Shown: in pieces, positions 1 through 64,000 of the stretch
How the letters are laid out: the number at the start of each line of letters is the position of its first letter
Position numbering within the stretch: the first letter of the stretch is position 1
Source of the DNA: an uncultured Erysipelotrichaceae bacterium
GTDB lineage: Bacteria > Bacillota_I > Bacilli_A > RFN20 > CAG-826
Length of the DNA: 64,000 nt
Direction of reading: 5' to 3'
NCBI GenBank assembly: GCA_900314865.1
Contig: OMWW01000003.1
Span: 124,001-188,000 of the forward strand
Position numbers and translations under genes: made by a program
Notes under the pieces: model-generated
What the model was told of the DNA's origin: nothing
Database searches by the model: none
What the model saw: only the letters and a program-made list of their open reading frames with translations

Positions 1-684
1 ATTGAATAATTTTGTATCAACGATATCATCTATATCAACTTTGCAGTAATCAGCGTGAACAATCTTTGCTTGTGGTTGAATTGCTTTAATGACCGCTTCC
101 ACTCTTTGAAGTTCAACTTTAGAGATGTCACTAACTTTATTGAGAATAATGACATCACAGAATTCGATTTGTTGAATGACGAGGTTTTCCAAATCTTCTT
201 CCCCTCTAACGGTTTCTTTAAAGACTTCACCGCAACCAAATTCATCTCTAAGTCTAAGAACATCTACAACTGAGACAATCGCATCAAGAGTGTAGAATTT
301 TGGAAGGTTTTGCTTTGCAAATTCTTCTTCCATAAAAGAGATGGTTTGAGCGATTGGGACCGGCTCACAAATACCACTTGCTTCAATGATAATGTGATCA
401 AATTTTTGTGTTTGCACTAAATCGGCAAGTTGATTGATTAAATCTTTTTTAAGGGTGCAGCAAATGCAGCCGTTTTGTAATGAAACGAGGTTATCGTCTT
501 TCCCAGAGACAACGCCTTCTTTTTCAATAAGTTCAGCGTCGATATTAACTTCACCTAAGTCGTTAACAATGACCGCCATTTTATGATTTTTGCTGTTTCT
601 TAAGATGTGGTTAACTAAGGTGGTTTTTCCACTGCCAAGATATCCAGTAATTAATGTAATAGGTACAGTTTTGATTTCTGACAT
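1..684 (-). CDS. G3E-family GTPase (COG0523/CobW-like metallochaperone), partial
   Basis: The reading frame is open from its ATG at 684 to the window edge, so the C-terminus is missing; 228 codons are visible. The Walker A motif GYLGSGKT is at residues 14-21 and the hallmark CICC metal-binding motif at 73-76, followed by an NK(V) guanine-specificity element near residue 190. Members of COG0523 deliver metal ions (zinc, cobalt, iron, nickel) to client proteins, using GTP hydrolysis for transfer; the metal cannot be told from sequence. A GGGAGGA ribosome site lies 7 bases before the start. A palindrome overlapping the likely -10 suggests control by a metal or redox regulator (inference). Confidence 0.9.
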   Translation of the reverse strand, partial: MSEIKTVPITLITGYLGSGKTTLVNHILRNSKNHKMAVIVNDLGEVNIDAELIEKEGVVSGKDDNLVSLQNGCICCTLKKDLINQLADLVQTQKFDHIIIEASGICEPVPIAQTISFMEEEFAKQNLPKFYTLDAIVSVVDVLRLRDEFGCGEVFKETVRGEEDLENLVIQQIEFCDVIILNKVSDISKVELQRVEAVIKAIQPQAKIVHADYCKVDIDDIVDTKLFN

Positions 685-700
685 ACTTTTTCCTCCCAAG

Positions 701-712
701 TCATTATAATGA
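701..712. promoter_or_regulatory. Perfect palindrome over the G3E gene promoter (candidate operator)
   Basis: TCATTATAATGA is a perfect 12-bp palindrome. On the minus strand it contains a TATAAT -10 box about 19 bases before the G3E start, so a bound protein would block the promoter. AT-rich palindromes of this sort are typical of Fur-family (Fur/Zur/PerR) sites, and COG0523 genes are often Zur-regulated. The match to any published box is partial, so the regulator is a guess. Confidence 0.35.
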
Positions 713-743
713 TATATCTTTATATTTTATATCGCAAAGAAAA

Positions 744-761
744 AGACACATTAATGTGTCT
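744..761 (-). terminator. Palindromic hairpin followed by a T-run on the minus strand
   Basis: AGACACATTAATGTGTCT is a perfect 18-bp palindrome. Read on the minus strand it is followed by TTTTTCTTT, the form of a Rho-independent terminator. It stops transcripts coming from the right about 60 bases before the G3E gene, and could be the terminator of an earlier leftward transcript or an attenuator of the G3E gene. Confidence 0.5.
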
Positions 762-779
762 AAATAGATAGTTGTGTCT

Positions 780-835
780 CCAATTGTCCGCACACACAAG
801 GGTTTGAAATACCAATTGTCGGGACACACAAGCGT
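780..835. repeat. Two imperfect 24-bp direct repeats with a 32-bp period
   Basis: Copies begin at 780 and 812, both starting CCAATTGTC and sharing a central ACACACAAG; about 21 of 24 positions agree. They lie in the otherwise non-coding stretch 685-948 between the G3E gene and the accessory module. Apart from these repeats, the hairpin at 744 and the promoter at 949, nothing else is recognisable in this gap. Function unknown. Confidence 0.6.
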
Positions 836-948
836 CATAATAAAAAAGAGGATATTCTATATCTCCATTCAATCTGAAAAGAAAAAAGCAACAGCGCGAA
901 ATGAATTGTTGCATTTAGTTTTTTTAATCAACAAATTATAAATTGGTG

Positions 949-976
949 TTAACAAAATTAAAAAATATGTTAAAAT
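949..976 (+). promoter_or_regulatory. Promoter of the Xre-ImmA/PIN pair
   Basis: TTAACA (949-954), 16-base spacer, TAAAAT (971-976). The upstream ATG at 975 overlaps this -10 box, which argues against it being the translation start and for the GTG at 996. Confidence 0.6.
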
Positions 977-995
977 GTTTACAGAGGTGAGAATT

Positions 996-2045
996 GTGGT
1001 AGGAAAGAAAATTAAATACTATCGCCTTAAAAAAGGCTTAACATCTGAACAATTGGCAAAAGAGATAGGCTGTACAAAAGCAGCAATTTCACTTTATGAA
1101 AGTGAAGAAAGAGAGCCAAGCAAGGAAATCTGCAAAACTATTGCAACTGTTTTAGGTGTGCCTTGGGTTGAATTGATATCCAGAAGAAATAATAAATTGG
1201 TTTTTGACCATATCAGCTTTAGAAAAAAACAAAAAGCATCAAAAAAAGACGTCGAATTACTTAAGACGGAAATTGAAGAAAAATGTGCTGATCGTATTTC
1301 TTTGATGAATATTGTTGGGTTAATTAATTTTAAGACCTTTAAACCAAAGAAATTATCATATGATCATAGCGCTTCTGAAAACGCCAAAATTATTAGATCC
1401 CTATTAGGACTTCCTTCTAGTGGGCCAATTTATTCCGTAACTAATGTTCTCGAACATGCAGGCATTATTGTTTTGTCTTTCGAGTGCACTGATGAGATAG
1501 ATGGTATTAATGGATTAGTTAACGGTATTCCATATATTTTCTTTAACTCTAAAAATAGAACCATTGAAAGACAAAGATTCACAATTGTTCATGAGACTTG
1601 TCATTTGTTCTTTAATGATTCAGAAGGGAATAAAACAGAAAAAGAAATTGAAAAATATATAAACCAAGTAGCCGGAAATGTTTTGATTCCTGACGATGAT
1701 ATCTATTCTATTTTTGGAAAAACAAATAGAAACATCACAATCTATTTAAGAGACAATGTCGCCAAGCAATATAAGATTGCCCCTTCCTGTTTATTAAATA
1801 GGCTTTTAGAAGCCGGAGTCATTACAGAAATGTATCATAAGAATTATTTTATTTATTTAAATAGAAACTGTGGTAGAAAAGCTGAAAAAACTCTTTTAGA
1901 TCCTATTAAAGATTCTGAAGAACCAACTATTTTCACACAATATGTTTATTTAGCATTATCTGAAGAACTTATATCTGCATCTAGAGCTGCTGAATTTTTA
2001 CATGTACCACTTTATGATGTGATGCAAAACATGAGGGTAGAATAA
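996..2045 (+). CDS. Xre helix-turn-helix regulator fused to ImmA/IrrE metallopeptidase
   Basis: A 349-aa protein. Residues about 5-57 form an Xre-type HTH (a typical run is LTSEQLAKEIGCTKAAISLY). The central part is an ImmA/IrrE (COG2856, DUF955) domain with the zinc-protease motif HETCH at about 199-203. The start is taken as GTG 996, preceded by AGAGGTGA 5 bases away, rather than the in-frame ATG at 975, which lies in the -10 box. Such fusions act as antitoxin/autorepressors or stress-responsive proteases that cleave a repressor. It is followed 1 base later by a PIN-like protein, a pairing common in toxin-antitoxin loci, so it probably represses and neutralises that partner (inference). Confidence 0.88.
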   Translation: MVGKKIKYYRLKKGLTSEQLAKEIGCTKAAISLYESEEREPSKEICKTIATVLGVPWVELISRRNNKLVFDHISFRKKQKASKKDVELLKTEIEEKCADRISLMNIVGLINFKTFKPKKLSYDHSASENAKIIRSLLGLPSSGPIYSVTNVLEHAGIIVLSFECTDEIDGINGLVNGIPYIFFNSKNRTIERQRFTIVHETCHLFFNDSEGNKTEKEIEKYINQVAGNVLIPDDDIYSIFGKTNRNITIYLRDNVAKQYKIAPSCLLNRLLEAGVITEMYHKNYFIYLNRNCGRKAEKTLLDPIKDSEEPTIFTQYVYLALSEELISASRAAEFLHVPLYDVMQNMRVE

Positions 2046-2046
2046 T

Positions 2047-2463
2047 ATGAAAAAGTTTTTATATTGTGACTCATGCTTTTTAATAACATTTTACCAAGAC
2101 GGATATCTTGGTTCTTTGTCACAATATAAAGGCCAATTCTTTATTTCTAAAACTCAAATTGAAGGTGAATTAATCAAACCTTCCGATTTAGCAATAATTG
2201 TCAGAAAAAACATTACTGTAATCGAAGAAGATAGAGATGATATCAAAGATAAAACAAACGAATTCTCTTTATTATATGAAACTCTATCAATCTATGATTG
2301 TCTTTGTATGGCATATTCAATTTTGGATGGATATTGTTTAATTACTGATGATAAGGCATTACAAAAGAAATGTGCAATTCATAGTATAGAAGTAAAGACA
2401 TCTAAAGATATTATAGATGAGTTTTTAAAAGGAGGTGTTGATTATGAGAATATGAAAAAGTAG
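2047..2463 (+). CDS. PIN-like domain protein, probable toxin partner of the ImmA regulator
   Basis: 138 aa. Acidic residues sit where PIN nucleases carry theirs: D8 after the first strand (LYCDSC), D84 in the YDCLCMAY helix and D101/D102 in ITDDKAL. PIN proteins are Mg2+-dependent RNases and often toxins. The gene starts immediately after the ImmA-type regulator, with GAGGGT upstream, so the two are co-translated. The fold assignment rests on residue pattern and context, not on a strong family match; a non-nuclease PIN-like protein is possible. Confidence 0.7.
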   Translation: MKKFLYCDSCFLITFYQDGYLGSLSQYKGQFFISKTQIEGELIKPSDLAIIVRKNITVIEEDRDDIKDKTNEFSLLYETLSIYDCLCMAYSILDGYCLITDDKALQKKCAIHSIEVKTSKDIIDEFLKGGVDYENMKK

Positions 2464-2482
2464 CTTGATTTAAGGAGGAAAC

Positions 2483-2542
2483 ATGAACAAAGAACAAACA
2501 AAAGCTAAAAAAATCGTAACCACTGCGAATGGTCACGATTAG
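2483..2542 (+). CDS. 19-codon reading frame in a structured leader
   Basis: An ATG at 2483 is preceded by a near-perfect AAGGAGGAAAC site and runs 19 codons (MNKEQTKAKKIVTTANGHD) to a TAG at 2540. Its last codons form one arm of a hairpin (2513-2539) and its stop touches a second one (2542-2587). The strong ribosome site suggests it is translated, either as a leader peptide controlling the downstream genes or as the stump of a gene lost when the DUF4417 cassette arrived. No homologue is recognised. Confidence 0.45.
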   Translation: MNKEQTKAKKIVTTANGHD

Positions 2543-2612
2543 AGATATGCTGAAGCACATCTGAGTAGATTCATAGTAGCATATCTCCCGTTTTTAAGCA
2601 CGAAGAACGTGC
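2513..2612 (+). promoter_or_regulatory. Structured leader: three consecutive hairpins before the DUF4417 gene
   Basis: Hairpin 1 pairs 2513-2521 with 2531-2539 (one mismatch). Hairpin 2 pairs GAGATATGCT (2542-2551) with AGCATATCTC (2578-2587), 10 perfect pairs with a 26-base loop, followed by CCGTTTTT, resembling a terminator. Hairpin 3 pairs GCACG (2598-2602) with CGTGC (2608-2612), directly abutting the AGGAG site at 2613-2617 of the next gene. The layout (small reading frame, terminator-like stem, stem beside the ribosome site) suggests attenuation or a processed RNA. Confidence 0.5.
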
Positions 2613-2627
2613 AGGAGTTATAAAATT

Positions 2628-3356
2628 ATGAATTTAAAAGATGAAGCGGTGCGTCCCCGCAAAAGTGATAAGGACGTCTTCTTGGCAGAGAAGTTAAAAA
2701 ATGCCAATTTTAATACTGGTTTTTATCAAGTTCCTGAAATTGATGATGTGGATATTGATAAACCAAATGGTCTTGTACTTTGGTCTAATAGAAATAAGTG
2801 CAAAGATAAGAAAAACCACGGACTTATATTTTACGAATATGATTGTAAGTTTGATGGAAAGGATGGAATATATAACATCCTAAAATATGGAACCGATGAG
2901 GAAGTTCAACAATTAATCGATGAATTAAAAGAATTCGCATTTGTTGTTTGTCCTGATTATTCGGTTTATGGAAATTTTCCAAATTATAAACAAATTGATG
3001 CTTTATCTAGAAGTAGAGAAGTTGGATACATCTTATCTACTTATGGAATCAAAGCCATTGTTAATTTTAGAGCCACATATGAATGGACCTATGAATTAGC
3101 ATTAACTGGTATTTGTTATAATGGAATTGTCTCTATTGGAACGTTGGGTTGCCTTAGAGACAATGAATCTAGAACATTATTAAAAGATAGTGTTCAAGCA
3201 TTAGTTGAATATATTAAACCGCGCATAATTATTGTTTATGGTTATGCTCCTGATGATATATTCCAAGTTGCTAGAGATAGTGGGGCTGATATTTGGCAAT
3301 TTGATTCTGAAATAAGCAAAGCTTTTGGAGGCCATCATTATGGGGATGAAATCTAA
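2628..3356 (+). CDS. DUF4417 domain protein
   Basis: 242 aa. The central part matches the DUF4417 pattern: FVVCPDYSVYGNFPNYKQID, then a segment on the non-native route YILSTYGIKAIVNF and GIVSIGTLGC. DUF4417 proteins are common in phages and mobile elements of gut Firmicutes; the biochemical role is unknown. An AGGAG site lies 10 bases before the ATG. The C-terminus (GGHHYGDEI) overlaps the start of the toxin-like gene by 17 bases, so the two are translationally coupled. In related elements DUF4417 is followed by variable C-terminal domains (from memory, unverified), which fits the arrangement here. Confidence 0.75.
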   Translation: MNLKDEAVRPRKSDKDVFLAEKLKNANFNTGFYQVPEIDDVDIDKPNGLVLWSNRNKCKDKKNHGLIFYEYDCKFDGKDGIYNILKYGTDEEVQQLIDELKEFAFVVCPDYSVYGNFPNYKQIDALSRSREVGYILSTYGIKAIVNFRATYEWTYELALTGICYNGIVSIGTLGCLRDNESRTLLKDSVQALVEYIKPRIIIVYGYAPDDIFQVARDSGADIWQFDSEISKAFGGHHYGDEI

Positions 3357-3711
3357 AAGCGCGCATTTTGGTAGTGGATCTGGTGGACCATCAAAAAGAG
3401 AAGGCGGGTTGAGATTTAAAGTTAATCTTCAATACTTTGCTAAAATGCCTACTAAACGAGCTCAAATAATGCATATCATGGCAAATAGAAAGGGGCATTT
3501 AATTGACACACCAGCAAACAGAAAAATTCTTGAAACAATATCTGATGACCAAAAGAATTTTATTAAATCTGATCCACGCGGTTTCAACATTTACTCAAAG
3601 GTAGTAAACGGTAAAGAATATTGGGTTTATGAGCGAAACGGAATCATTCAAAATGGCGGTGTTAACGAAGGAAACTTCAAACATCATCAAAAGGGAGGAA
3701 AGAAAAAATGA
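3340..3711 (+). CDS. Small polymorphic-toxin-like protein with phage-type LQYFA linker
   Basis: 123 aa. The start is ATG 3340, 8 bases after GGAGG (3327-3331); an alternative ATG is at 3346. The N-terminal 35 residues are a Gly/Ser-rich segment (HFGSGSGGPSKREGG) ending in VNLQYFA, a motif seen in phage capsid and MuF-type polymorphic toxins just before the toxin domain. The C-terminal domain reads GHLIDTPANRKIL, then NFIKSD, then KVVNGKEYWVYERNG and IQNGGVN, a pattern I associate with C-terminal domains of polymorphic toxins, possibly nucleases; the exact family is not named. It overlaps an acidic partner by 4 bases (ATGA), as toxin-immunity pairs do. Confidence 0.6.
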   Translation: MGMKSKSAHFGSGSGGPSKREGGLRFKVNLQYFAKMPTKRAQIMHIMANRKGHLIDTPANRKILETISDDQKNFIKSDPRGFNIYSKVVNGKEYWVYERNGIIQNGGVNEGNFKHHQKGGKKK

Positions 3712-4091
3712 TTAACAAACCAATCCAAATTTTAAAATTAATGTATCTTGCTTTGAATAAAGAGTGGGAAAAAGATAAAAATGAATTATTTGGACTCTAT
3801 TTATCTGAGGCAGACCCGTTTTTAACTGGCGATGATAGTGCGGATCCAGCTATTTATGACGAGTTTGTAAAATGCTTTGAAAAGTATGGCACTTATGATG
3901 ACTATGGTTATGATTTCGTTTTGAAATATTTAAGTGATTTAGATCCTTATTATGGCAATATAAAGCAATATTTTTTAAACATTAACAAGCAAAAATATAT
4001 CGAAGATTCAGAAAAATATTCTTCACTCAGCGATAAAGAAATAATAGTGCTCAATCACTGGGAAAAATTTTATCCAAGGTTGTTTAAATAA
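3708..4091 (+). CDS. Probable immunity protein for the preceding toxin-like protein
   Basis: 127 aa, acidic and rich in aromatic residues, predicted mostly helical, no signal peptide or membrane segment. It starts inside the stop codon of the toxin-like gene (ATGA overlap) with AAAGGGAGGAAAG just upstream. No family is recognised. The immunity role is inferred only from position, size and charge. A terminator at 4121 closes the unit. Confidence 0.5.
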   Translation: MINKPIQILKLMYLALNKEWEKDKNELFGLYLSEADPFLTGDDSADPAIYDEFVKCFEKYGTYDDYGYDFVLKYLSDLDPYYGNIKQYFLNINKQKYIEDSEKYSSLSDKEIIVLNHWEKFYPRLFK

Positions 4092-4120
4092 TTTTCAAAC
4101 ATCAAATTATCTATAGTTTA

Positions 4121-4157
4121 AACCTCGTGTCTGTCCAGATTATTCACGGGGTTTTTA
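4121..4157 (+). terminator. Rho-independent terminator closing the accessory module
   Basis: AACCTCGTG (4121-4129) pairs with CACGGGGTT (4145-4153, one G-T pair), followed by TTTTATG. Between here and 4228 (about 70 bases) nothing further is recognisable. Confidence 0.7.
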
Positions 4158-4228
4158 TGTGTCCAATTACAAATTGAATAAAGTTGTATTCACAAGACCA
4201 AATATAGCAAATAATGCTTAAAAATAAG

Positions 4229-4255
4229 AAAAAACACGCATTTTTTCGTACGTGT
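4229..4255 (-). terminator. Terminator of the tRNA-Ser(CGA) transcript
   Basis: On the minus strand ACACG pairs with CGTGT around a 12-base loop and is followed by TTTTTTC. It lies 16 bases after the tRNA 3' end. Confidence 0.6.
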
Positions 4256-4270
4256 CTCAACAATCGACGA

Positions 4271-4361
4271 TGGCGGAGAAGAAGGGATTTGAACCCTTGC
4301 AAGACTTGCATCTTCTAGCAGTTTTCGAAACTGCCCCCTTCAGCCGCTTGGGTACTTCTCC
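4271..4361 (-). tRNA. tRNA-Ser (anticodon CGA), CCA encoded
   Basis: Minus-strand sequence folds as a class II tRNA: acceptor GGAGAAG/CTTCTCC, anticodon stem GCAGT/ACTGC with loop TTCGAAA, long variable arm, T-arm AAGGG-TTCAAAT-CCCTT, then G-CCA. The loop gives CGA, reading UCG serine codons. Its 3' end points at the accessory module, a usual side for integration. Confidence 0.95.
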
Positions 4362-4417
4362 AATGCGATAATTATATAGTAATAAACAATAAAATTTCTA
4401 TACCTTTCATTTATGAA

Positions 4418-4446
4418 TTGTTTAATTCATAAGAATAATTTATAAT
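4418..4446 (+). promoter_or_regulatory. Promoter giving a leaderless transcript of the EAL-like gene
   Basis: TTGTTT (4418-4423), 17-base spacer, TATAAT (4441-4446). Seven bases separate the -10 from the ATG at 4454, so the predicted start of transcription coincides with the start codon; no Shine-Dalgarno sequence is present. Confidence 0.65.
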
Positions 4447-4453
4447 ACTGGTT

Positions 4454-6214
4454 ATGGAATTTGGCAATTTTCAAGACACTAAATTTGTAATCTTCTTTGC
4501 AACATTGCTCATATTATTTTTATTTTTAGTGGGTATAATTGTGGTTTTCGCTATTTCTAAATATAGCGATCGAAAATTTGAAGAAAGAGTGGATTATGAA
4601 AGTACAACTACTCGTATCTATATCATTGATGTGAAGAAGAACAAAATCATTCAGCTTAATAAGAGTGATATGGCACACAAAGTAACATATGACTTATATT
4701 CTTTTTATTCTTCCTTCCATCCAAATGATTCTGAAAGGGTGAAAGACTGGATCTTTAAGATTTGTGTTAATCCTAAAGAAGCTGGTGAATATCTTGAAGC
4801 TGACGTTTTGATTAATGGCACTGCAAGAAAGATTTGTTTTTCCTTACTTAGATTACTTGATTATAAACCTGAAAGTGGATTAATCCACTTAGAGAGCCAT
4901 ATTCTTAAATATATTACCCCTCTTAACGCTCCTAAAAAGAAGAACGATAATAGAGCACCAGTGGGTATTGTTAAAAGAAGTCAAATCATGCAGATGGTTA
5001 ATAGTAATAAATCCCTTTCTGGATATAGCTATTGCATTAGATTTTTCTATACTAGCCAAAAAGTTATTTCTAATGACAAGATTGAAAGGTACATGGTGAT
5101 GAACCTTAAAAATGTCATTTATACATTTGCTAATTCACCTAAACTACCTCGTCAAATCTTAGATAATGGTGATAATGAAATCTTCTTGTTTGATTTAAGA
5201 ATTTCAAACAATGAAACCGCACTTCAATTAGCGAACTCCATTTCTCGTTCTTTGAAAAAGCAAATGGAAGTTAATGGTTTCTCTGGTTATATTGATTTCG
5301 CAATTGGAATGGTGGAAAACAAACAATTCTATCAAGACTATGATGTGATTGAAGAAAGAGCTAGAGAAGCTTGCATTTCTGGTCAAACAAATGGCAAAGA
5401 CGTCGTCTTATATCACCGTAACGCAAGTGGTAATGTCGACATGATTAAATATAGCGAACAAATCGAACATCTTCTCAACGATGGTGTGCTTCGATACTTA
5501 TATCGTCCAATTATCAATGTTAAAACAAGCCAAACAATTGGTTACTTTGAATTTGTTAAAGCGTATGATTCTCCATTTAGTTCTTTTTCAGAAATGAGTA
5601 AGTACGCTTCAAGAATTAATAAGAACTTAGAACTTTTCACTTTAGTGGCGAAAAATGTTATTTCTAAATTCTCAAGCGAAGTTCAAAGTAGCGACTCCTT
5701 GTTATTCTTAACGGTCTCAATGATTGATATCAATAATATTGCTTCTATTATCAATCAAATCCCTCATCATGATCGCGTGAAGATTGTTCTTGTTTTTGAT
5801 GAACAAGAAATTAACGAGAACTCTCAAAATATTGAACTCTTATCTTCCACCCTTTTAGGCTTAAGAAATAATAGATTTGAACTTGCTTTATCTCTAAAAG
5901 ATAAGAACTTGCTTCTTGATGATCGTATCTACTTCATGTTCCATTACTTTGTTGTTGGTAGTGCGATGATGGAAGAAGTTAAGCATAATAACCGTATCCG
6001 TCTCTCTTTATATGCATTATTGGAATCATTAATGAAATACAATCGTCCAATTATCGCTACAGATTTAGAGGGCTGGCAAGCGGTGGAATTAATTATTAAG
6101 TCTGGTATTCAATATATCTCTAGTGATGCAGTTGCTCCTAGTAATGATATGCTTTTACCAGTCGAAAAGAAGAAAATGGAAAAAGTTGTTCAATTAGCGA
6201 ACAAATACTTATAG
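4454..6214 (+). CDS. Membrane-anchored degenerate GGDEF/EAL-like protein
   Basis: 586 aa. One N-terminal membrane helix (about 12-34), a PAS-like stretch (about 50-155), then a region ordered like GGDEF plus EAL domains. Where GGDEF should stand there is GDNEIFLFD (239-247), and the EAL opening reads YRPIINVKTSQ (350-360) with EFV in place of EAL; metal-binding and catalytic residues are not evident. It therefore probably neither makes nor degrades c-di-GMP, but may bind a nucleotide or act as a scaffold (inference). It precedes proS by 11 bases and is the first gene of that operon. Confidence 0.7.
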   Translation: MEFGNFQDTKFVIFFATLLILFLFLVGIIVVFAISKYSDRKFEERVDYESTTTRIYIIDVKKNKIIQLNKSDMAHKVTYDLYSFYSSFHPNDSERVKDWIFKICVNPKEAGEYLEADVLINGTARKICFSLLRLLDYKPESGLIHLESHILKYITPLNAPKKKNDNRAPVGIVKRSQIMQMVNSNKSLSGYSYCIRFFYTSQKVISNDKIERYMVMNLKNVIYTFANSPKLPRQILDNGDNEIFLFDLRISNNETALQLANSISRSLKKQMEVNGFSGYIDFAIGMVENKQFYQDYDVIEERAREACISGQTNGKDVVLYHRNASGNVDMIKYSEQIEHLLNDGVLRYLYRPIINVKTSQTIGYFEFVKAYDSPFSSFSEMSKYASRINKNLELFTLVAKNVISKFSSEVQSSDSLLFLTVSMIDINNIASIINQIPHHDRVKIVLVFDEQEINENSQNIELLSSTLLGLRNNRFELALSLKDKNLLLDDRIYFMFHYFVVGSAMMEEVKHNNRIRLSLYALLESLMKYNRPIIATDLEGWQAVELIIKSGIQYISSDAVAPSNDMLLPVEKKKMEKVVQLANKYL

Positions 6215-6225
6215 GAGGTTACTTC

Positions 6226-7662
6226 ATGGATAATAACCAAATTAAAAACGACGCGATTACACGTCAAGAAGACGATTTTGCTCAGTGGTACACAGACGTT
6301 TGTAAGAAAGCTGAACTTATGGATTATTCCTCGGTTAAAGGCTTTATTATTTATCGTCCATATGGCTATGCCATTTGGGAGCAAATTCAAAACTATTTAG
6401 ATAGACGTTTCAAAGAAACAGGACATGAAAATGTTTATATGCCAATGGTCATTCCTGAATCTTTGTTTAAAAAAGAAAAGGAACATGTTGAAGGATTTGC
6501 TCCTGAATGTTTAGTTGCCACTCAAGGTGGTAAAGAAGTTTTAGATGATAATCTCATTATTAGACCAACTAGTGAAGTTCTTTTCTGTGACCATTACGCG
6601 AAAGTTATTAAATCATATCGTGATTTACCAAAACTTTATAATCAATGGTGTTCGGTTGTGAGATGGGAGAAAACCACTCGTCCATTCCTTAGAGGGGCTG
6701 AATTCCTTTGGCAAGAAGGACACACCATGCATGAAAACGAGGAGGAAGCAAGAACTGAAGCATTAAAAATGCTTGAGATCTATGATGATTTAGGTAGAGA
6801 CATTTTGGCAATTCCTTTCTCTAAAGGAAGAAAAACCGATAAAGAAAAATTCTCTGGTGCTTTAGAAACTTATTCCATTGAAGCTTTGATGCATGACGGA
6901 AAAGCTTTACAATGTGGCACGACCCATTATTTTGGTAATGGCTTTGCAAAAGCATTTGGAATTCAATTCCAATCAAAAGAAGGAAAATTAGAAAACCCAT
7001 ATCAAACTTCGTGGGGCGTTTCCACTCGTCTTATTGGTGCGACTATTATGTGCCATGGCGATGATAATGGACTTGTTTTGCCTCCATATGTCGCTCCAAT
7101 TCAAATCGTGGTTATTCCAGCAGCCGCTAATAAACCAGGAGTTATTCCTGCAGCTAGAGAAGTTGCTCAAAAATTAAAAGACGCTGGCTTCAGAGTGAAG
7201 ATCGACGATAGCGATAAGAGTGCGGGATGGAAATTCTCTGAATATGAAATGAAAGGTGTTCCACTAAGAGTGGAACTTGGACCACGCGATATCGAAAAAG
7301 GACAAGTCGTCTTTGCTAAACGTAATGATGGCGCTAAGATTTTTGTAACTAATGAAGAAATGGTGGAAAAAGCTAGAGAACTTCTTAAAACCATTCATAA
7401 CGAAATGTATGAAAAGGCTTGCCGATATTTAGCGGATCATGTCACTGAAGTTAGAAGCATGGAAGAACTTAACCGCGCTTTAGATAAAGGTGGCTATTCT
7501 AAGATGATGTGGTGCGGATGTAGAGAATGTGAAGATAAAGTTAAAGAGCTCACAAATGCAACCGCTAGATGTCTACCATTCAATCAAATGAGTATTGACG
7601 ATACTTGCCCAGTGTGTGGCAAAAAAGCAACGAAAGTTGTTTTGTTCGCAAAGGCCTATTAA
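6226..7662 (+). CDS. proS: Prolyl-tRNA synthetase, archaeal/eukaryote-like (ProS type 3)
   Basis: 478 aa. Class II catalytic core with RPTSEV and RWEK motif segments, anticodon-binding domain, and the C-terminal zinc-like domain of type 3 enzymes with cysteines in CGCREC and CPVCGKKA, ending in the typical aromatic C-terminal residue (FAKAY). It charges tRNA-Pro with proline. Length matches the short type (about 480 aa), not the 570-aa bacterial type with an INS editing domain. AGGAGG precedes the ATG. It follows the EAL-like gene in an operon that ends at the terminator at 7685. Confidence 0.96.
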   Translation: MDNNQIKNDAITRQEDDFAQWYTDVCKKAELMDYSSVKGFIIYRPYGYAIWEQIQNYLDRRFKETGHENVYMPMVIPESLFKKEKEHVEGFAPECLVATQGGKEVLDDNLIIRPTSEVLFCDHYAKVIKSYRDLPKLYNQWCSVVRWEKTTRPFLRGAEFLWQEGHTMHENEEEARTEALKMLEIYDDLGRDILAIPFSKGRKTDKEKFSGALETYSIEALMHDGKALQCGTTHYFGNGFAKAFGIQFQSKEGKLENPYQTSWGVSTRLIGATIMCHGDDNGLVLPPYVAPIQIVVIPAAANKPGVIPAAREVAQKLKDAGFRVKIDDSDKSAGWKFSEYEMKGVPLRVELGPRDIEKGQVVFAKRNDGAKIFVTNEEMVEKARELLKTIHNEMYEKACRYLADHVTEVRSMEELNRALDKGGYSKMMWCGCRECEDKVKELTNATARCLPFNQMSIDDTCPVCGKKATKVVLFAKAY

Positions 7663-7684
7663 TCTTTGATTAATATAAAAAAAG

Positions 7685-7711
7685 ATGTTTCCTTAATCGG
7701 AAACATTTTTT
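7685..7711. terminator. Bidirectional terminator between proS and the polymerase operon
   Basis: ATGTTTCC (7685-7692), loop TTAATC, GGAAACAT (7699-7706), flanked by A-run on the left and T-run on the right, so it can serve both convergent units. It overlaps the last codons of the minus-strand membrane protein. Confidence 0.8.
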
Positions 7712-8355
7712 GATATCAGATTTATTTTTTTATAACCGAAATATAACGCTAATGAGAATAGATAAGTTAATCCAATCATTAAAAACATTACAACTATACC
7801 TAATCCCATTCCTTTAGCCGCAAACAAATACCAGTCATAATCAAGGTTTCCTTCTCCACCATGATATCCGACATTGATAAGATAGAACGTTCCATAAATT
7901 AAAAGTGGAATAAGAGCGTATAAAGTGTTTCTAAATTTAAATTCTTTTAATTTTGGTTCTAGGAATAAGAAATGAAGAATGGATAATACTGGTAAGAGGA
8001 GATGGAAGATGAGGTTGGCGCCATTAAACATCATTCCATAGCCATATGCTGGTCCTAAATATACCATTACAGTCATAAATGTTAAGGTTACAGCCACAGT
8101 AGCGATATATTTAAGGACTATCACTAACACTGATTCCCTTTTCATTAGGATGAAAATAGCAGATATTAACGCCATCAAACCCATAAAGATATTTGATTGA
8201 ACAGTGAAGTATTTAAGCGAACTAAATCCTTTAGAAGCCAAAACATTGTTTTTCGTAGTAAAAAACATAATAAAGAAACCCGTTATCATTAATGCAAAGA
8301 TAAGAAAGTCGCTTATAAGATTTAAAGTAGTGTATGTCTTTTTATTCATTCTCAT
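7693..8355 (-). CDS. Integral membrane protein (Pr6Pr-like)
   Basis: 220 aa with about six membrane helices. The FTVQSNI segment near residue 50 and a conserved histidine in the FHLLLPVLS helix resemble the Pr6Pr family of uncharacterised membrane proteins. Third gene of the minus-strand polymerase operon; its start overlaps the end of the YolD-like gene by 14 bases, with no clear ribosome site, so translation is probably coupled. Function unknown; the link to DNA damage is only positional. Confidence 0.6.
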   Translation of the reverse strand: MRMNKKTYTTLNLISDFLIFALMITGFFIMFFTTKNNVLASKGFSSLKYFTVQSNIFMGLMALISAIFILMKRESVLVIVLKYIATVAVTLTFMTVMVYLGPAYGYGMMFNGANLIFHLLLPVLSILHFLFLEPKLKEFKFRNTLYALIPLLIYGTFYLINVGYHGGEGNLDYDWYLFAAKGMGLGIVVMFLMIGLTYLFSLALYFGYKKINLISKNVSD

Positions 8356-8749
8356 TAATTACTATATCAACAATATCCTTGAATTTAATCTTTTTATTTG
8401 GAAACACTAATTCTTTCTCCAATGTATCAATTCTTTTTAACCTTCCAGAATATTGTAAATAGTTGCCCCCATTTTTAACCTTGTCTTTCAAGAAATAGGT
8501 GACGGAAATAGAAGGATGTTGATCTTCATTTATAGATAGGAAGGCGATTGTTTTATTAATTTCTTCGACTTTATCTATTTCAAGTTCTACCTTACTATCT
8601 ACGGTTCTAGCCTGTTCTTTAATAGCTTCGTCGTATCCTACTAACGCTGCAAAAGGAGCAAATTGAGCGCTTCGATCGTAGATTGACATTTGCGGGTGAT
8701 TTTTACTGATGGGTCTATCTAAATATAGGATGTCATCATATTTACTCAT
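8342..8749 (-). CDS. YolD-like protein
   Basis: 135 aa. The N-terminus carries the YolD-like signature: YDDILYLDRPISKNHPQMS followed by DRSAQFAPFAALVGYDEAI. YolD-like proteins are encoded beside Y-family polymerases in Firmicutes chromosomes and plasmids and are thought to assist or restrain them in error-prone repair. The start overlaps the polymerase stop (ATGA), so both are made together. Confidence 0.88.
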   Translation of the reverse strand: MSKYDDILYLDRPISKNHPQMSIYDRSAQFAPFAALVGYDEAIKEQARTVDSKVELEIDKVEEINKTIAFLSINEDQHPSISVTYFLKDKVKNGGNYLQYSGRLKRIDTLEKELVFPNKKIKFKDIVDIVINENE

Positions 8750-10239
8750 GCTTTATGACCTCCTATTTGTTTGTTTCTTTCTATAGTGGTGCCACTTTTT
8801 TCGTAATTCATTCCTTTAAGAACAGAGTTCTTCCCATATTTATCTTTAATATTGATGATGGTCTTTTGTAGTTTTTTCTCTTTTGTCTCTTCGACGGAAT
8901 TGACTTTCTTTCTTTCAGAGAATTCTTCTTCACTCATAAATAGACTAAGTTGTTCATGTTTTGGAGTGACTTTATCGATATCTCTTTCATTAATTACTCG
9001 ACTAGCAACGATAAATATTCTTCTAACATGAAGCTTCTTGTTAACTAGTTTGTCATAAATTTTTGTGGCGGCATTCATGATTTCGGTGGTGGAACTAGTA
9101 AAATGAGTGAGATTAATTGAACCATGCTCCCCAGTTGGAACAGTTCTACCATACCAATCTTTTTCTAATTGGTTTTCATTCATTTTTTCGGTGACATCTC
9201 CAATATCATAGCCAAAGGCAATAACGATTTGGTCTGTGAGGAGTTCTTTTTTTGTTAGATCCATGGATAAACAATCCGCCATTTCTTTAATGATGAGTCT
9301 TGCTTCGTTATGCGTATATGGTCTAGAAAGAACTTGCCCAATAGAAAGAGAGTTGTTTTTTGGTTTATATTTTTTGATGTCTTCAATTGTTACTGGCTCA
9401 TACCCCCAGGCATGGTCAATTAATAGTTCAGCGTTAATTCCAAATTCTTGATATAAAACATCTTCATCTATGAGGGATTGTCTAGCGATATCACCCATCG
9501 TGATTAGTCCATGTTTAAATAATCTAGAGGTATAACCTCTACCTATTCTCCAAAAATCAGTTAATGGGGTGTGTTCCCATAAAAGTTTTCGATAAGATAA
9601 TTCATCTAATTTTCCGATTCTAACCCCATCCTTATTTTGTTTGGTGTGTTTAGAGATGATATCTAAGGCAACTTTAGCAAGGTATAAGTTTTCTCCTATT
9701 CCTCCAGTAGCAGTGATTCCGGTTTGCTTATAAACATCAAGAATCATCATCGTAGCGATTCCTTCAGCATCTTTCTTATAGACCTTGGTGTATTTAGTAA
9801 CATCTGCGAACATCTCGTCTATGGAGTAGACATGGATATCTTCAGCATTTATATATTTAAGGTATATATTATATATTTCTGCACTTTTGGTGATGTAATG
9901 CGCCATTTGGGGAGTGGCGGCAATATAGTCTAATTCTAAAGATGGATTTCTAGCTAGTTCATTCTCATCAAAAGATTTACCGGTGAAAACGTGATTAGGA
10001 GCGTTTTTAAGCCTCTCTTTATTTATCTTTTTAACAGCTTGTATAACTTCAAATAGTCTCGCTCTTCCTGGAATGCCATATTTTTTTAAAGAAGGAGAAA
10101 CTGCTAAACAGATAGTTTTTTCAGTACGCGAAACATCGGCAACTACGAGATTAGTTGTCAAAGGATCGAGCCCTCTTTCTACACATTCTACAGAAGCATA
10201 GAAGCTCTTTAAATCAATAGCGATATATTGTCTTTTCAT
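8746..10239 (-). CDS. Y-family DNA polymerase (UmuC/YqjW/UvrX type)
   Basis: 497 aa. Catalytic motifs are AIDLKSFYASVE near the N-terminus and VYSIDEMFADVTKY around residue 140, the acidic triad of Y-family enzymes, followed by thumb and little-finger regions. It is a translesion polymerase, longer than DinB and matching the YqjW/UmuC group. The start has only a weak GGA site. A 17-bp palindrome lies 8-24 bases upstream, a plausible operator. No LexA-type box is seen, so damage control, if any, is by another regulator. Confidence 0.92.
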   Translation of the reverse strand: MKRQYIAIDLKSFYASVECVERGLDPLTTNLVVADVSRTEKTICLAVSPSLKKYGIPGRARLFEVIQAVKKINKERLKNAPNHVFTGKSFDENELARNPSLELDYIAATPQMAHYITKSAEIYNIYLKYINAEDIHVYSIDEMFADVTKYTKVYKKDAEGIATMMILDVYKQTGITATGGIGENLYLAKVALDIISKHTKQNKDGVRIGKLDELSYRKLLWEHTPLTDFWRIGRGYTSRLFKHGLITMGDIARQSLIDEDVLYQEFGINAELLIDHAWGYEPVTIEDIKKYKPKNNSLSIGQVLSRPYTHNEARLIIKEMADCLSMDLTKKELLTDQIVIAFGYDIGDVTEKMNENQLEKDWYGRTVPTGEHGSINLTHFTSSTTEIMNAATKIYDKLVNKKLHVRRIFIVASRVINERDIDKVTPKHEQLSLFMSEEEFSERKKVNSVEETKEKKLQKTIINIKDKYGKNSVLKGMNYEKSGTTIERNKQIGGHKA

Positions 10240-10246
10240 CCGTATA

Positions 10247-10263
10247 CTAATATTTAATATTAG
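10247..10263. promoter_or_regulatory. 17-bp perfect palindrome before the Y-family polymerase (candidate operator)
   Basis: CTAATATT-T-AATATTAG on the plus strand, two 8-base arms around one centre base, ending 8 bases before the polymerase start. Arms of this size fit a dimeric HTH repressor. The rest of 10264-10332 is AT-rich with no other recognisable signal. Confidence 0.5.
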
Positions 10264-10332
10264 ATATAGATATTTTTGAAGAAAAAAATAAATAAAATAA
10301 AAATCCCAATTGCTTGGGAAATTTTACTTGAA

Positions 10333-10423
10333 TGGCGGAGTAGGAGAGACTCGAACTCTCGCACCAGTTACCCGATCTACTTCCTTAGCAGGGAAGCCCC
10401 TTCACCAACTTGGGTACTACTCC
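10333..10423 (-). tRNA. tRNA-Ser (anticodon GCT), CCA encoded
   Basis: Class II tRNA on the minus strand: acceptor GGAGTAG/CTACTCC, anticodon stem CTTCC/GGAAG with loop CTGCTAA, long variable arm, T-loop TTCGAGT, G-CCA end. GCT reads AGC/AGU serine codons. Confidence 0.95.
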
Positions 10424-10491
10424 AGTTTTCAGTGAACGATAGTTAATATATCATAAACATAACAATAATTTCATTATTTAATTTATAAAAA

Positions 10492-10521
10492 TTTACTTTT
10501 TTCATTCTCTATAAGTATAAT
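10492..10521 (+). promoter_or_regulatory. Promoter of the MtaD-like gene
   Basis: TTTACT (10492-10497), 18-base spacer, TATAAT (10516-10521). Unlike many neighbours this transcript has a short leader with an AAAAAGGAAAA ribosome site (10530-10540) before the ATG at 10545. The stretch 10424-10491 shows nothing else. Confidence 0.6.
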
Positions 10522-10544
10522 CTAATAGAAAAAGGAAAATCTCT

Positions 10545-11816
10545 ATGAAAATTTTATTTAAGAACGCAAGAATTCTAACGATGGCTGATGAAAGAATCAT
10601 CGAGGGCCATTTAGTGGTAACTGATAATCGTATCTCTTATATCGGAAATAATGTTCCTAGCGGAATGTTTGATCAAGTAATTGATTGTGAGGGCAACTTG
10701 TTGATGCCTGGTTTTAAAAACGCTCATACACATAGTGCGATGACATTTTTAAGAAGCAAGGCTGACGATTCTTCCTTACATGATTGGTTATTCAAAGAAA
10801 TTTTCCCAAGAGAAAACAATCTTCACGATGGTTGTGTTAAAGAATTAGCGAAAGTTGCAATTTTAGAATATCTCACAAGTGGTATTACCGCAGTGTTAGA
10901 CCAATATTTTTTCCCACAAGAATTTATAGATACTTGTAACGAATTTGGTTTTAGAAGTGTGTCTTTAGGAATGTATGACAAATCCACTCGTCCAGTTGAT
11001 GCTGTTTTAAAACTTGTCGAAGACAATAACAAAGACAACTCCTTAAATAAAGTCGTGATTGGTATGCATTCAGAATACACCGGCACGCAAGAGATGTTTG
11101 ACAACACTAAAGTGTTGTTAGATAAAACCGGATCACCATTCTACACTCATTTAAGTGAAACAATTAGTGAAGTTGGAGATTGCAAAAATAGAAGAAAAAT
11201 AACTCCAATGGAATTTTTTGATTCACTCCATTTCTTCGATAATGGTGGAGCTATATTCCATGGCGTGTATCTTTCTGATCACGATATTGAACTCATTAAA
11301 AAACATGATGTTGTAGTAGTGTCTAATCCTAGTAGTAACATGAAACTTGCTAGCGGTATTGCCGAAATCAAAAAACTCCTTAACAAAGGAGTGACAGTCG
11401 CATTAGGAACTGATGGTCCAGCGAGTAATAACGCCCTTGATATGTTTAGGGAAATGTATCTTGTTACGGGCTTACAAAAGATCAAGAATATGGATCCAGT
11501 CTCTATTCCTGCTTATGAAGTCATAAAGATGGCGACTGTTAATGGTGCAAAAGCTATGGGCTTAAGCGAAGCTGATACCTTAGAAGTTGGTAAATTAGCA
11601 GACTTAATTATGATCGATTTATCTCGCCCAAGCATGCAACCAATCAACAATATTATCAACAACTTGGTGTACGCCGGTGGTAAGGATTGTGTCAAACTAA
11701 CGATGATTAATGGAAAAGTTTTATATCGTGATGGACAATTCTTTGTCGGGGAAGATATAAAGGAAATTTATAAAAAAGTTCAGTCCTTAACTGAAGAGCT
11801 GAACATTGTTAAATAA
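10545..11816 (+). CDS. mtaD: Amidohydrolase, MtaD/SAH deaminase type
   Basis: 423 aa. Metal-dependent amidohydrolase with NAHTHSAM (first two histidines), GMHSEYT, FHGVYLS and LGTDGPASNN carrying the remaining ligands, plus the C-terminal beta-sandwich (KLADLIMIDL). The closest functional group is 5-methylthioadenosine/S-adenosylhomocysteine deaminase (COG0402), which deaminates purine nucleosides in the methionine salvage route; other deaminase substrates such as guanine are possible. It stands alone under its own promoter. Confidence 0.85.
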   Translation: MKILFKNARILTMADERIIEGHLVVTDNRISYIGNNVPSGMFDQVIDCEGNLLMPGFKNAHTHSAMTFLRSKADDSSLHDWLFKEIFPRENNLHDGCVKELAKVAILEYLTSGITAVLDQYFFPQEFIDTCNEFGFRSVSLGMYDKSTRPVDAVLKLVEDNNKDNSLNKVVIGMHSEYTGTQEMFDNTKVLLDKTGSPFYTHLSETISEVGDCKNRRKITPMEFFDSLHFFDNGGAIFHGVYLSDHDIELIKKHDVVVVSNPSSNMKLASGIAEIKKLLNKGVTVALGTDGPASNNALDMFREMYLVTGLQKIKNMDPVSIPAYEVIKMATVNGAKAMGLSEADTLEVGKLADLIMIDLSRPSMQPINNIINNLVYAGGKDCVKLTMINGKVLYRDGQFFVGEDIKEIYKKVQSLTEELNIVK

Positions 11817-11817
11817 T

Positions 11818-12900
11818 TTATTTTAATAAATTAAGTAACGATTTATCACTTAACAAATCTTGTAATTGTTGTTCATCATTGATTACAAGATTTTTTGTTT
11901 TTAAATAGAACTTATTAATGATTTTATCGGTCACCGATTTCTCGATTTTGTAGTTGTTATCGTTTGTGTTAGCGAGTTGTTCTTCAAGAAGAGAAATGAA
12001 ACATCTTCTTAATAAAATATAGAAAGATGATTCCAACCAGTAGAGGTATTTTTTACCCTCTTTTTCTAAACGCTTACACTTAATATATAATTCAATTCCG
12101 TCGTATGGGTCATGCCAAAGATCGATAAAGGCGTAATCAAAAGAAGTGGCTTCTTTAAGGTAATTTAATGCGTCATCACAAATAATTTCGATTTTTTCCT
12201 GATGATTGAATTGAGGAAGGAGATGTTTCTTGAATAATTCAATAACCTTCTTATCCTTTTCAACGATGATGATTTTTTTCACCTCTTCTTTATTAGAAGC
12301 AATGTATGGATAATAGCCTAGTCCAAGTCCGCATACGATGACAGTGCCTCTTAGTTTTTCTAAAGAAGATTTCATCGTCTCTATTTCATTTGGAGTGATG
12401 CTCATCCAAGTAACTCTATTTTTATTTAAAGCGATAAAGGAAAAATCGGTGTCAAAATATCCAAACGAATTAAGTTCAACAAAGTTGCTATCAACTTTCA
12501 TGTCCTTTAAAGGGAAGACTTCATACGCTTTATAAGTATCAAGAGTCAATTCATATTCTTTGTCTATAACGTTATCTATTTTGATATTTAAATAATAAGG
12601 ATTAGAAAGATATTCTTTTGGATCGACTTTGGTGATGTTGTTAGCGATTAAAGTGGTGAAGATTTCTTCATCATCTTCATTTGACAAATCTAATTGGAGA
12701 TAATCGCCAATCTTGTCTAAAAGAATTTTCTTATCATCAGATTTGAATTTCTTAGTTAAGAGAGACACTTCGTTTTTGTTGGTGATTGAAGTATTTCCGA
12801 TAATTTCACTCATCATATCGGAGATGGACATATTTAAATTATTGATATCAATCAAGGATTCGATATAAGCGATGAGCTTTTGATTCTTTGCAATTTTCAT
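11818..12900 (-). CDS. Methyltransferase-like (spermidine-synthase-fold) protein, uncharacterised
   Basis: 360 aa from ATG 12900; an ATG at 12903 immediately precedes it. The N-terminal 180 residues match nothing I recognise. From about 187 a Rossmann fold appears: VIVCGLGLGYYPYIA, then IIIVEKDKKVIELF and FDYAFIDLWHDPYDG, the order of class I SAM or aminopropyl transferases. Substrate unknown. No Shine-Dalgarno sequence; a TATAAT (12913 to 12908) lies 4-7 bases before the tandem ATGs, implying a leaderless message. It converges with mtaD with only one base between stops. Confidence 0.65.
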   Translation of the reverse strand: MKIAKNQKLIAYIESLIDINNLNMSISDMMSEIIGNTSITNKNEVSLLTKKFKSDDKKILLDKIGDYLQLDLSNEDDEEIFTTLIANNITKVDPKEYLSNPYYLNIKIDNVIDKEYELTLDTYKAYEVFPLKDMKVDSNFVELNSFGYFDTDFSFIALNKNRVTWMSITPNEIETMKSSLEKLRGTVIVCGLGLGYYPYIASNKEEVKKIIIVEKDKKVIELFKKHLLPQFNHQEKIEIICDDALNYLKEATSFDYAFIDLWHDPYDGIELYIKCKRLEKEGKKYLYWLESSFYILLRRCFISLLEEQLANTNDNNYKIEKSVTDKIINKFYLKTKNLVINDEQQLQDLLSDKSLLNLLK

Positions 12901-12921
12901 CATGAAAATTATATAATCTAT

Positions 12922-12949
12922 TTGTCTTTTTGAAAATTATTATTATAAT
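12922..12949 (+). promoter_or_regulatory. Promoter of the zinc-ribbon membrane gene (near-leaderless)
   Basis: TTGTCT (12922-12927), 16-base spacer, TATAAT (12944-12949); the ATG follows at 12959, leaving at most a few untranslated bases and no ribosome site. It is divergent from the minus-strand promoter at 12908-12913, so the two overlap in about 40 bases. Confidence 0.6.
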
Positions 12950-12958
12950 TTTGTTAAT

Positions 12959-14020
12959 ATGGGTACTAAATCAGGCATTTGTCCACATTGTTCAACCACT
13001 GGTAGATTAGATCATAGAATCTTCCCTGTAAACTCCGACGCGAGCGTGGTTTATTGTCCTTTCTGCATGCGCGAATTAGACCCTCATAAGGCAATTGAAG
13101 CATATAATCACATCATTGATAAAATGCTTTCTAAAGCAGACAATACTTTGTTTGTGGCATGTGATCCAACAACTGCCTATCAGCAATATGCAGATGTTTT
13201 AGAAATTGAAAAGAAAAACTCTCGTGCTTTGCTTGGACGCATACTTTGCTTAATTTACACTTCAAAAGTGCGTGTTTCTTATTTAGTAGAGGCTAGCGAT
13301 TTATTAGAAGAAATCGGTTATAAAGGTGTAGAAGAAGCGACTACCTACGTGACGTCGCTAAGAAAAATCAATTTTGCTTTGGATGAATATGACACTGCCT
13401 TAATTAAAAGATTAACCATCAAAGACTTTTTTTATGATGAAGCTTGTTTGAAGCTATACCTCAAGCATTTATATGACATCATCAAATTCAAAAAGGATAT
13501 CTTAGTAAAAGTTAACGAAATCAAAGCTAACTACTCCTCAATTAATAATGAAGTTTTTATTAATCTTCTTAATCACTCTATTAGTGATAGAGAGATTGCT
13601 CTTAAGAGCATTAAATACACGGCAGCGGGAGATTGCTATAAACTCACTAAAGTTGTTGGTGAAAAGGTATATCTAGAAGAACAAAGTCAAAAGAATAATA
13701 GCATTTCGATGCGCTTACTTAAGAAAAGAATCCCTTCTCTTAGTGAAACTAAGGGTAGTAGAGCAATTAAAGATCAAGTCTTTAAAGACTACACTGCGAT
13801 TATCAAAGCCAAGAAGGTTTCTATGTTCTTAGTTATTTTATTTCTCCTTCTTGCAGCAGGTTCAGGATTAACTTCATATTTCTTCTTTGAAAAAAGCACC
13901 CTTTATTTTGCGCTTTTAATTGCAGCATCAGGTGCCTTCTTTGCCTTGTTTATCGCCTTCATAATCTTGCATTTCTCATGGAAATCAATCTTGAAGAAGA
14001 GAAAGATGAGAATTGATTAG
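12959..14020 (+). CDS. Zinc-ribbon membrane protein, uncharacterised
   Basis: 353 aa. Two CxxC pairs (C8/C11 and C33/C36) form a zinc ribbon at the N-terminus. A long, helical cytoplasmic region with tetratricopeptide-like character follows (about 45-275), then two membrane helices (about 283-307 and 313-340) and a basic tail. The layout suggests a membrane-bound protein with a cytoplasmic metal-stabilised head. No family recognised. It divergently faces the methyltransferase-like gene and overlaps the end of rdgB by 4 bases. Confidence 0.55.
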   Translation: MGTKSGICPHCSTTGRLDHRIFPVNSDASVVYCPFCMRELDPHKAIEAYNHIIDKMLSKADNTLFVACDPTTAYQQYADVLEIEKKNSRALLGRILCLIYTSKVRVSYLVEASDLLEEIGYKGVEEATTYVTSLRKINFALDEYDTALIKRLTIKDFFYDEACLKLYLKHLYDIIKFKKDILVKVNEIKANYSSINNEVFINLLNHSISDREIALKSIKYTAAGDCYKLTKVVGEKVYLEEQSQKNNSISMRLLKKRIPSLSETKGSRAIKDQVFKDYTAIIKAKKVSMFLVILFLLLAAGSGLTSYFFFEKSTLYFALLIAASGAFFALFIAFIILHFSWKSILKKRKMRID

Positions 14021-14616
14021 TAAATTAGATTATTTATCTTTAGATAAGTTAATAATTTATTTAAAGCTTTACCGCGGTGAGAAACCCGGTTTTTTTCTTC
14101 TTGTGACATAGAAGCATAGGTCTTATTTAATTCGTTACAAATGAAGATTGGATCATAGCCAAAGCCACCCTCTCCAGAGATGGAAGAAGCAATCTTTCCT
14201 TCAATCCTTGCTTCAAATTTTAATGGCTTATCTTCAACATTAAGCAAAACGATATCACAAACGAATGTTGCGCTTCTATCTTTACCCTCAATTCTTTTAA
14301 ATATTTCTTTGAAGGCTTCTTGATGTCCTCCAAGGTTTTCTGCAAATCTAGCAGTGTATAATCCTGGTTCATTATTCATGGATTTGATTTCTAAACCAGT
14401 GTCATCGGCGATGATAGGCATTTTGGTGACTTGTTGTAACGCTTTCGCCTTTATAAGAGCGTTATCAAAATAAGTATTGCCGTTTTCTTCAACTTCACCG
14501 ATATCGATGTTTAAATCTTTCATTCCGTAGACGGTAATATGATGAGAAGAAAGAATTTGTCTAATTTCTTTTAGTTTGTGAGCGTTATTTGTCGCTACTA
14601 ATAATTCAAAGTTCAT
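14017..14616 (-). CDS. rdgB: XTP/dITP diphosphatase (RdgB/HAM1)
   Basis: 199 aa. Family motifs are LLVATNNAHKLKEI at the N-terminus, IADDTGLEI with the catalytic acid, GFGYDPIF and SHRGKAL near the C-terminus. It hydrolyses non-canonical purine triphosphates such as dITP and XTP to monophosphate and PPi, keeping them out of DNA. TATAAT (14628 to 14623) sits 6 bases before the ATG and there is no ribosome site, so the message appears leaderless. Confidence 0.95.
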   Translation of the reverse strand: MNFELLVATNNAHKLKEIRQILSSHHITVYGMKDLNIDIGEVEENGNTYFDNALIKAKALQQVTKMPIIADDTGLEIKSMNNEPGLYTARFAENLGGHQEAFKEIFKRIEGKDRSATFVCDIVLLNVEDKPLKFEARIEGKIASSISGEGGFGYDPIFICNELNKTYASMSQEEKNRVSHRGKALNKLLTYLKINNLIY

Positions 14617-14671
14617 ATCATTATTATATTAATATATAGTAAATCAAGTCCATACAAGTTATTATAATTGT

Positions 14672-15403
14672 ATGGAACCGTTTGAAACTAAAGACTATTT
14701 ACTAAGATTACTTAACAAAAATAATCCTGATGAAATTAAAGAAGTTCAAAAGCTTCGTTATGATTATTTGTTAAGAGAATTTGATCCTTCTTTACCTGAA
14801 GGTGGAATCGATGATGATGGATTTGATGAATATTGTGATTCAATCATTGTCATTCATAAAGCAACAAATAAGATTGTTGGAACATATCGCGTCGCTACTA
14901 AAGAAACTTCTAAAGGGCATCCTTTTAAACTTGAAGAAGAATTTGATATTTCTTCGATTAAAAATGATCCTCAAGGAGTGGTGGAAATTGGAAGAGCAGT
15001 TATCCACGGCGATTATCGAGATGGAGTGGTTATTGGCCTTATTTGGAAAGGTATTTTCCTTTATGGAAAAGCTAATAACTGTCGTTATTCCATCGGCACT
15101 GCTTCATTCCACGGAACTGATCCAAGCGTTCATAAGAAAGCTTTTGGTTATTTAGGTGCGAAGCGTTTAGACACCAAACACGATATTTTCTCAATTAAAA
15201 ATAGTTTTGAAATTATTCCTGATCCAAACATTTCTTTAGCGGAAAGTGAAATGCCAAGTTTATTAAAAGGCTATATCGCTTTAGGTGCTGTTATTGCTCG
15301 TAATGGATTTATTGATTACGAATTCAATAGCTGTGACGTCCTTATCGTTATTGATTTTTGGACAATTAATGAAAGATTAGTAGATAGAATCTTAAGATTC
15401 TAA
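14672..15403 (+). CDS. GNAT-type N-acyltransferase (OlsB/N-acyl amino acid synthase-like)
   Basis: 243 aa. Matches the hemolysin-like GNAT family (PF13444): EVQKLRYDYLLREF, then FDEYCDSIIVIH, IVGTYRV, VEIGRAVIHGDYRDG and YSIGTASFHG. Characterised relatives transfer a fatty acyl chain from acyl-ACP to ornithine, glycine or similar amines, yielding ornithine lipids or signalling N-acyl amino acids. The amine here is unknown. A TATTATAAT run lies just before the ATG with no ribosome site. It heads an operon with a membrane protein and a lipoprotein esterase. Confidence 0.8.
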   Translation: MEPFETKDYLLRLLNKNNPDEIKEVQKLRYDYLLREFDPSLPEGGIDDDGFDEYCDSIIVIHKATNKIVGTYRVATKETSKGHPFKLEEEFDISSIKNDPQGVVEIGRAVIHGDYRDGVVIGLIWKGIFLYGKANNCRYSIGTASFHGTDPSVHKKAFGYLGAKRLDTKHDIFSIKNSFEIIPDPNISLAESEMPSLLKGYIALGAVIARNGFIDYEFNSCDVLIVIDFWTINERLVDRILRF

Positions 15404-15425
15404 TCATATTTTTGGAGGTAACATC

Positions 15426-16724
15426 ATGAAGACAATAATTAGAATTTTTAATATTCTAATTTTAGTTTTGTCTGCCCTAGCTACGGCCTCTTTATTTTTA
15501 ACACCGACCTTTGTGCTACATTCTAAAATTACTTTGAGCACTGATTCCTTTTCAAAAATGATCCCGGAAAATACTTATACCGGACCAATTGATGCGGCTA
15601 AGATCTTGGGGACCAGTGAAATCAATGTTGGAATTAATGTTAATTTCACATTTAATGACGTCAGCCAAAGTTTAAGCATTGATAAAAATACGATTAATGA
15701 AAAGATTATTAATGAAAACATTAATAGTGTCGCTGAAACATTTTATGAACCTATTGATATTGTCACTGAATACACAGTTCGTACAGTAGTTAAAAAAATT
15801 GTTAAAGACGAAATCAAAAAACAAATCGAAAACGCGAGAACTCAATATGCGATTGATAGTGGTTCCACCGCCGAAGAGATTATGGAAGAGGTGGGAATGA
15901 CTGACCAATATTTCGTAAACTTCGCTAAATCACTTTATGACGCTGCTAACGAGATTAACGCCACCCTTGGTTCTTTTACCAACACCTTATTCTGGCAAAT
16001 TGATGAAGCGGTTAAAAAGGCAGAAACTGGAACTGGCGGAGTTGCTATTGATAGTTCAAAATTTGGTGATGATAAAAAAGAAGAGATTAAAAACGGCTTT
16101 ATCAATATCCTTAACGATTTAAAAATGATTGTTAAAGATACAACCGTTCCTGAAGACGAACAAAAATTAGTAAGAGTTAGTCACTTAGCTTATACATTTT
16201 TAAGCACTTATTTAAGCTTACAACTTGAAAACAAAGTTAGTGACCCTAATGAACTGGTTAGAAAAGCTGATGAATCGATTCTTGATTACACAAAGAGATT
16301 ATTAAATTTGTATGTTGAGAATCTTTTACCAGATATCTTCTATCAAATCATTGGTTATTTTTCTTTAGCGGTATTTATTGGAATCTTTGTCTTTGCTCTT
16401 ATTTGGGTAATATTATTCCTTATTACTATTATAAGGATGTTCTCTAGTAAACCTTGGACCATATTTGGACCATGGTTCTGGATTATTGGTTCACTACAAA
16501 TCATCTTGGGTGTTGGTTTAACAGTGACTGGTAAATTCATCTTACCAAAATTTAATATTCCTTTAGGAAATATTCCAATTAGTAGCTTTGTCATTGTTCC
16601 AAGAACCTTTGCCTTTATCGCCTCTTTAATCTTCGTGTTTATGATTTTCTTTGCAATCGTATATGCGATATTTAGACACAAAGCCAAAGTACAATATCGT
16701 GAAAGTTTAGGAGGTACTCGATAA
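15426..16724 (+). CDS. Membrane protein with large extracytoplasmic domain, uncharacterised
   Basis: 432 aa. One N-terminal membrane helix (about 7-30), an acidic extracytoplasmic region of roughly 280 residues with coiled, helical character, then three membrane helices (about 312-340, 353-372 and 385-412) and a short basic tail. No family recognised. It starts 22 bases after the acyltransferase with a GGAGG site and its stop overlaps the ATG of the esterase (TAATG). The context hints at handling or export of the acyltransferase product, which is inference. Confidence 0.5.
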   Translation: MKTIIRIFNILILVLSALATASLFLTPTFVLHSKITLSTDSFSKMIPENTYTGPIDAAKILGTSEINVGINVNFTFNDVSQSLSIDKNTINEKIINENINSVAETFYEPIDIVTEYTVRTVVKKIVKDEIKKQIENARTQYAIDSGSTAEEIMEEVGMTDQYFVNFAKSLYDAANEINATLGSFTNTLFWQIDEAVKKAETGTGGVAIDSSKFGDDKKEEIKNGFINILNDLKMIVKDTTVPEDEQKLVRVSHLAYTFLSTYLSLQLENKVSDPNELVRKADESILDYTKRLLNLYVENLLPDIFYQIIGYFSLAVFIGIFVFALIWVILFLITIIRMFSSKPWTIFGPWFWIIGSLQIILGVGLTVTGKFILPKFNIPLGNIPISSFVIVPRTFAFIASLIFVFMIFFAIVYAIFRHKAKVQYRESLGGTR

Positions 16725-18040
16725 TGAAAAAGAAATGTTTGTTACCAATTCTTCTTGTTAGTGGAGTTCTTTCCTTATCAAGTTGTACATTCTTTAACGA
16801 TGATGATCTCGCAATTAATAATGAATATCATCCATTAAATGATTATGGACAGGCCGAACCTGACGATCCAAACGCTCCTAAAGCGGGTGGGGTAAGTGGA
16901 AAAGTTAATGACGCAACGCCTGATGCATATTGCTTTAAAAACATTCCTTATGGAGTAAATGACCAAGTCATCAACACCTATAAAGAAGGTGGAATTAACC
17001 ATATGAATTATAACGTCAATGGTGGTTTAGATTATCCTGCCTCCAAAGATGAAAACAACTATGATTTATACGTTCCTAATTCCGCTTCTAAAACTGGTAA
17101 ACATGTCGCTATTTTGTTTGTCCATGGCGGCGCATGGGTTTCTGGATTTAAAACCGATGTTAACCCATATATTTATGAATTTGCTAATCGAGGTTATATA
17201 ACTGCTACCATCAAATATACATTATTAAGTAGATCGATGGACGATTCTTCTTTATCAATTTTCCGTAACTTAGATGAAATTGATGCTTGTATTACATCTT
17301 TGAAGTCTTCTTTACAAGAACTTGGATTTGACACCACTAAAACTGAATTTGTGATTGGCGGAGCCTCTAGTGGTGCTCATCTTGCAATGCTATATAGTTA
17401 TTCCAGAGGAAAGCGTGCATCCTTACCAATTAAATTCATCGTTGATGCGGTTGGTCCAGTCGATATTAAAGAAGAAAACTGGAAATTCTTTAAAACCAGC
17501 GAAGAAGCTTGCCGTGATTTAGGTTTAGATTATGAAGCGATTGAAAATCAAAAACAAGCTAACAATTTAGGTGAACTTCCGATTGCTGGAGAAGGCAAAA
17601 ATTGGACTGATTATCAAACTATGAGAATCGCTAATGGAATGTGTGGTCTTCCATTTAGTTTAGAAACTGTTAAAGAGGCCACTGATGAAAACGAAAATTA
17701 TGTCACTAACCCATCTAATCCTTGCTATCAATCTATGATTGCTACTAATGGTGGAGAAGATCAATTATCGGTCACATATTGGATTAATAAGATTAGTGAT
17801 GAATCCGCTAAATTCCCAATTATTTGTGCATATGCTGGTAAAGATAGTGTTATTGGCATTGCTCAATACGCAAAGCTTCAACAAGCTTTAGATAATAAAG
17901 GTATTGAATATTATCATCATTCATTCTTACAAGGTTATATCTATTTCAAAAATAGTGAACATACCCAGCTCACAAAGAATTATGATGAAGAAAACTATAC
18001 CGAACTTATTAATGCGATTGTTGAATGGTGTGAAGCATAA
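16724..18040 (+). CDS. Lipoprotein alpha/beta-hydrolase (esterase/lipase)
   Basis: 438 aa. Type II signal peptide with lipobox LSSC (Cys21), so anchored on the outer face of the membrane. Hydrolase motifs: HGGAW oxyanion hole near residue 134, nucleophile elbow GASSGAH near 215, a likely acid in CAYAGKDSV and a histidine in SEHTQLT. The family resembles BD-FAE-type carbohydrate/lipid esterases. Translational overlap with the preceding membrane protein and a shared operon with an N-acyltransferase suggest a substrate in the same pathway. Substrate unknown. Confidence 0.8.
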   Translation: MKKKCLLPILLVSGVLSLSSCTFFNDDDLAINNEYHPLNDYGQAEPDDPNAPKAGGVSGKVNDATPDAYCFKNIPYGVNDQVINTYKEGGINHMNYNVNGGLDYPASKDENNYDLYVPNSASKTGKHVAILFVHGGAWVSGFKTDVNPYIYEFANRGYITATIKYTLLSRSMDDSSLSIFRNLDEIDACITSLKSSLQELGFDTTKTEFVIGGASSGAHLAMLYSYSRGKRASLPIKFIVDAVGPVDIKEENWKFFKTSEEACRDLGLDYEAIENQKQANNLGELPIAGEGKNWTDYQTMRIANGMCGLPFSLETVKEATDENENYVTNPSNPCYQSMIATNGGEDQLSVTYWINKISDESAKFPIICAYAGKDSVIGIAQYAKLQQALDNKGIEYYHHSFLQGYIYFKNSEHTQLTKNYDEENYTELINAIVEWCEA

Positions 18041-18041
18041 T

Positions 18042-18072
18042 AAAAAACAGCGATGGATAAATCGCTGTTTTT
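18042..18072. terminator. Bidirectional terminator
   Basis: AAAAACAGCGAT and ATCGCTGTTTTT arms around a short GGATA loop, with A-run and T-run on opposite sides; serves the converging esterase operon and the lipoprotein gene. Confidence 0.85.
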
Positions 18073-18083
18073 ACTATCTCAAC

Positions 18084-18821
18084 TTATAGTTGAATTCCTT
18101 TATAAATCTTTGCTTCGGAGACAACTTCTTCGTTTCCTTCAATTACTTGAGAAACAGGGTTTTCTCCTTTGGTGACATATAACTTAATGGAGAGATAATT
18201 CTCTTCTTCTTTAAATCTAATTGATGACCAGGCAAATTCTTCTGTTTGAAGTAGCATTGGAGCAGCAAAGAATTGGAAGTTCTTAAGCACTTTGTCATTA
18301 TAGTCGCCTTCTTCAATGACTAATCCGGCAATGCTATAAGTATAAACACCATCTTCTTCAACCCATTCGGATGGTTTTAATAACTTGCCTAACGAGTCTA
18401 GTGTTGGATAGTATTTGCCAACAAATTGTCCTTCAAAATCCCAGTCAACTTCTACACTAGTGAAGAGATTTTCGACAGTAATTTTTTCGGCGTTGTTCTT
18501 AAAGTGTTCAACTCCATCGTCATTATTTCTATATCCAGAGTTAAGATCGCTCATATAGAGCATTTCTTCGTCTACGTGATAAAAGGTTTTCAAGTTTCTA
18601 GCATTTGCACCAGCGTGGAAATAATGAGTGTCATTCATTACTTCATCAACAAATTTGAACGATGTTTCTTTTGTGTATCCGTTGACGTTATATGTAGAAA
18701 AGATGTCAGTAACCACTAATCCTCTAACTTGTCTTAATTTAGGAGCGGCAACTTCTTCGCTAACCTTTCCGCAACCAACAAGTAAAAGTGCAATAGCAGG
18801 AGCAATAAATAACTTCTTCAT
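18084..18821 (-). CDS. Lipoprotein, uncharacterised
   Basis: 245 aa. Start taken at ATG 18821, with GAGGTG 6 bases upstream, giving a proper lipoprotein signal (MKKLFIAPAIALLLVGC, Cys17); a longer frame upstream would bury it. The mature part is acidic and beta-rich with no recognised domain. Probably a surface-exposed binding or cell-envelope protein. Monocistronic. Confidence 0.65.
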   Translation of the reverse strand: MKKLFIAPAIALLLVGCGKVSEEVAAPKLRQVRGLVVTDIFSTYNVNGYTKETSFKFVDEVMNDTHYFHAGANARNLKTFYHVDEEMLYMSDLNSGYRNNDDGVEHFKNNAEKITVENLFTSVEVDWDFEGQFVGKYYPTLDSLGKLLKPSEWVEEDGVYTYSIAGLVIEEGDYNDKVLKNFQFFAAPMLLQTEEFAWSSIRFKEEENYLSIKLYVTKGENPVSQVIEGNEEVVSEAKIYKGIQL

Positions 18822-18921
18822 AATTTTCACCTCATCCTTATTATAACTAATTTGTTTATTACACAAACAAAAAACTATTTAGAAAAAATAAAACAGTGTA
18901 TAACACTGTTTAGAAATCATC

Positions 18922-18995
18922 TGGAGCAGGTGACGGGAATCGAACCCGCGTATTCAGCTTGGAAGGCTGAAGTTCTACCATTGAACTACACCTGC
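18922..18995 (-). tRNA. tRNA-Gly (anticodon TCC), CCA encoded
   Basis: 74 bases. Acceptor GCAGGTG/CACCTGC, anticodon stem TCAGC/GCTGA with loop CTTCCAA, T-arm CGGG-TTCGATT-CCCG, CCA end. TCC reads GGA/GGG glycine codons. Confidence 0.96.
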
Positions 18996-19041
18996 ATATC
19001 AGCGAATGTTATTTTATAACAATCGCCTAATATTATTCAAT

Positions 19042-19347
19042 TTATTTCTTACAAAAATTTTGAATTTGGTCTTTTCTTTGGAAGCCCATTGTTTTGTTCA
19101 CTAATTTACCATTTGAGAAGAATAAAAGAGTAGGAATAGCTTGAACATTGTATTTCATTGCTAAGTCAGGTGCTTCATCAGTGTCGATCTTTACAATTTG
19201 TACTGGGAATCCTTCTGCGTCTAACTCTTCTAAGACTGGTCCTAGCATTCTACAAGGTCCACACCAGGTGGCAAAGAAATCCACTAAGACATCTCCATTA
19301 TTAAGCAATTCATTTAATTCTTGTTCTGTTTCGACGTGTTTAATCAT
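19042..19347 (-). CDS. trxA: Thioredoxin
   Basis: 101 aa with active site WCGPC and the cis-proline segment AIPTLLFF. Thioredoxin reduces protein disulphides in the cytoplasm using thioredoxin reductase. Start taken at ATG 19347 because GGAGGG lies within the last codons of the upstream TraX-like gene, 7 bases before. The stop of that gene and this ATG are one base apart, so it is the last gene of the CPBP-TraX-trxA unit. Confidence 0.95.
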   Translation of the reverse strand: MIKHVETEQELNELLNNGDVLVDFFATWCGPCRMLGPVLEELDAEGFPVQIVKIDTDEAPDLAMKYNVQAIPTLLFFSNGKLVNKTMGFQRKDQIQNFCKK

Positions 19348-19348
19348 T

Positions 19349-20263
19349 TTATAACCCTCCATTAATCGTGATGTAAATGATCACAAGTATGACGATATGT
19401 AGTGGGTAATAGACATACGCACCATACTGGAACCATTTCGCATTATAACCTCTTTTTCCGCTATAAAGCAAAATAAATGCACCAGAAAGTATAGCGATTA
19501 ATTGCATACTAGCGGCTCTAGAGTTAACAAATGTTCCATTCCATAAGTAGTAGCATCCATAAAACGCTAGAGTGGATAAAAATAAAGTAAATACAGAAAT
19601 GATATTAGTAACAATGCGGTATGAACCATTCATCACCCACATATCTTTATCCATTCCTGTTTTTGGCTCCATGTATTTGATATACAAATCCGCAAATGTA
19701 TAGGAGTAATAAAATCCAACCCCTAATAGCAAGGAAAACCAGTCATATCTCATCGTTAAAAAGCAAGGGAACCAGTGGATAGTTTCGATTGAACTATAGA
19801 CCGACATTTCAACGCCTTTAACAACAAACGACGTTATCGCTAAAGATAGAGGAAGTAGGATAAATAACTTTTTGCGATTGTCTTCTTGCTTAAGTGCCCA
19901 AATGGTGATTGCCACCATTAATAAATCTAAGAATGTATTTCCGGATCTAAGTAGACCAACTGTGTATTTTCTTAAGGAAGAATATTCTAAAACCATATAA
20001 GTAATAGAAATGATAGAAGCAATAATTCCAAGTCTTAAAAAATACTTGTTGATGTTTTTGGTGTGGATGACACCTTCAACCACCATAAAGATAAATAGTG
20101 GTAAAGATAATCTTCCAATCGCTCTAAATACTTCTGATATTTGTAAGAGTCTTAATTCTCCATCCGCTAGTAGCTCAATAAGAAAACCGACGTGATCAAT
20201 GGTCATGGTCACAACGGCAATAATTTTGAGTATAAAAGAGGAAAGAACCGAAATCTTTTTCAT
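19349..20263 (-). CDS. TraX-family membrane protein
   Basis: 304 aa, about nine membrane helices. TraX-family segments are MTIDHVGFLIE near the N-terminus, GRLSLPLFIFMVVEG and YVYYPLHI near the C-terminus. TraX in F plasmid N-acetylates pilin; chromosomal Firmicutes relatives are membrane acyltransferase-like proteins of unknown substrate. The start directly follows the CPBP stop (TAA T ATG) without a ribosome site. Confidence 0.85.
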   Translation of the reverse strand: MKKISVLSSFILKIIAVVTMTIDHVGFLIELLADGELRLLQISEVFRAIGRLSLPLFIFMVVEGVIHTKNINKYFLRLGIIASIISITYMVLEYSSLRKYTVGLLRSGNTFLDLLMVAITIWALKQEDNRKKLFILLPLSLAITSFVVKGVEMSVYSSIETIHWFPCFLTMRYDWFSLLLGVGFYYSYTFADLYIKYMEPKTGMDKDMWVMNGSYRIVTNIISVFTLFLSTLAFYGCYYLWNGTFVNSRAASMQLIAILSGAFILLYSGKRGYNAKWFQYGAYVYYPLHIVILVIIYITINGGL

Positions 20264-20264
20264 A

Positions 20265-21020
20265 TTAAATGAATGATGTTGCCTTATATGCTTCGGCTAC
20301 AGTTACAATAACTGAAATTAGATTGTTAAGAATATGAGCACTCATTGAACCGATAAAGCCATATTTATAATAGGCAAATGTAAAGATAAATCCACTGAAT
20401 AAATAGATTGGTAAATTGACGAGCTCATCTAATATATTTCCTGAGAATGTGAAGTGCGCTAACCCAAATAAGATGGTGCTAGCAAAGAAAGCGCCAACAA
20501 CACTCCATTTCTTTATTAATCCAAATAATCCTACGCGATACGCGAGTTCTTCACATATCGGTCCTAGTATTCCTATCACGATAATTGATAAGGCTGGATA
20601 AAGAGTGATAACTCCACGAATCGTCTCTTCGTTTTCGCTGACATGGAATGTATAAAATAGGTTAATAATATTTGAATAACATACATCAAATCCAATGACT
20701 GCTAAACCGAACAATAAACCATATAGATAGCGGCGGTAATCCTTGAATTGATAAACGAATTTAGGAAGATCAAAAATAATGATTCCAAACATCGCACAAA
20801 ATAGGACAGAGTAGGTAATTATGTTAGTCAAAGAGTTAGCCTGGTTTTCAGGTAAAAACATGAGGGCAACAGAAATTATAATGGCGATGATGTTCAGTCC
20901 ACCAATTCCCATGGCCAATAGATAGATTCTTTTCCATAGAGGAATTGACTTCATGGGTGCGTCATTTAATTCTTCTCTTTTATGCTCGATATTAACGTTT
21001 TCGTTTTCGTTTTCTAACAT
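20265..21020 (-). CDS. CPBP-family intramembrane protease
   Basis: 251 aa, eight predicted membrane helices. The family motifs are present: CEELAYR (EExxR), FGLAHFTFS with the conserved histidine, and SAHILNN. CPBP/Abi proteins are intramembrane metal-dependent endopeptidases that process prenylated proteins in eukaryotes and are implicated in bacteriocin self-immunity and surface-protein processing in Firmicutes. First gene of the trxA unit; AAGGAAAA lies about 10 bases before the ATG. Confidence 0.9.
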   Translation of the reverse strand: MLENENENVNIEHKREELNDAPMKSIPLWKRIYLLAMGIGGLNIIAIIISVALMFLPENQANSLTNIITYSVLFCAMFGIIIFDLPKFVYQFKDYRRYLYGLLFGLAVIGFDVCYSNIINLFYTFHVSENEETIRGVITLYPALSIIVIGILGPICEELAYRVGLFGLIKKWSVVGAFFASTILFGLAHFTFSGNILDELVNLPIYLFSGFIFTFAYYKYGFIGSMSAHILNNLISVIVTVAEAYKATSFI

Positions 21021-21089
21021 TTTCTTTATTTTCCTTAAGAAAAATAATACACTAAAAACAAGATTATTAGTAGTCTTAACTAGTTAAGT

Positions 21090-21473
21090 ATGAACGAATT
21101 CACTGTTAAAGAAGAAGTCTTTGCGTTAACAGAGGTTATGAAATCAAAATTTACAGCCTTTGTTATTCCTTTGAAGTCTCTAGATACTTTCAAAACTCGT
21201 CTTGAAGAAATTAAAAAGGCTAATCCAAAAGCAAGACATGTCGTTTATGCTTATCGATTTGAAATGAACAGTAAATCTAATGATGATGGAGAACCTCGTG
21301 GCACTGCCGGAAGGCCCATTTTAGATTTACTCCACAAAAAGAGTCTTAATAACACTGCGATAATTGTCGTTAGATATTATGGTGGTATTCAGCTTGGTGC
21401 TGGAAGACTTTTAAGAACCTATGTTACAAGTGTGGTTAATGCTATTAATAAGGCTGAAATTGTCGAATTATAA
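21090..21473 (+). CDS. YigZ/IMPACT-family protein, short form
   Basis: 127 aa with the UPF0029 N-terminal fold: VYAYRF, DDGEPRGTAGRPIL and VVRYYGGIQLGAGRLLRTY. Usual bacterial YigZ is about 205 aa; the C-terminal DUF1949 domain is absent here. IMPACT proteins affect translation control in eukaryotes; the bacterial role is unclear. Followed by mrp after 12 bases (AAGGAGAT site), so it starts the mrp-pepP-glpK run. Confidence 0.85.
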   Translation: MNEFTVKEEVFALTEVMKSKFTAFVIPLKSLDTFKTRLEEIKKANPKARHVVYAYRFEMNSKSNDDGEPRGTAGRPILDLLHKKSLNNTAIIVVRYYGGIQLGAGRLLRTYVTSVVNAINKAEIVEL

Positions 21474-21485
21474 GGAGATATATTT

Positions 21486-22304
21486 ATGGTAGATTGCGAT
21501 CATAACTGTGAAAGTTGCGCCTCTAATGGTAATTGTTCTTCACAGATTCAAAAAGCAAAAATGAATGACCGTTCTCACGTTAAACGTGTTGTAGCGATTC
21601 TTTCTGGCAAAGGTGGTGTTGGTAAATCTTTCATCACCTCATATTTAGCTGTTTGTTTAAAAAGAAAGGGCTACAAAGTTGGTATTCTTGACGCCGATGT
21701 TACTGGCCCAAGTATTCCAAAAGCCTTTGGCGTTAAAGAAAAAGCTTATGGAGAAGATAGTCTTATCTATCCTTTAGAAACTAAAACTGGTATTAAAATC
21801 ATCTCTGCTAACAATTTACTAGACGATGATAGTGAACCAATTATTTGGCGTGGTGTCCTTTTAGGAAATTTAGTTAAACAGTTTTACGAAGATGTTCTTT
21901 GGGAAGAACTCGATTATTTATTAATCGATATGCCTCCAGGAACTGGAGATATCGCTTTAACTACATTCCAAATGATTCCAATTGATGATTTGATCATTGT
22001 TACATCTCCTCAAGACTTAGTTTCTTTAGTTGTTACTAAAGCTATTAAGATGGCGAGAATGATGAACATCAACGTTTTGGGTGTTGTTGAAAACATGTCT
22101 TATTTATATTGTCCATTTTGTGGAGAGCAAATCCCTGTCTTTGGTGAATCTCATTTAGATGAATTTGCTGAGAAACTTAATTTCAAGATTCTTGGTAAAT
22201 TGCCAATCGTCAGTGGAAATGCGAAAAAAGTAGATAATGGACAAATTGAAGATGTCGTTTTACCTGAATTTGAATCAGTAGTAGAGAATTTGGTAGGTGA
22301 ATAA
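21486..22304 (+). CDS. mrp: Mrp/NBP35-family iron-sulfur carrier ATPase
   Basis: 272 aa. N-terminal cysteines (CDHNCESC, NGNC) as in NBP35, P-loop SGKGGVGKS near residue 40, DADVTGPS switch region, MPPGTGD and a CPFCG cluster-binding pair. It carries and transfers [4Fe-4S] clusters to apo-proteins in the cytoplasm. No fusion partner. Stop overlaps the short leader of pepP. Confidence 0.95.
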   Translation: MVDCDHNCESCASNGNCSSQIQKAKMNDRSHVKRVVAILSGKGGVGKSFITSYLAVCLKRKGYKVGILDADVTGPSIPKAFGVKEKAYGEDSLIYPLETKTGIKIISANNLLDDDSEPIIWRGVLLGNLVKQFYEDVLWEELDYLLIDMPPGTGDIALTTFQMIPIDDLIIVTSPQDLVSLVVTKAIKMARMMNINVLGVVENMSYLYCPFCGEQIPVFGESHLDEFAEKLNFKILGKLPIVSGNAKKVDNGQIEDVVLPEFESVVENLVGE

Positions 22305-22305
22305 A

Positions 22306-23568
22306 ATGGGTGAATTTTCAAATCGTAGAAATAAATTATTCGACTCCCTACCTGCTAATTCTGTTTCTTTAGTGTTTTCTGGAGTTGGAAAGATTCGTAG
22401 TGAAGATGATTATTACAAATTCTTCGCTAACCGTAATTTCTTTTATCTAACCGGTATCGAGCAAGAGAATTCTGTTCTCATGCTTGTCAAATGCGCTGGT
22501 GAAAGAAAAACATATTTGTTTTTAGATGAATATAACGAGCTTAAAGAACGTTGGACTGGAAGAAGATTGACTTTTAACGAAGCTACCCAAATCTCTGAAA
22601 TTCAAAATGTTTACTCTAATGGTACTTTTGATTCCATGCTTTCTATGGCTGTTTCTGTAGAAAACAATATGTATGGAAAGATTGAGTCCCTTCTTTTAGA
22701 TATGTCTGATGAAATCAAAATCAAACTCAATTGTTCCACTCAAATTTACGCGAAAGAATTACAAGACAAATATCCTCATCTTAAGATAGAGAATATTTAT
22801 CCTTATATTGTTGAACTTAGACTTATAAAGTCTGATTTAGAAGTTAGAGAGCTTGAAGAAGCCATCAATTTAACTAGCACTGGTATCAATGATCTTTTAC
22901 TCAATCTTGAAATTGGTATGACAGAACATGAACTCAGCGATCGCTTTGAATACTATGGAAGAACCCATGGAAGAAGAGAACTTGCTTTTGAAACCATTGT
23001 TGCAGCTGGTAAAGATGGTACAATCATGCATCACCCAATCAAACAACAAGACGCCATAATTAAAAACGGAGACTTACTATTATTTGATTTAGGTTACCGT
23101 TATAACGGATACTCTGCGGACATTTCTCGTACTTACCCTGTTAGTGGAATGTTTAATGATTTCCAAAGAAAAGTCTATGAAGCAGTATTAAACTGTAACA
23201 AGCATATTATTGATTTTGCTAAACCTGGATTAAAGATTGCGGATCTTCAAGAAGAAGCACTTAAAACCTTAAAGAATGAATGTGTAAGATTAAAAATCTT
23301 AAAAGAGGAAGATGACATTAAGAAATATTATATTCATAATGTTTCCCATTTCTTAGGATTAGACACTCATGATGTCGGTAATCGTGAACGTCCTTTGGTC
23401 CCAGGCAACATCATTACTGTTGAGCCAGGTTTATATTTTGTTGAAGAAGGTGTTGGAGTCCGTATTGAAGACGATGTCTTAATTACTCCTAATGGTTCTA
23501 GATGCTTATCAAAATGTATCAAGAAAGAAATTGTTGATATCGAAAAAATGATGCAACACCGCAAATAG
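22306..23568 (+). CDS. pepP: Xaa-Pro aminopeptidase (M24B)
   Basis: 420 aa. N-terminal aminopeptidase-P domain and C-terminal pita-bread M24 domain with metal ligands in FDLGYRYNGYSADISRTYP, NVSHFLGLDTHDVG, VEPGLYF and VRIEDDVLIT. It removes N-terminal residues before proline and aids peptide nutrition. ATG 22306 is preferred over a GTG 9 bases earlier because GGTAGGTG lies 6 bases before it. Confidence 0.93.
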   Translation: MGEFSNRRNKLFDSLPANSVSLVFSGVGKIRSEDDYYKFFANRNFFYLTGIEQENSVLMLVKCAGERKTYLFLDEYNELKERWTGRRLTFNEATQISEIQNVYSNGTFDSMLSMAVSVENNMYGKIESLLLDMSDEIKIKLNCSTQIYAKELQDKYPHLKIENIYPYIVELRLIKSDLEVRELEEAINLTSTGINDLLLNLEIGMTEHELSDRFEYYGRTHGRRELAFETIVAAGKDGTIMHHPIKQQDAIIKNGDLLLFDLGYRYNGYSADISRTYPVSGMFNDFQRKVYEAVLNCNKHIIDFAKPGLKIADLQEEALKTLKNECVRLKILKEEDDIKKYYIHNVSHFLGLDTHDVGNRERPLVPGNIITVEPGLYFVEEGVGVRIEDDVLITPNGSRCLSKCIKKEIVDIEKMMQHRK

Positions 23569-23578
23569 GTAAAAGACT

Positions 23579-25054
23579 ATGGAAAAATACATTTTATCAA
23601 TTGACCAAGGAACAACTTCAACACGAGCCACTCTTATTAATAAGGATGGTGTTGTTATCAACATGTCTCAAGAAGAAGTTGTTTGTAATTTCCCACATTC
23701 TGGATGGGTAGAAACTGACGCTCTTAATATTTGGGTTAGTGTCATTAATGTCACTAACGAATTATTGGTGAAACAAAACATCTCTTGGGATAGTATTGAT
23801 TCCATAGGAATCACTAATCAAAGAGAAACTGCGGTCATTTGGGATAAAAAGACAGGTATGCCTATTTGCCCTGCAATTGTGTGGCAATCTCGACAATCTG
23901 CAGATATTTGTGATCGCTATGAAGATAAAAGAGATTTTATCCATAAGAAAACTGGTTTATTAATCAACCCTTATTTTTCTGCGACTAAAATTCGATTTAT
24001 TTTAGAAAACGTAAAAGGCGCTCAAGAAAGAGCTGAAAAAGGCGAACTTCTATTTGGAACCATTGATTCTTGGATTATCTTCCGTATGACTAAGGGCAAA
24101 GTTCACGCTACAGATGTGACTAACGCTAGTAGAACGATGTTGCTAAACCTTAAGACATTAGAATGGGATAAAGAATTATGTGATTTATTTGGTGTTCCTA
24201 TGAAGATGTTACCAAAAGTACTTCCTTCTAGTTATGATTATGGAGCCGCCTCATTCTTTAATAAAGACGTCCATATTCATGGAGTGGCAGGAGATCAACA
24301 AGCTGCTTTATTTGGACAAGCCTGTTTTGATGTTGGTGAAAGCAAAAACACTTATGGCACTGGTTGCTTCATGTTAATGAATATTGGTAACAAGATTACT
24401 TATTCTGATAGTGGATTATTAACCACAGTGGGTTGGAAAGTCGGCGATAAAGTGACTTATGCTTTAGAAGGATCGGTCTTTATTGGTGGTGCGGTCGTTC
24501 AATGGTTAAGAGATAAGATGAAGCTCATTGCTCACTCCGCAGATAGCGAAGCACTTGCTGCTGATTGCCGTGATACACATGGCGTATATATTGTGCCTGC
24601 GTTTGTAGGCTTAGGTACACCTTATTGGGATGATGACGCTCGAGGAGCGGTATTTGGTTTAACTCGTAATACTGACAACCGCCACTTCGTTAGAGCAGCG
24701 TTAGAATCTATCGCCTATCAATGCAAAGATGTCTTTGAAGTAATGAAAAAAGAAACCGGTTTATCTATCCCAACCCTCAAGGTTGATGGTGGTGCGACCG
24801 CAAACAACTTCTTGATGCAATTTCAAAGCGACATCTTAGATACTAAAATTGATTTACCTGAATGTTTACAAACTACCGCTTTAGGTGCTGCCTTCTTAGC
24901 AGGATTATCAAGCGGATATTATAAAAACTTAGATCACATCAAGAGCATTCATCACTGCCAAAAACTCTTCTCTCCTAAGATGGGCAAAACTGAAGCAGAT
25001 AAGCTATATAAAGGCTGGAAGAAAGCTGTTGAAGTAACTAGGATGTTCAAGTAA
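23579..25054 (+). CDS. glpK: Glycerol kinase
   Basis: 491 aa, full length. FGGY family with DQGTTSTRA at the N-terminus, GITNQRETA, and GDQQAALFGQ phosphate-binding segment. It phosphorylates glycerol to glycerol 3-phosphate, feeding lipid synthesis or glycolysis. The conserved histidine of PTS-regulated enzymes is not obvious. No GlpF or GlpD is beside it. Terminator at 25072 follows. Confidence 0.96.
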   Translation: MEKYILSIDQGTTSTRATLINKDGVVINMSQEEVVCNFPHSGWVETDALNIWVSVINVTNELLVKQNISWDSIDSIGITNQRETAVIWDKKTGMPICPAIVWQSRQSADICDRYEDKRDFIHKKTGLLINPYFSATKIRFILENVKGAQERAEKGELLFGTIDSWIIFRMTKGKVHATDVTNASRTMLLNLKTLEWDKELCDLFGVPMKMLPKVLPSSYDYGAASFFNKDVHIHGVAGDQQAALFGQACFDVGESKNTYGTGCFMLMNIGNKITYSDSGLLTTVGWKVGDKVTYALEGSVFIGGAVVQWLRDKMKLIAHSADSEALAADCRDTHGVYIVPAFVGLGTPYWDDDARGAVFGLTRNTDNRHFVRAALESIAYQCKDVFEVMKKETGLSIPTLKVDGGATANNFLMQFQSDILDTKIDLPECLQTTALGAAFLAGLSSGYYKNLDHIKSIHHCQKLFSPKMGKTEADKLYKGWKKAVEVTRMFK

Positions 25055-25071
25055 TAATATTTAAATTAAAA

Positions 25072-25104
25072 CAAATAGGGGTAATACCCCTATTTGATTT
25101 TTTT
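25072..25104 (+). terminator. Rho-independent terminator after glpK
   Basis: CAAATAGGGG, loop TAATA, CCCCTATTTG, then ATTTTTTT. A strong G+C stem. Its right flank is reused as the -35 element of the next promoter. Confidence 0.92.
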
Positions 25105-25123
25105 ATACTCTAAGAGTTATAAT
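25094..25123 (+). promoter_or_regulatory. Promoter of addB, overlapping the glpK terminator; leaderless
   Basis: TTGATT (25094-25099), 18-base spacer, TATAAT (25118-25123), then 7 bases to ATG 25131. No ribosome site. Confidence 0.65.
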
Positions 25124-25130
25124 TTTATTG

Positions 25131-27360
25131 ATGAAATATATTATTGCTCCTAGGAAATATCACTTACTTTTACTTAATTATTTAAGGAAGAATGATCCGT
25201 TTTTAGATATTAAGATTTTCTCTAAAGAATCTTTAGCAAGATCTATTTTTATTAGTGTTAAAGAAGACGCAATCGTGTACTTAATGAAAACATATGGATA
25301 TAGCTATGAAATATCTAAAATGTATCTTTCTGATATCCAATATGTTACTAAGAGTGATAATTTAAAAATCAATTTCTTAAATAAGCTTAAGGAAGAATTA
25401 ATCGAACATGATTTAGTAATACTTCCTAGTGAAGAAAGCGTTTCTAATGTTGAGGCAACAATATACGGCTATAGTGAATATGATTTTGAACTCAAAAACA
25501 TATTAGAAAGTTTAAAGATAAAGGCTACATATATTAATTATATTAATAAAGATATAAAAAGAAGCTTATGTAACTTTGAGAAAATCGAAGAAGAAGTATA
25601 TTACGTTTTAAATGAGATTGCCTCTTTAATTGATAAAGGAACTTCTATCAATGACATCTACATCTTTAGGCGCAACAAAGAATATGATTATTATCTTAAA
25701 AAATTCTCTCCTTTATAAAATCTATGAAGAAGAAAAAGATTTAAATGTCTCTTTAAAAATATTGAAAGAAGAAATGCAAGATGACCCATTATATTTAGAT
25801 ATTGAGGATCTAGTTTTATCTAACCAACTTGATGCTTCTTTTGAAATTCAGAAAGATTATTTGGTTAATAAATTTAAAGAAAAAATGATTGAAGAAGTCC
25901 GTTACGATAAGGCAGTTAACGTTATTTCTTCTCCTTTATATTTAGAGAATAAACACATCTATGTGATGGGCTTTACTCAAGGATTATTCCCACAAAGTTA
26001 TAAAGATGATAAATATTTAAATAACGAAGAGTTACACTTGATAAATAGGTTAAATTCAAAAGATAAAACTAAGTGTGATGAAATTGAGCTTATTTCTTTT
26101 TTGAATTCCTTAAACAACTTCTATTATTCTTTCGCTAATAAGAGTGTTGCATCAAAATATTATGCTTCCCCTTTTACTAAGATTTTTAATATGAAAATCT
26201 ATACTCCTAATTTAGCAGATTCTTTCTATTCTTTAGATGTTCTTAAATTGATATACGCTGACTTAAAAGATCTCGACAATTTTTATAAAGAACAACCTGA
26301 TAATTTCTATAAGATTAGAGATGTTATTGATATTGATTATAACTCCTATAAAAATGATTATTTATATAAGGTAGATGCCTATAACAAGAATAGTAAAATT
26401 AAACTTTCAACCACCTCGTTAGATTTATTCTCACACTGCCCATTTAGATATTACTTGGACCATGTTTTAAAGGTTGATGAATTCGAATATGAATACGCGG
26501 CCTCTTTAGGAAATATCGCCCATCACATCTTTGAAAAGATGAGAGAGAAAGATTTTGACTTTGATAAGGAATTTTCGAGCAAAATTAGTGAATTATCCTT
26601 AAAAAGTAGTGAAAAATTCATTCTTACACATAACGTCAAAGAGCAAATTAAGGCCGCTATGGAGGCGATTAGAAAAAGAGAACGCTACTATAAAAAACCA
26701 ATCATCTATAACGAAATGGAACTAGTCCACAATATCGATGATAAAACTTATATCGATGGCAAGATTGATAACCTCGTAATTTTAGATGATAAGTACTATG
26801 TGATTATCGATTATAAAACTGGGTCTACTAAGTTTGATGATAGTAAGATTAAAGACGGCTTATCCACTCAACTTCCTACCTATGCTTTATTAACTAGTGG
26901 GAACAAGAAATTTGAACATTTAACTTTAGCGGGTTTATACATCAATAATGTCTTAACTTCTTCTTTGCATGTTGAACAAAAAGAAGACGAATTAATCCCG
27001 AGTTACTTAAAACTTAACGGAAAGACTTTGGGTGATGTTGAAGCGGTTAGTTATATTGATTCCACAATTGGAGATTTAAAGAGTTCCTTTATTAATAATG
27101 TTTCTTTAAAGAAAGACGGATGTAGTTTAAAAGATACAAACGCTATTGTATCTGAAAACGGCTTTAAAGATTATATGGACACCGTTAGTGAACTATTTAT
27201 GGAAATGAATATAAAACTTCGTAATAATGAATTTAATATTTCTCCATATTTTAAAAATGATAGAGATAATGGATGTCAATATTGTCCATATAAAGATATT
27301 TGTTATGTAAGAAGTTCTCAATATCGAGTTCTTAGTAAGGAGGAAAATGAAGATGAGTAA
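25131..27360 (+). pseudogene. addB: addB/rexB recombination nuclease subunit, frame-disrupted
   Basis: The N-terminal part (25131-25718, 195 aa) ends at TAA just after YYLKKFSPL; the C-terminal part continues in the +1 frame from about 25684 to 27360. That part keeps the AddB landmarks: VMGFTQGLFPQ, a first cluster cysteine in SHCPFRYYLD, the nuclease segment VIIDYKTGST and the final CQYCPYKDIC. The break is at CTTAAAAAATTC (25695-25706), a six-A run. The spacing between the helicase-like part and VMGFTQG is also far shorter than in Bacillus AddB, so an internal deletion may be involved. addA overlaps it by 8 bases. Sequencing error, slippage and a real mutation are all possible. Confidence 0.7.
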
Positions 27361-30300
27361 AATCAAGTTTTCTAACGAACAAGAATTAGCGATTAACGCA
27401 AGAGGTGAGAACTATTTAATTTCTGCTGGTGCTGGTAGTGGTAAGACTGCTGTTTTAACTGAACGTATTTATCGCTTGGCTAAAGAAGATAAGTCCCTAG
27501 ATCATTTCCTGGTTTTAACATTTACAAATTTAGCGGCTGGAGAGATGAAAGGAAGGGTTAGAACTAAACTCCTTGAAGATCAAGAAACTATTTATCTAGC
27601 TAGCGAAGTTGATAACGCTCATATCGAAACCTTTGACGCTTTCTCTCTTTACTTAGTAAAGAAATATTTCTATATGCTTGATATCTCTAAGGATATTTCG
27701 ATTGTTGATACTTCTATTCTTACAATCAAAAGAAAGAAATTTTTAGATGAAATATTAGAAGGGCTATATGAAAAAGAAAATCCAAAGTTCTTATCTTTAG
27801 TCGAAGAATACGCTAGTAAAAACACTGATGCGATTAAAGACTATATTATTAGAATCTTAGAAGCCGGTGATAAAAGGGCAGATAACTTTGCCTATTTTGA
27901 ACATTTAAGAAATGATTTCTTCAAAGAAGAAAACATCATTGAAGCTATTAATTTATTGGATAAAGAAATTCGTTCTGATATCTCATTTGTTCGAACAAAA
28001 GCATACGATCTAGAAGATGTTGATGATAGCAGTGCGATTATCGATTTATGCGACTCCCTACTTTTAAACAAGACTTATGATGATCTTTATGAAGCTTGTA
28101 AAAATAACTTTGTTAGAAAGAAAAGCAGTGACGCAAGCGATGGAGAATATCGAGATAAGATAGCGGATTATTATAATAAACATGTCAAAATCAGCAAAGA
28201 CAATGATTATGGTAATAGTGAAGAAATCCGACAAAAGTATTTAAGCACCAAGCCATTTATCACAACAATTATTGATATCGCTATCGAAGTTGAAAAAAGA
28301 CTCAACGCCTTCAAAAAGGAGAGGAACGCTTACTCCTTTGGAGATGTTTCGAGATTTGTATTAAAACTATTGGAAGATGAATCAATTAGGAAGGAAATAT
28401 CCGATTCCTTCAAATATATTATGGTGGACGAATATCAAGATACTAACGATATTCAAGAAACCGTTATTTCTTCAATTAGCAAAAATAACGTCTATATGGT
28501 GGGTGATGTCAAACAATCCATCTATCGTTTTAGAGGCGCCGATTGTCATATTTTCCAGGAGAAGTATGAAAAATATAAACTTAATCAAGGTGGCAAAGAA
28601 ATCGATTTAAATACTTCATATCGTTCTAGAAAAGAAGTAGTCGACTTCATTAATGAAGTCTTTGGACAAATAATGAAGAAAGACATCAATGCGATTGATT
28701 ATGAAAATGGCCATCATTTTGGTTTTGGTAGAACGGAATATGAAAATAATAAGCCAAGCGTTTCTTATGAACCGGAAGTTTATTCTTTCGAGTATGAGAA
28801 AGCCGAAGAAGTGGTGGACAAAGAATGTGAAATTATTATTAAGGATATATATAAGAAGATTAATGATAAATATCAGGTTTATGATCAAGATTTAAAAGGC
28901 ACAAGAGATTGCAAATTCAAAGACTTCTCAATCATCATTGATCGCGGCTCTTCATTTGATAGATATCGTAAAAATTTCTCTGCCGCTAATATTCCATTAA
29001 AAGTCGAAGCCAAAGAAACGTTATTCAAGAGTGATATAATTTCTTTAACCAAGAGTCTAATTAAGTTGCTCTATTATTCTTTGAATAATGACTATGAAAG
29101 CAATTATCGTCACGCTTTTTTAAGTGTTGCTAGAAGCTTCCTAGTAGAAATGCATGATGATGAGTTATATAACATCTATAAAGAAAAAGCGTTTTTGACT
29201 GTTCCATTTGCGCAAAAGATTGAACTTATTAAAGAGAGGTTAAGATTCTCATCTTTAAAAGATATTCTTTTAACCATTTACAAGGAATTTGATATCTATG
29301 CCTCAATTAGTAAGATTGGGCAATTCTATGCGAATACCCACAAGTTAGAACAACTCGTTTCAATCGCCGAGATGATGGATTCTTTAAACTACACGTTATC
29401 TGATTTAATTGAATATTTCGATGATCTAAGTAAGTTAGATGTTGATATCGATTATAGCGATAGTAATGTTCAAGAGAATTCTGTAACCCTTATTAATATT
29501 CACAAATCCAAGGGATTAGAATATCCGATTATCTATTATCCAGGATTGAATAAAGCCTTTAATCGAAGCGATATACAAACAAGCTTCTTATTCTCTGATT
29601 ACTTCGGACCAATTATCCCAAGTTTAGAAAAGAATAATTCCTTATTTATTCATCTTATTAGAGAAGAACTTTCAATCTCTGATTTCGAAGAAAAGATTAG
29701 GCTTCTTTACGTTGCATTAACCCGCGCTAAAGAGAAAATTATTCTTATAAGCGCACAGAAAGCCAATAAAATTAAATTCAATAAACCTACGAGTTCAAAA
29801 TCAATGAATGATTTATTGTCGTTCACTGATGTATTTGAAAAATATAAGAGTAAGTACACTTTGGACGATTATTCTATTGACACCAATCAAAGCGAGAAGA
29901 AGATTCAAAAAGTTGTATTAAAAGAAATAGTGGTCCCTGCAAATATAGTTGTTAAAACTAGAGCGAGTAAATCTCAAGACGAAGAGGTTGATGAAAGCCT
30001 TCTTGATTTTGGTACGGAATTACATGGTTATTTAGAAAATATGGACCTTTCTACACGTTCTTTAGAATATATAAAGAATGGACGTATGAAAAAATACGTG
30101 TATAATGTTATGAACTCTCCTTTATTTAAAGGAGTAAATAATGAACAAGTCCGACATGAATATCGCTTCTATGATATAGACACGGGTATTCAAGGATATA
30201 TTGATGCGCTTATTATCAAAGATAATGAAATTGATATCGTTGATTTCAAACTCAAGAATATTGATGATAGTGAGTATGATCGTCAATTAAGGATTTATAA

Positions 30301-30391
30301 ATCCTATATTAATAAGATAACTGATAAACCAATAAAAATGTACCTTTTAGCGGCTATCACTGGAGAGATAAGGGAGGTCAAAGATGAGTAA
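27353..30391 (+). CDS. addA: AddA/RexA helicase-nuclease subunit
   Basis: 1012 aa. UvrD-like helicase with Walker A GAGSGKTAVLTERI near residue 27, MVDEYQDT motif II, GDVKQSIYRFRGA motif III and INIHKSKGLEYPI motif V, then a C-terminal RecB-type nuclease (GYIDALI, IDIVDFKLK). With AddB it resects double-strand breaks to load RecA at Chi sites. Start ATG 27353 has AAGGAGG 8 bases before; an ATG at 27347 is too close. Stop overlaps the next gene by 8 bases. If addB is broken the complex may lack half its nuclease. Confidence 0.95.
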   Translation: MSKIKFSNEQELAINARGENYLISAGAGSGKTAVLTERIYRLAKEDKSLDHFLVLTFTNLAAGEMKGRVRTKLLEDQETIYLASEVDNAHIETFDAFSLYLVKKYFYMLDISKDISIVDTSILTIKRKKFLDEILEGLYEKENPKFLSLVEEYASKNTDAIKDYIIRILEAGDKRADNFAYFEHLRNDFFKEENIIEAINLLDKEIRSDISFVRTKAYDLEDVDDSSAIIDLCDSLLLNKTYDDLYEACKNNFVRKKSSDASDGEYRDKIADYYNKHVKISKDNDYGNSEEIRQKYLSTKPFITTIIDIAIEVEKRLNAFKKERNAYSFGDVSRFVLKLLEDESIRKEISDSFKYIMVDEYQDTNDIQETVISSISKNNVYMVGDVKQSIYRFRGADCHIFQEKYEKYKLNQGGKEIDLNTSYRSRKEVVDFINEVFGQIMKKDINAIDYENGHHFGFGRTEYENNKPSVSYEPEVYSFEYEKAEEVVDKECEIIIKDIYKKINDKYQVYDQDLKGTRDCKFKDFSIIIDRGSSFDRYRKNFSAANIPLKVEAKETLFKSDIISLTKSLIKLLYYSLNNDYESNYRHAFLSVARSFLVEMHDDELYNIYKEKAFLTVPFAQKIELIKERLRFSSLKDILLTIYKEFDIYASISKIGQFYANTHKLEQLVSIAEMMDSLNYTLSDLIEYFDDLSKLDVDIDYSDSNVQENSVTLINIHKSKGLEYPIIYYPGLNKAFNRSDIQTSFLFSDYFGPIIPSLEKNNSLFIHLIREELSISDFEEKIRLLYVALTRAKEKIILISAQKANKIKFNKPTSSKSMNDLLSFTDVFEKYKSKYTLDDYSIDTNQSEKKIQKVVLKEIVVPANIVVKTRASKSQDEEVDESLLDFGTELHGYLENMDLSTRSLEYIKNGRMKKYVYNVMNSPLFKGVNNEQVRHEYRFYDIDTGIQGYIDALIIKDNEIDIVDFKLKNIDDSEYDRQLRIYKSYINKITDKPIKMYLLAAITGEIREVKDE

Positions 30392-31499
30392 TATTTTAAG
30401 TAAAGAAAATGTTAAAGAAATCATTAATAGAGTCGAACCTCGACAAGTTAAAAACATAGATTATATCTATGATATCTATGAAGAAACATTTAATGGCATT
30501 ATAGAAATGAATGATGAAGCTAAGCTTTCACCATCTTTTGAAATTAACTCTCTCGACTTGATTTTCTATATTTTAGGAGAAGTTGTTTATTCCACAAAAG
30601 GAATGAATGACGACGCGATTGAAAAGTTTAAAAGTAACGAGGTATATAAGGACAGCATGGTGACTGTTGTCGCAGATAAATATTTGTCTCTTTCTTTATA
30701 CAATCATCGCGAAGTGAAATTAACCAATGAATATTTACCTCCAATTTCTTCCTTAGAACTCTATTTAAATCTAATGTCTAATATCGTTTCACGTTATCAA
30801 AGAAATAACCCAAAAAGCACTTTGATTGTCGACATGTTAACGAAGTCTTTATCAATCGCTAGATGTACATTAAAGCTTCTTTGTGAAGGATATGAAACTG
30901 AAGCTCTTAGCATGTGGAGAACACTTCACGAATGTGAATCAATTTTAATTGTTCTTGATAAATATCAAGATGTGGCGATTAATGCTTACTTAAAACACAT
31001 GGAATATGGACTCGTTTATAAAGATGCTTTGAAAGACAAAAACAAACAAGACGAACTCTTCCATCAGCTTAAAAGCGAGATGGCGGTGTATGGTCTTAAG
31101 AGCAAGGATATCAAAAAGTTCATTGAATATGGATGGTTATATTCTATTGATGAAGTAAATAATATTCCTGAGTTTAAACTCAATTTCCGTGATGGATTAG
31201 AAAAAGTGGCGGGTTTACATCGATATAGTGAAATCTACATGACTAGTAGTGAGATCCTTCATAGCACCCCATTACTCATTTATAGTAATAAAGCCTATTT
31301 CTATTATTTGACCCTTCTCAATTTATATGAATCATTCTTCAGAATTGAAGAAGTCTTCCAATCCTTATTCTTCCTCCGTGTCACTGATGAAGGTAAGAAT
31401 AAGTACCTAGAAATGAGACAGTTATATCATGCCCAACTAGAGAGCATTCATCATCGAGAATCAATACTCTTTAGCACATTAAAAAAAGGAACCAGTTAA
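30384..31499 (+). CDS. DUF5677-like protein, uncharacterised
   Basis: 371 aa, all-helical and soluble. The middle contains LSIARCTLKLLCEGYETEAL and a WRTLHECESIL segment, similar to DUF5677 proteins that are widespread but unstudied. ATGAGTAA overlap with addA end indicates coupled translation, so its job may relate to repair or defence (inference). A terminator overlaps its stop. Confidence 0.5.
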   Translation: MSNILSKENVKEIINRVEPRQVKNIDYIYDIYEETFNGIIEMNDEAKLSPSFEINSLDLIFYILGEVVYSTKGMNDDAIEKFKSNEVYKDSMVTVVADKYLSLSLYNHREVKLTNEYLPPISSLELYLNLMSNIVSRYQRNNPKSTLIVDMLTKSLSIARCTLKLLCEGYETEALSMWRTLHECESILIVLDKYQDVAINAYLKHMEYGLVYKDALKDKNKQDELFHQLKSEMAVYGLKSKDIKKFIEYGWLYSIDEVNNIPEFKLNFRDGLEKVAGLHRYSEIYMTSSEILHSTPLLIYSNKAYFYYLTLLNLYESFFRIEEVFQSLFFLRVTDEGKNKYLEMRQLYHAQLESIHHRESILFSTLKKGTS

Positions 31500-31516
31500 T
31501 GGTTCCTATTTTTTTG
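31487..31516. terminator. Terminator overlapping the stop of the DUF5677-like gene
   Basis: AGGAACC and GGTTCCT arms around AGTTAAT, with A7 before and T7 after, so usable in both directions. Confidence 0.85.
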
Positions 31517-31527
31517 TTTGTTAGATA

Positions 31528-33168
31528 TTACACGTCAGCGTAACAAGATCCACCGATGAATTCTCTTAAAATGGAATTGCATGGGACCCATTGATCTGGC
31601 ATGTCATCAAAGAATTTGAGCATTCTAATTAATCTTTCAGCGACTGGGAAGTATGGATTTTCTTGTTCAATTGCTTGAAGAAGTGGCATCGCATATTTCT
31701 TCATGACTGATAATTCTTCTGGTAAGAAGGAATTGAAGACATAATTAGCGCCTTCTTGTGTGCGGTAAATCCATTTGAATTCACCTTTACGGACACTGGC
31801 CCACATTGACATCGTTTCAAGAGCGCTTGAGCCTCTGAATTGGTAGTCACGGACGATTCTTCTTAATAATCTCAAGTCAGTTAGACTGAGTGGGTTGTGG
31901 TTATCAATATTGATTTGTCCTTGTGGAGCAATGAAGATTTTGAATTTTTGGTGTTGTGGAATGGATTCTGTCATTCTATCGTTAAGAGCGTGGATACCTT
32001 CAATGATGATTGGTTGGTTATCTGGTACTTTCAAAGTACGTCCCTTAACTCTATGTCCGGCTTTAAAGTCGAATTTTGGTAAATCGACAGTTTCACCAGC
32101 GACGAGATCCGCCATATTTTTGTTGAATAAATCGACATCAAGAGCGTCAACAGCTTCTAAATCTGGATCACCGTTTTCGTCTTTTGGTGCTTGATCTCTT
32201 GGCAAATAGTAGTCATCCATAGAAATTCTGATTGGATCAATACCACGAGAGAGAAGCTCGATTCTTAATCTATTCGCGAATGTGGTTTTGCCACTGCTAG
32301 AAGGACCAGCGATACAAATCAAACGGATATTATCTTTGTCGGCTTCAATTAATTCTCCTAATTCGCAAAGTTGACGGTTGTGACGTTGTTCACCTAATGT
32401 AATGACATCGATATCGCCATCTTTTTCAATTCTGTGGTTGATGTTGACGATGCTATCAAAACGTGTCGCAACACCCCATTCATAGGCTCTCTTTAATGTT
32501 TTTCCAAAAGTAGGAGAGTCTTCAAATTCTGGAATTTCGCCACCCATTTCTTCACGTGGATATTGAATGATGACACCTGGGTGATAGTATCTAATTTTCC
32601 ACTTTTTGATGTATCCAGTAGATGGGACCATACGGTTGTACATATAGTTTTTATATCCATCACAGTCGTATAAGTGACATGTTTTTTCTGGACGATATTC
32701 TAAGATATCTATTTTGTCTTGGAATCCTTCCTTAGACAAAATTTTCTTGGCTTCTTCTTTTGAGAGGATTGATCTCACGAGAGGATAGTCGGCTTCGACA
32801 ATACGATTCATTTCTTCAACAAGTTCTTTAACAAGAGTGATGTTAGCAACAAATCCTGGAGTGAGAATTTGCATGAAGACTGCTCTAGAGACGTTGTATG
32901 AGAATCTAATGCTTACGTTTTTGTGGAGTCTATGCATTGCCATTGCCACTAAGAATCTTAAGGAAGCTTCGTAAGTTTGCTTCGCATCACGATCCTTACA
33001 GGTTAAGGCAACAACAGTGGAATCCTTATCTAGAACGTAAGTAAGTTCTCTAACACGATTATTGACATAAGCACAGACGATATCTTTGCTGTTGCCAACA
33101 ATATCTAAAACAGTTAATGGGTTTTCGTAAGCCTTTGTTTCGCCATTAAAAGTAATGTTAAATGACAT
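31528..33168 (-). CDS. Uridine-kinase-like protein with TGS and ThrRS-type editing-like domains
   Basis: 546 aa. N-terminal TGS domain (1-60), a region like the second additional domain of threonyl-tRNA synthetase (about 65-190), and a C-terminal uridine kinase/phosphoribulokinase P-loop domain with IAGPSSSGKTTFANRL near residue 290, SMDDYY and IIEGIHAL. This fused architecture is a recognised family in Clostridia and related groups annotated as nucleoside kinase; the real substrate is uncertain and it may act on a tRNA- or nucleotide-linked molecule. AAGGAG lies 8 bases before the ATG. Confidence 0.88.
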   Translation of the reverse strand: MSFNITFNGETKAYENPLTVLDIVGNSKDIVCAYVNNRVRELTYVLDKDSTVVALTCKDRDAKQTYEASLRFLVAMAMHRLHKNVSIRFSYNVSRAVFMQILTPGFVANITLVKELVEEMNRIVEADYPLVRSILSKEEAKKILSKEGFQDKIDILEYRPEKTCHLYDCDGYKNYMYNRMVPSTGYIKKWKIRYYHPGVIIQYPREEMGGEIPEFEDSPTFGKTLKRAYEWGVATRFDSIVNINHRIEKDGDIDVITLGEQRHNRQLCELGELIEADKDNIRLICIAGPSSSGKTTFANRLRIELLSRGIDPIRISMDDYYLPRDQAPKDENGDPDLEAVDALDVDLFNKNMADLVAGETVDLPKFDFKAGHRVKGRTLKVPDNQPIIIEGIHALNDRMTESIPQHQKFKIFIAPQGQINIDNHNPLSLTDLRLLRRIVRDYQFRGSSALETMSMWASVRKGEFKWIYRTQEGANYVFNSFLPEELSVMKKYAMPLLQAIEQENPYFPVAERLIRMLKFFDDMPDQWVPCNSILREFIGGSCYADV

Positions 33169-33204
33169 AACTGTTCTCCTTATCTATATTTCGAATGCGT
33201 AGAT

Positions 33205-33233
33205 ATTGTAATGGAATTATGGCTTTTATTCAA
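33205..33233 (-). promoter_or_regulatory. Promoter of the uridine-kinase-like gene
   Basis: On the minus strand TTGAAT (33233 to 33228), 17-base spacer, TACAAT (33210 to 33205), with a leader of about 35 bases to the ATG at 33168. Confidence 0.7.
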
Positions 33234-33281
33234 TTGTTTTCGTACATACATGTAATTAATTAAATTATTCTTCGGTTTTTG

Positions 33282-33309
33282 TTGAATATTATATTATTAA
33301 TAAGATAAT
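33282..33309 (+). promoter_or_regulatory. Candidate promoter of the pfp-atp-ppa operon
   Basis: TTGAAT (33282-33287), 16-base spacer, GATAAT (33304-33309). The leader then carries GTAGGAAC before the ATG at 33338. The region is AT-rich and alternative -10 boxes exist. Confidence 0.45.
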
Positions 33310-33337
33310 ATTAATAGCGAAAGTAGGAACTTTTATT

Positions 33338-34540
33338 ATGAAAAACATGGTTTATATTCAATCCGGAGGACCAACCTCCGTCATTAACACCTCTTTATAT
33401 GGTGCAATCAAAGAAGCAAAATTACATAGAGATCAAATTGATCACATCTATGGTTCCCTTAACGGAATTGAAGGCATGATCGATGATAAACTTATCGACA
33501 TTGATGCAGAAAGTGATGAGCAAATCGAGCTCTTACTCCAAACACCAGGTAGCATCTTAGGCACAACTAGAAGAAAATTACCAAAAGATGTCCATGATCC
33601 AATCTATATGAAGATTGTCGACACCATGAAGAAAAGAGACATTAAATATGTGTTCGTCAATGGTGGTAACGACTCTATGGATACTTGCAACAAATTATCC
33701 ATTCTCTGTAGTGAACTTAAGTTAGATGTTAGGGTCATCGGTGTTCCAAAGACCATTGATAACGATTTAGCATGTACCGATCACTCCTTAGGATTCCCAA
33801 GTGCTGCTAAATTTGTCATCAACACCATTAATGCTTTAAGCATGGATGCCTGTTGCTTTAAAGTTGGCAAGGTTCACGTCGTTGAAATCATGGGTAGAAA
33901 CGCTGGTTGGTTAACTGCTGCTAGTGATTTGCTCCCAGAACAAACTAGACCTCACTTAATCTATATCCCAGAAAACAAATTCGATTTAGAAAAGTTCTTA
34001 GTTGATGTTAAGAAGGTCTATGAAGAAAAAGGCTATGCAATGGTTGCTATTTCTGAAGGTATTGAATTCGAAAGAAGTAACAAGAACACTAGAGTTGATG
34101 GCTTTGGCCACGCGCAACTCGGTGGTGCCGCTAGTGGACTTTGTGAAATCATCGAAGATCGTTTAGATTTACCAACTAGAGCTGTGGAATTCTCTTTAAC
34201 TCAAAGAGCGTGCCCACTTGCTATCTCTAAAGTTGATAGAGAAGAAGCTATCACCACAGGTAGAACCGCTGTTAAAGCCGCTCTTGATGGTGTTACTGGT
34301 AAGATGGTTGTCTTCAAAAGAGTTAGCCAAAAACCATATAAGATTGACTTCCAATTAGCAGACCTTTCCTTAGTTGCTAATGCTGAAAGTGTTATTAAGC
34401 CATCAATGATGGTGGATGATACCAGAATGAGTCAAGAATTTAGAGATTACATCGCTCCACTTATTGAAGGTGAAGTCGAACTTAAAACTGAACATGGTAT
34501 TGTGACCATGGCAAACTGGAAGAAAGTTTTAGTTAAATAA
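33338..34540 (+). CDS. pfp: Phosphofructokinase, pyrophosphate-dependent type
   Basis: 400 aa. In ATP-dependent PfkA the key motifs are GGDGS and PGTIDND; here they read GGNDS (109-113) and PKTIDND (137-143), the Asp/Lys substitutions that block ATP and favour PPi as phosphoryl donor. EIMGRNAGWL is also present. It phosphorylates fructose 6-phosphate reversibly. The stop TAA shares a base with the ATG of atpI, so glycolytic PFK is translationally coupled to the ATP synthase operon. The unusual Asn in place of the first Asp occurs in some clostridial-type PPi enzymes (from memory). Confidence 0.88.
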   Translation: MKNMVYIQSGGPTSVINTSLYGAIKEAKLHRDQIDHIYGSLNGIEGMIDDKLIDIDAESDEQIELLLQTPGSILGTTRRKLPKDVHDPIYMKIVDTMKKRDIKYVFVNGGNDSMDTCNKLSILCSELKLDVRVIGVPKTIDNDLACTDHSLGFPSAAKFVINTINALSMDACCFKVGKVHVVEIMGRNAGWLTAASDLLPEQTRPHLIYIPENKFDLEKFLVDVKKVYEEKGYAMVAISEGIEFERSNKNTRVDGFGHAQLGGAASGLCEIIEDRLDLPTRAVEFSLTQRACPLAISKVDREEAITTGRTAVKAALDGVTGKMVVFKRVSQKPYKIDFQLADLSLVANAESVIKPSMMVDDTRMSQEFRDYIAPLIEGEVELKTEHGIVTMANWKKVLVK

Positions 34541-34932
34541 TGAAATTATTTAGAAAACTTGATAGCCACTTACTTACTGCTTTATTAGTGGGGATTATTT
34601 CCCTTGTTGGCTTTCTTTCTACAAGTTTTCTATTAACTGGCAAATATCTTGATATTCCTCTTGGGTTTTTATTATCCGGAGGAATTATCGCTATTATTTA
34701 TATCTCCTCACATGTTTTGTTAAACATTGACAAAAAGAGGGGAACGGCAACATTTGCGATAGTCGCTATCGCTATTAGATTTGTAGTGATGCTCACTGCC
34801 TTATTATTGGCATTCCTTCTTTACTATAAGTGGAACATCCGATATTTTAATGTCTTTGTTCTAATTGGGATGTATATGGTAGCGGTGGTGACATTTCTAT
34901 TAATCAATATATTGAACAAAGGAAAGGAGTAA
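34540..34932 (+). CDS. atpI: AtpI-like membrane protein
   Basis: 130 aa, four membrane helices, preceding atpB by 2 bases. AtpI assists assembly of the c-ring and may take part in Mg2+ or ion handling. Sequence similarity in this family is low; the assignment rests on topology, size and position at the head of the atp genes. Confidence 0.75.
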   Translation: MKLFRKLDSHLLTALLVGIISLVGFLSTSFLLTGKYLDIPLGFLLSGGIIAIIYISSHVLLNIDKKRGTATFAIVAIAIRFVVMLTALLLAFLLYYKWNIRYFNVFVLIGMYMVAVVTFLLINILNKGKE

Positions 34933-34934
34933 AG

Positions 34935-35717
34935 ATGAGAGTTGCTTTAGACATCAAAGGTCAATTTCTAGATTCCGCGAGCGGATTATCTGGACAAACC
35001 ATTTCATCTTTAATCATTGTTGGCATTATGTGCCTTCTTTCCTTATACATTGCTCTTCGCGCCCACTTTGCTGATCCACTTAAGAAGCCAAAAGGAATTC
35101 TCTTCCTCGCTGAAGTTGGAGTTACTTTCTTCGATAACTTAGTGGAATCAATGATGGGCAAAAAATATCGCGGCTTTGGTGGCGTGATAATGGCTATTGC
35201 CGTATATATGTTTTTAGCCTTTATTTTTGGTTTAACTGGTTTACCATCACCAATCGTTTATTTAGCAACACCTTTATCCTTAGGTTTCGTAGCTTTTGTG
35301 ATGATTCACGCCAACGCAATTCGCTTCAACAAATTTAAATATTTCAAACGTTACATCGAACCAATACCTGTGTTTTTACCAGTTAACTTGATTTCGATGT
35401 GGGCGCCTTTATTATCTCTTACCATGCGTATGTTTGGTAACGCTTTAGCGGGTTGGACAGTTATGACCCTTGTTTATCAAGCGATGGGAAATATTGGTGA
35501 TTCAGTTGTGACATTTGTCACAAACGGAATTGAACAAAACCTCACAGTAGGAAATATCGTTTCTCCAATTGTGACGCCTATCTTACATGCTTATTTTGAT
35601 TTATTCTCTGGATTCATTCAGACAGTCGTCTTCCTCTTCTTGACGATGATTTTTGTCGCTAATGAAGGTCCAGACGATGAAGATATAGAAGAAATTTCGG
35701 TGAAAGGAGGAAGATAA
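34935..35717 (+). CDS. atpB: F1Fo ATP synthase subunit a
   Basis: 260 aa. Multi-pass membrane subunit with the essential arginine in SLTMRMFGNALAG, near residue 168, facing the c-ring. It forms the ion half-channels. The N-terminus is short and the charged C-terminus acidic. AAAGGAG precedes the ATG. Confidence 0.95.
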   Translation: MRVALDIKGQFLDSASGLSGQTISSLIIVGIMCLLSLYIALRAHFADPLKKPKGILFLAEVGVTFFDNLVESMMGKKYRGFGGVIMAIAVYMFLAFIFGLTGLPSPIVYLATPLSLGFVAFVMIHANAIRFNKFKYFKRYIEPIPVFLPVNLISMWAPLLSLTMRMFGNALAGWTVMTLVYQAMGNIGDSVVTFVTNGIEQNLTVGNIVSPIVTPILHAYFDLFSGFIQTVVFLFLTMIFVANEGPDDEDIEEISVKGGR

Positions 35718-35718
35718 T

Positions 35719-35937
35719 ATGGGAACTGCACTTGCTGCTGCTATTGCTATTTTAGCTGTTATGCCATCAGCCTTAGGTGAAGCTTGGGTTTGCGCTAAAT
35801 CCATCGAAGGAATGAGTAGAAATCCTGAAATGTATTCCAAACTCAGAAGTAACATGATCGTTGCTTGTGCGCTTGTTGAAACAACCGCTATTTACGCATT
35901 CGTTACTGCATTAATGATGATTTTCGTCATGAACTAA
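35719..35937 (+). CDS. atpE: F1Fo ATP synthase subunit c with a two-carboxylate ion site
   Basis: 72 aa, two helices joined by the RNP loop (R34-P36). Helix 2 has the ion-binding E54 followed by T55 (VETTAIY). Helix 1 has E21 exactly where Na+-coupled rotors such as Ilyobacter carry Q32: E21 to R34 is 13 residues and R34 to E54 is 20, matching Q32-R45-E65. A carboxylate in both helices is the signature described for the Fusobacterium nucleatum Na+ rotor. Na+ coupling is therefore inferred. It sits 1 base after atpB with AAAGGAGG upstream. Confidence 0.95.
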   Translation: MGTALAAAIAILAVMPSALGEAWVCAKSIEGMSRNPEMYSKLRSNMIVACALVETTAIYAFVTALMMIFVMN

Positions 35938-35955
35938 TAAGGAGGGCTAAACTTG

Positions 35956-36528
35956 ATGAAAAAGAAGTTATTATTCTTGCTTCCAATCTCGCTTTTACTT
36001 ACTAGTTGTACGATTGATATTAAAAGCGATGATTTTACAAGTAAACTCATCCCTAACTGGGTGTCTTTTGTCACACAATTAGGTGCTTTAGTCGTCCTTA
36101 TTTTAGTGGTTGTGATTTTTGCATATAAGCCTGTTAAGAAGATTGTTCGTAAAAGACAGGACTATATCGAAAACAACATTAAAGAAGCCGAAAAGAGTAA
36201 AGCTGTTTGGCAAGAAAATGAACTCAAATCAAAAGAAACTGTCCTTGCTAGTAATAGGACGGCGGCGGATATCGTTGCCGAAGCTAAGGAAGACGCTCTT
36301 AAAGAAAGAGAAGCAATCCTTAATCAAACTCAACTTGATGTTATCAAGATGAAAAAAGATGCAGAAAACGATATAGCTCGTATGGAAGAAGAAGCCAAAG
36401 ACAAAATCAAAAAAGAAATGGTTTCTGTTGCTTTAGATGCCTCCAAAGAGCTCTTAGGAAGAGAAGTTTCTTCCAAAGACAACGACCGTTTATTAGAAGA
36501 ATTTATTGAGGAAATTGAAAACAAATAA
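35956..36528 (+). CDS. atpF: F1Fo ATP synthase subunit b, lipoprotein-like
   Basis: 190 aa. The N-terminus is a lipoprotein signal (MKKKLLFLLPISLLLTSC, Cys18), then one membrane helix (about 38-60) and a long charged coiled coil (about 65-165). A lipid-modified b subunit is known in Mycoplasma. The peripheral stalk holds F1 to Fo. ATG 35956 chosen (AGGAGGG 9 bases before); an in-frame TTG at 35953 is possible. Confidence 0.93.
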   Translation: MKKKLLFLLPISLLLTSCTIDIKSDDFTSKLIPNWVSFVTQLGALVVLILVVVIFAYKPVKKIVRKRQDYIENNIKEAEKSKAVWQENELKSKETVLASNRTAADIVAEAKEDALKEREAILNQTQLDVIKMKKDAENDIARMEEEAKDKIKKEMVSVALDASKELLGREVSSKDNDRLLEEFIEEIENK

Positions 36529-36530
36529 TT

Positions 36531-37058
36531 ATGAAAGAAATCACCTCACGTTACGCTGAAGCTTTGTTCTCTTTAAAAAGAGACTCTAAGCAATTAGAGA
36601 CTACTCAAATAGAGATTAAAGAACTAAAGAAGATTTTCGAAGAAAATCCTGATTTCATAGTTGTCTTATCGTCCTCATATAAGTCAATTGAAGAAAAGAT
36701 TGAGATTGTTGATAAAACTTTAAAGGGAGTAGACGAAGATATCAAATCCCTGATTAAGATTGTTTGTCAAAATCATCGCGCTAATTATCTTTTAGAAATC
36801 TTTGACGAATTCAATTCTTTAGTAAACGAATATCGTGGTGTGAAAGAAGGTTTAGTGTACTCAACCCAAAAATTGAGTGACGCACAACTCGCTAAACTGA
36901 ACAAAAAGATCAGTGAAATTGAGCATCAACCAACTGAACTTAAAAATCTTATCGATTCTTCTTTAATTGGAGGAGTCAAAGTTGTGATTAATGACCATAT
37001 CTATGATGGAAGTATCAAACATCATCTTGAAGATATGAAGATATCCTTACTGAAATAG
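36531..37058 (+). CDS. atpH: F1Fo ATP synthase subunit delta
   Basis: 175 aa. N-terminal [10 protein letters not shown] and C-terminal [18 protein letters not shown] are OSCP/delta signatures. It joins the b stalk to F1. Starts 2 bases after atpF. Usual length. Confidence 0.93.
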
Positions 37059-37069
37059 GAGGTAACGCT

Positions 37070-38584
37070 ATGAAATTAAATGCCAATGAAATTAGTGCTT
37101 TAATTAAAGAACAAATTAAGAATTATCATCGCGAAGTTGATAGTAGTGACGTTGGAACAGTTATTACTGTTGGTGACGGAATTGCTTTAGTTTATGGCTT
37201 AAGCGAAGCAATGCTTGGAGAATTATTACTATTCCCTAATGATATTTATGGTTTAGTAATGAACCTTGAAGTGGACCATGTTGGTGCCGTTCTTTTAGGT
37301 GATGACTCTTTAATTAAAGAAGGAGACGAAGTCAAACGAACTAAACAAGTCATGGAAGTTCCTGTCGGTGACGCTTTACTTGGTAGGGTGGTTAACGCTT
37401 TAGGACAACCAATTGATGGACTTGGACCAATCGAAAGTAAAAAGAGACGCCCAATTGAAGTTATTGCTCCAGGCGTTATTACTCGTAAAAGCGTTGATAC
37501 TCCTTTAGAAACTGGCATCACAATGATTGACGCCATAACTCCAATCGGTAGAGGACAAAGAGAACTTATTATCGGCGATAGACAGACCGGTAAAACCGCA
37601 ATTGCTATTGATACCATTATTAACCAAAAGGGCAAGGATGTTCTTTGTATATATGTGGCAATTGGACAAAAGAATTCAACAGTTGCACAAATTGTTGATA
37701 AACTCAAAAATCACGGTGCGATGGACTACACATTAGTTGTTAGCGCAACTGCTAGCGAACCTGCTCCTTTGTTATATGTTGCTCCTTATAGCGGAGTTGC
37801 TATGGCGGAAGAATGGATGCACCAAGGTAAAGATGTCTTAATCGTCTATGACGATTTAAGTAAACACGCTGTTAGTTATCGTACTTTATCACTTTTACTT
37901 AAACGTTCTCCAGGAAGAGAAGCTTATCCAGGTGATGTCTTCTATTTACATTCAAGACTTTTAGAAAGAGCATGTAAATTAGATGAGAAATATGGTGGTG
38001 GTTCAATTACTGCCTTACCAATTGTTGAAACTCAATCTGGTGATATTTCTGCTTATATTCCAACAAACGTTATTTCCATCACTGATGGACAAATCTTCTT
38101 AGTGACTGATTTATTTAATGCTGGTCAAAGACCGGCGATTGACGCTGGTTTAAGTGTCTCCCGTGTTGGTGGCGCTGCACAAACCAAAGCTATGAAACAA
38201 GTCGCAAGAAGTTTAAAAATTGATCTTGCTAATTTCAATGAAATGAAATCGTTCGCCCAATTTGGCTCTGATTTAGACGCTTCAACTGTTTCTATCTTAA
38301 AACATGGTGAAGCACTTCTAGAAGTATTAAAGCAACCTCAATATGCACCATATCCATTAGAGAAAGAGATATTCTATCTCTATATGGCTAAAAATAAACA
38401 TCTCGATAATTTAGCAAAGAATAAGATTAGTGGATATTTATTTAAAGCTTATGAATTCGTTAATAGTAGTGACAAATCCATCTTAGAAGATATCAAAGAG
38501 AAGAAAGAAATCACTAATGAAAACGAGGCTAAGCTTAACGCTATCATTGCTAAATTCAACGAACTTTACAAAGAAGAATATTAA
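37070..38584 (+). CDS. atpA: F1 ATP synthase subunit alpha
   Basis: 504 aa. Walker A GDRQTGKT near residue 169, alpha signature [18 protein letters not shown]-terminal beta-barrel and C-terminal helices complete. Non-catalytic nucleotide-binding subunit of F1. TAGGAGG before the ATG. Confidence 0.98.
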
Positions 38585-38596
38585 TATCGGTGAACT

Positions 38597-40865
<2,269 letters not shown>

Positions 40866-40866
<1 letters not shown>

Positions 40867-41264
40867 TGGATAAGTCTTTTAAAGTTGAAATCTATACTCC
40901 ATATGGTAAATATTTAGAAGTTGAATCTACATATTTAACCACATGTACACCTTTAGGTGTGATGGGTGTTATGCCTAATCACGCTCCTTTGATTTCGACT
41001 TTAGAAATATCAAAGCTCTCTATCAAGACCGAACATAATACATTTAATTACGCAATTGGCGGAGGAGTAATCAATATCAAAAAAGATCACTCTGTCACTC
41101 TTTTGCTCAATTCGATTGAAAGAGAAGACGAAATTGATAAAGAACGTGCTTTGGCCGCTAAAGAAAGAGCGGAAAGACGTTTAGAAAAGAAAAATGAAAT
41201 CGATGTTACAAGAGCAGAAGCAAGTTTGAAACGTGCTCTTAACCGTTTAGATATTTTAAAATAA
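40866..41264 (+). CDS. atpC: F1 ATP synthase subunit epsilon
   Basis: 132 aa. N-terminal beta-sandwich (LGVMGVMPNHAPLI and AIGGGVINIK) and C-terminal helical pair rich in Arg/Glu. It regulates rotation and blocks wasteful hydrolysis. Overlaps atpD by one base. Confidence 0.95.
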
Positions 41265-41283
41265 TAACGAGGAGGTTATTAAT

Positions 41284-41844
41284 ATGCATCCATGGCATGA
41301 TGTAAAAGCAAATCGTATAACTCCAGATCATTTCTTGGCGTTAATTGAAATTTCAAAGGCGAGTAAAAATAAATATGAACTCGACAAAGAAACTGGTCAT
41401 TTAATTCTTGATAGAGTACTTTTTACAAGTACTCACTATCCACAAAACTACGGCTTCATTCCTAGAACTTATGCTAGAGATTACGACCCACTTGATGTTT
41501 TAGTACTTTGTAGTGAAAGCATTATTCCAATGAGCTTTGTAGAATGTAAGCCAATTGGTGTTCTTATTATGAAAGACAATGGTCTTTTCGATGAAAAGAT
41601 TATCGCTGTCCCATTAAATGATCCATTTTATGCTCCCTATGACAATATCACTGATATTCCTGGACATATTATGGATGAGATTAAACACTTCTTTTCGGTT
41701 TATAAGACCTTAGAAGGTAAGAGTACCGCAATTGATGAAGTAAAAGATGTTGAAGTCGCTAAACAAATCATTGCTGATTGTATCAAGGCTTATAAAATTA
41801 CAATCGAGCCAAAACATTTAGCGGAAGTACGTGCAAGAGGATAA
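41284..41844 (+). CDS. ppa: Soluble inorganic pyrophosphatase, family I
   Basis: 186 aa. Family I signature DYDPLDVLVL and YPQNYGFIPRTY, with the other acidic metal ligands present. It splits PPi into phosphate. It follows atpC by 19 bases with CGAGGAGG and no terminator, so it belongs to the pfp-atp operon. That places a PPi-hydrolysing and a PPi-spending enzyme under common control. Confidence 0.96.
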   Translation: MHPWHDVKANRITPDHFLALIEISKASKNKYELDKETGHLILDRVLFTSTHYPQNYGFIPRTYARDYDPLDVLVLCSESIIPMSFVECKPIGVLIMKDNGLFDEKIIAVPLNDPFYAPYDNITDIPGHIMDEIKHFFSVYKTLEGKSTAIDEVKDVEVAKQIIADCIKAYKITIEPKHLAEVRARG

Positions 41845-42363
41845 ATGATTCACATCGTTTTGTATCGTCCTGAAAAACCACAAAACACGGGGAATATAAT
41901 GAGGACTTGTGTTGCTATTGGGGCAACACTTGACATCATTGGTCCCCTCTCTTTTTCTTTGGATGAGAAAGCGATAAAAAGAACGGGATTAGACTATATC
42001 GAATCCCTTAAGTGGAATTACTTTGAAAATTACCAAGATTACCTTAAAGAATATCCAAACGCAAATACTTACTATGTAACTAGATATTCAAATAAGGTTT
42101 ATTCAACATTTAACTTTAAAGATTCTATTACTGATATCTTCTTAATGTTTGGAAGAGAGTCGACTGGAATTCCACACGATATATTAAGAGAACATCCTGA
42201 TCGATTATTAAGAATTCCGATGGTTCCAGAAGCTCGAAGTTTAAACCTTTCTAACTCCGTAGCAATCGTGGTGTATGAGGTTTTAAGGCAACAAGGATTT
42301 ACTAATTTAAGCACCGCAGAAGCCATAAAAGGTGAAGATTTCCTCTTAAAAGAAGCAAAATAA
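41845..42363 (+). CDS. trmL: tRNA (cytidine/uridine-34 2'-O)-methyltransferase
   Basis: 172 aa SPOUT methyltransferase: RPEKPQNTGNIMRTC at the N-terminus, MFGRESTGIP motif 2 and ARSLNLSNSVAI motif 3 of the knotted SAM site. It methylates the wobble ribose of leucine tRNAs. Abuts ppa with no gap; last gene of the pfp-atp-ppa operon. Confidence 0.95.
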   Translation: MIHIVLYRPEKPQNTGNIMRTCVAIGATLDIIGPLSFSLDEKAIKRTGLDYIESLKWNYFENYQDYLKEYPNANTYYVTRYSNKVYSTFNFKDSITDIFLMFGRESTGIPHDILREHPDRLLRIPMVPEARSLNLSNSVAIVVYEVLRQQGFTNLSTAEAIKGEDFLLKEAK

Positions 42364-42390
42364 AATATAAATCTTTGAATAATAAAATGT

Positions 42391-42417
42391 TTGTCTACTT
42401 TGTAGACAACTTTTTAT
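42391..42417 (+). terminator. Terminator ending the pfp-atp-ppa-trmL operon
   Basis: TTGTCTAC, loop TTT, GTAGACAA, then CTTTTTATT. Confidence 0.88.
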
Positions 42418-42427
42418 TTGATACCCC

Positions 42428-42455
42428 TTGACTTTATAAAAAAAGAGACTACAAT
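42428..42455 (+). promoter_or_regulatory. Promoter of the 74-aa protein gene
   Basis: TTGACT (42428-42433), 16-base spacer, TACAAT (42450-42455). One of the best promoter matches in the window; predicted leader about 60 bases. Confidence 0.75.
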
Positions 42456-42469
42456 ATTTGCCATCATTA

Positions 42470-42520
42470 GTATTACCTCGTCCTAAGCACGACGTTAAAC
42501 TACTGAAAGAGAGGTAATAC
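42470..42520 (+). promoter_or_regulatory. Hairpin sequestering the ribosome-binding site of the 74-aa gene
   Basis: GTATTACCTC (42470-42479) is the exact reverse complement of GAGGTAATAC (42511-42520), which contains the GAGG ribosome site 8 bases before the ATG. The 31-base loop has a further small stem (CGTC 42479-42482 with GACG 42491-42494). The fold would hide the ribosome site, so translation probably needs a trigger: temperature, a ligand, an RNA or a protein, possibly the product itself. Confidence 0.65.
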
Positions 42521-42522
42521 AA

Positions 42523-42747
42523 ATGAAATACTACACCCTTACAGCGGTTATCCATGGACAACCAGTCAAACTTAAAAGGGCAATGTTCATCTCAAGGGAC
42601 GACGCGATTAATTACATGTTTGATTACTTTGAGAAACATTATCTCTTCGGTTTGGAAGTAAGAGACGAACATATTGTTGACGGTAATAAGCACAGCATTG
42701 AATATGTTTGCGATTTCCACAATCGTTTCACTGTGACACGTAACTAA
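42523..42747 (+). CDS. Small protein of unknown function (74 aa)
   Basis: A soluble, aromatic-rich protein with no signal peptide or membrane helix; segments include YYTLTAVIHGQPV and RAMFISRDDAINYMFDYF. It has its own strong promoter, a hairpin over its ribosome site and its own terminator, so it is an independently regulated unit between the energy operon and rqcH. No family recognised. Confidence 0.7.
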   Translation: MKYYTLTAVIHGQPVKLKRAMFISRDDAINYMFDYFEKHYLFGLEVRDEHIVDGNKHSIEYVCDFHNRFTVTRN

Positions 42748-42767
42748 TATTTCGGATAATAAAAAAG

Positions 42768-42790
42768 AGCCTGATACTATCAGGCTTTTA
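42768..42790. terminator. Bidirectional terminator
   Basis: GCCTGATACTATCAGGC stem with A6 on the left and TTTTAGTTT on the right. On the minus strand the T-run is the stronger one, serving rqcH. Confidence 0.8.
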
Positions 42791-44176
42791 GTTTACAAAT
42801 CGCTTTTGTTCTTTTAATAGAAGCTTAGTGGATTCCCTTATTTCATGAATTGTAATAGTTTCATATTTAAGGAGATTAACTTGTCCTAATCCTTCACCCT
42901 TTTTAACATCTTTAATATCAGCGATATAAACATCTCCATTTTCTAAGTTAGATAAGATTAAGGCGATTTCACTAGCTGTAAGAATTACTTCTTCATTAGG
43001 GTCATTATCAAATATTACGACATGGGCTCCGTGATAGTCACTAACATGGAGGTATATGTCGTTTTTATTTGCTTTTTTGAAGGTTAAATAGTTATTTTGC
43101 TCTTTGTTTTTTCCAAAACCAATTTTTATTCCATTAACTGTTAAATAATAAGGTAGTCTAGCATCAACTTCTTTAACTCTTTTATTACTCTTATGTTTTG
43201 GAAGATATTTTTTATATAATTCTTCAATTTCTTGATCTGAGTAATATGGGAAAATATCAAGAATATGATTGATGTCTTCGATACTTTGTTCCGCAATTGA
43301 AATTTCTCTTTCATCATTTTCGATTGTTCGACGAGCCTTTTTATATCTTTCAAAATACTTATTAGCGTTATCTTTTGCTGAGATATCTTTATCGTAGGTT
43401 TCAGAAATGGAAGAGATATATTTGTTTAGATTCTCTTTGTCATACATCAAAGTTAAAAGTGTTTCTCCAACTTCTTTGTAGGATAGTTTTTCTTTTGCGT
43501 CTTCCATCTCATTATTAAGTACTTTGATCTTTTTATTTAGTGACTTAATTTTTTGTTTAAGGAAATTATATAGTGGGAGCGATTTTTCTTTCTTGCTCTT
43601 GCTATCAATTTCTAGGAGGTATTCGTTGATTTCTTTTTTATATTTTTCCATGTCGAACTCTTTAATCACTAAAGTTGGGTTTGGTTCGATTGGAATGTAT
43701 TTCATTCCTCTGAGGATTGGTCTGGATGCACTTAAATCGGTGTAGTGCTTTGCAAATATGATATTTTCACCTTCGTCTAGGATGATGAGGTTATTGACGG
43801 TAGGAATCAATTCCAAAACAAGATAAAAGACTTCCTTCTGATAAAACTCGTTTGTTTTTGTTAAAGAGAATTTTATTACTCTATCATTATTGATTTGCGA
43901 TACATCAGTAACATAGCTTCCTTTAAGATATTTTCTTAAATTTTCGTTGAGACTTCCTAAAGTTGTAGTGGTGTTATAACTATCATCAATAAAGCCAATA
44001 AATGGATTAGAGTGATTTAAAGACAGCAATAGTCTCTCTTTTTTGTAGAATGAAAATGAAAGAAGAACGTCACTTGAATTTGCAACAGTGACGTTAGTAA
44101 CGAAATTACCTAAAACCTTAGTTTTGATTTCATCAACAAGTAGAATGATTCCTTTAAGATTTAACCTTGGTGTCAT
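42788..44176 (-). CDS. rqcH: Ribosome quality control protein RqcH (NFACT family)
   Basis: 462 aa, somewhat short for the family (about 550). NFACT-N with the NDR motif (Asp-Arg pair) near residue 104, a coiled-coil middle (about 200-330) and NFACT-R at the C-terminus (YHGAHVVIFDND, ILTASEIALIL). RqcH binds obstructed 50S subunits and adds alanine tails marking stalled peptides for degradation. Earlier annotations call it fibronectin-binding protein. AT-rich -10-like sequences (AATAAT/TATAAT) abut the ATG and no ribosome site is seen. Confidence 0.93.
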   Translation of the reverse strand: MTPRLNLKGIILLVDEIKTKVLGNFVTNVTVANSSDVLLSFSFYKKERLLLSLNHSNPFIGFIDDSYNTTTTLGSLNENLRKYLKGSYVTDVSQINNDRVIKFSLTKTNEFYQKEVFYLVLELIPTVNNLIILDEGENIIFAKHYTDLSASRPILRGMKYIPIEPNPTLVIKEFDMEKYKKEINEYLLEIDSKSKKEKSLPLYNFLKQKIKSLNKKIKVLNNEMEDAKEKLSYKEVGETLLTLMYDKENLNKYISSISETYDKDISAKDNANKYFERYKKARRTIENDEREISIAEQSIEDINHILDIFPYYSDQEIEELYKKYLPKHKSNKRVKEVDARLPYYLTVNGIKIGFGKNKEQNNYLTFKKANKNDIYLHVSDYHGAHVVIFDNDPNEEVILTASEIALILSNLENGDVYIADIKDVKKGEGLGQVNLLKYETITIHEIRESTKLLLKEQKRFVN

Positions 44177-44202
44177 AATTATATTATTTCACTAATTTGT
44201 AA

Positions 44203-44231
44203 TTGCTAAAAGATAAACATATCTTTATAAT
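44203..44231 (+). promoter_or_regulatory. Promoter of gmk-priA, leaderless
   Basis: TTGCTA (44203-44208), 17-base spacer, TATAAT (44226-44231), then 8 bases to the ATG at 44240; no ribosome site. Confidence 0.7.
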
Positions 44232-44239
44232 AACCATAA

Positions 44240-44815
44240 ATGAAAAAGGGATTGCTTATTATCTTATCTGGCCCATCTGGAGTGGGAAAAGGCACTGTTC
44301 GTAGGTATATTATGGACAATTTTGATTTGCCTATTTGTTATTCCATCTCCATGACTACTCGTCCACAAAGAGAAAAAGAAGTAGAAGGTGTTGATTATTA
44401 CTTTGTAACTCCTGAAGAATTCCAAAGGAATATCGACGCTAACAATTTCTTAGAATGGGAAGAATTCGTTGGAAATAGATATGGCACCCCTAAGGATAAA
44501 GTTGAAGAATTACGTAAACAAGGTAAGCACGTTCTATTAGAAATCGAAGTTAATGGAGCGGGTGAAGTGATGTCTAAGGTCAATGATGACCGCGTAATCT
44601 CTTTCTTCCTCATGCCACCTTCTCTTGAGGCACTTGAAAGCCGTATTAGAAGAAGAAAAACTGAGAGTGAAAAAATCATAAAAGAACGCCTAGATAAAGG
44701 CAAAAAGGAAATGACAATGACCGCTCAATATGATCACGTTGTCTTGAATGATAATGTGGCGAGAGCGTCTCAGGAAATTGTTGATCTCATCGAACAAAAA
44801 GCAAAAAGTAAATAG
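44240..44815 (+). CDS. gmk: Guanylate kinase
   Basis: 191 aa. P-loop LSGPSGVGKGTVRRYI, SISMTTRPQREKEVEGVDYYFVTPE split across the GMP-binding region, and FLMPPS. It converts GMP to GDP. Normally followed in Firmicutes by rpoZ and coaBC; here priA follows directly after 9 bases. Confidence 0.97.
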   Translation: MKKGLLIILSGPSGVGKGTVRRYIMDNFDLPICYSISMTTRPQREKEVEGVDYYFVTPEEFQRNIDANNFLEWEEFVGNRYGTPKDKVEELRKQGKHVLLEIEVNGAGEVMSKVNDDRVISFFLMPPSLEALESRIRRRKTESEKIIKERLDKGKKEMTMTAQYDHVVLNDNVARASQEIVDLIEQKAKSK

Positions 44816-44824
44816 GACGGTTAA

Positions 44825-47020
44825 ATGAAAATTATTGAATTACTGATTGAGCATAATAGTTATTCATTGAATCGTCCTTTTTCTTATCTCTATTCAGGGG
44901 AAAAACCTGTTGATAAAGGATATCGAGTTTTAGTTAAATTCAACAACCAAGAGTTAGTGGGATATGTTTTAAATGTTAAAGAAACATCCAAGAGTAGGGT
45001 AGAGCTAGAAGAAGAATATGGCTTCTCTTTAGCGGAAATCGTCGATGTAATCGATTCGAGTAGTTTATTGAGCGAAGACTTAATGGAGCTTGCTGACAAA
45101 GTCAGTGACTATTATTTAGCGAGTAAGATTTCAGTTCTTCAATCGATGCTTCCTCCTTCTTTAAGTCCAAGAAGAAGTTCTCTAAAGGCTCCAAAGATTG
45201 CTTATGACCAATACGTTGAAATTGCTAAATATGATGAGAGTTCACTTACTTATAAACAAGTTGAGCTGCTTCGACTTATCAGAGATAACGAACCAGTTCT
45301 TAAAAAAGAAATCAAACAAATTTCAATTCTTAATAAACTTATAGAAAAAGGTTTATTAAAGATTAAAAAAGTCGAAAAGAGAAGACTAGAAATACCGGAA
45401 TATAAAGAAGAAAAAGTAGTGTCACTTACTAACGATCAAGAAAAAGTAATCAGTGAATTTTTATCAAGTGAAGACAAAATTTATCTTCTAGAAGGTGTTA
45501 CTGGAAGTGGAAAGAGTGAAGTTTATTTAAAACTTAGTGAAGAATATCTATCAAAAGGCAAATCTGTCTTGGTGTTAGTACCAGAAATATCTTTGACTCC
45601 AATGATGATGAGAAATTATATTTCTCGCTTTCACGATAAAGTTGCAATTCTTCATAGTGAACTTACCCCTGCTGAAAAATATGATGAATATCGTAAAATC
45701 GCTAACGGAGATTGTAAGATCGTCGTTGGAGCTAGAAGCGCAATCTTTGCCCCTTTATCTAATATTGGGCTCATTATTTTAGATGAAGAACATGTCGAAA
45801 GTTATAAACAAGACACCCCTCCCTTTTATCACGCTCGAGAAGTAGCAATTATGAGAGGAGAAATGCATAACGCCAAAGTTCTTCTTGGTAGTGCCACCCC
45901 ATCTTTAGAAAGTAGAGCAAGAGCGGGAAAAGGTGTATATCATCTCCTTAGATTAGATAAAAGAATCAATAACCAGCCATTACCAAAAACCACAATTATC
46001 AATCTATCTGATTACCATAACATCGATAAGGACAGCTATATCTTTTCATTAAAATTAAGAGAGCTCATTCAAAGAGAATTAGATAGATTCAATCAAATAA
46101 TTTTACTTATCAATAAACGTGGATTCGCTAGCAGTGTTACCTGTAGAAGTTGTGGCTATATTTTTAAATGTCCAACTTGTAACATTCCGTTAACTTATCA
46201 CCGCAGTGACTTAATGCTTAAATGTCATCATTGCAACTATGTTGAGCCTTCTATCGATTATTGTCCTGAATGTGGATCTAAATATTTGATGAGAAGCGGA
46301 TTTGGAACCGAAAGAATCGAGGACGAAATCCATAAACTTTTCCCTGAGGCAAGAACTTTAAGGCTTGATAGTGATTCTGCAAAAATCAGAACCAAAGTTC
46401 CTTCTATAGTGGAAGCGTTTAGAAACAAAGAAGCCGATATTCTTATTGGCACTCAAATGATTGCAAAAGGTCATGACTTCCCTGATGTTACTTTGGTTGG
46501 TGTTGTGATGGCGGATGTTGGTTTATCTTTACCAAGTTATCGTAGTAGTGAAAGAGTATTTCAACTTATCACACAGGCCGTTGGAAGAAGTGGAAGAAGT
46601 GACAAGATGGGTGAAGCTGTTATTCAAACGTATCAACCAAGTCACTACGCAATTACGATGGCGGCTAGACAAGATTATGAACTTTTCTACAGAAAAGAAA
46701 TGGAAATGAGAAAGGCTCAAGCCTATCCACCTTATGTATACTTAGCAAGCATTTCTATCAGTGGAAAAGTCGAAGATACAGTTATTGATAATACTTACAA
46801 AGTAATCGATAAATTGAACGAGGAATTAAAAGAAGAAGCGGTGATTTTGGGCCCGACCACTCCTTTTGTTCCCTACGAAAACAATCAACACATTAGATTA
46901 ATATTAGTGAAATATCGAAATCCTGAACTCGTAAGAAAAGTTTTAGCGAAACTAGTTTCCGCTAATTCACAAAAGGGTTCGATTGGATTCTCAATTAATA
47001 TTGACCCTTACAATTTTTAA
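44825..47020 (+). CDS. priA: Primosomal helicase PriA
   Basis: 731 aa. N-terminal DNA-binding region, helicase Walker A VTGSGKSEVYL near residue 235, DEEH, GSATPS, and the eight-cysteine zinc region (CRSCGYIFKCPTC, CHHCNYV, CPECGSKY). It restarts stalled replication forks. A GGACGG precedes the ATG. In many Firmicutes def and fmt follow; here they are absent. Confidence 0.96.
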   Translation: MKIIELLIEHNSYSLNRPFSYLYSGEKPVDKGYRVLVKFNNQELVGYVLNVKETSKSRVELEEEYGFSLAEIVDVIDSSSLLSEDLMELADKVSDYYLASKISVLQSMLPPSLSPRRSSLKAPKIAYDQYVEIAKYDESSLTYKQVELLRLIRDNEPVLKKEIKQISILNKLIEKGLLKIKKVEKRRLEIPEYKEEKVVSLTNDQEKVISEFLSSEDKIYLLEGVTGSGKSEVYLKLSEEYLSKGKSVLVLVPEISLTPMMMRNYISRFHDKVAILHSELTPAEKYDEYRKIANGDCKIVVGARSAIFAPLSNIGLIILDEEHVESYKQDTPPFYHAREVAIMRGEMHNAKVLLGSATPSLESRARAGKGVYHLLRLDKRINNQPLPKTTIINLSDYHNIDKDSYIFSLKLRELIQRELDRFNQIILLINKRGFASSVTCRSCGYIFKCPTCNIPLTYHRSDLMLKCHHCNYVEPSIDYCPECGSKYLMRSGFGTERIEDEIHKLFPEARTLRLDSDSAKIRTKVPSIVEAFRNKEADILIGTQMIAKGHDFPDVTLVGVVMADVGLSLPSYRSSERVFQLITQAVGRSGRSDKMGEAVIQTYQPSHYAITMAARQDYELFYRKEMEMRKAQAYPPYVYLASISISGKVEDTVIDNTYKVIDKLNEELKEEAVILGPTTPFVPYENNQHIRLILVKYRNPELVRKVLAKLVSANSQKGSIGFSINIDPYNF

Positions 47021-47056
47021 AAAATTGTGTATATTAATATCAAAGAGGAATTACAG

Positions 47057-47506
47057 ATGGTAACAATTAACATTTATGGCTTAGACCAATTTGTCGTTGG
47101 AGAATTAAGCGGAAGAATTAGCAAAGATATCGCCAAGTTATATGAAATGGATGAAGACGAGATCCATTTTATTTCATCTAACAACATGGTTTTCCATAGT
47201 GGAAACGAACAAACAAGTTGGAGAGTTTTTGTTGAAGTCAACGCTCCTATGAAAGTTGAAGTACTCCAAGATCAAATGTCAGCTTTATTAGCACATTATA
47301 TCATGGAAGTGGCGATTCACGTTGAAATCGTCTTCAAGTATTTTTCTAGCGACCATTACTATAAGCAAATGAATCAAGATTACCCATTATTCCTCGAAGA
47401 TAAAAACATCGTAAATTTCGATGAGACTTATACCGAAGACATGGAAGAAGGAGAAGGGGAAGACGAAATATTCACCGGTGACATATTTGAGAAAATCAGA
47501 AAATAA
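47057..47506 (+). CDS. Small acidic protein, possible MIF/DUF1904-like fold
   Basis: 149 aa from ATG 47057, with AGAGGAA 7 bases upstream; a longer frame to 47027 lacks a ribosome site. The first 105 residues (INIYGLDQFVVGEL to VEIVFKYFS) have the strand-helix-strand spacing of DUF1904/tautomerase-like proteins; the C-terminal 40 residues are very acidic. It occupies the place of def-fmt between priA and the rsmB-like gene. Function unknown. Confidence 0.5.
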   Translation: MVTINIYGLDQFVVGELSGRISKDIAKLYEMDEDEIHFISSNNMVFHSGNEQTSWRVFVEVNAPMKVEVLQDQMSALLAHYIMEVAIHVEIVFKYFSSDHYYKQMNQDYPLFLEDKNIVNFDETYTEDMEEGEGEDEIFTGDIFEKIRK

Positions 47507-47552
47507 TTACTTCCTTATATTCATATTTTCTCGATATCATCTTCAAATTTTG

Positions 47553-47582
47553 TTTACATGCGCAATGAAGCGTGCGTATAAT
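47553..47582 (+). promoter_or_regulatory. Promoter of the rsmB-like operon, leaderless
   Basis: TTTACA (47553-47558), 18-base spacer, TATAAT (47577-47582), then 6 bases to ATG 47589. No Shine-Dalgarno sequence. Confidence 0.75.
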
Positions 47583-47588
47583 TAACGT

Positions 47589-48848
47589 ATGAATGAATAT
47601 GAAATTGCTAGGACAATTCTGAAAAAACTTGTTCTTGAGGAAATTCCATTTGCCTTAGAACTAAGAACTTATTTCAAGAAGAATGTCGTTGAACCTCAAG
47701 TTAGAAGCAATGTGACCGCTCTTGTGGGCTGCGAATTACGTCATCATTATATTTTTGACAATCTCATTTCGCGCTTCATCAGCGATAACATTGATTTTGA
47801 AAAAACAATCTATCTCCGTTTTTATTTGTCTAATCACCTCTTTTTAAGAAGGTTTAAGGATGATGAACTCCTTGCTTTGACAAAAGAAGAGATGAAAGAT
47901 GAAAGTGGTGTTGATGAATTATTGAAATTCGTTGATTCCACTAACGAAATTATTCCAGAAGACTTGGACAAAGCGTCTCCTGAATTCCTTTCGCTTCGTT
48001 ATAACACCCCAGTTTGGGTGATTAGAATGTGGCAAAAACAATTTGGTAAGGGACTTGTTTTTAAAATTTTAAAAGTCAATTACCGCGCTAGTATTGCCTC
48101 CATTAGAATCAACGAGAATCACATTAACGTTGATGAATTCTTATCTAAACACCCTGATTTCTCGAAAGCACATGTTGAAAATATGGCGATCTATCAAGGA
48201 AGAGGCAATGCTAAAAACTTAGAAGAATTCGCTAACCATGACGTCTTCTTTATGAAGATGGCTACTAAACACGTAATTGATAAGTTAGAACTTGATCCAA
48301 TTAAGAGTGTAGCTATTTATTCTGAGACTCCAAATAATATTTATTTGGATTTGGTGTCACGTTTTGGCAAAGACTATCCTTTAGATTTAGTGCTTAACCA
48401 CGCTCCTTCGATTTTTGAAAATCGTAGAGTGGTTAAAGAGATGGGTTTAACTCATACCTTTGTTTACGATACAAATTATCAAAATTTGGTAACATGCGTA
48501 TCAAAGAAAGTAAATGTCTTCTTCTGCCTTCCAAAGAACTCAATGCTTGATCTTTTAAGAAGCACCCCTGATTATTTCTTAAGAATTAAGCAAGAACAAT
48601 TGGACGGAATTATTACAGAAGAATTCAACTGCTTAGAAGAATGTTCTAAGTTTGTTGAAGATGATGGTGAGCTCGTTTATATGATTCCAACATTATCAAG
48701 AAAAGAATCAAACTCCTTAATTGCCAATTTCTTAATTAAGCACCCTGATTATTCTCTTGTTGAAGAACATCAATTTTTCCCATTTGAAAGCTTTGACTCA
48801 TGCATGTATTATGCTAGGCTGAAAAAAATGGGTGAAAATAATGATTAA
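47589..48848 (+). CDS. RsmB-like pseudoenzyme (rRNA cytosine methyltransferase homologue lacking the active site)
   Basis: 419 aa. Order of parts follows RsmB: NusB-like helical domain (1-120), LRYNTPVWVIRMWQKQFG linker (136-153), methyltransferase-like domain. In active RsmB the motifs are an AAPGGKT SAM loop, DxPCSG and LVYxTCS; here the corresponding segments are VAIYSETPNNIYL, FFCLPKNSMLDLLRSTPDYF and ELVYMIPTLSRKESNSL, so both catalytic cysteines and the SAM loop are gone. Position before rlmN-stp-prkC-rsgA-rpe is the standard rsmB slot. It probably retains an RNA- or ribosome-binding role (inference). Confidence 0.8.
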   Translation: MNEYEIARTILKKLVLEEIPFALELRTYFKKNVVEPQVRSNVTALVGCELRHHYIFDNLISRFISDNIDFEKTIYLRFYLSNHLFLRRFKDDELLALTKEEMKDESGVDELLKFVDSTNEIIPEDLDKASPEFLSLRYNTPVWVIRMWQKQFGKGLVFKILKVNYRASIASIRINENHINVDEFLSKHPDFSKAHVENMAIYQGRGNAKNLEEFANHDVFFMKMATKHVIDKLELDPIKSVAIYSETPNNIYLDLVSRFGKDYPLDLVLNHAPSIFENRRVVKEMGLTHTFVYDTNYQNLVTCVSKKVNVFFCLPKNSMLDLLRSTPDYFLRIKQEQLDGIITEEFNCLEECSKFVEDDGELVYMIPTLSRKESNSLIANFLIKHPDYSLVEEHQFFPFESFDSCMYYARLKKMGENND

Positions 48849-49878
48849 TCTTTACGGCATGGAGCTTAAAAAACTCCAAGAATTATTAACTAAATACGAA
48901 CAAAAGCCCTATAGGGCCATACAACTATATACTTGGATTTATGAAAAGAACGTCACATCATTTGATGAAATGAGTGATGTCTCTTTGAAGTTCCGTGAAA
49001 TTTTAAATAAAGACTTTTGTCTTTCTTTACCCAAAATTCACACCAAACAAGTAAGTAGCGATGGAACGGTTAAACTTCTATTAGAATTAGAAGACGGTTA
49101 TAAAGTTGAAACTGTTTTAATGCGCTACAGCTATGGAAATGCAGTCTGTGTGAGTAGCCAAGTTGGTTGCAATATGGGTTGCTCTTTCTGTTCTAGTGGT
49201 ATTTTAGGTAAACAAAGAAATCTTGAACCACATGAAATGGTGGGACAAGTTTTAACAATAAACAAGCTTCTTAAAGAAGAAGGAAGAGGAGAACATGTCA
49301 CTCATATCGTGGTTATGGGGACTGGTGAACCTTTTGATAATTATGATAATGTCATGGATTTCATTCGTATCGTTAACGCTCAAAAAGGATTAGCAATCGG
49401 GGCTAGACATATCACTGTTAGCACTTGTGGTTTGCCTGATAAGATTAGACAGTACGCAAAAGAAGGCTTACAAACAAATCTAGCGATTTCTTTGCACGCT
49501 CCTAATAATGAACTTAGAGATAAACTCATGAAGATTAATAAAGCATATCCTTTAGAGGTTCTTTTCCCTGCCATTAAAGAATACGAAAGTATTGCTGGAA
49601 GAAGAGTAACTTATGAATACCTTCTTTTAGAAGGTATAAACGACACTAAAGAGTGTGCTTTAGAATTAATTGATCTTATTAAAGGGACAAACGGATACGT
49701 CAATTTGATTCCATATAATGAAACCAATAAAAATGACTATAAACGTAGTAGTGGAAACCGTGTTCATACTTTTCTTGATATTTTAATGAAGCACGGTGTT
49801 AAAGCTACAATCAGAAAAGAGTTCGGCAGTGACATCGACGCTGCTTGTGGGCAATTAAAAGCCAAGGTAGGTGATTAA
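48841..49878 (+). CDS. rlmN: 23S rRNA/tRNA adenine-C2 methyltransferase RlmN
   Basis: 345 aa from ATG 48841 (GGGTGA upstream); overlaps the RsmB-like stop by 8 bases. Radical SAM motif CNMGCSFC binds the [4Fe-4S] cluster; MGTGEPFDNYDN and the C-terminal catalytic cysteine in DAACGQLKAK are present. It methylates A2503 of 23S rRNA and A37 of some tRNAs. Confidence 0.96.
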   Translation: MINLYGMELKKLQELLTKYEQKPYRAIQLYTWIYEKNVTSFDEMSDVSLKFREILNKDFCLSLPKIHTKQVSSDGTVKLLLELEDGYKVETVLMRYSYGNAVCVSSQVGCNMGCSFCSSGILGKQRNLEPHEMVGQVLTINKLLKEEGRGEHVTHIVVMGTGEPFDNYDNVMDFIRIVNAQKGLAIGARHITVSTCGLPDKIRQYAKEGLQTNLAISLHAPNNELRDKLMKINKAYPLEVLFPAIKEYESIAGRRVTYEYLLLEGINDTKECALELIDLIKGTNGYVNLIPYNETNKNDYKRSSGNRVHTFLDILMKHGVKATIRKEFGSDIDAACGQLKAKVGD

Positions 49879-49879
49879 T

Positions 49880-50626
49880 ATGTCTTATTTAACTGGTAAT
49901 TATTGTCATCTTGTTGATAAAGGATTAGTGAGAGACACTAACGAAGATAGTGCCATTGCTTTAGTTAATGCGTATGGCAATGTGTTGCTCGCTGTTGCTG
50001 ATGGCATGGGCGGTGCTAATAAAGGTGAATATGCATCTAATTATCTTTTGGGATATCTCAAGAACGAATTCTTGAATCTTGAAGAAGAGATTGAAAACCC
50101 AAAAGCCATTATTAAATGGCTGAACAACAAAATCAAAGAAGCAAATGAAGATATCTACGAAAAAGGCGAATCAAAAGAAGATTTTAAAGGCATGGGAACA
50201 ACGTTGTCTTTATGCTTCATTGTTAAAGATAACCTTATTACCGCTCAAGTTGGCGATAGTCGTATTTATCTATTAAAAGATAATAAGTTAGAACAAATCA
50301 GTGTTGATCAAACATATGCGACATATTTATTGCATCACAAAAAGATTAGCGAAAGCGAAGTTGCAGTTCATAAAAAACGTCATATGTTAACTAACGCTAT
50401 CGGGACAAAGAAAACATGCAATGTTGATATAAATTTATATCAATATAACAAGGAACGTATTTTGATTTGTAGCGATGGATTATATAATAATGTCTCATCT
50501 TTAATCATCGAATCAATCATTAGAGGAAACGATTCATTAGATAAAAAATGTCAAGAACTCATTGCCTTTGGCAATGCTAATGGTGGAAGCGACAATATGG
50601 CGGTTGTTATTTGGGAGAGCAAATAA
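49880..50626 (+). CDS. stp: PP2C-type serine/threonine phosphatase
   Basis: 248 aa. Metal-binding motifs RDTNEDSA, VADGMGGANKGEYAS, GDSRIYLL and SDGLYNNV, then SDNMAVVI. It removes phosphates placed by the kinase encoded next to it. ATG 49880 chosen for the AGGTGATT site. Its stop overlaps the kinase ATG (TAATG). Confidence 0.95.
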   Translation: MSYLTGNYCHLVDKGLVRDTNEDSAIALVNAYGNVLLAVADGMGGANKGEYASNYLLGYLKNEFLNLEEEIENPKAIIKWLNNKIKEANEDIYEKGESKEDFKGMGTTLSLCFIVKDNLITAQVGDSRIYLLKDNKLEQISVDQTYATYLLHHKKISESEVAVHKKRHMLTNAIGTKKTCNVDINLYQYNKERILICSDGLYNNVSSLIIESIIRGNDSLDKKCQELIAFGNANGGSDNMAVVIWESK

Positions 50627-51489
50627 TGTCTTTACCTCTTAACCGTGTGCTTTTATCTCGTTACATTTTATTCCGTCACATCGCTAGTGGTGGGATGGCA
50701 GATATATATGAAGCCAATGACTTAGTCCTTAATAAGGATGTAGCTTTAAAATTTCTGAAGGATAAATCGCTCACTAACGATTATGAATTAGAATTATTCA
50801 AAAATGAAGCAAGGTATGCTTCGATTTTCAATCACCCTCATATTATGAAAATCTACAATGTAGGTGAATATGAAGGCCAGCCATTTGTAAGCTATGAACT
50901 TCTTAAAGGAAAGACTTTAAAAGAGGTTTTAGATGAACGTGGTAAATTGTCTTTTGATGAATCTTTAGATTATATGCTTCAAATTCTCGATGGAGTGGAC
51001 ACACTTCACGAAAGAGAAATCATTCATAATGATTTGAAACCTGATAATTTGTTTATCATTAGTGATGGAACAATTAAAATTGTTGATTTTGGTATTGCCA
51101 CTCATTCATCAAATAGAGAACAAAAAGAAACTCTAGGATCGGTTAATTATGTCGCTCCTGAAGTTCTTATTAATAAGAAGAGAAGTTTTCAATCTGATAT
51201 CTTTTCTTTAGGTGTAATATTATTCGAACTTCTTACTGGAAAGACTCCTTTTGAAGGTAGTACTTCTAAAGAAGTAATTGACTCAGTTATAAAGAAAAAT
51301 GTCCCATCTATAAAAAGATACACCAATATTTCTAACTATGAAGATTTTGACTATATTATCGCTAACGCGACATCTAAAAATGTCTACAATAGATATAAGA
51401 GTTGTAAGGAATTTATGAATGACCTTAATAAGATTAAAAGACATGAGAGAGTTAAGAAAAGTGGATTCTTTTCAAGGTGGTTTAACTGA
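50626..51489 (+). CDS. Soluble serine/threonine protein kinase (PrkC/PknB type without PASTA domains)
   Basis: 287 aa, kinase domain only: glycine loop ASGGMADIY (20-28), K42, catalytic HNDLKPDN (134-141), DFG (154-156), APE (171-173). Firmicutes PrkC has a membrane helix and PASTA repeats outside the cell, about 600 aa; here the protein ends after the kinase with a short basic tail. The usual HRD arginine is asparagine (a non-RD kinase), so activation-loop phosphorylation may not control it in the usual way. Paired with stp. Confidence 0.93.
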   Translation: MSLPLNRVLLSRYILFRHIASGGMADIYEANDLVLNKDVALKFLKDKSLTNDYELELFKNEARYASIFNHPHIMKIYNVGEYEGQPFVSYELLKGKTLKEVLDERGKLSFDESLDYMLQILDGVDTLHEREIIHNDLKPDNLFIISDGTIKIVDFGIATHSSNREQKETLGSVNYVAPEVLINKKRSFQSDIFSLGVILFELLTGKTPFEGSTSKEVIDSVIKKNVPSIKRYTNISNYEDFDYIIANATSKNVYNRYKSCKEFMNDLNKIKRHERVKKSGFFSRWFN

Positions 51490-52331
51490 TGGAAGGAATT
51501 ATTGTTTCTATTAAATACGGAGTCTACGTTGTCGAATCAGACGGTGTTTTATATAATTCTTCTCCTCGAGGTTTGCTCAAATCTAAAAACAAATTATATG
51601 TTGGAGACCGAGTTATTTTAGATGATAGAAGTTATCAAATAATCGACGTTATGGAACGTAAATCGTTTTTAAAAAGACCCTCAATTAGTAACATCGATCA
51701 AATCCTTCTCGTATTTTCTTTGAAGGAGCCTGATTTCTCTTATTATCTAGTATTTAAATATCTCACCTATGCGAGTTTTAACGGAATTAAAGCATCTTTA
51801 GTTTTAACTAAAGCTGATAAGAGTAATAAGAAAGAAATCGATGAGATTACCGCTCTCTTTAATAAAATTGGCGTTCAAACTTATGTGACTAGTAGTAAAA
51901 GTAGTGAAGGTGTTGATAAGATCAAAAACTTATTCACTAACAAAATTACAGTTTTAGTTGGACAAAGTGGAGTTGGAAAATCTTCTTTACTAAATGCGAT
52001 TGATAATTCTTATTTACGTGATATCGGTGAATACTCTTTAGCGTTAGGTAGAGGAAAACATAAAACAAAGGAAGTAATATTACTTCCTTATCAAAACGGA
52101 TATATCGCTGACACTCCTGGCTTTTCTTCTTTAGAATTGGAGATGAATAAGTTAGAAGTTGCGCAGCATTTTCCGTCATTTGAAAAAGATGCATTAGAAT
52201 GTTTCTATTCTAATTGTCTTCATATTTCTGAAAAGAATTGTAAAATTAAAGCGAAAATAGATAGTGGTGAAATTCCATCTATCGTTTATGAAAATTATCT
52301 AAAACTATTAGAAGAAGTGGAGAGATATTGA
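51489..52331 (+). CDS. rsgA: Ribosome small subunit GTPase RsgA
   Basis: 280 aa. OB-fold N-terminus, circularly permuted GTPase with G4 LTKAD before G1 GQSGVGKSSLLNAI, G3 DTPGFSS, and a C-terminal zinc-binding region with C-x-C-x-H-x-C spacing (ECFYSNCLHISEKNC). It matures the 30S subunit. Overlaps the kinase stop by one base. Confidence 0.95.
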   Translation: MEGIIVSIKYGVYVVESDGVLYNSSPRGLLKSKNKLYVGDRVILDDRSYQIIDVMERKSFLKRPSISNIDQILLVFSLKEPDFSYYLVFKYLTYASFNGIKASLVLTKADKSNKKEIDEITALFNKIGVQTYVTSSKSSEGVDKIKNLFTNKITVLVGQSGVGKSSLLNAIDNSYLRDIGEYSLALGRGKHKTKEVILLPYQNGYIADTPGFSSLELEMNKLEVAQHFPSFEKDALECFYSNCLHISEKNCKIKAKIDSGEIPSIVYENYLKLLEEVERY

Positions 52332-52332
52332 T

Positions 52333-52989
52333 ATGAGCAAAGTAATAGTAGCCCCTTCAATCCTAAGTGCGGATTTTAATCACCTCTTAGAAGATATTAA
52401 AAAAGTTGAAGAAGCTGGAGCGGAATGGCTTCACTTTGATGTGATGGATGGACACTTCGTTCCTAACATCTCTTTTGGTCAACCAGTACTTCAGTGTATC
52501 GCTAAAAGTCATGGAATGGTTAACGATGTTCATATCATGATTTCTGACCCATTTAAGTACGCTCCTGAATTCATTAAAGCTGGAGCAAATATTTTAACCT
52601 TCCATTACGAAGCGTGTAAGAGTGATAAAGAGGTATTTCAAGTCATAGATTTGATCCATGATTATGGTTGTAAGGCTGGTCTATCAATTAAACCTAATAC
52701 TCCAGTAGAAAAAGTTTATCCTTTCTTACATTCACTTGATCTTGTTCTTATTATGTCTGTTGAACCAGGATTTGGTGGCCAAAAGTTTATTCAAGAATCA
52801 TTCACTAAGGTCTTTAGACTCAAAGAAATGATTAAACGAGAAAAGGTTAATACTCTCATCGAGATTGATGGTGGAATTAATGATGAAACCGCAAAGATCG
52901 CTAAGATGGCAGGGGTTGATGTTTTAGTGGCAGGTAGTTATCTCTTTGGCCACGAAGATATCAAAGAAAGAATAGAAAAATTAAGATGA
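52333..52989 (+). CDS. rpe: Ribulose-phosphate 3-epimerase
   Basis: 218 aa TIM barrel. SILSADFNHLLEDI, LHFDVMDGHFVPNISFG, MSVEPGFGGQKF and EIDGGIND motifs with metal ligands present. It interconverts ribulose 5-phosphate and xylulose 5-phosphate. One base after rsgA; overlaps the next gene by 4 bases (ATGA). Confidence 0.97.
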   Translation: MSKVIVAPSILSADFNHLLEDIKKVEEAGAEWLHFDVMDGHFVPNISFGQPVLQCIAKSHGMVNDVHIMISDPFKYAPEFIKAGANILTFHYEACKSDKEVFQVIDLIHDYGCKAGLSIKPNTPVEKVYPFLHSLDLVLIMSVEPGFGGQKFIQESFTKVFRLKEMIKREKVNTLIEIDGGINDETAKIAKMAGVDVLVAGSYLFGHEDIKERIEKLR

Positions 52990-53645
52990 CAAAATATCTG
53001 TTAATTGCTTTATTTGCAGTCGCTATTTTTTCGATTGTAAGTTATTTCTTTTCTATTAATCTTTTATATAAAAGAAGAAGCAATAAAAGCATTAATTATA
53101 AAAACGAGTTTCCTTTTGAATCCGTTCCTTATTTTAAAACAACTGGAAGCAATTTAAATCTCTTGCTATTTTTGTCCTTAACTGCTACCCTTGCTGGTTT
53201 TGCTTTATTCACTGTTAATTATTTTGGGGTTATTCCTTTATTAATGACGATAGTATTCACTTTGATGGGGTTCTTTATTGGCGCTCTTCCTTTTGTTAGT
53301 CTAGCGAAAATTAAAGAGCATCTATATATGGTGGTAGGAGCAATCGTTTCTGATTTCCTTATTAGCGCTCTTATTACCTATCTTTCTTATAGTGTTTCTA
53401 AGATGTATGACTATCAAAAGATTTCTCCAATAATTGCGATAGTGATCAGCGCTATATTACTTATTAAAAGCATCTTCTTTATTTTGAATCCTAAGTTATT
53501 TAACTTAAGATATGTAAAAAACGAAAAGGACGAACTTGTTAGACCAAAGTTTGTTCCGCTTGCTTTTTATGAATGGTCGGTTTTAGTTTCTAGTCCTATA
53601 TATTTATTAGTATTGATGCTTCTATCCACTGCAATAGTGAAATAG
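52986..53645 (+). CDS. Membrane protein, uncharacterised
   Basis: 219 aa, about six hydrophobic helices with a basic loop after helix 1. No family recognised. It occupies the place where thiN (thiamine pyrophosphokinase) usually follows rpe, but shares no visible motif with it. Last gene of the operon; terminator at 53653. Confidence 0.5.
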   Translation: MTKYLLIALFAVAIFSIVSYFFSINLLYKRRSNKSINYKNEFPFESVPYFKTTGSNLNLLLFLSLTATLAGFALFTVNYFGVIPLLMTIVFTLMGFFIGALPFVSLAKIKEHLYMVVGAIVSDFLISALITYLSYSVSKMYDYQKISPIIAIVISAILLIKSIFFILNPKLFNLRYVKNEKDELVRPKFVPLAFYEWSVLVSSPIYLLVLMLLSTAIVK

Positions 53646-53652
53646 ATAAGCA

Positions 53653-53684
53653 TAAAAAAATGACCATTAAGGTCAATTTTTTTG
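53653..53684. terminator. Bidirectional terminator between the rpe operon and rpmB
   Basis: TGACC-ATTAA-GGTCA flanked by A7 and T7. Confidence 0.85.
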
Positions 53685-53699
53685 TTTACGAACTTTTAA

Positions 53700-53888
53700 T
53701 TATTTACCAGCTTTATTGAGGGTTCTATAAGCACGAGTAGACATACGAACGCGTGTTTCTTTTCCATCAACTAAGACTGTACGAGTTTGTAAATTGGTAT
53801 TCCATTTTCTACGAGTAGCTCTTAAAGAATGGGAACGGTTGTTACCACTGATTGGTCCTTTTCCGGTTACTGGACATACTCTTGACAT
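53700..53888 (-). CDS. rpmB: 50S ribosomal protein L28
   Basis: 62 aa. MSRVCPVTGKGPISGNNRSH and RTYRTLNKAGK-like end (RAYRTLNKAGK) identify L28. Single gene with AAGGAGG before the ATG. Of the four cysteines of zinc-type L28 only one is present, so it is a C-minus form. Confidence 0.97.
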   Translation of the reverse strand: MSRVCPVTGKGPISGNNRSHSLRATRRKWNTNLQTRTVLVDGKETRVRMSTRAYRTLNKAGK

Positions 53889-53960
53889 ATCGTGACCTCC
53901 TTAAGCGTCTTGAAAACTCTATCACATAATAAATATTAAATGCAATATTTATTTATAAAT

Positions 53961-54440
53961 TTAGTATCTTTCTTCTGGGTGTTTCATCTTAAATTCATGA
54001 ACACTCATTGTTGGTGGACACTTCTTTATAAGTGTTTCTAAAAGCAAACCATTTTTGTCGCCAAGAAGATATTTGGTTCTACATGTTGGAGCGTAAAAGA
54101 TAACTTGCCCTTTTCTTTTGCTCTCATCAATATCGATGAATTGAATGTTCTTATAATCGAATTGGAACTCTTTCCAATATCTTTTCATAATGAAGTATTT
54201 ATCTTCGATAACATAATAATAAGACGTTATAGAAAGGATATAGAAAACGAGTAAAGCGCCAACTGTAAAGAAAGTGAAGATATATTGCCCGACACCCCAT
54301 TCGACCATCTTAGTAGCACCGCTAGCTTCATCTACTCCAATAAAAAGAGAAAAAGCAGCACCAAATAAAGCGGCTAATAAGATTACAGATACAATCAAGT
54401 ATCTCCAGGTTATTCTCCAAATGCTTGGTTTGACTTTCAT
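53961..54440 (-). CDS. Membrane protein with PH-like domain
   Basis: 159 aa. Two N-terminal membrane helices (about 12-35 and 50-75), then a beta-rich domain (YYYVIEDKYFIMKRYWKEFQF) resembling bacterial PH (YdbS-type) domains. Function unknown. TAAAAT (54453 to 54448) lies 7 bases before the ATG and no ribosome site is seen, so it is probably leaderless. Confidence 0.6.
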   Translation of the reverse strand: MKVKPSIWRITWRYLIVSVILLAALFGAAFSLFIGVDEASGATKMVEWGVGQYIFTFFTVGALLVFYILSITSYYYVIEDKYFIMKRYWKEFQFDYKNIQFIDIDESKRKGQVIFYAPTCRTKYLLGDKNGLLLETLIKKCPPTMSVHEFKMKHPEERY

Positions 54441-54510
54441 GGTGATAATTTTACATCAAAAAGAGATAAATATAAAGCAAGATGAAAAAATAACCTACAT
54501 ACGTCTTTTT

Positions 54511-54538
54511 TTGGTTCAAAAAATTATAACTATATAAA
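54511..54538 (+). promoter_or_regulatory. Candidate promoter of glgC-glgD-glgA
   Basis: TTGGTT (54511-54516), 16-base spacer, TATAAA (54533-54538); leader about 75 bases with GTTAGGAGGAG before the ATG at 54619. Confidence 0.45.
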
Positions 54539-54618
54539 AAAATAAAACAAATAAATTATATTTATTTTCTTCATAAAAAGTAGTGTACGTAGTAAGATAC
54601 TAGTTAGGAGGAGAAAAT

Positions 54619-55752
54619 ATGGCCAACAAAAATAAAGTAGTTGCGATGATTCTTGCTGGTGGAAAAGGCACAAGACTTGAATCATTAACAAAGAAAACCG
54701 CTAAGCCAGCTGTTTCTTTTGCAGCTAAATATCGTATTATCGATTTTCCATTATCAAATTGTACGAACAGTGGTATTAACACCATCGGTGTTCTTACACA
54801 ATATGAATCAACTTTTTTAGATTCTTATATTGGTAATGGTGAAAAATGGGGATTAAATGGTGTGCACTGTTTAATGTCGTCACTTGCCCCAAGACAAACA
54901 GAAGAAGGAGCAAACTGGTATAAAGGCACTGCTGATGCTATTACTCAAAACATTGATTTTTTAGATAACGCAGATCCTGAATTTGTACTCATTCTTTCTG
55001 GCGACCATATTTATAAGACCAGTTATTTAGACATGATTAAGCTTCACGAGACAAGTAAAGCTGATGTCACAATTTCGGTTATTGAAGTTGATCCAAAAGA
55101 AGCGAGCAGATTTGGTATCATGGTTTGCGACAAGAATGATAATATCATTCAATTCCAAGAAAAACCTAAAAATCCAATCTCTAATTTAGCCTCTATGGGT
55201 GTCTACATCTTCTCTTGGAAAGTATTAAGAAAGTATTTAAAGGAAGATGACAAGGATCCAAATAGTGAACACGACTTCGGGAAAAACATCATTCCTAAAA
55301 TGCTTGCTGATAAAAAGAAACTCAAAGCATATAGATTTAAGGGATATTGGAGAGATGTCGGTACTTTGGCCTCATTACATGAAGCAAATATGGATATCGC
55401 TCTTGATAAGATGGAGCTTAATCTTTATGACGAAGACCCATCAAATAGAATCTATACCGAAGATATTTATAGCGTTCCTCAATATGTTGGCAAAAAAGGT
55501 TCTATTACCCGTAGTATTGCTAACCAAGGGGCAATCATTTTAGGTCATGTAGATTCCTCGGTTGTGTCTACAGGCGTCACAATTGAAAATGAAGCAAAAG
55601 TGACAAGATGTGTTGTTATGGAAAACGCGATTATTAAGCGTGGTGCGAAAGTCCATAACGCCATCATTGCACCTAATTGTGTTATTGAAGAAAATGCGGA
55701 AATCAATCTTGGAAGCGACAAAGTCGTTCTCATCGACAACGCAAAGAAATAG
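54619..55752 (+). CDS. glgC: Glucose-1-phosphate adenylyltransferase
   Basis: 377 aa. ILAGGKGTRLESLTKKTAKP nucleotide-binding loop at the N-terminus, YKGTADAI, GDHIYK and the C-terminal left-handed beta-helix. It makes ADP-glucose from ATP and glucose 1-phosphate, releasing PPi. First gene of the glycogen operon. Confidence 0.96.
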   Translation: MANKNKVVAMILAGGKGTRLESLTKKTAKPAVSFAAKYRIIDFPLSNCTNSGINTIGVLTQYESTFLDSYIGNGEKWGLNGVHCLMSSLAPRQTEEGANWYKGTADAITQNIDFLDNADPEFVLILSGDHIYKTSYLDMIKLHETSKADVTISVIEVDPKEASRFGIMVCDKNDNIIQFQEKPKNPISNLASMGVYIFSWKVLRKYLKEDDKDPNSEHDFGKNIIPKMLADKKKLKAYRFKGYWRDVGTLASLHEANMDIALDKMELNLYDEDPSNRIYTEDIYSVPQYVGKKGSITRSIANQGAIILGHVDSSVVSTGVTIENEAKVTRCVVMENAIIKRGAKVHNAIIAPNCVIEENAEINLGSDKVVLIDNAKK

Positions 55753-55761
55753 GAGGCTAAT

Positions 55762-56877
55762 ATGAGTAAAGTTATTGGTATATGCAACTTGCATAACGAT
55801 CCACATCTTGGTGAAATCACTAAAAACCGTCCATTAGCCGCCGTTACATTTCTTGGACGCTACGGCTTGATTGATTTTACACTTTCAAATTTCTCAAACT
55901 CTCACATTGATAAAGTTTATGTATTAGTGAGAAAAGGAATCGTTGCTGTTAGAAAACACATCGGTAGTGGCTCTATTTGGACAAATAACACTAAACTTGG
56001 ACATGTTGAATTATTAATCAATGAAAAAGGCTTAACAAACAAAGCCTTCAACACTGATATTAATAATATCAAGTCTGGCTTAGATGTTGATGACCTCGAC
56101 TTTGACTATGCGGTTATCGCCCCTGGCTATATGCTTTCCAGTATGGATTTCCGTCCGTTTTTAACGGAGCATGTCAAAAATGAAGCAGCTATCACCTGTA
56201 TTTACAAACACATTGATAATGCGAACAAAGATTATCTTCAATGCGACAAATATAAGCTTGATGCGGATGGTAGAATCGTAAAATCCAATAAAAACATTGG
56301 AAGAACCGAAGAAGCTGATATTTCTTTGGATACATTTATCATTTCCAAAAAAGCGTTTATCAAACTCATAAAAGACAGTTCTAAAGTATCTGAATTATAT
56401 TCTATAAAAGATATGATCAATTACTACATTGAAGAAGAAACTGTCGAAGTTATAGGCGCTGAATTCAAGGGTTATGTTGTCCCAATTTTAACCTTAGAAG
56501 GCTATGTTTCTCATTCCCTTGATTTACTCAATTATCATGTAAGAAACCAACTCTTCTTTGAAGATTGGCCAATCTATACAACAACCCACAATACCCCTCC
56601 AGCCTTATATAGCAAAGACGCCGATGTACAAAATAGTTTCATTGCTAATGGTGCGATTGTTAAGGGCAAGGTTACTAACTCCATCATTTCTCGTGAAGTA
56701 GTGATTGAAAAGGGTTCTGAAGTTAAAAACTCTATCATCTTTACAAAGACTATTATTGGTAAAGACACAAAGCTCGATCATGTTTTAATCGATAAGAACG
56801 TCAAAGTTATCAATGTCAAAAAGATGGTTGGTAGTGAAGACGATATTATCGTTATCTCTCAAGGAGCAATTATCTAA
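55762..56877 (+). CDS. glgD: GlgD, regulatory ADP-glucose pyrophosphorylase subunit
   Basis: 371 aa. GlgC-like fold but the catalytic GGxGTRL loop is replaced by NLHNDPHLGEITKNRPLA, as in GlgD proteins. In Firmicutes GlgD pairs with GlgC to form a more active enzyme. AGGAGG before the ATG; overlaps glgA by one base. Confidence 0.93.
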   Translation: MSKVIGICNLHNDPHLGEITKNRPLAAVTFLGRYGLIDFTLSNFSNSHIDKVYVLVRKGIVAVRKHIGSGSIWTNNTKLGHVELLINEKGLTNKAFNTDINNIKSGLDVDDLDFDYAVIAPGYMLSSMDFRPFLTEHVKNEAAITCIYKHIDNANKDYLQCDKYKLDADGRIVKSNKNIGRTEEADISLDTFIISKKAFIKLIKDSSKVSELYSIKDMINYYIEEETVEVIGAEFKGYVVPILTLEGYVSHSLDLLNYHVRNQLFFEDWPIYTTTHNTPPALYSKDADVQNSFIANGAIVKGKVTNSIISREVVIEKGSEVKNSIIFTKTIIGKDTKLDHVLIDKNVKVINVKKMVGSEDDIIVISQGAII

Positions 56878-58304
56878 TGAAAATCGCGATGGTTTGTTCT
56901 GAAGCCAATCCTTTCATAAAAACTGGTGGGTTAGCGGATGTTACTTACTCTTTGAGTAAAGAATTAGCAGCTTTAGGGGAAGAAGTAATTATTGCTCTTC
57001 CTTACTACAACCAAATCAAAGCTCAACAACTTCCGGTTGAATTTGTGGGCACCCTCCACATCCATATGGGTTGGAGAATGGAAAGCACTAACATTTATAA
57101 AATCGTCAGAGATGGTATTACCTATTATTTCTTAGAAAACCGTCATTATTTTGAACGTGATGGAATTTATGGTTATGACGATGATGGTGAGAGGTTTGCT
57201 TTCTACACATTAGCGGTTGCGGAATTAATGCCAATGGTGAACTTTGTTCCTGACATTATTCACGCACACGACTGGCAACCTGGAATGCTTTTCTGTTATA
57301 TCAGAGAAACTCATATGGATTTCTATAAGAAATCAAAATTTGTATTCTCTATTCATAACCCTGCATTTCAAGGCACAATTAGTCGTTATTCCTTAGGAGA
57401 TTTATATAATTTACCAGATTATCTCTATATTAATGGGCAAGTAGAATTTGGTGGTATGGTCTCCACCCTAAAAGCAGCTATCATTTATGCTGATAAGATT
57501 ACTACCGTTTCTCCAAATCACAGATTTGAATTATTAACTCCAGAAGGAAGTATGGGATTAAATAGAATTCTATGCTTTAGAGAATATGACTTCACCGGAA
57601 TTCTTAATGGTATCGACTATTCTGAATTCAATCCAAGTACTGACAAATATTTAGCAAAAAACTTCAACTTAAGAAACTTCTTAACTGGTAAAAAGGCTAA
57701 CAAAGAATATTTGCTCAAACACTTTGGCTTAGAAGGTGAAGACGCTCCTTTATTTTCCCTTGTTAGCCGTATCACATGGCAAAAGGGTATGAATCTTGTC
57801 TTCCCTGCTGTTAGAGAACTTGCAAGTCGAGGCGCAAACATCATCCTCCTTGGTAGTGGAGAATATGATTGCGAACAAGAAATGGAAAGATTGCATCGCG
57901 ATTTTCCAAATCACGTGGCAATATATGTTGGCTATAATAACGCCCTTGCGCATCAAATATACGCAGGAAGTGATTTCTTCTTGATGCCTTCCTTATTTGA
58001 ACCATGCGGATTAGGACAAATGATAGCCCAAAGATATGGAACTCTCCCAATTGTCCGTCGTACTGGTGGACTTAGAGATTCTGTTATCAATTACGATGGC
58101 CATAACGAAGAATATTCTAATGGCTTCGGATTTGATAATTATAGTGAATGGGATATGAATAGAACTTGTTTCTACGCTTATGACATTTACTACAATCGTC
58201 AAGATGTATTCAAAAAGTTGGTAAAGAATGCGCTTAATACCGACAATAGTTGGCAAAAGAGTGTTAAACATTACCGACAATTATATTTATCAATCATTAA
58301 ATAA
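56877..58304 (+). CDS. glgA: Glycogen synthase (ADP-glucose)
   Basis: 475 aa GT5 glycosyltransferase. KTGGLADV at the N-terminus, HAHDWQPGM, and the C-terminal SRITWQKGMNL and PSLFEPCGLGQMIAQRYG. It extends alpha-1,4-glucan from ADP-glucose. glgB and glgP are not in the window, so branching and breakdown genes must lie elsewhere. Confidence 0.97.
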   Translation: MKIAMVCSEANPFIKTGGLADVTYSLSKELAALGEEVIIALPYYNQIKAQQLPVEFVGTLHIHMGWRMESTNIYKIVRDGITYYFLENRHYFERDGIYGYDDDGERFAFYTLAVAELMPMVNFVPDIIHAHDWQPGMLFCYIRETHMDFYKKSKFVFSIHNPAFQGTISRYSLGDLYNLPDYLYINGQVEFGGMVSTLKAAIIYADKITTVSPNHRFELLTPEGSMGLNRILCFREYDFTGILNGIDYSEFNPSTDKYLAKNFNLRNFLTGKKANKEYLLKHFGLEGEDAPLFSLVSRITWQKGMNLVFPAVRELASRGANIILLGSGEYDCEQEMERLHRDFPNHVAIYVGYNNALAHQIYAGSDFFLMPSLFEPCGLGQMIAQRYGTLPIVRRTGGLRDSVINYDGHNEEYSNGFGFDNYSEWDMNRTCFYAYDIYYNRQDVFKKLVKNALNTDNSWQKSVKHYRQLYLSIIK

Positions 58305-58313
58305 GTTTAGACT

Positions 58314-58336
58314 ATTTTATTATGAAATAATAAAAT
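58314..58336. repeat. 9-bp AT-only inverted repeat between glgA and leuS
   Basis: ATTTTATTA and TAATAAAAT arms around TGAAA, ending 2 bases before the GAGG site of leuS. No T-run, so a weak terminator or a leader stem at most. No T-box is visible in this short gap. Confidence 0.4.
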
Positions 58337-58348
58337 CGAGGTGATTTT

Positions 58349-60754
58349 ATGGGATATGACTACAAAAAGATAGAGCCAAAATGGCAGAAAGTATGGGAAG
58401 AAAATAAAACATATAAATGTGATGTTTATGATTTTTCTAAGCCGAAATATTACATTCTTGATATGTTTCCTTATCCAAGTGGACAAGGCCTACACGTTGG
58501 CCATCCAGAGGGATACACCGCTAGTGATGTTTTGGCGAGAATGAAAAGAATGCAAGGATTTAACGTCCTTCACCCAATTGGATGGGATTCTTTTGGTTTA
58601 CCGGCCGAACAATATGCGATGAAAACCAATCAACATCCTTCTATTATCACCGAAAAGAATATCAATAACTTCCGTCGTCAAATTAAATCCTTAGGATTTT
58701 CTTATGATTGGGATAGAGAAATCGCTACTAGCGATCCAACCTATTACAAATGGACTCAATGGATTTTCTTACGTTTATTCGATAACGATCTTGCTTATAT
58801 TGATTATCGCCCTGTGAACTTCTGTCCAACTTTAGGAACCGTTTTAGCTAACGAAGAAGTAATTGACGGCAAAAGTGAAGTGGGTGGATATCCAGTTATT
58901 AGAAAGCCAATGCGACAATGGTTACTTAAAATCACTGACTACGCCGACAAACTTCTTGAAGGTTTAGATGGTCTTGATTGGCCTATCTCTACTTTAGAGA
59001 TGCAAAAGAATTGGATTGGAAGAAGCGTCGGTGCAAAAGTTAAATTTAAAATCAAAGACACTGATCTATCATTTGATGTCTTTACTACTAGAGTAGATAC
59101 ACTTTATGGCTGTAGCTATTGTGTTCTTGCTCCTGAGCACCCACTTGTTAAGAAACTTGTTACCAAAGAACAAGAATCTGCAGTTAACGATTATCTTAAG
59201 ATGGTGGAAAGCAAGTCCGACATGGAAAGAACCGAACTCAACAAAGATAAAACCGGCGTCTTTATTGGAAGATACGCAATTAACCCAATCAATGGTAAAG
59301 AAGTACCAATTTATATTGGTGACTATGTTTTAGCTAGTTACGGTAGTGGGGCGGTTATGGCGGTCCCTGCTCATGACGAAAGAGATTATGCTTTCGCAAA
59401 GAAATATAATTTACCAATTCATCAAGTTTTAGAAGGAGACATTAGTGAAAATGCGTTCACTGGTGACGCCCCTCACATCAATAGTGATATCGCTAATGGA
59501 ATGAACATTGCAGACGCTAAAGAGGCAATATTAAATAAACTCATCAAAGATGGCAATGGTGAGAAACAAGTCAATTACAAACTTCGTGATTGGCTTTTCT
59601 CCCGTCAAAGATATTGGGGTGAACCAATCCCAATTATCATCAAAGATGATAACTCATTGGTGCCACTCAAAGACTACGAATTGCCTCTTGTTCTTCCTGA
59701 GATGAAAGAATATAAGCCAAGTGGCACCGGCGAATCACCTTTAGCAAATGCCAAAGAGTGGCTTTCTGTTACATTAAGTGATGGAAGTCATGGATTAAGA
59801 GAAACAAATACCATGCCTCAATGGGCGGGTAGCTGTTGGTATTATATTCGTTATATCGATCCACATAACACAAACTCTATTGGTGATAAAAAATTGTTAG
59901 ATCACTGGTTACCAGTTGATTTATATATCGGTGGAGCAGAGCACGCTGTTCTTCACCTTTTATATGCTAGATTCTGGCATAAATTCTTATACGATCAAAA
60001 AATCGTTTCTACCCCTGAACCATTTAAGAAATTATTCCATCAAGGAATGATCTTGGGTAGTAATGGTGAAAAGATGTCTAAATCTAGAGGCAATGTTATC
60101 AATCCTGATGATGTTGTTAATGATTATGGCGCTGATGCTTTAAGGCTTTATGAAATGTTCATGGGACCTTTAGAAGCTTCTTTACCATGGAGTGATACAG
60201 GATTAGATGGAGCGAAGAAATATCTTGATCGTGTCTATCGTTTATTCTCTGAACCGGAATTTACTTCTAAGTTCACTCATGATAACGATGGTAAACTTGA
60301 TTATTTATATAACTTTACAATCAAGAAAATCACAAGTGATTTTGAATCATTAAAATTTAACACCGCAATTTCTCAAATGATGGTGTTTACTAATGAGCTA
60401 TATAAATGTGAAAAACTCTACGTTCCTTATTTAGAAGGATTCATCAAAACTCTTGCGTGTATTGCTCCTCATTTAGGTGAAGAGATTTGGGAAATGTTAG
60501 GCCACAACGACTTAATTGATTTTGAACCTTGGCCAACATTTGATGAGAGTAAGATTGTTTTGGATTTAATTAAGGTCGCAGTTTCCGTTAACGGAAAACT
60601 TAGAGCGACAATTGATGTTAAACCAGATCTTGATGACGAAGAATTGAAGAAGATTGCTTTTGATCAAGAAGCGGTTAAACGTCACACTGAAGGAAAAGAA
60701 ATTAAAAAGGTCATTGTTGTTAAAAATAAGATCGTCAATATCGTTGCTATTTAA
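58349..60754 (+). CDS. leuS: Leucyl-tRNA synthetase
   Basis: 801 aa class Ia synthetase. [12 protein letters not shown] (HIGH-like) near residue 49, editing CP1 domain with [11 protein letters not shown], and KMSKSRGN. Typical bacterial length. CGAGGTGATTTT before the ATG. It charges leucine tRNAs. Confidence 0.98.
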
Positions 60755-60755
60755 T

Positions 60756-61493
60756 ATGATTTTGTTAGTTGATATCGGTAACACCGCAACAAGTTTTGCT
60801 TCGCTTGATAACGAAGAATTAAAATTCATAAATCGTTTATTTAATATAGATGTGAATAAGGATTCTGTCTCTAATTTATTAAACGGTTTTAAGTTTGAAA
60901 AAATCTATGTTTCAAGTGTTGCTCCTAAACTCTTATCACAATTAAAAGAAATATTAATTAATCTTTTTAAGATTAAGCCAATCGAAATCGATGTTAGTTT
61001 CAACGATTTAGTCGATATTGATATCGACAATAAGAATGAATTAGGAATTGATTTGCTATGCGACATTGTTGCAGGTAAAGCGATATATGGTAATAAGGTT
61101 GTTATTATTGATTTTGGAACCGCTACTAAAGTTTTGTTTATTGATGAAAACGGGGTCTTTAGTAGTTGTGCAATTTACCCAGGATATCAAAAGAGCAAGG
61201 AACTACTCGCTAATAGCACTGAATTATTACCAAATGTGGAAGGCAAACTTATTAAACCAATAAGTGAATGTCATAACACCATCGATGTGATTAATAGTTC
61301 TATCTATTTTTCACATATTGATACTATTAATGGTATTATTAACCGTTATGAAAATGAAAAAGGATACTCTCTTAAGAGAGTATATACAGGTGGTAACGCC
61401 TTAGACTTCATCCCTGAACTCGTTAAAAGAAGTGAGTATGATGAAATGCTTTTATTTAAAGGGATGGCGTTATTAATAAATAGGGGGAAATAA
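60756..61493 (+). CDS. coaX: Type III pantothenate kinase
   Basis: 245 aa. ASKHA-fold motifs ILLVDIGNTATSF, LGIDLLCDIVAGKAIYG, IIDFGTATKV and YPGYQKSKELLA. First step of coenzyme A synthesis. The start ATG is 1 base after the leuS stop with no ribosome site. Confidence 0.93.
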   Translation: MILLVDIGNTATSFASLDNEELKFINRLFNIDVNKDSVSNLLNGFKFEKIYVSSVAPKLLSQLKEILINLFKIKPIEIDVSFNDLVDIDIDNKNELGIDLLCDIVAGKAIYGNKVVIIDFGTATKVLFIDENGVFSSCAIYPGYQKSKELLANSTELLPNVEGKLIKPISECHNTIDVINSSIYFSHIDTINGIINRYENEKGYSLKRVYTGGNALDFIPELVKRSEYDEMLLFKGMALLINRGK

Positions 61494-61497
61494 CATT

Positions 61498-62880
61498 ATG
61501 AAAAAATCTATTTATGAGAAGATGACAGCGAAATACCAAAAGCCTCTTCTTAAAACGTTAGAAGAATTTATGGCTATTAATTCGGCCTATGATGAAGAGA
61601 CCGTTAGTGAAAAAGATCCTTTTGGGATTGGTGTTTCTACAGCATTGAATTATGTTGCTGATTTAGCAAAAAAAGATGGATTTAATGTCAATGTATATGA
61701 CAACAAAGTTGTCGAAATATTATATGGTAGCGGAAAGAAAAACCTTGTCATTATGGCACACGCGGATGTTGTCCCTGCTGGTACTGGATGGAATCAGCCT
61801 CCATTTAAGCTAGTAGAAAAGAAGGGCGTTTTATATGGACGTGGTGTCTCTGATGATAAAGGACCACTTCTTGCTACATATTATGCAATGAAGGCTCTTA
61901 GAGATAATGGACTTTTAGGTGGATATCAAATTAGGTTCCTTGTTGGTGGAAATGAAGAAAGAGGCAGTTCCTGTATGGAACATTACTTCCAAGTTCTTAA
62001 AAAACCACAACCTACTCTTGGATTTTCACCTGATAGTGATTTCCCATTAATCTTTGCCGAAAAAGGAATTATCAACTTTGAATTAAGTCACAAACTTAAT
62101 GTCCCTGGACTTATTTCTATTAAAGGTGGTTTAGCCTCCAATGCAGTTATTGAAAGATGCGAAGTCAAATTTGAACTCAATAATGATTTCCTTAATTTCA
62201 TCATGAAACATTTCCATCGTGACGAAGCGGAAATTCACACTGAAGACGATGTAACTACAGTTGTATTCCATGGTAAAGCCGCCCACGGTGCTCATCCTGA
62301 ATTAGGAGTGAATGCTGGTACAAGAGCAATCTTAGCTTTGGCGGAATATACCAAAGACCCAATCCTTGTTCAACTCAAGAAAATGTTTGTTAACACTGAT
62401 GGTAGTGGATTTGGTTGTAAAGGTATTTCTAAGGAAATGGGTCATAACACCAGTAATGTTGGTATTGTGAGATTTGAAAATGGCGTTATCAGTGTAACCA
62501 CTAATTTCCGTTATGTGGATACATGTGATAAGAAACAACTCTTAGAGGCAATTAAAGAAAATACCAAACCATTTACACTTAAGATTGTCGGTGATTGCAA
62601 ATTGCTTTATTATCCAAAAGATTCTTTGTTAATTTCAACTTTGTTGAAATCATATCAAGAAGAAACTGGAGATTATAAAACTCAACCTCTTGCAATTGGA
62701 GGTGGAACATACGCTAAAGAAGCAGATAATGTTGTTGCCTTTGGCATGCAATTCCCAGGCTGGGAAAGCAATATGCATTCTCCAGGAGAAGCTGTTAGAA
62801 AAGAAGATTTATTTAAAGGCATGAGCATTTACGCTCGCGCCATTGTCGATTTAGGAAAACTTTTGAAGGATGAGGACTAA
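61498..62880 (+). CDS. pepV: Dipeptidase PepV-like (M20)
   Basis: 460 aa. Zinc ligand motifs MAHADVVPAG, YGRGVSDDKGP and GNEERGSSCMEHY; C-terminal GMQFPGWESNMHSPGE. PepV-type enzymes cleave dipeptides in the cytoplasm and supply amino acids. GGGGGAAA precedes the ATG by a few bases. The trmB start lies inside its last codons. Confidence 0.93.
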   Translation: MKKSIYEKMTAKYQKPLLKTLEEFMAINSAYDEETVSEKDPFGIGVSTALNYVADLAKKDGFNVNVYDNKVVEILYGSGKKNLVIMAHADVVPAGTGWNQPPFKLVEKKGVLYGRGVSDDKGPLLATYYAMKALRDNGLLGGYQIRFLVGGNEERGSSCMEHYFQVLKKPQPTLGFSPDSDFPLIFAEKGIINFELSHKLNVPGLISIKGGLASNAVIERCEVKFELNNDFLNFIMKHFHRDEAEIHTEDDVTTVVFHGKAAHGAHPELGVNAGTRAILALAEYTKDPILVQLKKMFVNTDGSGFGCKGISKEMGHNTSNVGIVRFENGVISVTTNFRYVDTCDKKQLLEAIKENTKPFTLKIVGDCKLLYYPKDSLLISTLLKSYQEETGDYKTQPLAIGGGTYAKEADNVVAFGMQFPGWESNMHSPGEAVRKEDLFKGMSIYARAIVDLGKLLKDED

Positions 62881-63475
62881 GAATAAACCTTGGACAAAAC
62901 CTTATTTATTAGAGCATCTAGAAGTTCAACTTTCTAATGATGATTTTTCTTCTATTCAAGATTTATATCTTGAAATTGGTTCTGGAAAGGGCGATTTCCT
63001 TCTTAAGATGGCGTTTAATAATCCATCATTATCCTTTATAGGAGTGGAAATGAATACAACGTGCGCTGGTATTACCGCCAAAAAACTTGTTGAATCGGGT
63101 ATTAATAACGCGAAAATCGTTTGTGAAGACGCGATTAATATTATTCCACTTATGAATGATGAAAGTGTTAAAACTTTATTCTTAAATTTCTCAGATCCAT
63201 GGCCCAAGAAAAGACATCATAAAAGAAGGCTTACAAGCGACAAATTCTTGAATGAGTATTATCGAATTCTTGTTAAAGGCGGAAGGCTCATTTTTAAAAC
63301 CGATAATGTTGATTTATTTAATGATTCTTTAGAATATTTTGAGTCATCTCCATTTAAGCTTATTAGTATAACTAATAATTATAGTGGTGATGATCCTTTT
63401 GATGCTTGTACAGAATATGAAGCAAAATTTAGAAATGAAGGCACTCTTATTAATAGAGTGATTTATGAAAAATGA
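62870..63475 (+). CDS. trmB: tRNA (guanine-N7)-methyltransferase
   Basis: 201 aa. MRTKNKPWTKPYL start as in other TrmB, LEIGSGKGDFLLKM SAM loop, and the signature FSDPWPKKRHHKRRL. It makes m7G46. Overlaps pepV by 11 bases. Confidence 0.96.
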   Translation: MRTKNKPWTKPYLLEHLEVQLSNDDFSSIQDLYLEIGSGKGDFLLKMAFNNPSLSFIGVEMNTTCAGITAKKLVESGINNAKIVCEDAINIIPLMNDESVKTLFLNFSDPWPKKRHHKRRLTSDKFLNEYYRILVKGGRLIFKTDNVDLFNDSLEYFESSPFKLISITNNYSGDDPFDACTEYEAKFRNEGTLINRVIYEK

Positions 63476-63954
63476 TCACTAATTACGGTATTTATAATCA
63501 TCACGAACTTGATAACACTTTATTAATTCTCTTTAGCGAGGAAGAAGTTTTATCATTCAAAAAGATTAGTCCAGAAATGGAAATTCTTTATCATGATTCA
63601 AAAATAGTGGGATACCGTATTGTTAATTTTATTAGATACGCGAAAATCAAATATAGCGGAATCATATTTTTACCTGCCAAACCACTTATAGATGTTATTA
63701 ATCAAGTATTAGCAAAATATGATTTAGAATTGCTCGATTATAAACGTCAGAGTGGTTATGTAACTAAAAGAAATGAAGATAAACTAATGGTGTTTGCTTT
63801 AGAAGGAACTTTCTTAAGAGATATGACAATCTCAAAAGGAAAATATGTTACTTATCACGAGTTATATATTGAAAACGACTCACCTAATGACTTAATTGAA
63901 ATAGAAGAAAATATTAGAGAAAATATCGATTTTTTCCAAATGGAGGAAAAATAA
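63472..63954 (+). CDS. DUF4479-like protein (YtpR N-terminal half) with divergent C-terminus
   Basis: 160 aa. The first 95 residues (TLLILFSEEEV, VGYRIVNF, SGIIFLPAKPLIDVINQVL) resemble the DUF4479 domain at the start of YtpR, which normally continues into an EMAP-type tRNA-binding domain. Here the rest is an unrelated 65-residue tail. It overlaps trmB by 4 bases (ATGA). Function unknown; a tRNA- or ribosome-related role is only suggested by the neighbour. Confidence 0.5.
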   Translation: MITNYGIYNHHELDNTLLILFSEEEVLSFKKISPEMEILYHDSKIVGYRIVNFIRYAKIKYSGIIFLPAKPLIDVINQVLAKYDLELLDYKRQSGYVTKRNEDKLMVFALEGTFLRDMTISKGKYVTYHELYIENDSPNDLIEIEENIRENIDFFQMEEK

Positions 63955-63955
63955 A

Positions 63956-64000
63956 ATGATTGAAGTAGAACTAAAAAAAGCCGGAAAGATTTCCAGATTA
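63956..64000 (+). CDS. Start of a gene, partial
   Basis: ATG at 63956 with TGGAGG 8-9 bases before; 15 codons (MIEVELKKAGKISRL) run to the window edge. Too short to identify. Confidence 0.6.
   Translation, partial: MIEVELKKAGKISRL

Follow-up and report, generated by a model that had tools for sequence, protein, structure and literature searches.

In tisB, a 5' H-type pseudoknot (S1 stem = 9, S2 = 5) accompanies a sequestered ribosome-binding site (RBS) and is required for 30S/S1 binding, with a standby site ~100 nt upstream of the RBS (PMC7708055). The preQ1-I riboswitch is likewise a compact H-type pseudoknot, with an A-rich third loop (PMC11625349). Autogenous leaders of ribosomal proteins, such as the S15 pseudoknot, and the Rfam family GP20-b (RF03003) complete the set of described systems against which we compare the locus reported here.

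The leader in question belongs to a 74-codon gene at 42428-42790 of the window (the whole 64-kb stretch of DNA analysed). It resembles tisB in having a 5'-proximal H-type pseudoknot plus a sequestered ribosome site, a likeness of RNA structure alone; unlike in tisB, the pseudoknot is nested within the stem that hides the RBS. The linkers seen in these leaders are short and A-rich. With preQ1-I it shares a small H-type pseudoknot whose A-rich loop (L3) lies just upstream of the Shine-Dalgarno sequence (SD), but its conserved bases differ, it has an extra stem (P1) and it has no queuosine gene. As in ribosomal-protein autogenous leaders, there is in cells one leader type per gene family; unlike in S15-type leaders, the core turns up again in phages, in which searches found no homologue of the gene. 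The GP20-b consensus, gGuC-agcccgca-GgC-gUAAAA-gugcgg, is compatible with the same H-type pseudoknot (GUC/GaC plus a loop-tail helix), whereas its Rfam model holds only S2 and a second hairpin. As the first half of that consensus is, on our reading of the structure, the same pseudoknot, the kind has been touched before, under a model that missed its first stem. Compared with GP20-b, our leader has P1 and lacks the second hairpin. In Rfam 15 it has no relevant match even at E 10.

The gene unit and its outer stem

The gene stands singly with its own promoter between a 172-aa tRNA-methyltransferase-like gene upstream, 41845-42363(+), and a 462-aa gene, 42788-44176(-), that converges on it. A first-pass annotation had listed a promoter, a leader of ~60 bases, a 10-bp repeat covering the GAGG site, 74 codons and a terminator, all of which we confirmed in the sequence. 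The features, with the evidence for each, are as follows:

42428..42455, + strand: promoter, -35 TTGACT (42428-42433), 16-nt A-rich spacer ending in GAGAC, -10 TACAAT (42450-42455); sequence, with the layout recurring before homologues
42465..42468, + strand: CAUU extending P1, paired with AAUG 42522-42525, which includes the start codon; duplex prediction, minimum free energy (MFE)
42470..42479, + strand: 5' arm of P1 (anti-SD), DNA GTATTACCTC, RNA GUAUUACCUC; sequence, MFE, comparison of leaders, duplex prediction
42480..42482, + strand: 5' strand of S1, GUC, which a pair C42479-G42494 may extend to four; unchanged or with compensating changes in relatives, GAC/GUC in phage phiEF-1.1
42483..42490, + strand: 8-nt loop CUAAGCAC (consensus CYNRGCAN), of which 42486-42489 are the 5' strand of helix S2; comparison, covariation
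42491..42494, + strand: 3' strand of S1, GACG; invariant or compensated in relatives
42495..42499, + strand: A-rich loop L3, UUAAA; last three A invariant in alignment A4
42501..42504, + strand: tail UACU, 3' strand of S2; covariation
42511..42520, + strand: 3' arm of P1, DNA GAGGTAATAC, RNA GAGGUAAUAC, containing the SD GAGG (42511-42514); sequence, comparison, duplex prediction
42523..42747, + strand: open reading frame of the 74-aa orphan protein, from ATG 42523 to stop TAA 42747; confident AlphaFold model of a beta-beta-alpha-beta-beta-beta fold (pLDDT 93)
42768..42786, no strand assigned: bidirectional terminator-like inverted repeat, common to the converging gene 42788-44176(-); sequence, simple scan

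The leader length of ~60 nt takes transcription to start ~7 nt past the -10. The simple scan scored the terminator on the minus strand, since the plus strand offers no more than TTTTAG. The region shows no enrichment of promoter-like sites (7 observed, 9.1 expected). A promoter of the same layout, with its 16-nt spacer, lies upstream of nearly all core-bearing homologues, and two of the four genome-wide matches to a strict promoter pattern fall before the two paralogues of the gene. The unusual -10 context RGACTA is also seen in the promoter of an S16-like ribosomal protein gene (G000:C4:11884-11912).

Profile searches placed the 74-aa family in 53 of the 279 genomes of the order. Its named relatives are metagenome-assembled genomes labelled Bacilli, Erysipelotrichaceae or Bacillales, many of which bear isolate names of rumen type, and the source genome itself holds a second copy. 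Gene neighbours vary freely among relatives, and the gene therefore behaves as a promoter-leader-gene unit, which agrees with the first-pass view of an independently regulated small gene. Profile and structure searches found no relative of the protein in Pfam, PHROG, NCBIfam or PDB; the best Foldseek E value against PDB (0.19) and the best aligned Z (4.3) were both uninformative, with no clear structural relative.

The P1 arms are exact complements separated by a 31-nt spacer. By itself such a repeat is unremarkable in DNA this rich in AT: exact 10-bp inverted repeats with loops of up to 60 nt were found at 15 distinct centres across the window, where Markov controls gave 9.3. With the SD in its 3' arm beside an ATG, it occurs once in the window and never in 20 Markov controls. 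The duplex is predicted at -15.9 kcal/mol, and the minimum-energy z-score is only -1.75. Conservation, not folding energy, is the real evidence for the stem. Duplex scores for P1 in 39 leaders of homologues averaged z -3.1 relative to shuffles of the 5' segment, with 28 leaders reaching 2/100 or better. In seven of the nine P1 pairs both partners have changed, so that the conserved pairing of 42470-42479 with 42511-42520, proposed as a check in the first pass, was indeed found. The sequence of P1 varies while its pairing persists, whole-structure measures across the leaders surpass both shuffles and slides, and in many leaders an upstream CAU pairs with the start codon as well. Comparison of leaders thus shows the SD-hiding stem to be genuine and to persist among related gut bacteria.

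The core within the stem

What the first pass overlooked is that P1 encloses a sequence-conserved core, GUCC-YNRGCAN-GAC-NWWAAA followed by a short tail. Its form in the leaders is [N]GUC-CYNRGCAN-GAC[N']-NWWAAA with a tail of AGGC, CURC or CCGC and a few variants. The small hairpin covaries at its outer N-N' pair (C-G, U-A, A-U, G-C), and pairing of the tail with loop bases R-G-C makes an H-type pseudoknot. In our leader S2 comprises A42486-U42504, G42487-C42503 and A42489-U42501, while C42488 stands opposite A42502 as a mismatch. Among cellular cores, S2 pairs form in 83% of cells as against 12-33% when the strands are slid, and the covariation score is 0.191 against 0.133, with 2 of 500 shuffles as high; taken by themselves, the cellular cores offer moderate evidence for the pseudoknot. 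No loop-tail link beyond S2 was seen.

Among cellular genomes the core is close to a hallmark of the family. A covariance model of the leader gave 43 strong matches (E <= 1.6e-7) in 224 family genomes, all in leaders of the 74-aa family, and the bare core pattern gave 43 matches in the 279 genomes of the order (reversed control, 1), 41 of them before genes of the family. One of the two others, L125, precedes a 29-codon membrane peptide; a match in G276, antisense within a coding sequence, was rejected as chance. The protein tree shows a clustered distribution of the core, with its loss in several lineages.

The first-pass annotation had offered an RNA thermometer, with P1 melting as temperature rises to expose the ribosome site, and the pairing of both SD and AUG in P1 is what such a device would use. 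A perfect 10-bp helix of the predicted stability argues against it, however, as do the named homologues, mostly from rumen or gut samples where temperature is steady, and the invariant loop and pseudoknot, which thermometers do not need. The leader did not match the known thermometer families ROSE and FourU. We therefore regard a thermometer as very improbable, the information residing in the conserved pseudoknot within the stem.

Copies in viral genomes and candidate partners

We searched IMG/VR with the core pattern, GUUAAA fixed and the tail left out. Viral contigs yielded at least 120 matching stretches, against one for the reversed pattern. As the tail lay outside the search pattern, its pairing is an independent test of S2. 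Among the matches listed, 97 distinct viral cores were compared: all three S2 core pairs are present in 86; R4:t5 is paired in 90 (A-U 62, G-C 26) and N3:t6 in 78, each above all 500 shuffles; and all four S2 pairs occur together in 68, whereas swapping of tails leaves a mean of 42 and at most 51. S1 is compensated in named phages, as CGAC/GUCG in Lactobacillus phiEF-1.1. These covariation results strongly support the pseudoknot as a class.

Among the same listed matches the viral copies show no outer stem (z -0.06), and P1 is therefore an addition of the cellular gene. Sequence comparison thus establishes that P1 pairs, that the pseudoknot exists and how far it has spread, and that phage copies lack P1. 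The phages that carry the pseudoknot infect actinobacterial, cyanobacterial, alphaproteobacterial and Firmicutes hosts, lineages that mostly possess the 5'-to-3' nuclease RNase J.

Thirty loci were scanned against Rfam. The sole GP20-b match (cut-off 36.2 bits) was L338, a core-bearing locus outside the order that lies before a phage scaffold-like gene (47.5 bits); L353 reached 20.5 bits, short of its cut-off. Most viral copies scanned went unmatched, as did our leader, and most copies scanned fall below every Rfam family. A GP20-b scan of the whole source genome gave no match, as did the controls of that scan. In a literature search that covered few subscription papers, we found no account of such a phage pseudoknot.

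The viral copies have a characteristic placement. Among the matches listed, 70 of the 110 that bear S2 follow a same-strand open frame ending <=80 nt upstream, and the commonest distance from stop codon to element is 6 nt (22 of the 48 copies within 2-11 nt). Readthrough of the stop codon was considered for the 6-nt spacing and rejected, given a median in-frame extension of 14 codons and a mixture of stop codons. By plain counts among the matches listed, the 54 downstream proteins include 10 that match phage scaffold families in Pfam, 6 that match GP88 and 2 that match SSB, and a PhoH gene is also among those preceded by the element. It stands between head and scaffold genes in the phages Staphylococcus B236, D6E and phiEF-1.1, and directly 5' of a tRNA gene in the Arthrobacter phage Molivia and the Nostoc phage NMeng1. 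In the phage loci L227, L231, L237, L345 and L349, a terminator-like hairpin and T run immediately precede the pseudoknot of the scaffold gene. Such placements would fit a general role in RNA stability or ribosome docking better than a metabolite sensor.

A small-molecule riboswitch, with a preQ1-I-like pseudoknot binding the ligand and P1 acting as the expression platform, would account for the compact H-type topology with its A-rich third loop (PMC11625349), the invariant loop bases and the occlusion of the SD by the outer stem. The leader has no match to the preQ1 covariance model under permissive filters, however, or to any other riboswitch model; the phage copies lack the outer stem; and scaffold, SSB and tRNA genes make an odd set for one metabolite. 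We consider a riboswitch, the ligand sensor of the first pass, unlikely.

Autogenous repression, also raised in the first pass, would have the 74-aa protein bind the pseudoknot of its own leader, lock P1 and shut off its own translation. The near exclusivity of the core to this family among cellular genomes, the self-contained unit with its changing neighbours, and the core and promoter before both paralogues in the genome all speak for it. Against it, the same pseudoknot is common in phages (the stretches counted above), and no homologue of the protein was found in the viral and phage collections searched; nor is the protein basic (pI 7.0; mean 7.4 for core-bearing members), and it has no clear fold match. 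We therefore hold it to be rather unlikely, and what survives of the first-pass interpretation is the self-contained gene, the SD-hiding stem and its conserved pairing, while the thermometer and, less firmly, autoregulation do not. Because the core also occurs in viruses without P1, both are less likely than a general pseudoknot that interacts with the ribosome or a nuclease.

The reading we favour, with a rough probability of 0.45 and so somewhat short of even odds, is that the leader is a two-layer cis-acting RNA, a docking or barrier pseudoknot nested in a gene-specific SD-occluding stem. Strong transcription would yield an mRNA with ribosome site and start codon closed in P1. The inner layer, a compact H-type pseudoknot of the kind also found between phage genes, would dock or block universal machinery, and the outer layer, P1, would close over SD and AUG, making initiation slow unless a factor acting on the pseudoknot opens P1 or locks it. 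The candidate partner is the 30S subunit or ribosomal protein S1, in a standby role as in tisB; alternatively, a 5'-to-3' nuclease may be stalled by the pseudoknot. We infer from this arrangement that P1 probably limits translation and that the partner is shared machinery. Against the two-layer reading, S1, which standby in E. coli requires, has a weaker role in low-GC Bacilli, no long single-stranded standby region is evident in the leader, a nuclease barrier leaves P1 unexplained, S2 has its C-A mismatch in our leader, and the core is lost in some family members. More tentatively, and as a possibility we would doubt rather than defend, the ~27-nt H-type pseudoknots may form a widespread class of 5'-to-3' exonuclease roadblocks or ribosome-docking elements in phage operons, taken into a cellular gene by rumen Bacilli through nesting in an SD-occluding stem.

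Recurring in phages of distant hosts, at a near-fixed distance past stop codons and ahead of genes for scaffold proteins or tRNAs, a 27-nt pseudoknot should have a partner common to most bacteria, and a few biochemical assays could therefore settle its identity. The cellular 74-aa gene provides a clean one-gene test bed, and the phages of S. aureus and Lactobacillus are laboratory models.

Core-less leaders and membrane-peptide arrays

Several leaders without the core have features of their own. Upstream regions of distant homologues in other families (L087, L088, L175, L024, L085) lack it and carry cre-like sites such as TGAAAACGTTTTCA, hinting at carbon-catabolite control. In the leaders of the core-less homologues L084 and L086, the SD-pairing CUCC is kept and is followed by a different hairpin and then UUAAA, as if that hairpin had replaced the core. 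Weak covariance-model matches of about E 5e-4 (G145, G180, G184, G201 and others) were rejected, as they come from a repeated element that has a CCCC/GGGG stem at the SD but lacks the core. At L127, L128 and L134, all contig ends, there is a repeated element, possibly an insertion sequence, in whose first gene a GGUACCCC/GGGGUACU stem covers the SD.

Peptides of 25-29 aa with a single membrane helix form tandem arrays with a period of ~200-250 nt at L183/L190 (G219:C99), L182, L181, L184 and L125. Each has a 5' hairpin GUC-AAAGACAA-GAC (covarying to GAC/GUC), UUAAAACUCGGAACGGA and a hidden SD, and its 3' GGCUCCGUUCU is complementary to its leader. Judged by this layout, the transcripts look like type I toxin mRNAs. 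The membrane-peptide loci scanned had no Rfam match above cut-off. At L125, 3001-3079 (-), a member of this peptide family carries the pseudoknot core loop GUCCCAGGCACGACGUUAAAA of the 74-aa gene; there GGUUCC/GGAAC takes the place of P1 and lies away from the SD. The membrane-peptide pattern has 49 matches in 29 of the 224 genomes; the source genome has a locus of this kind at G000:C3:111194-111209.
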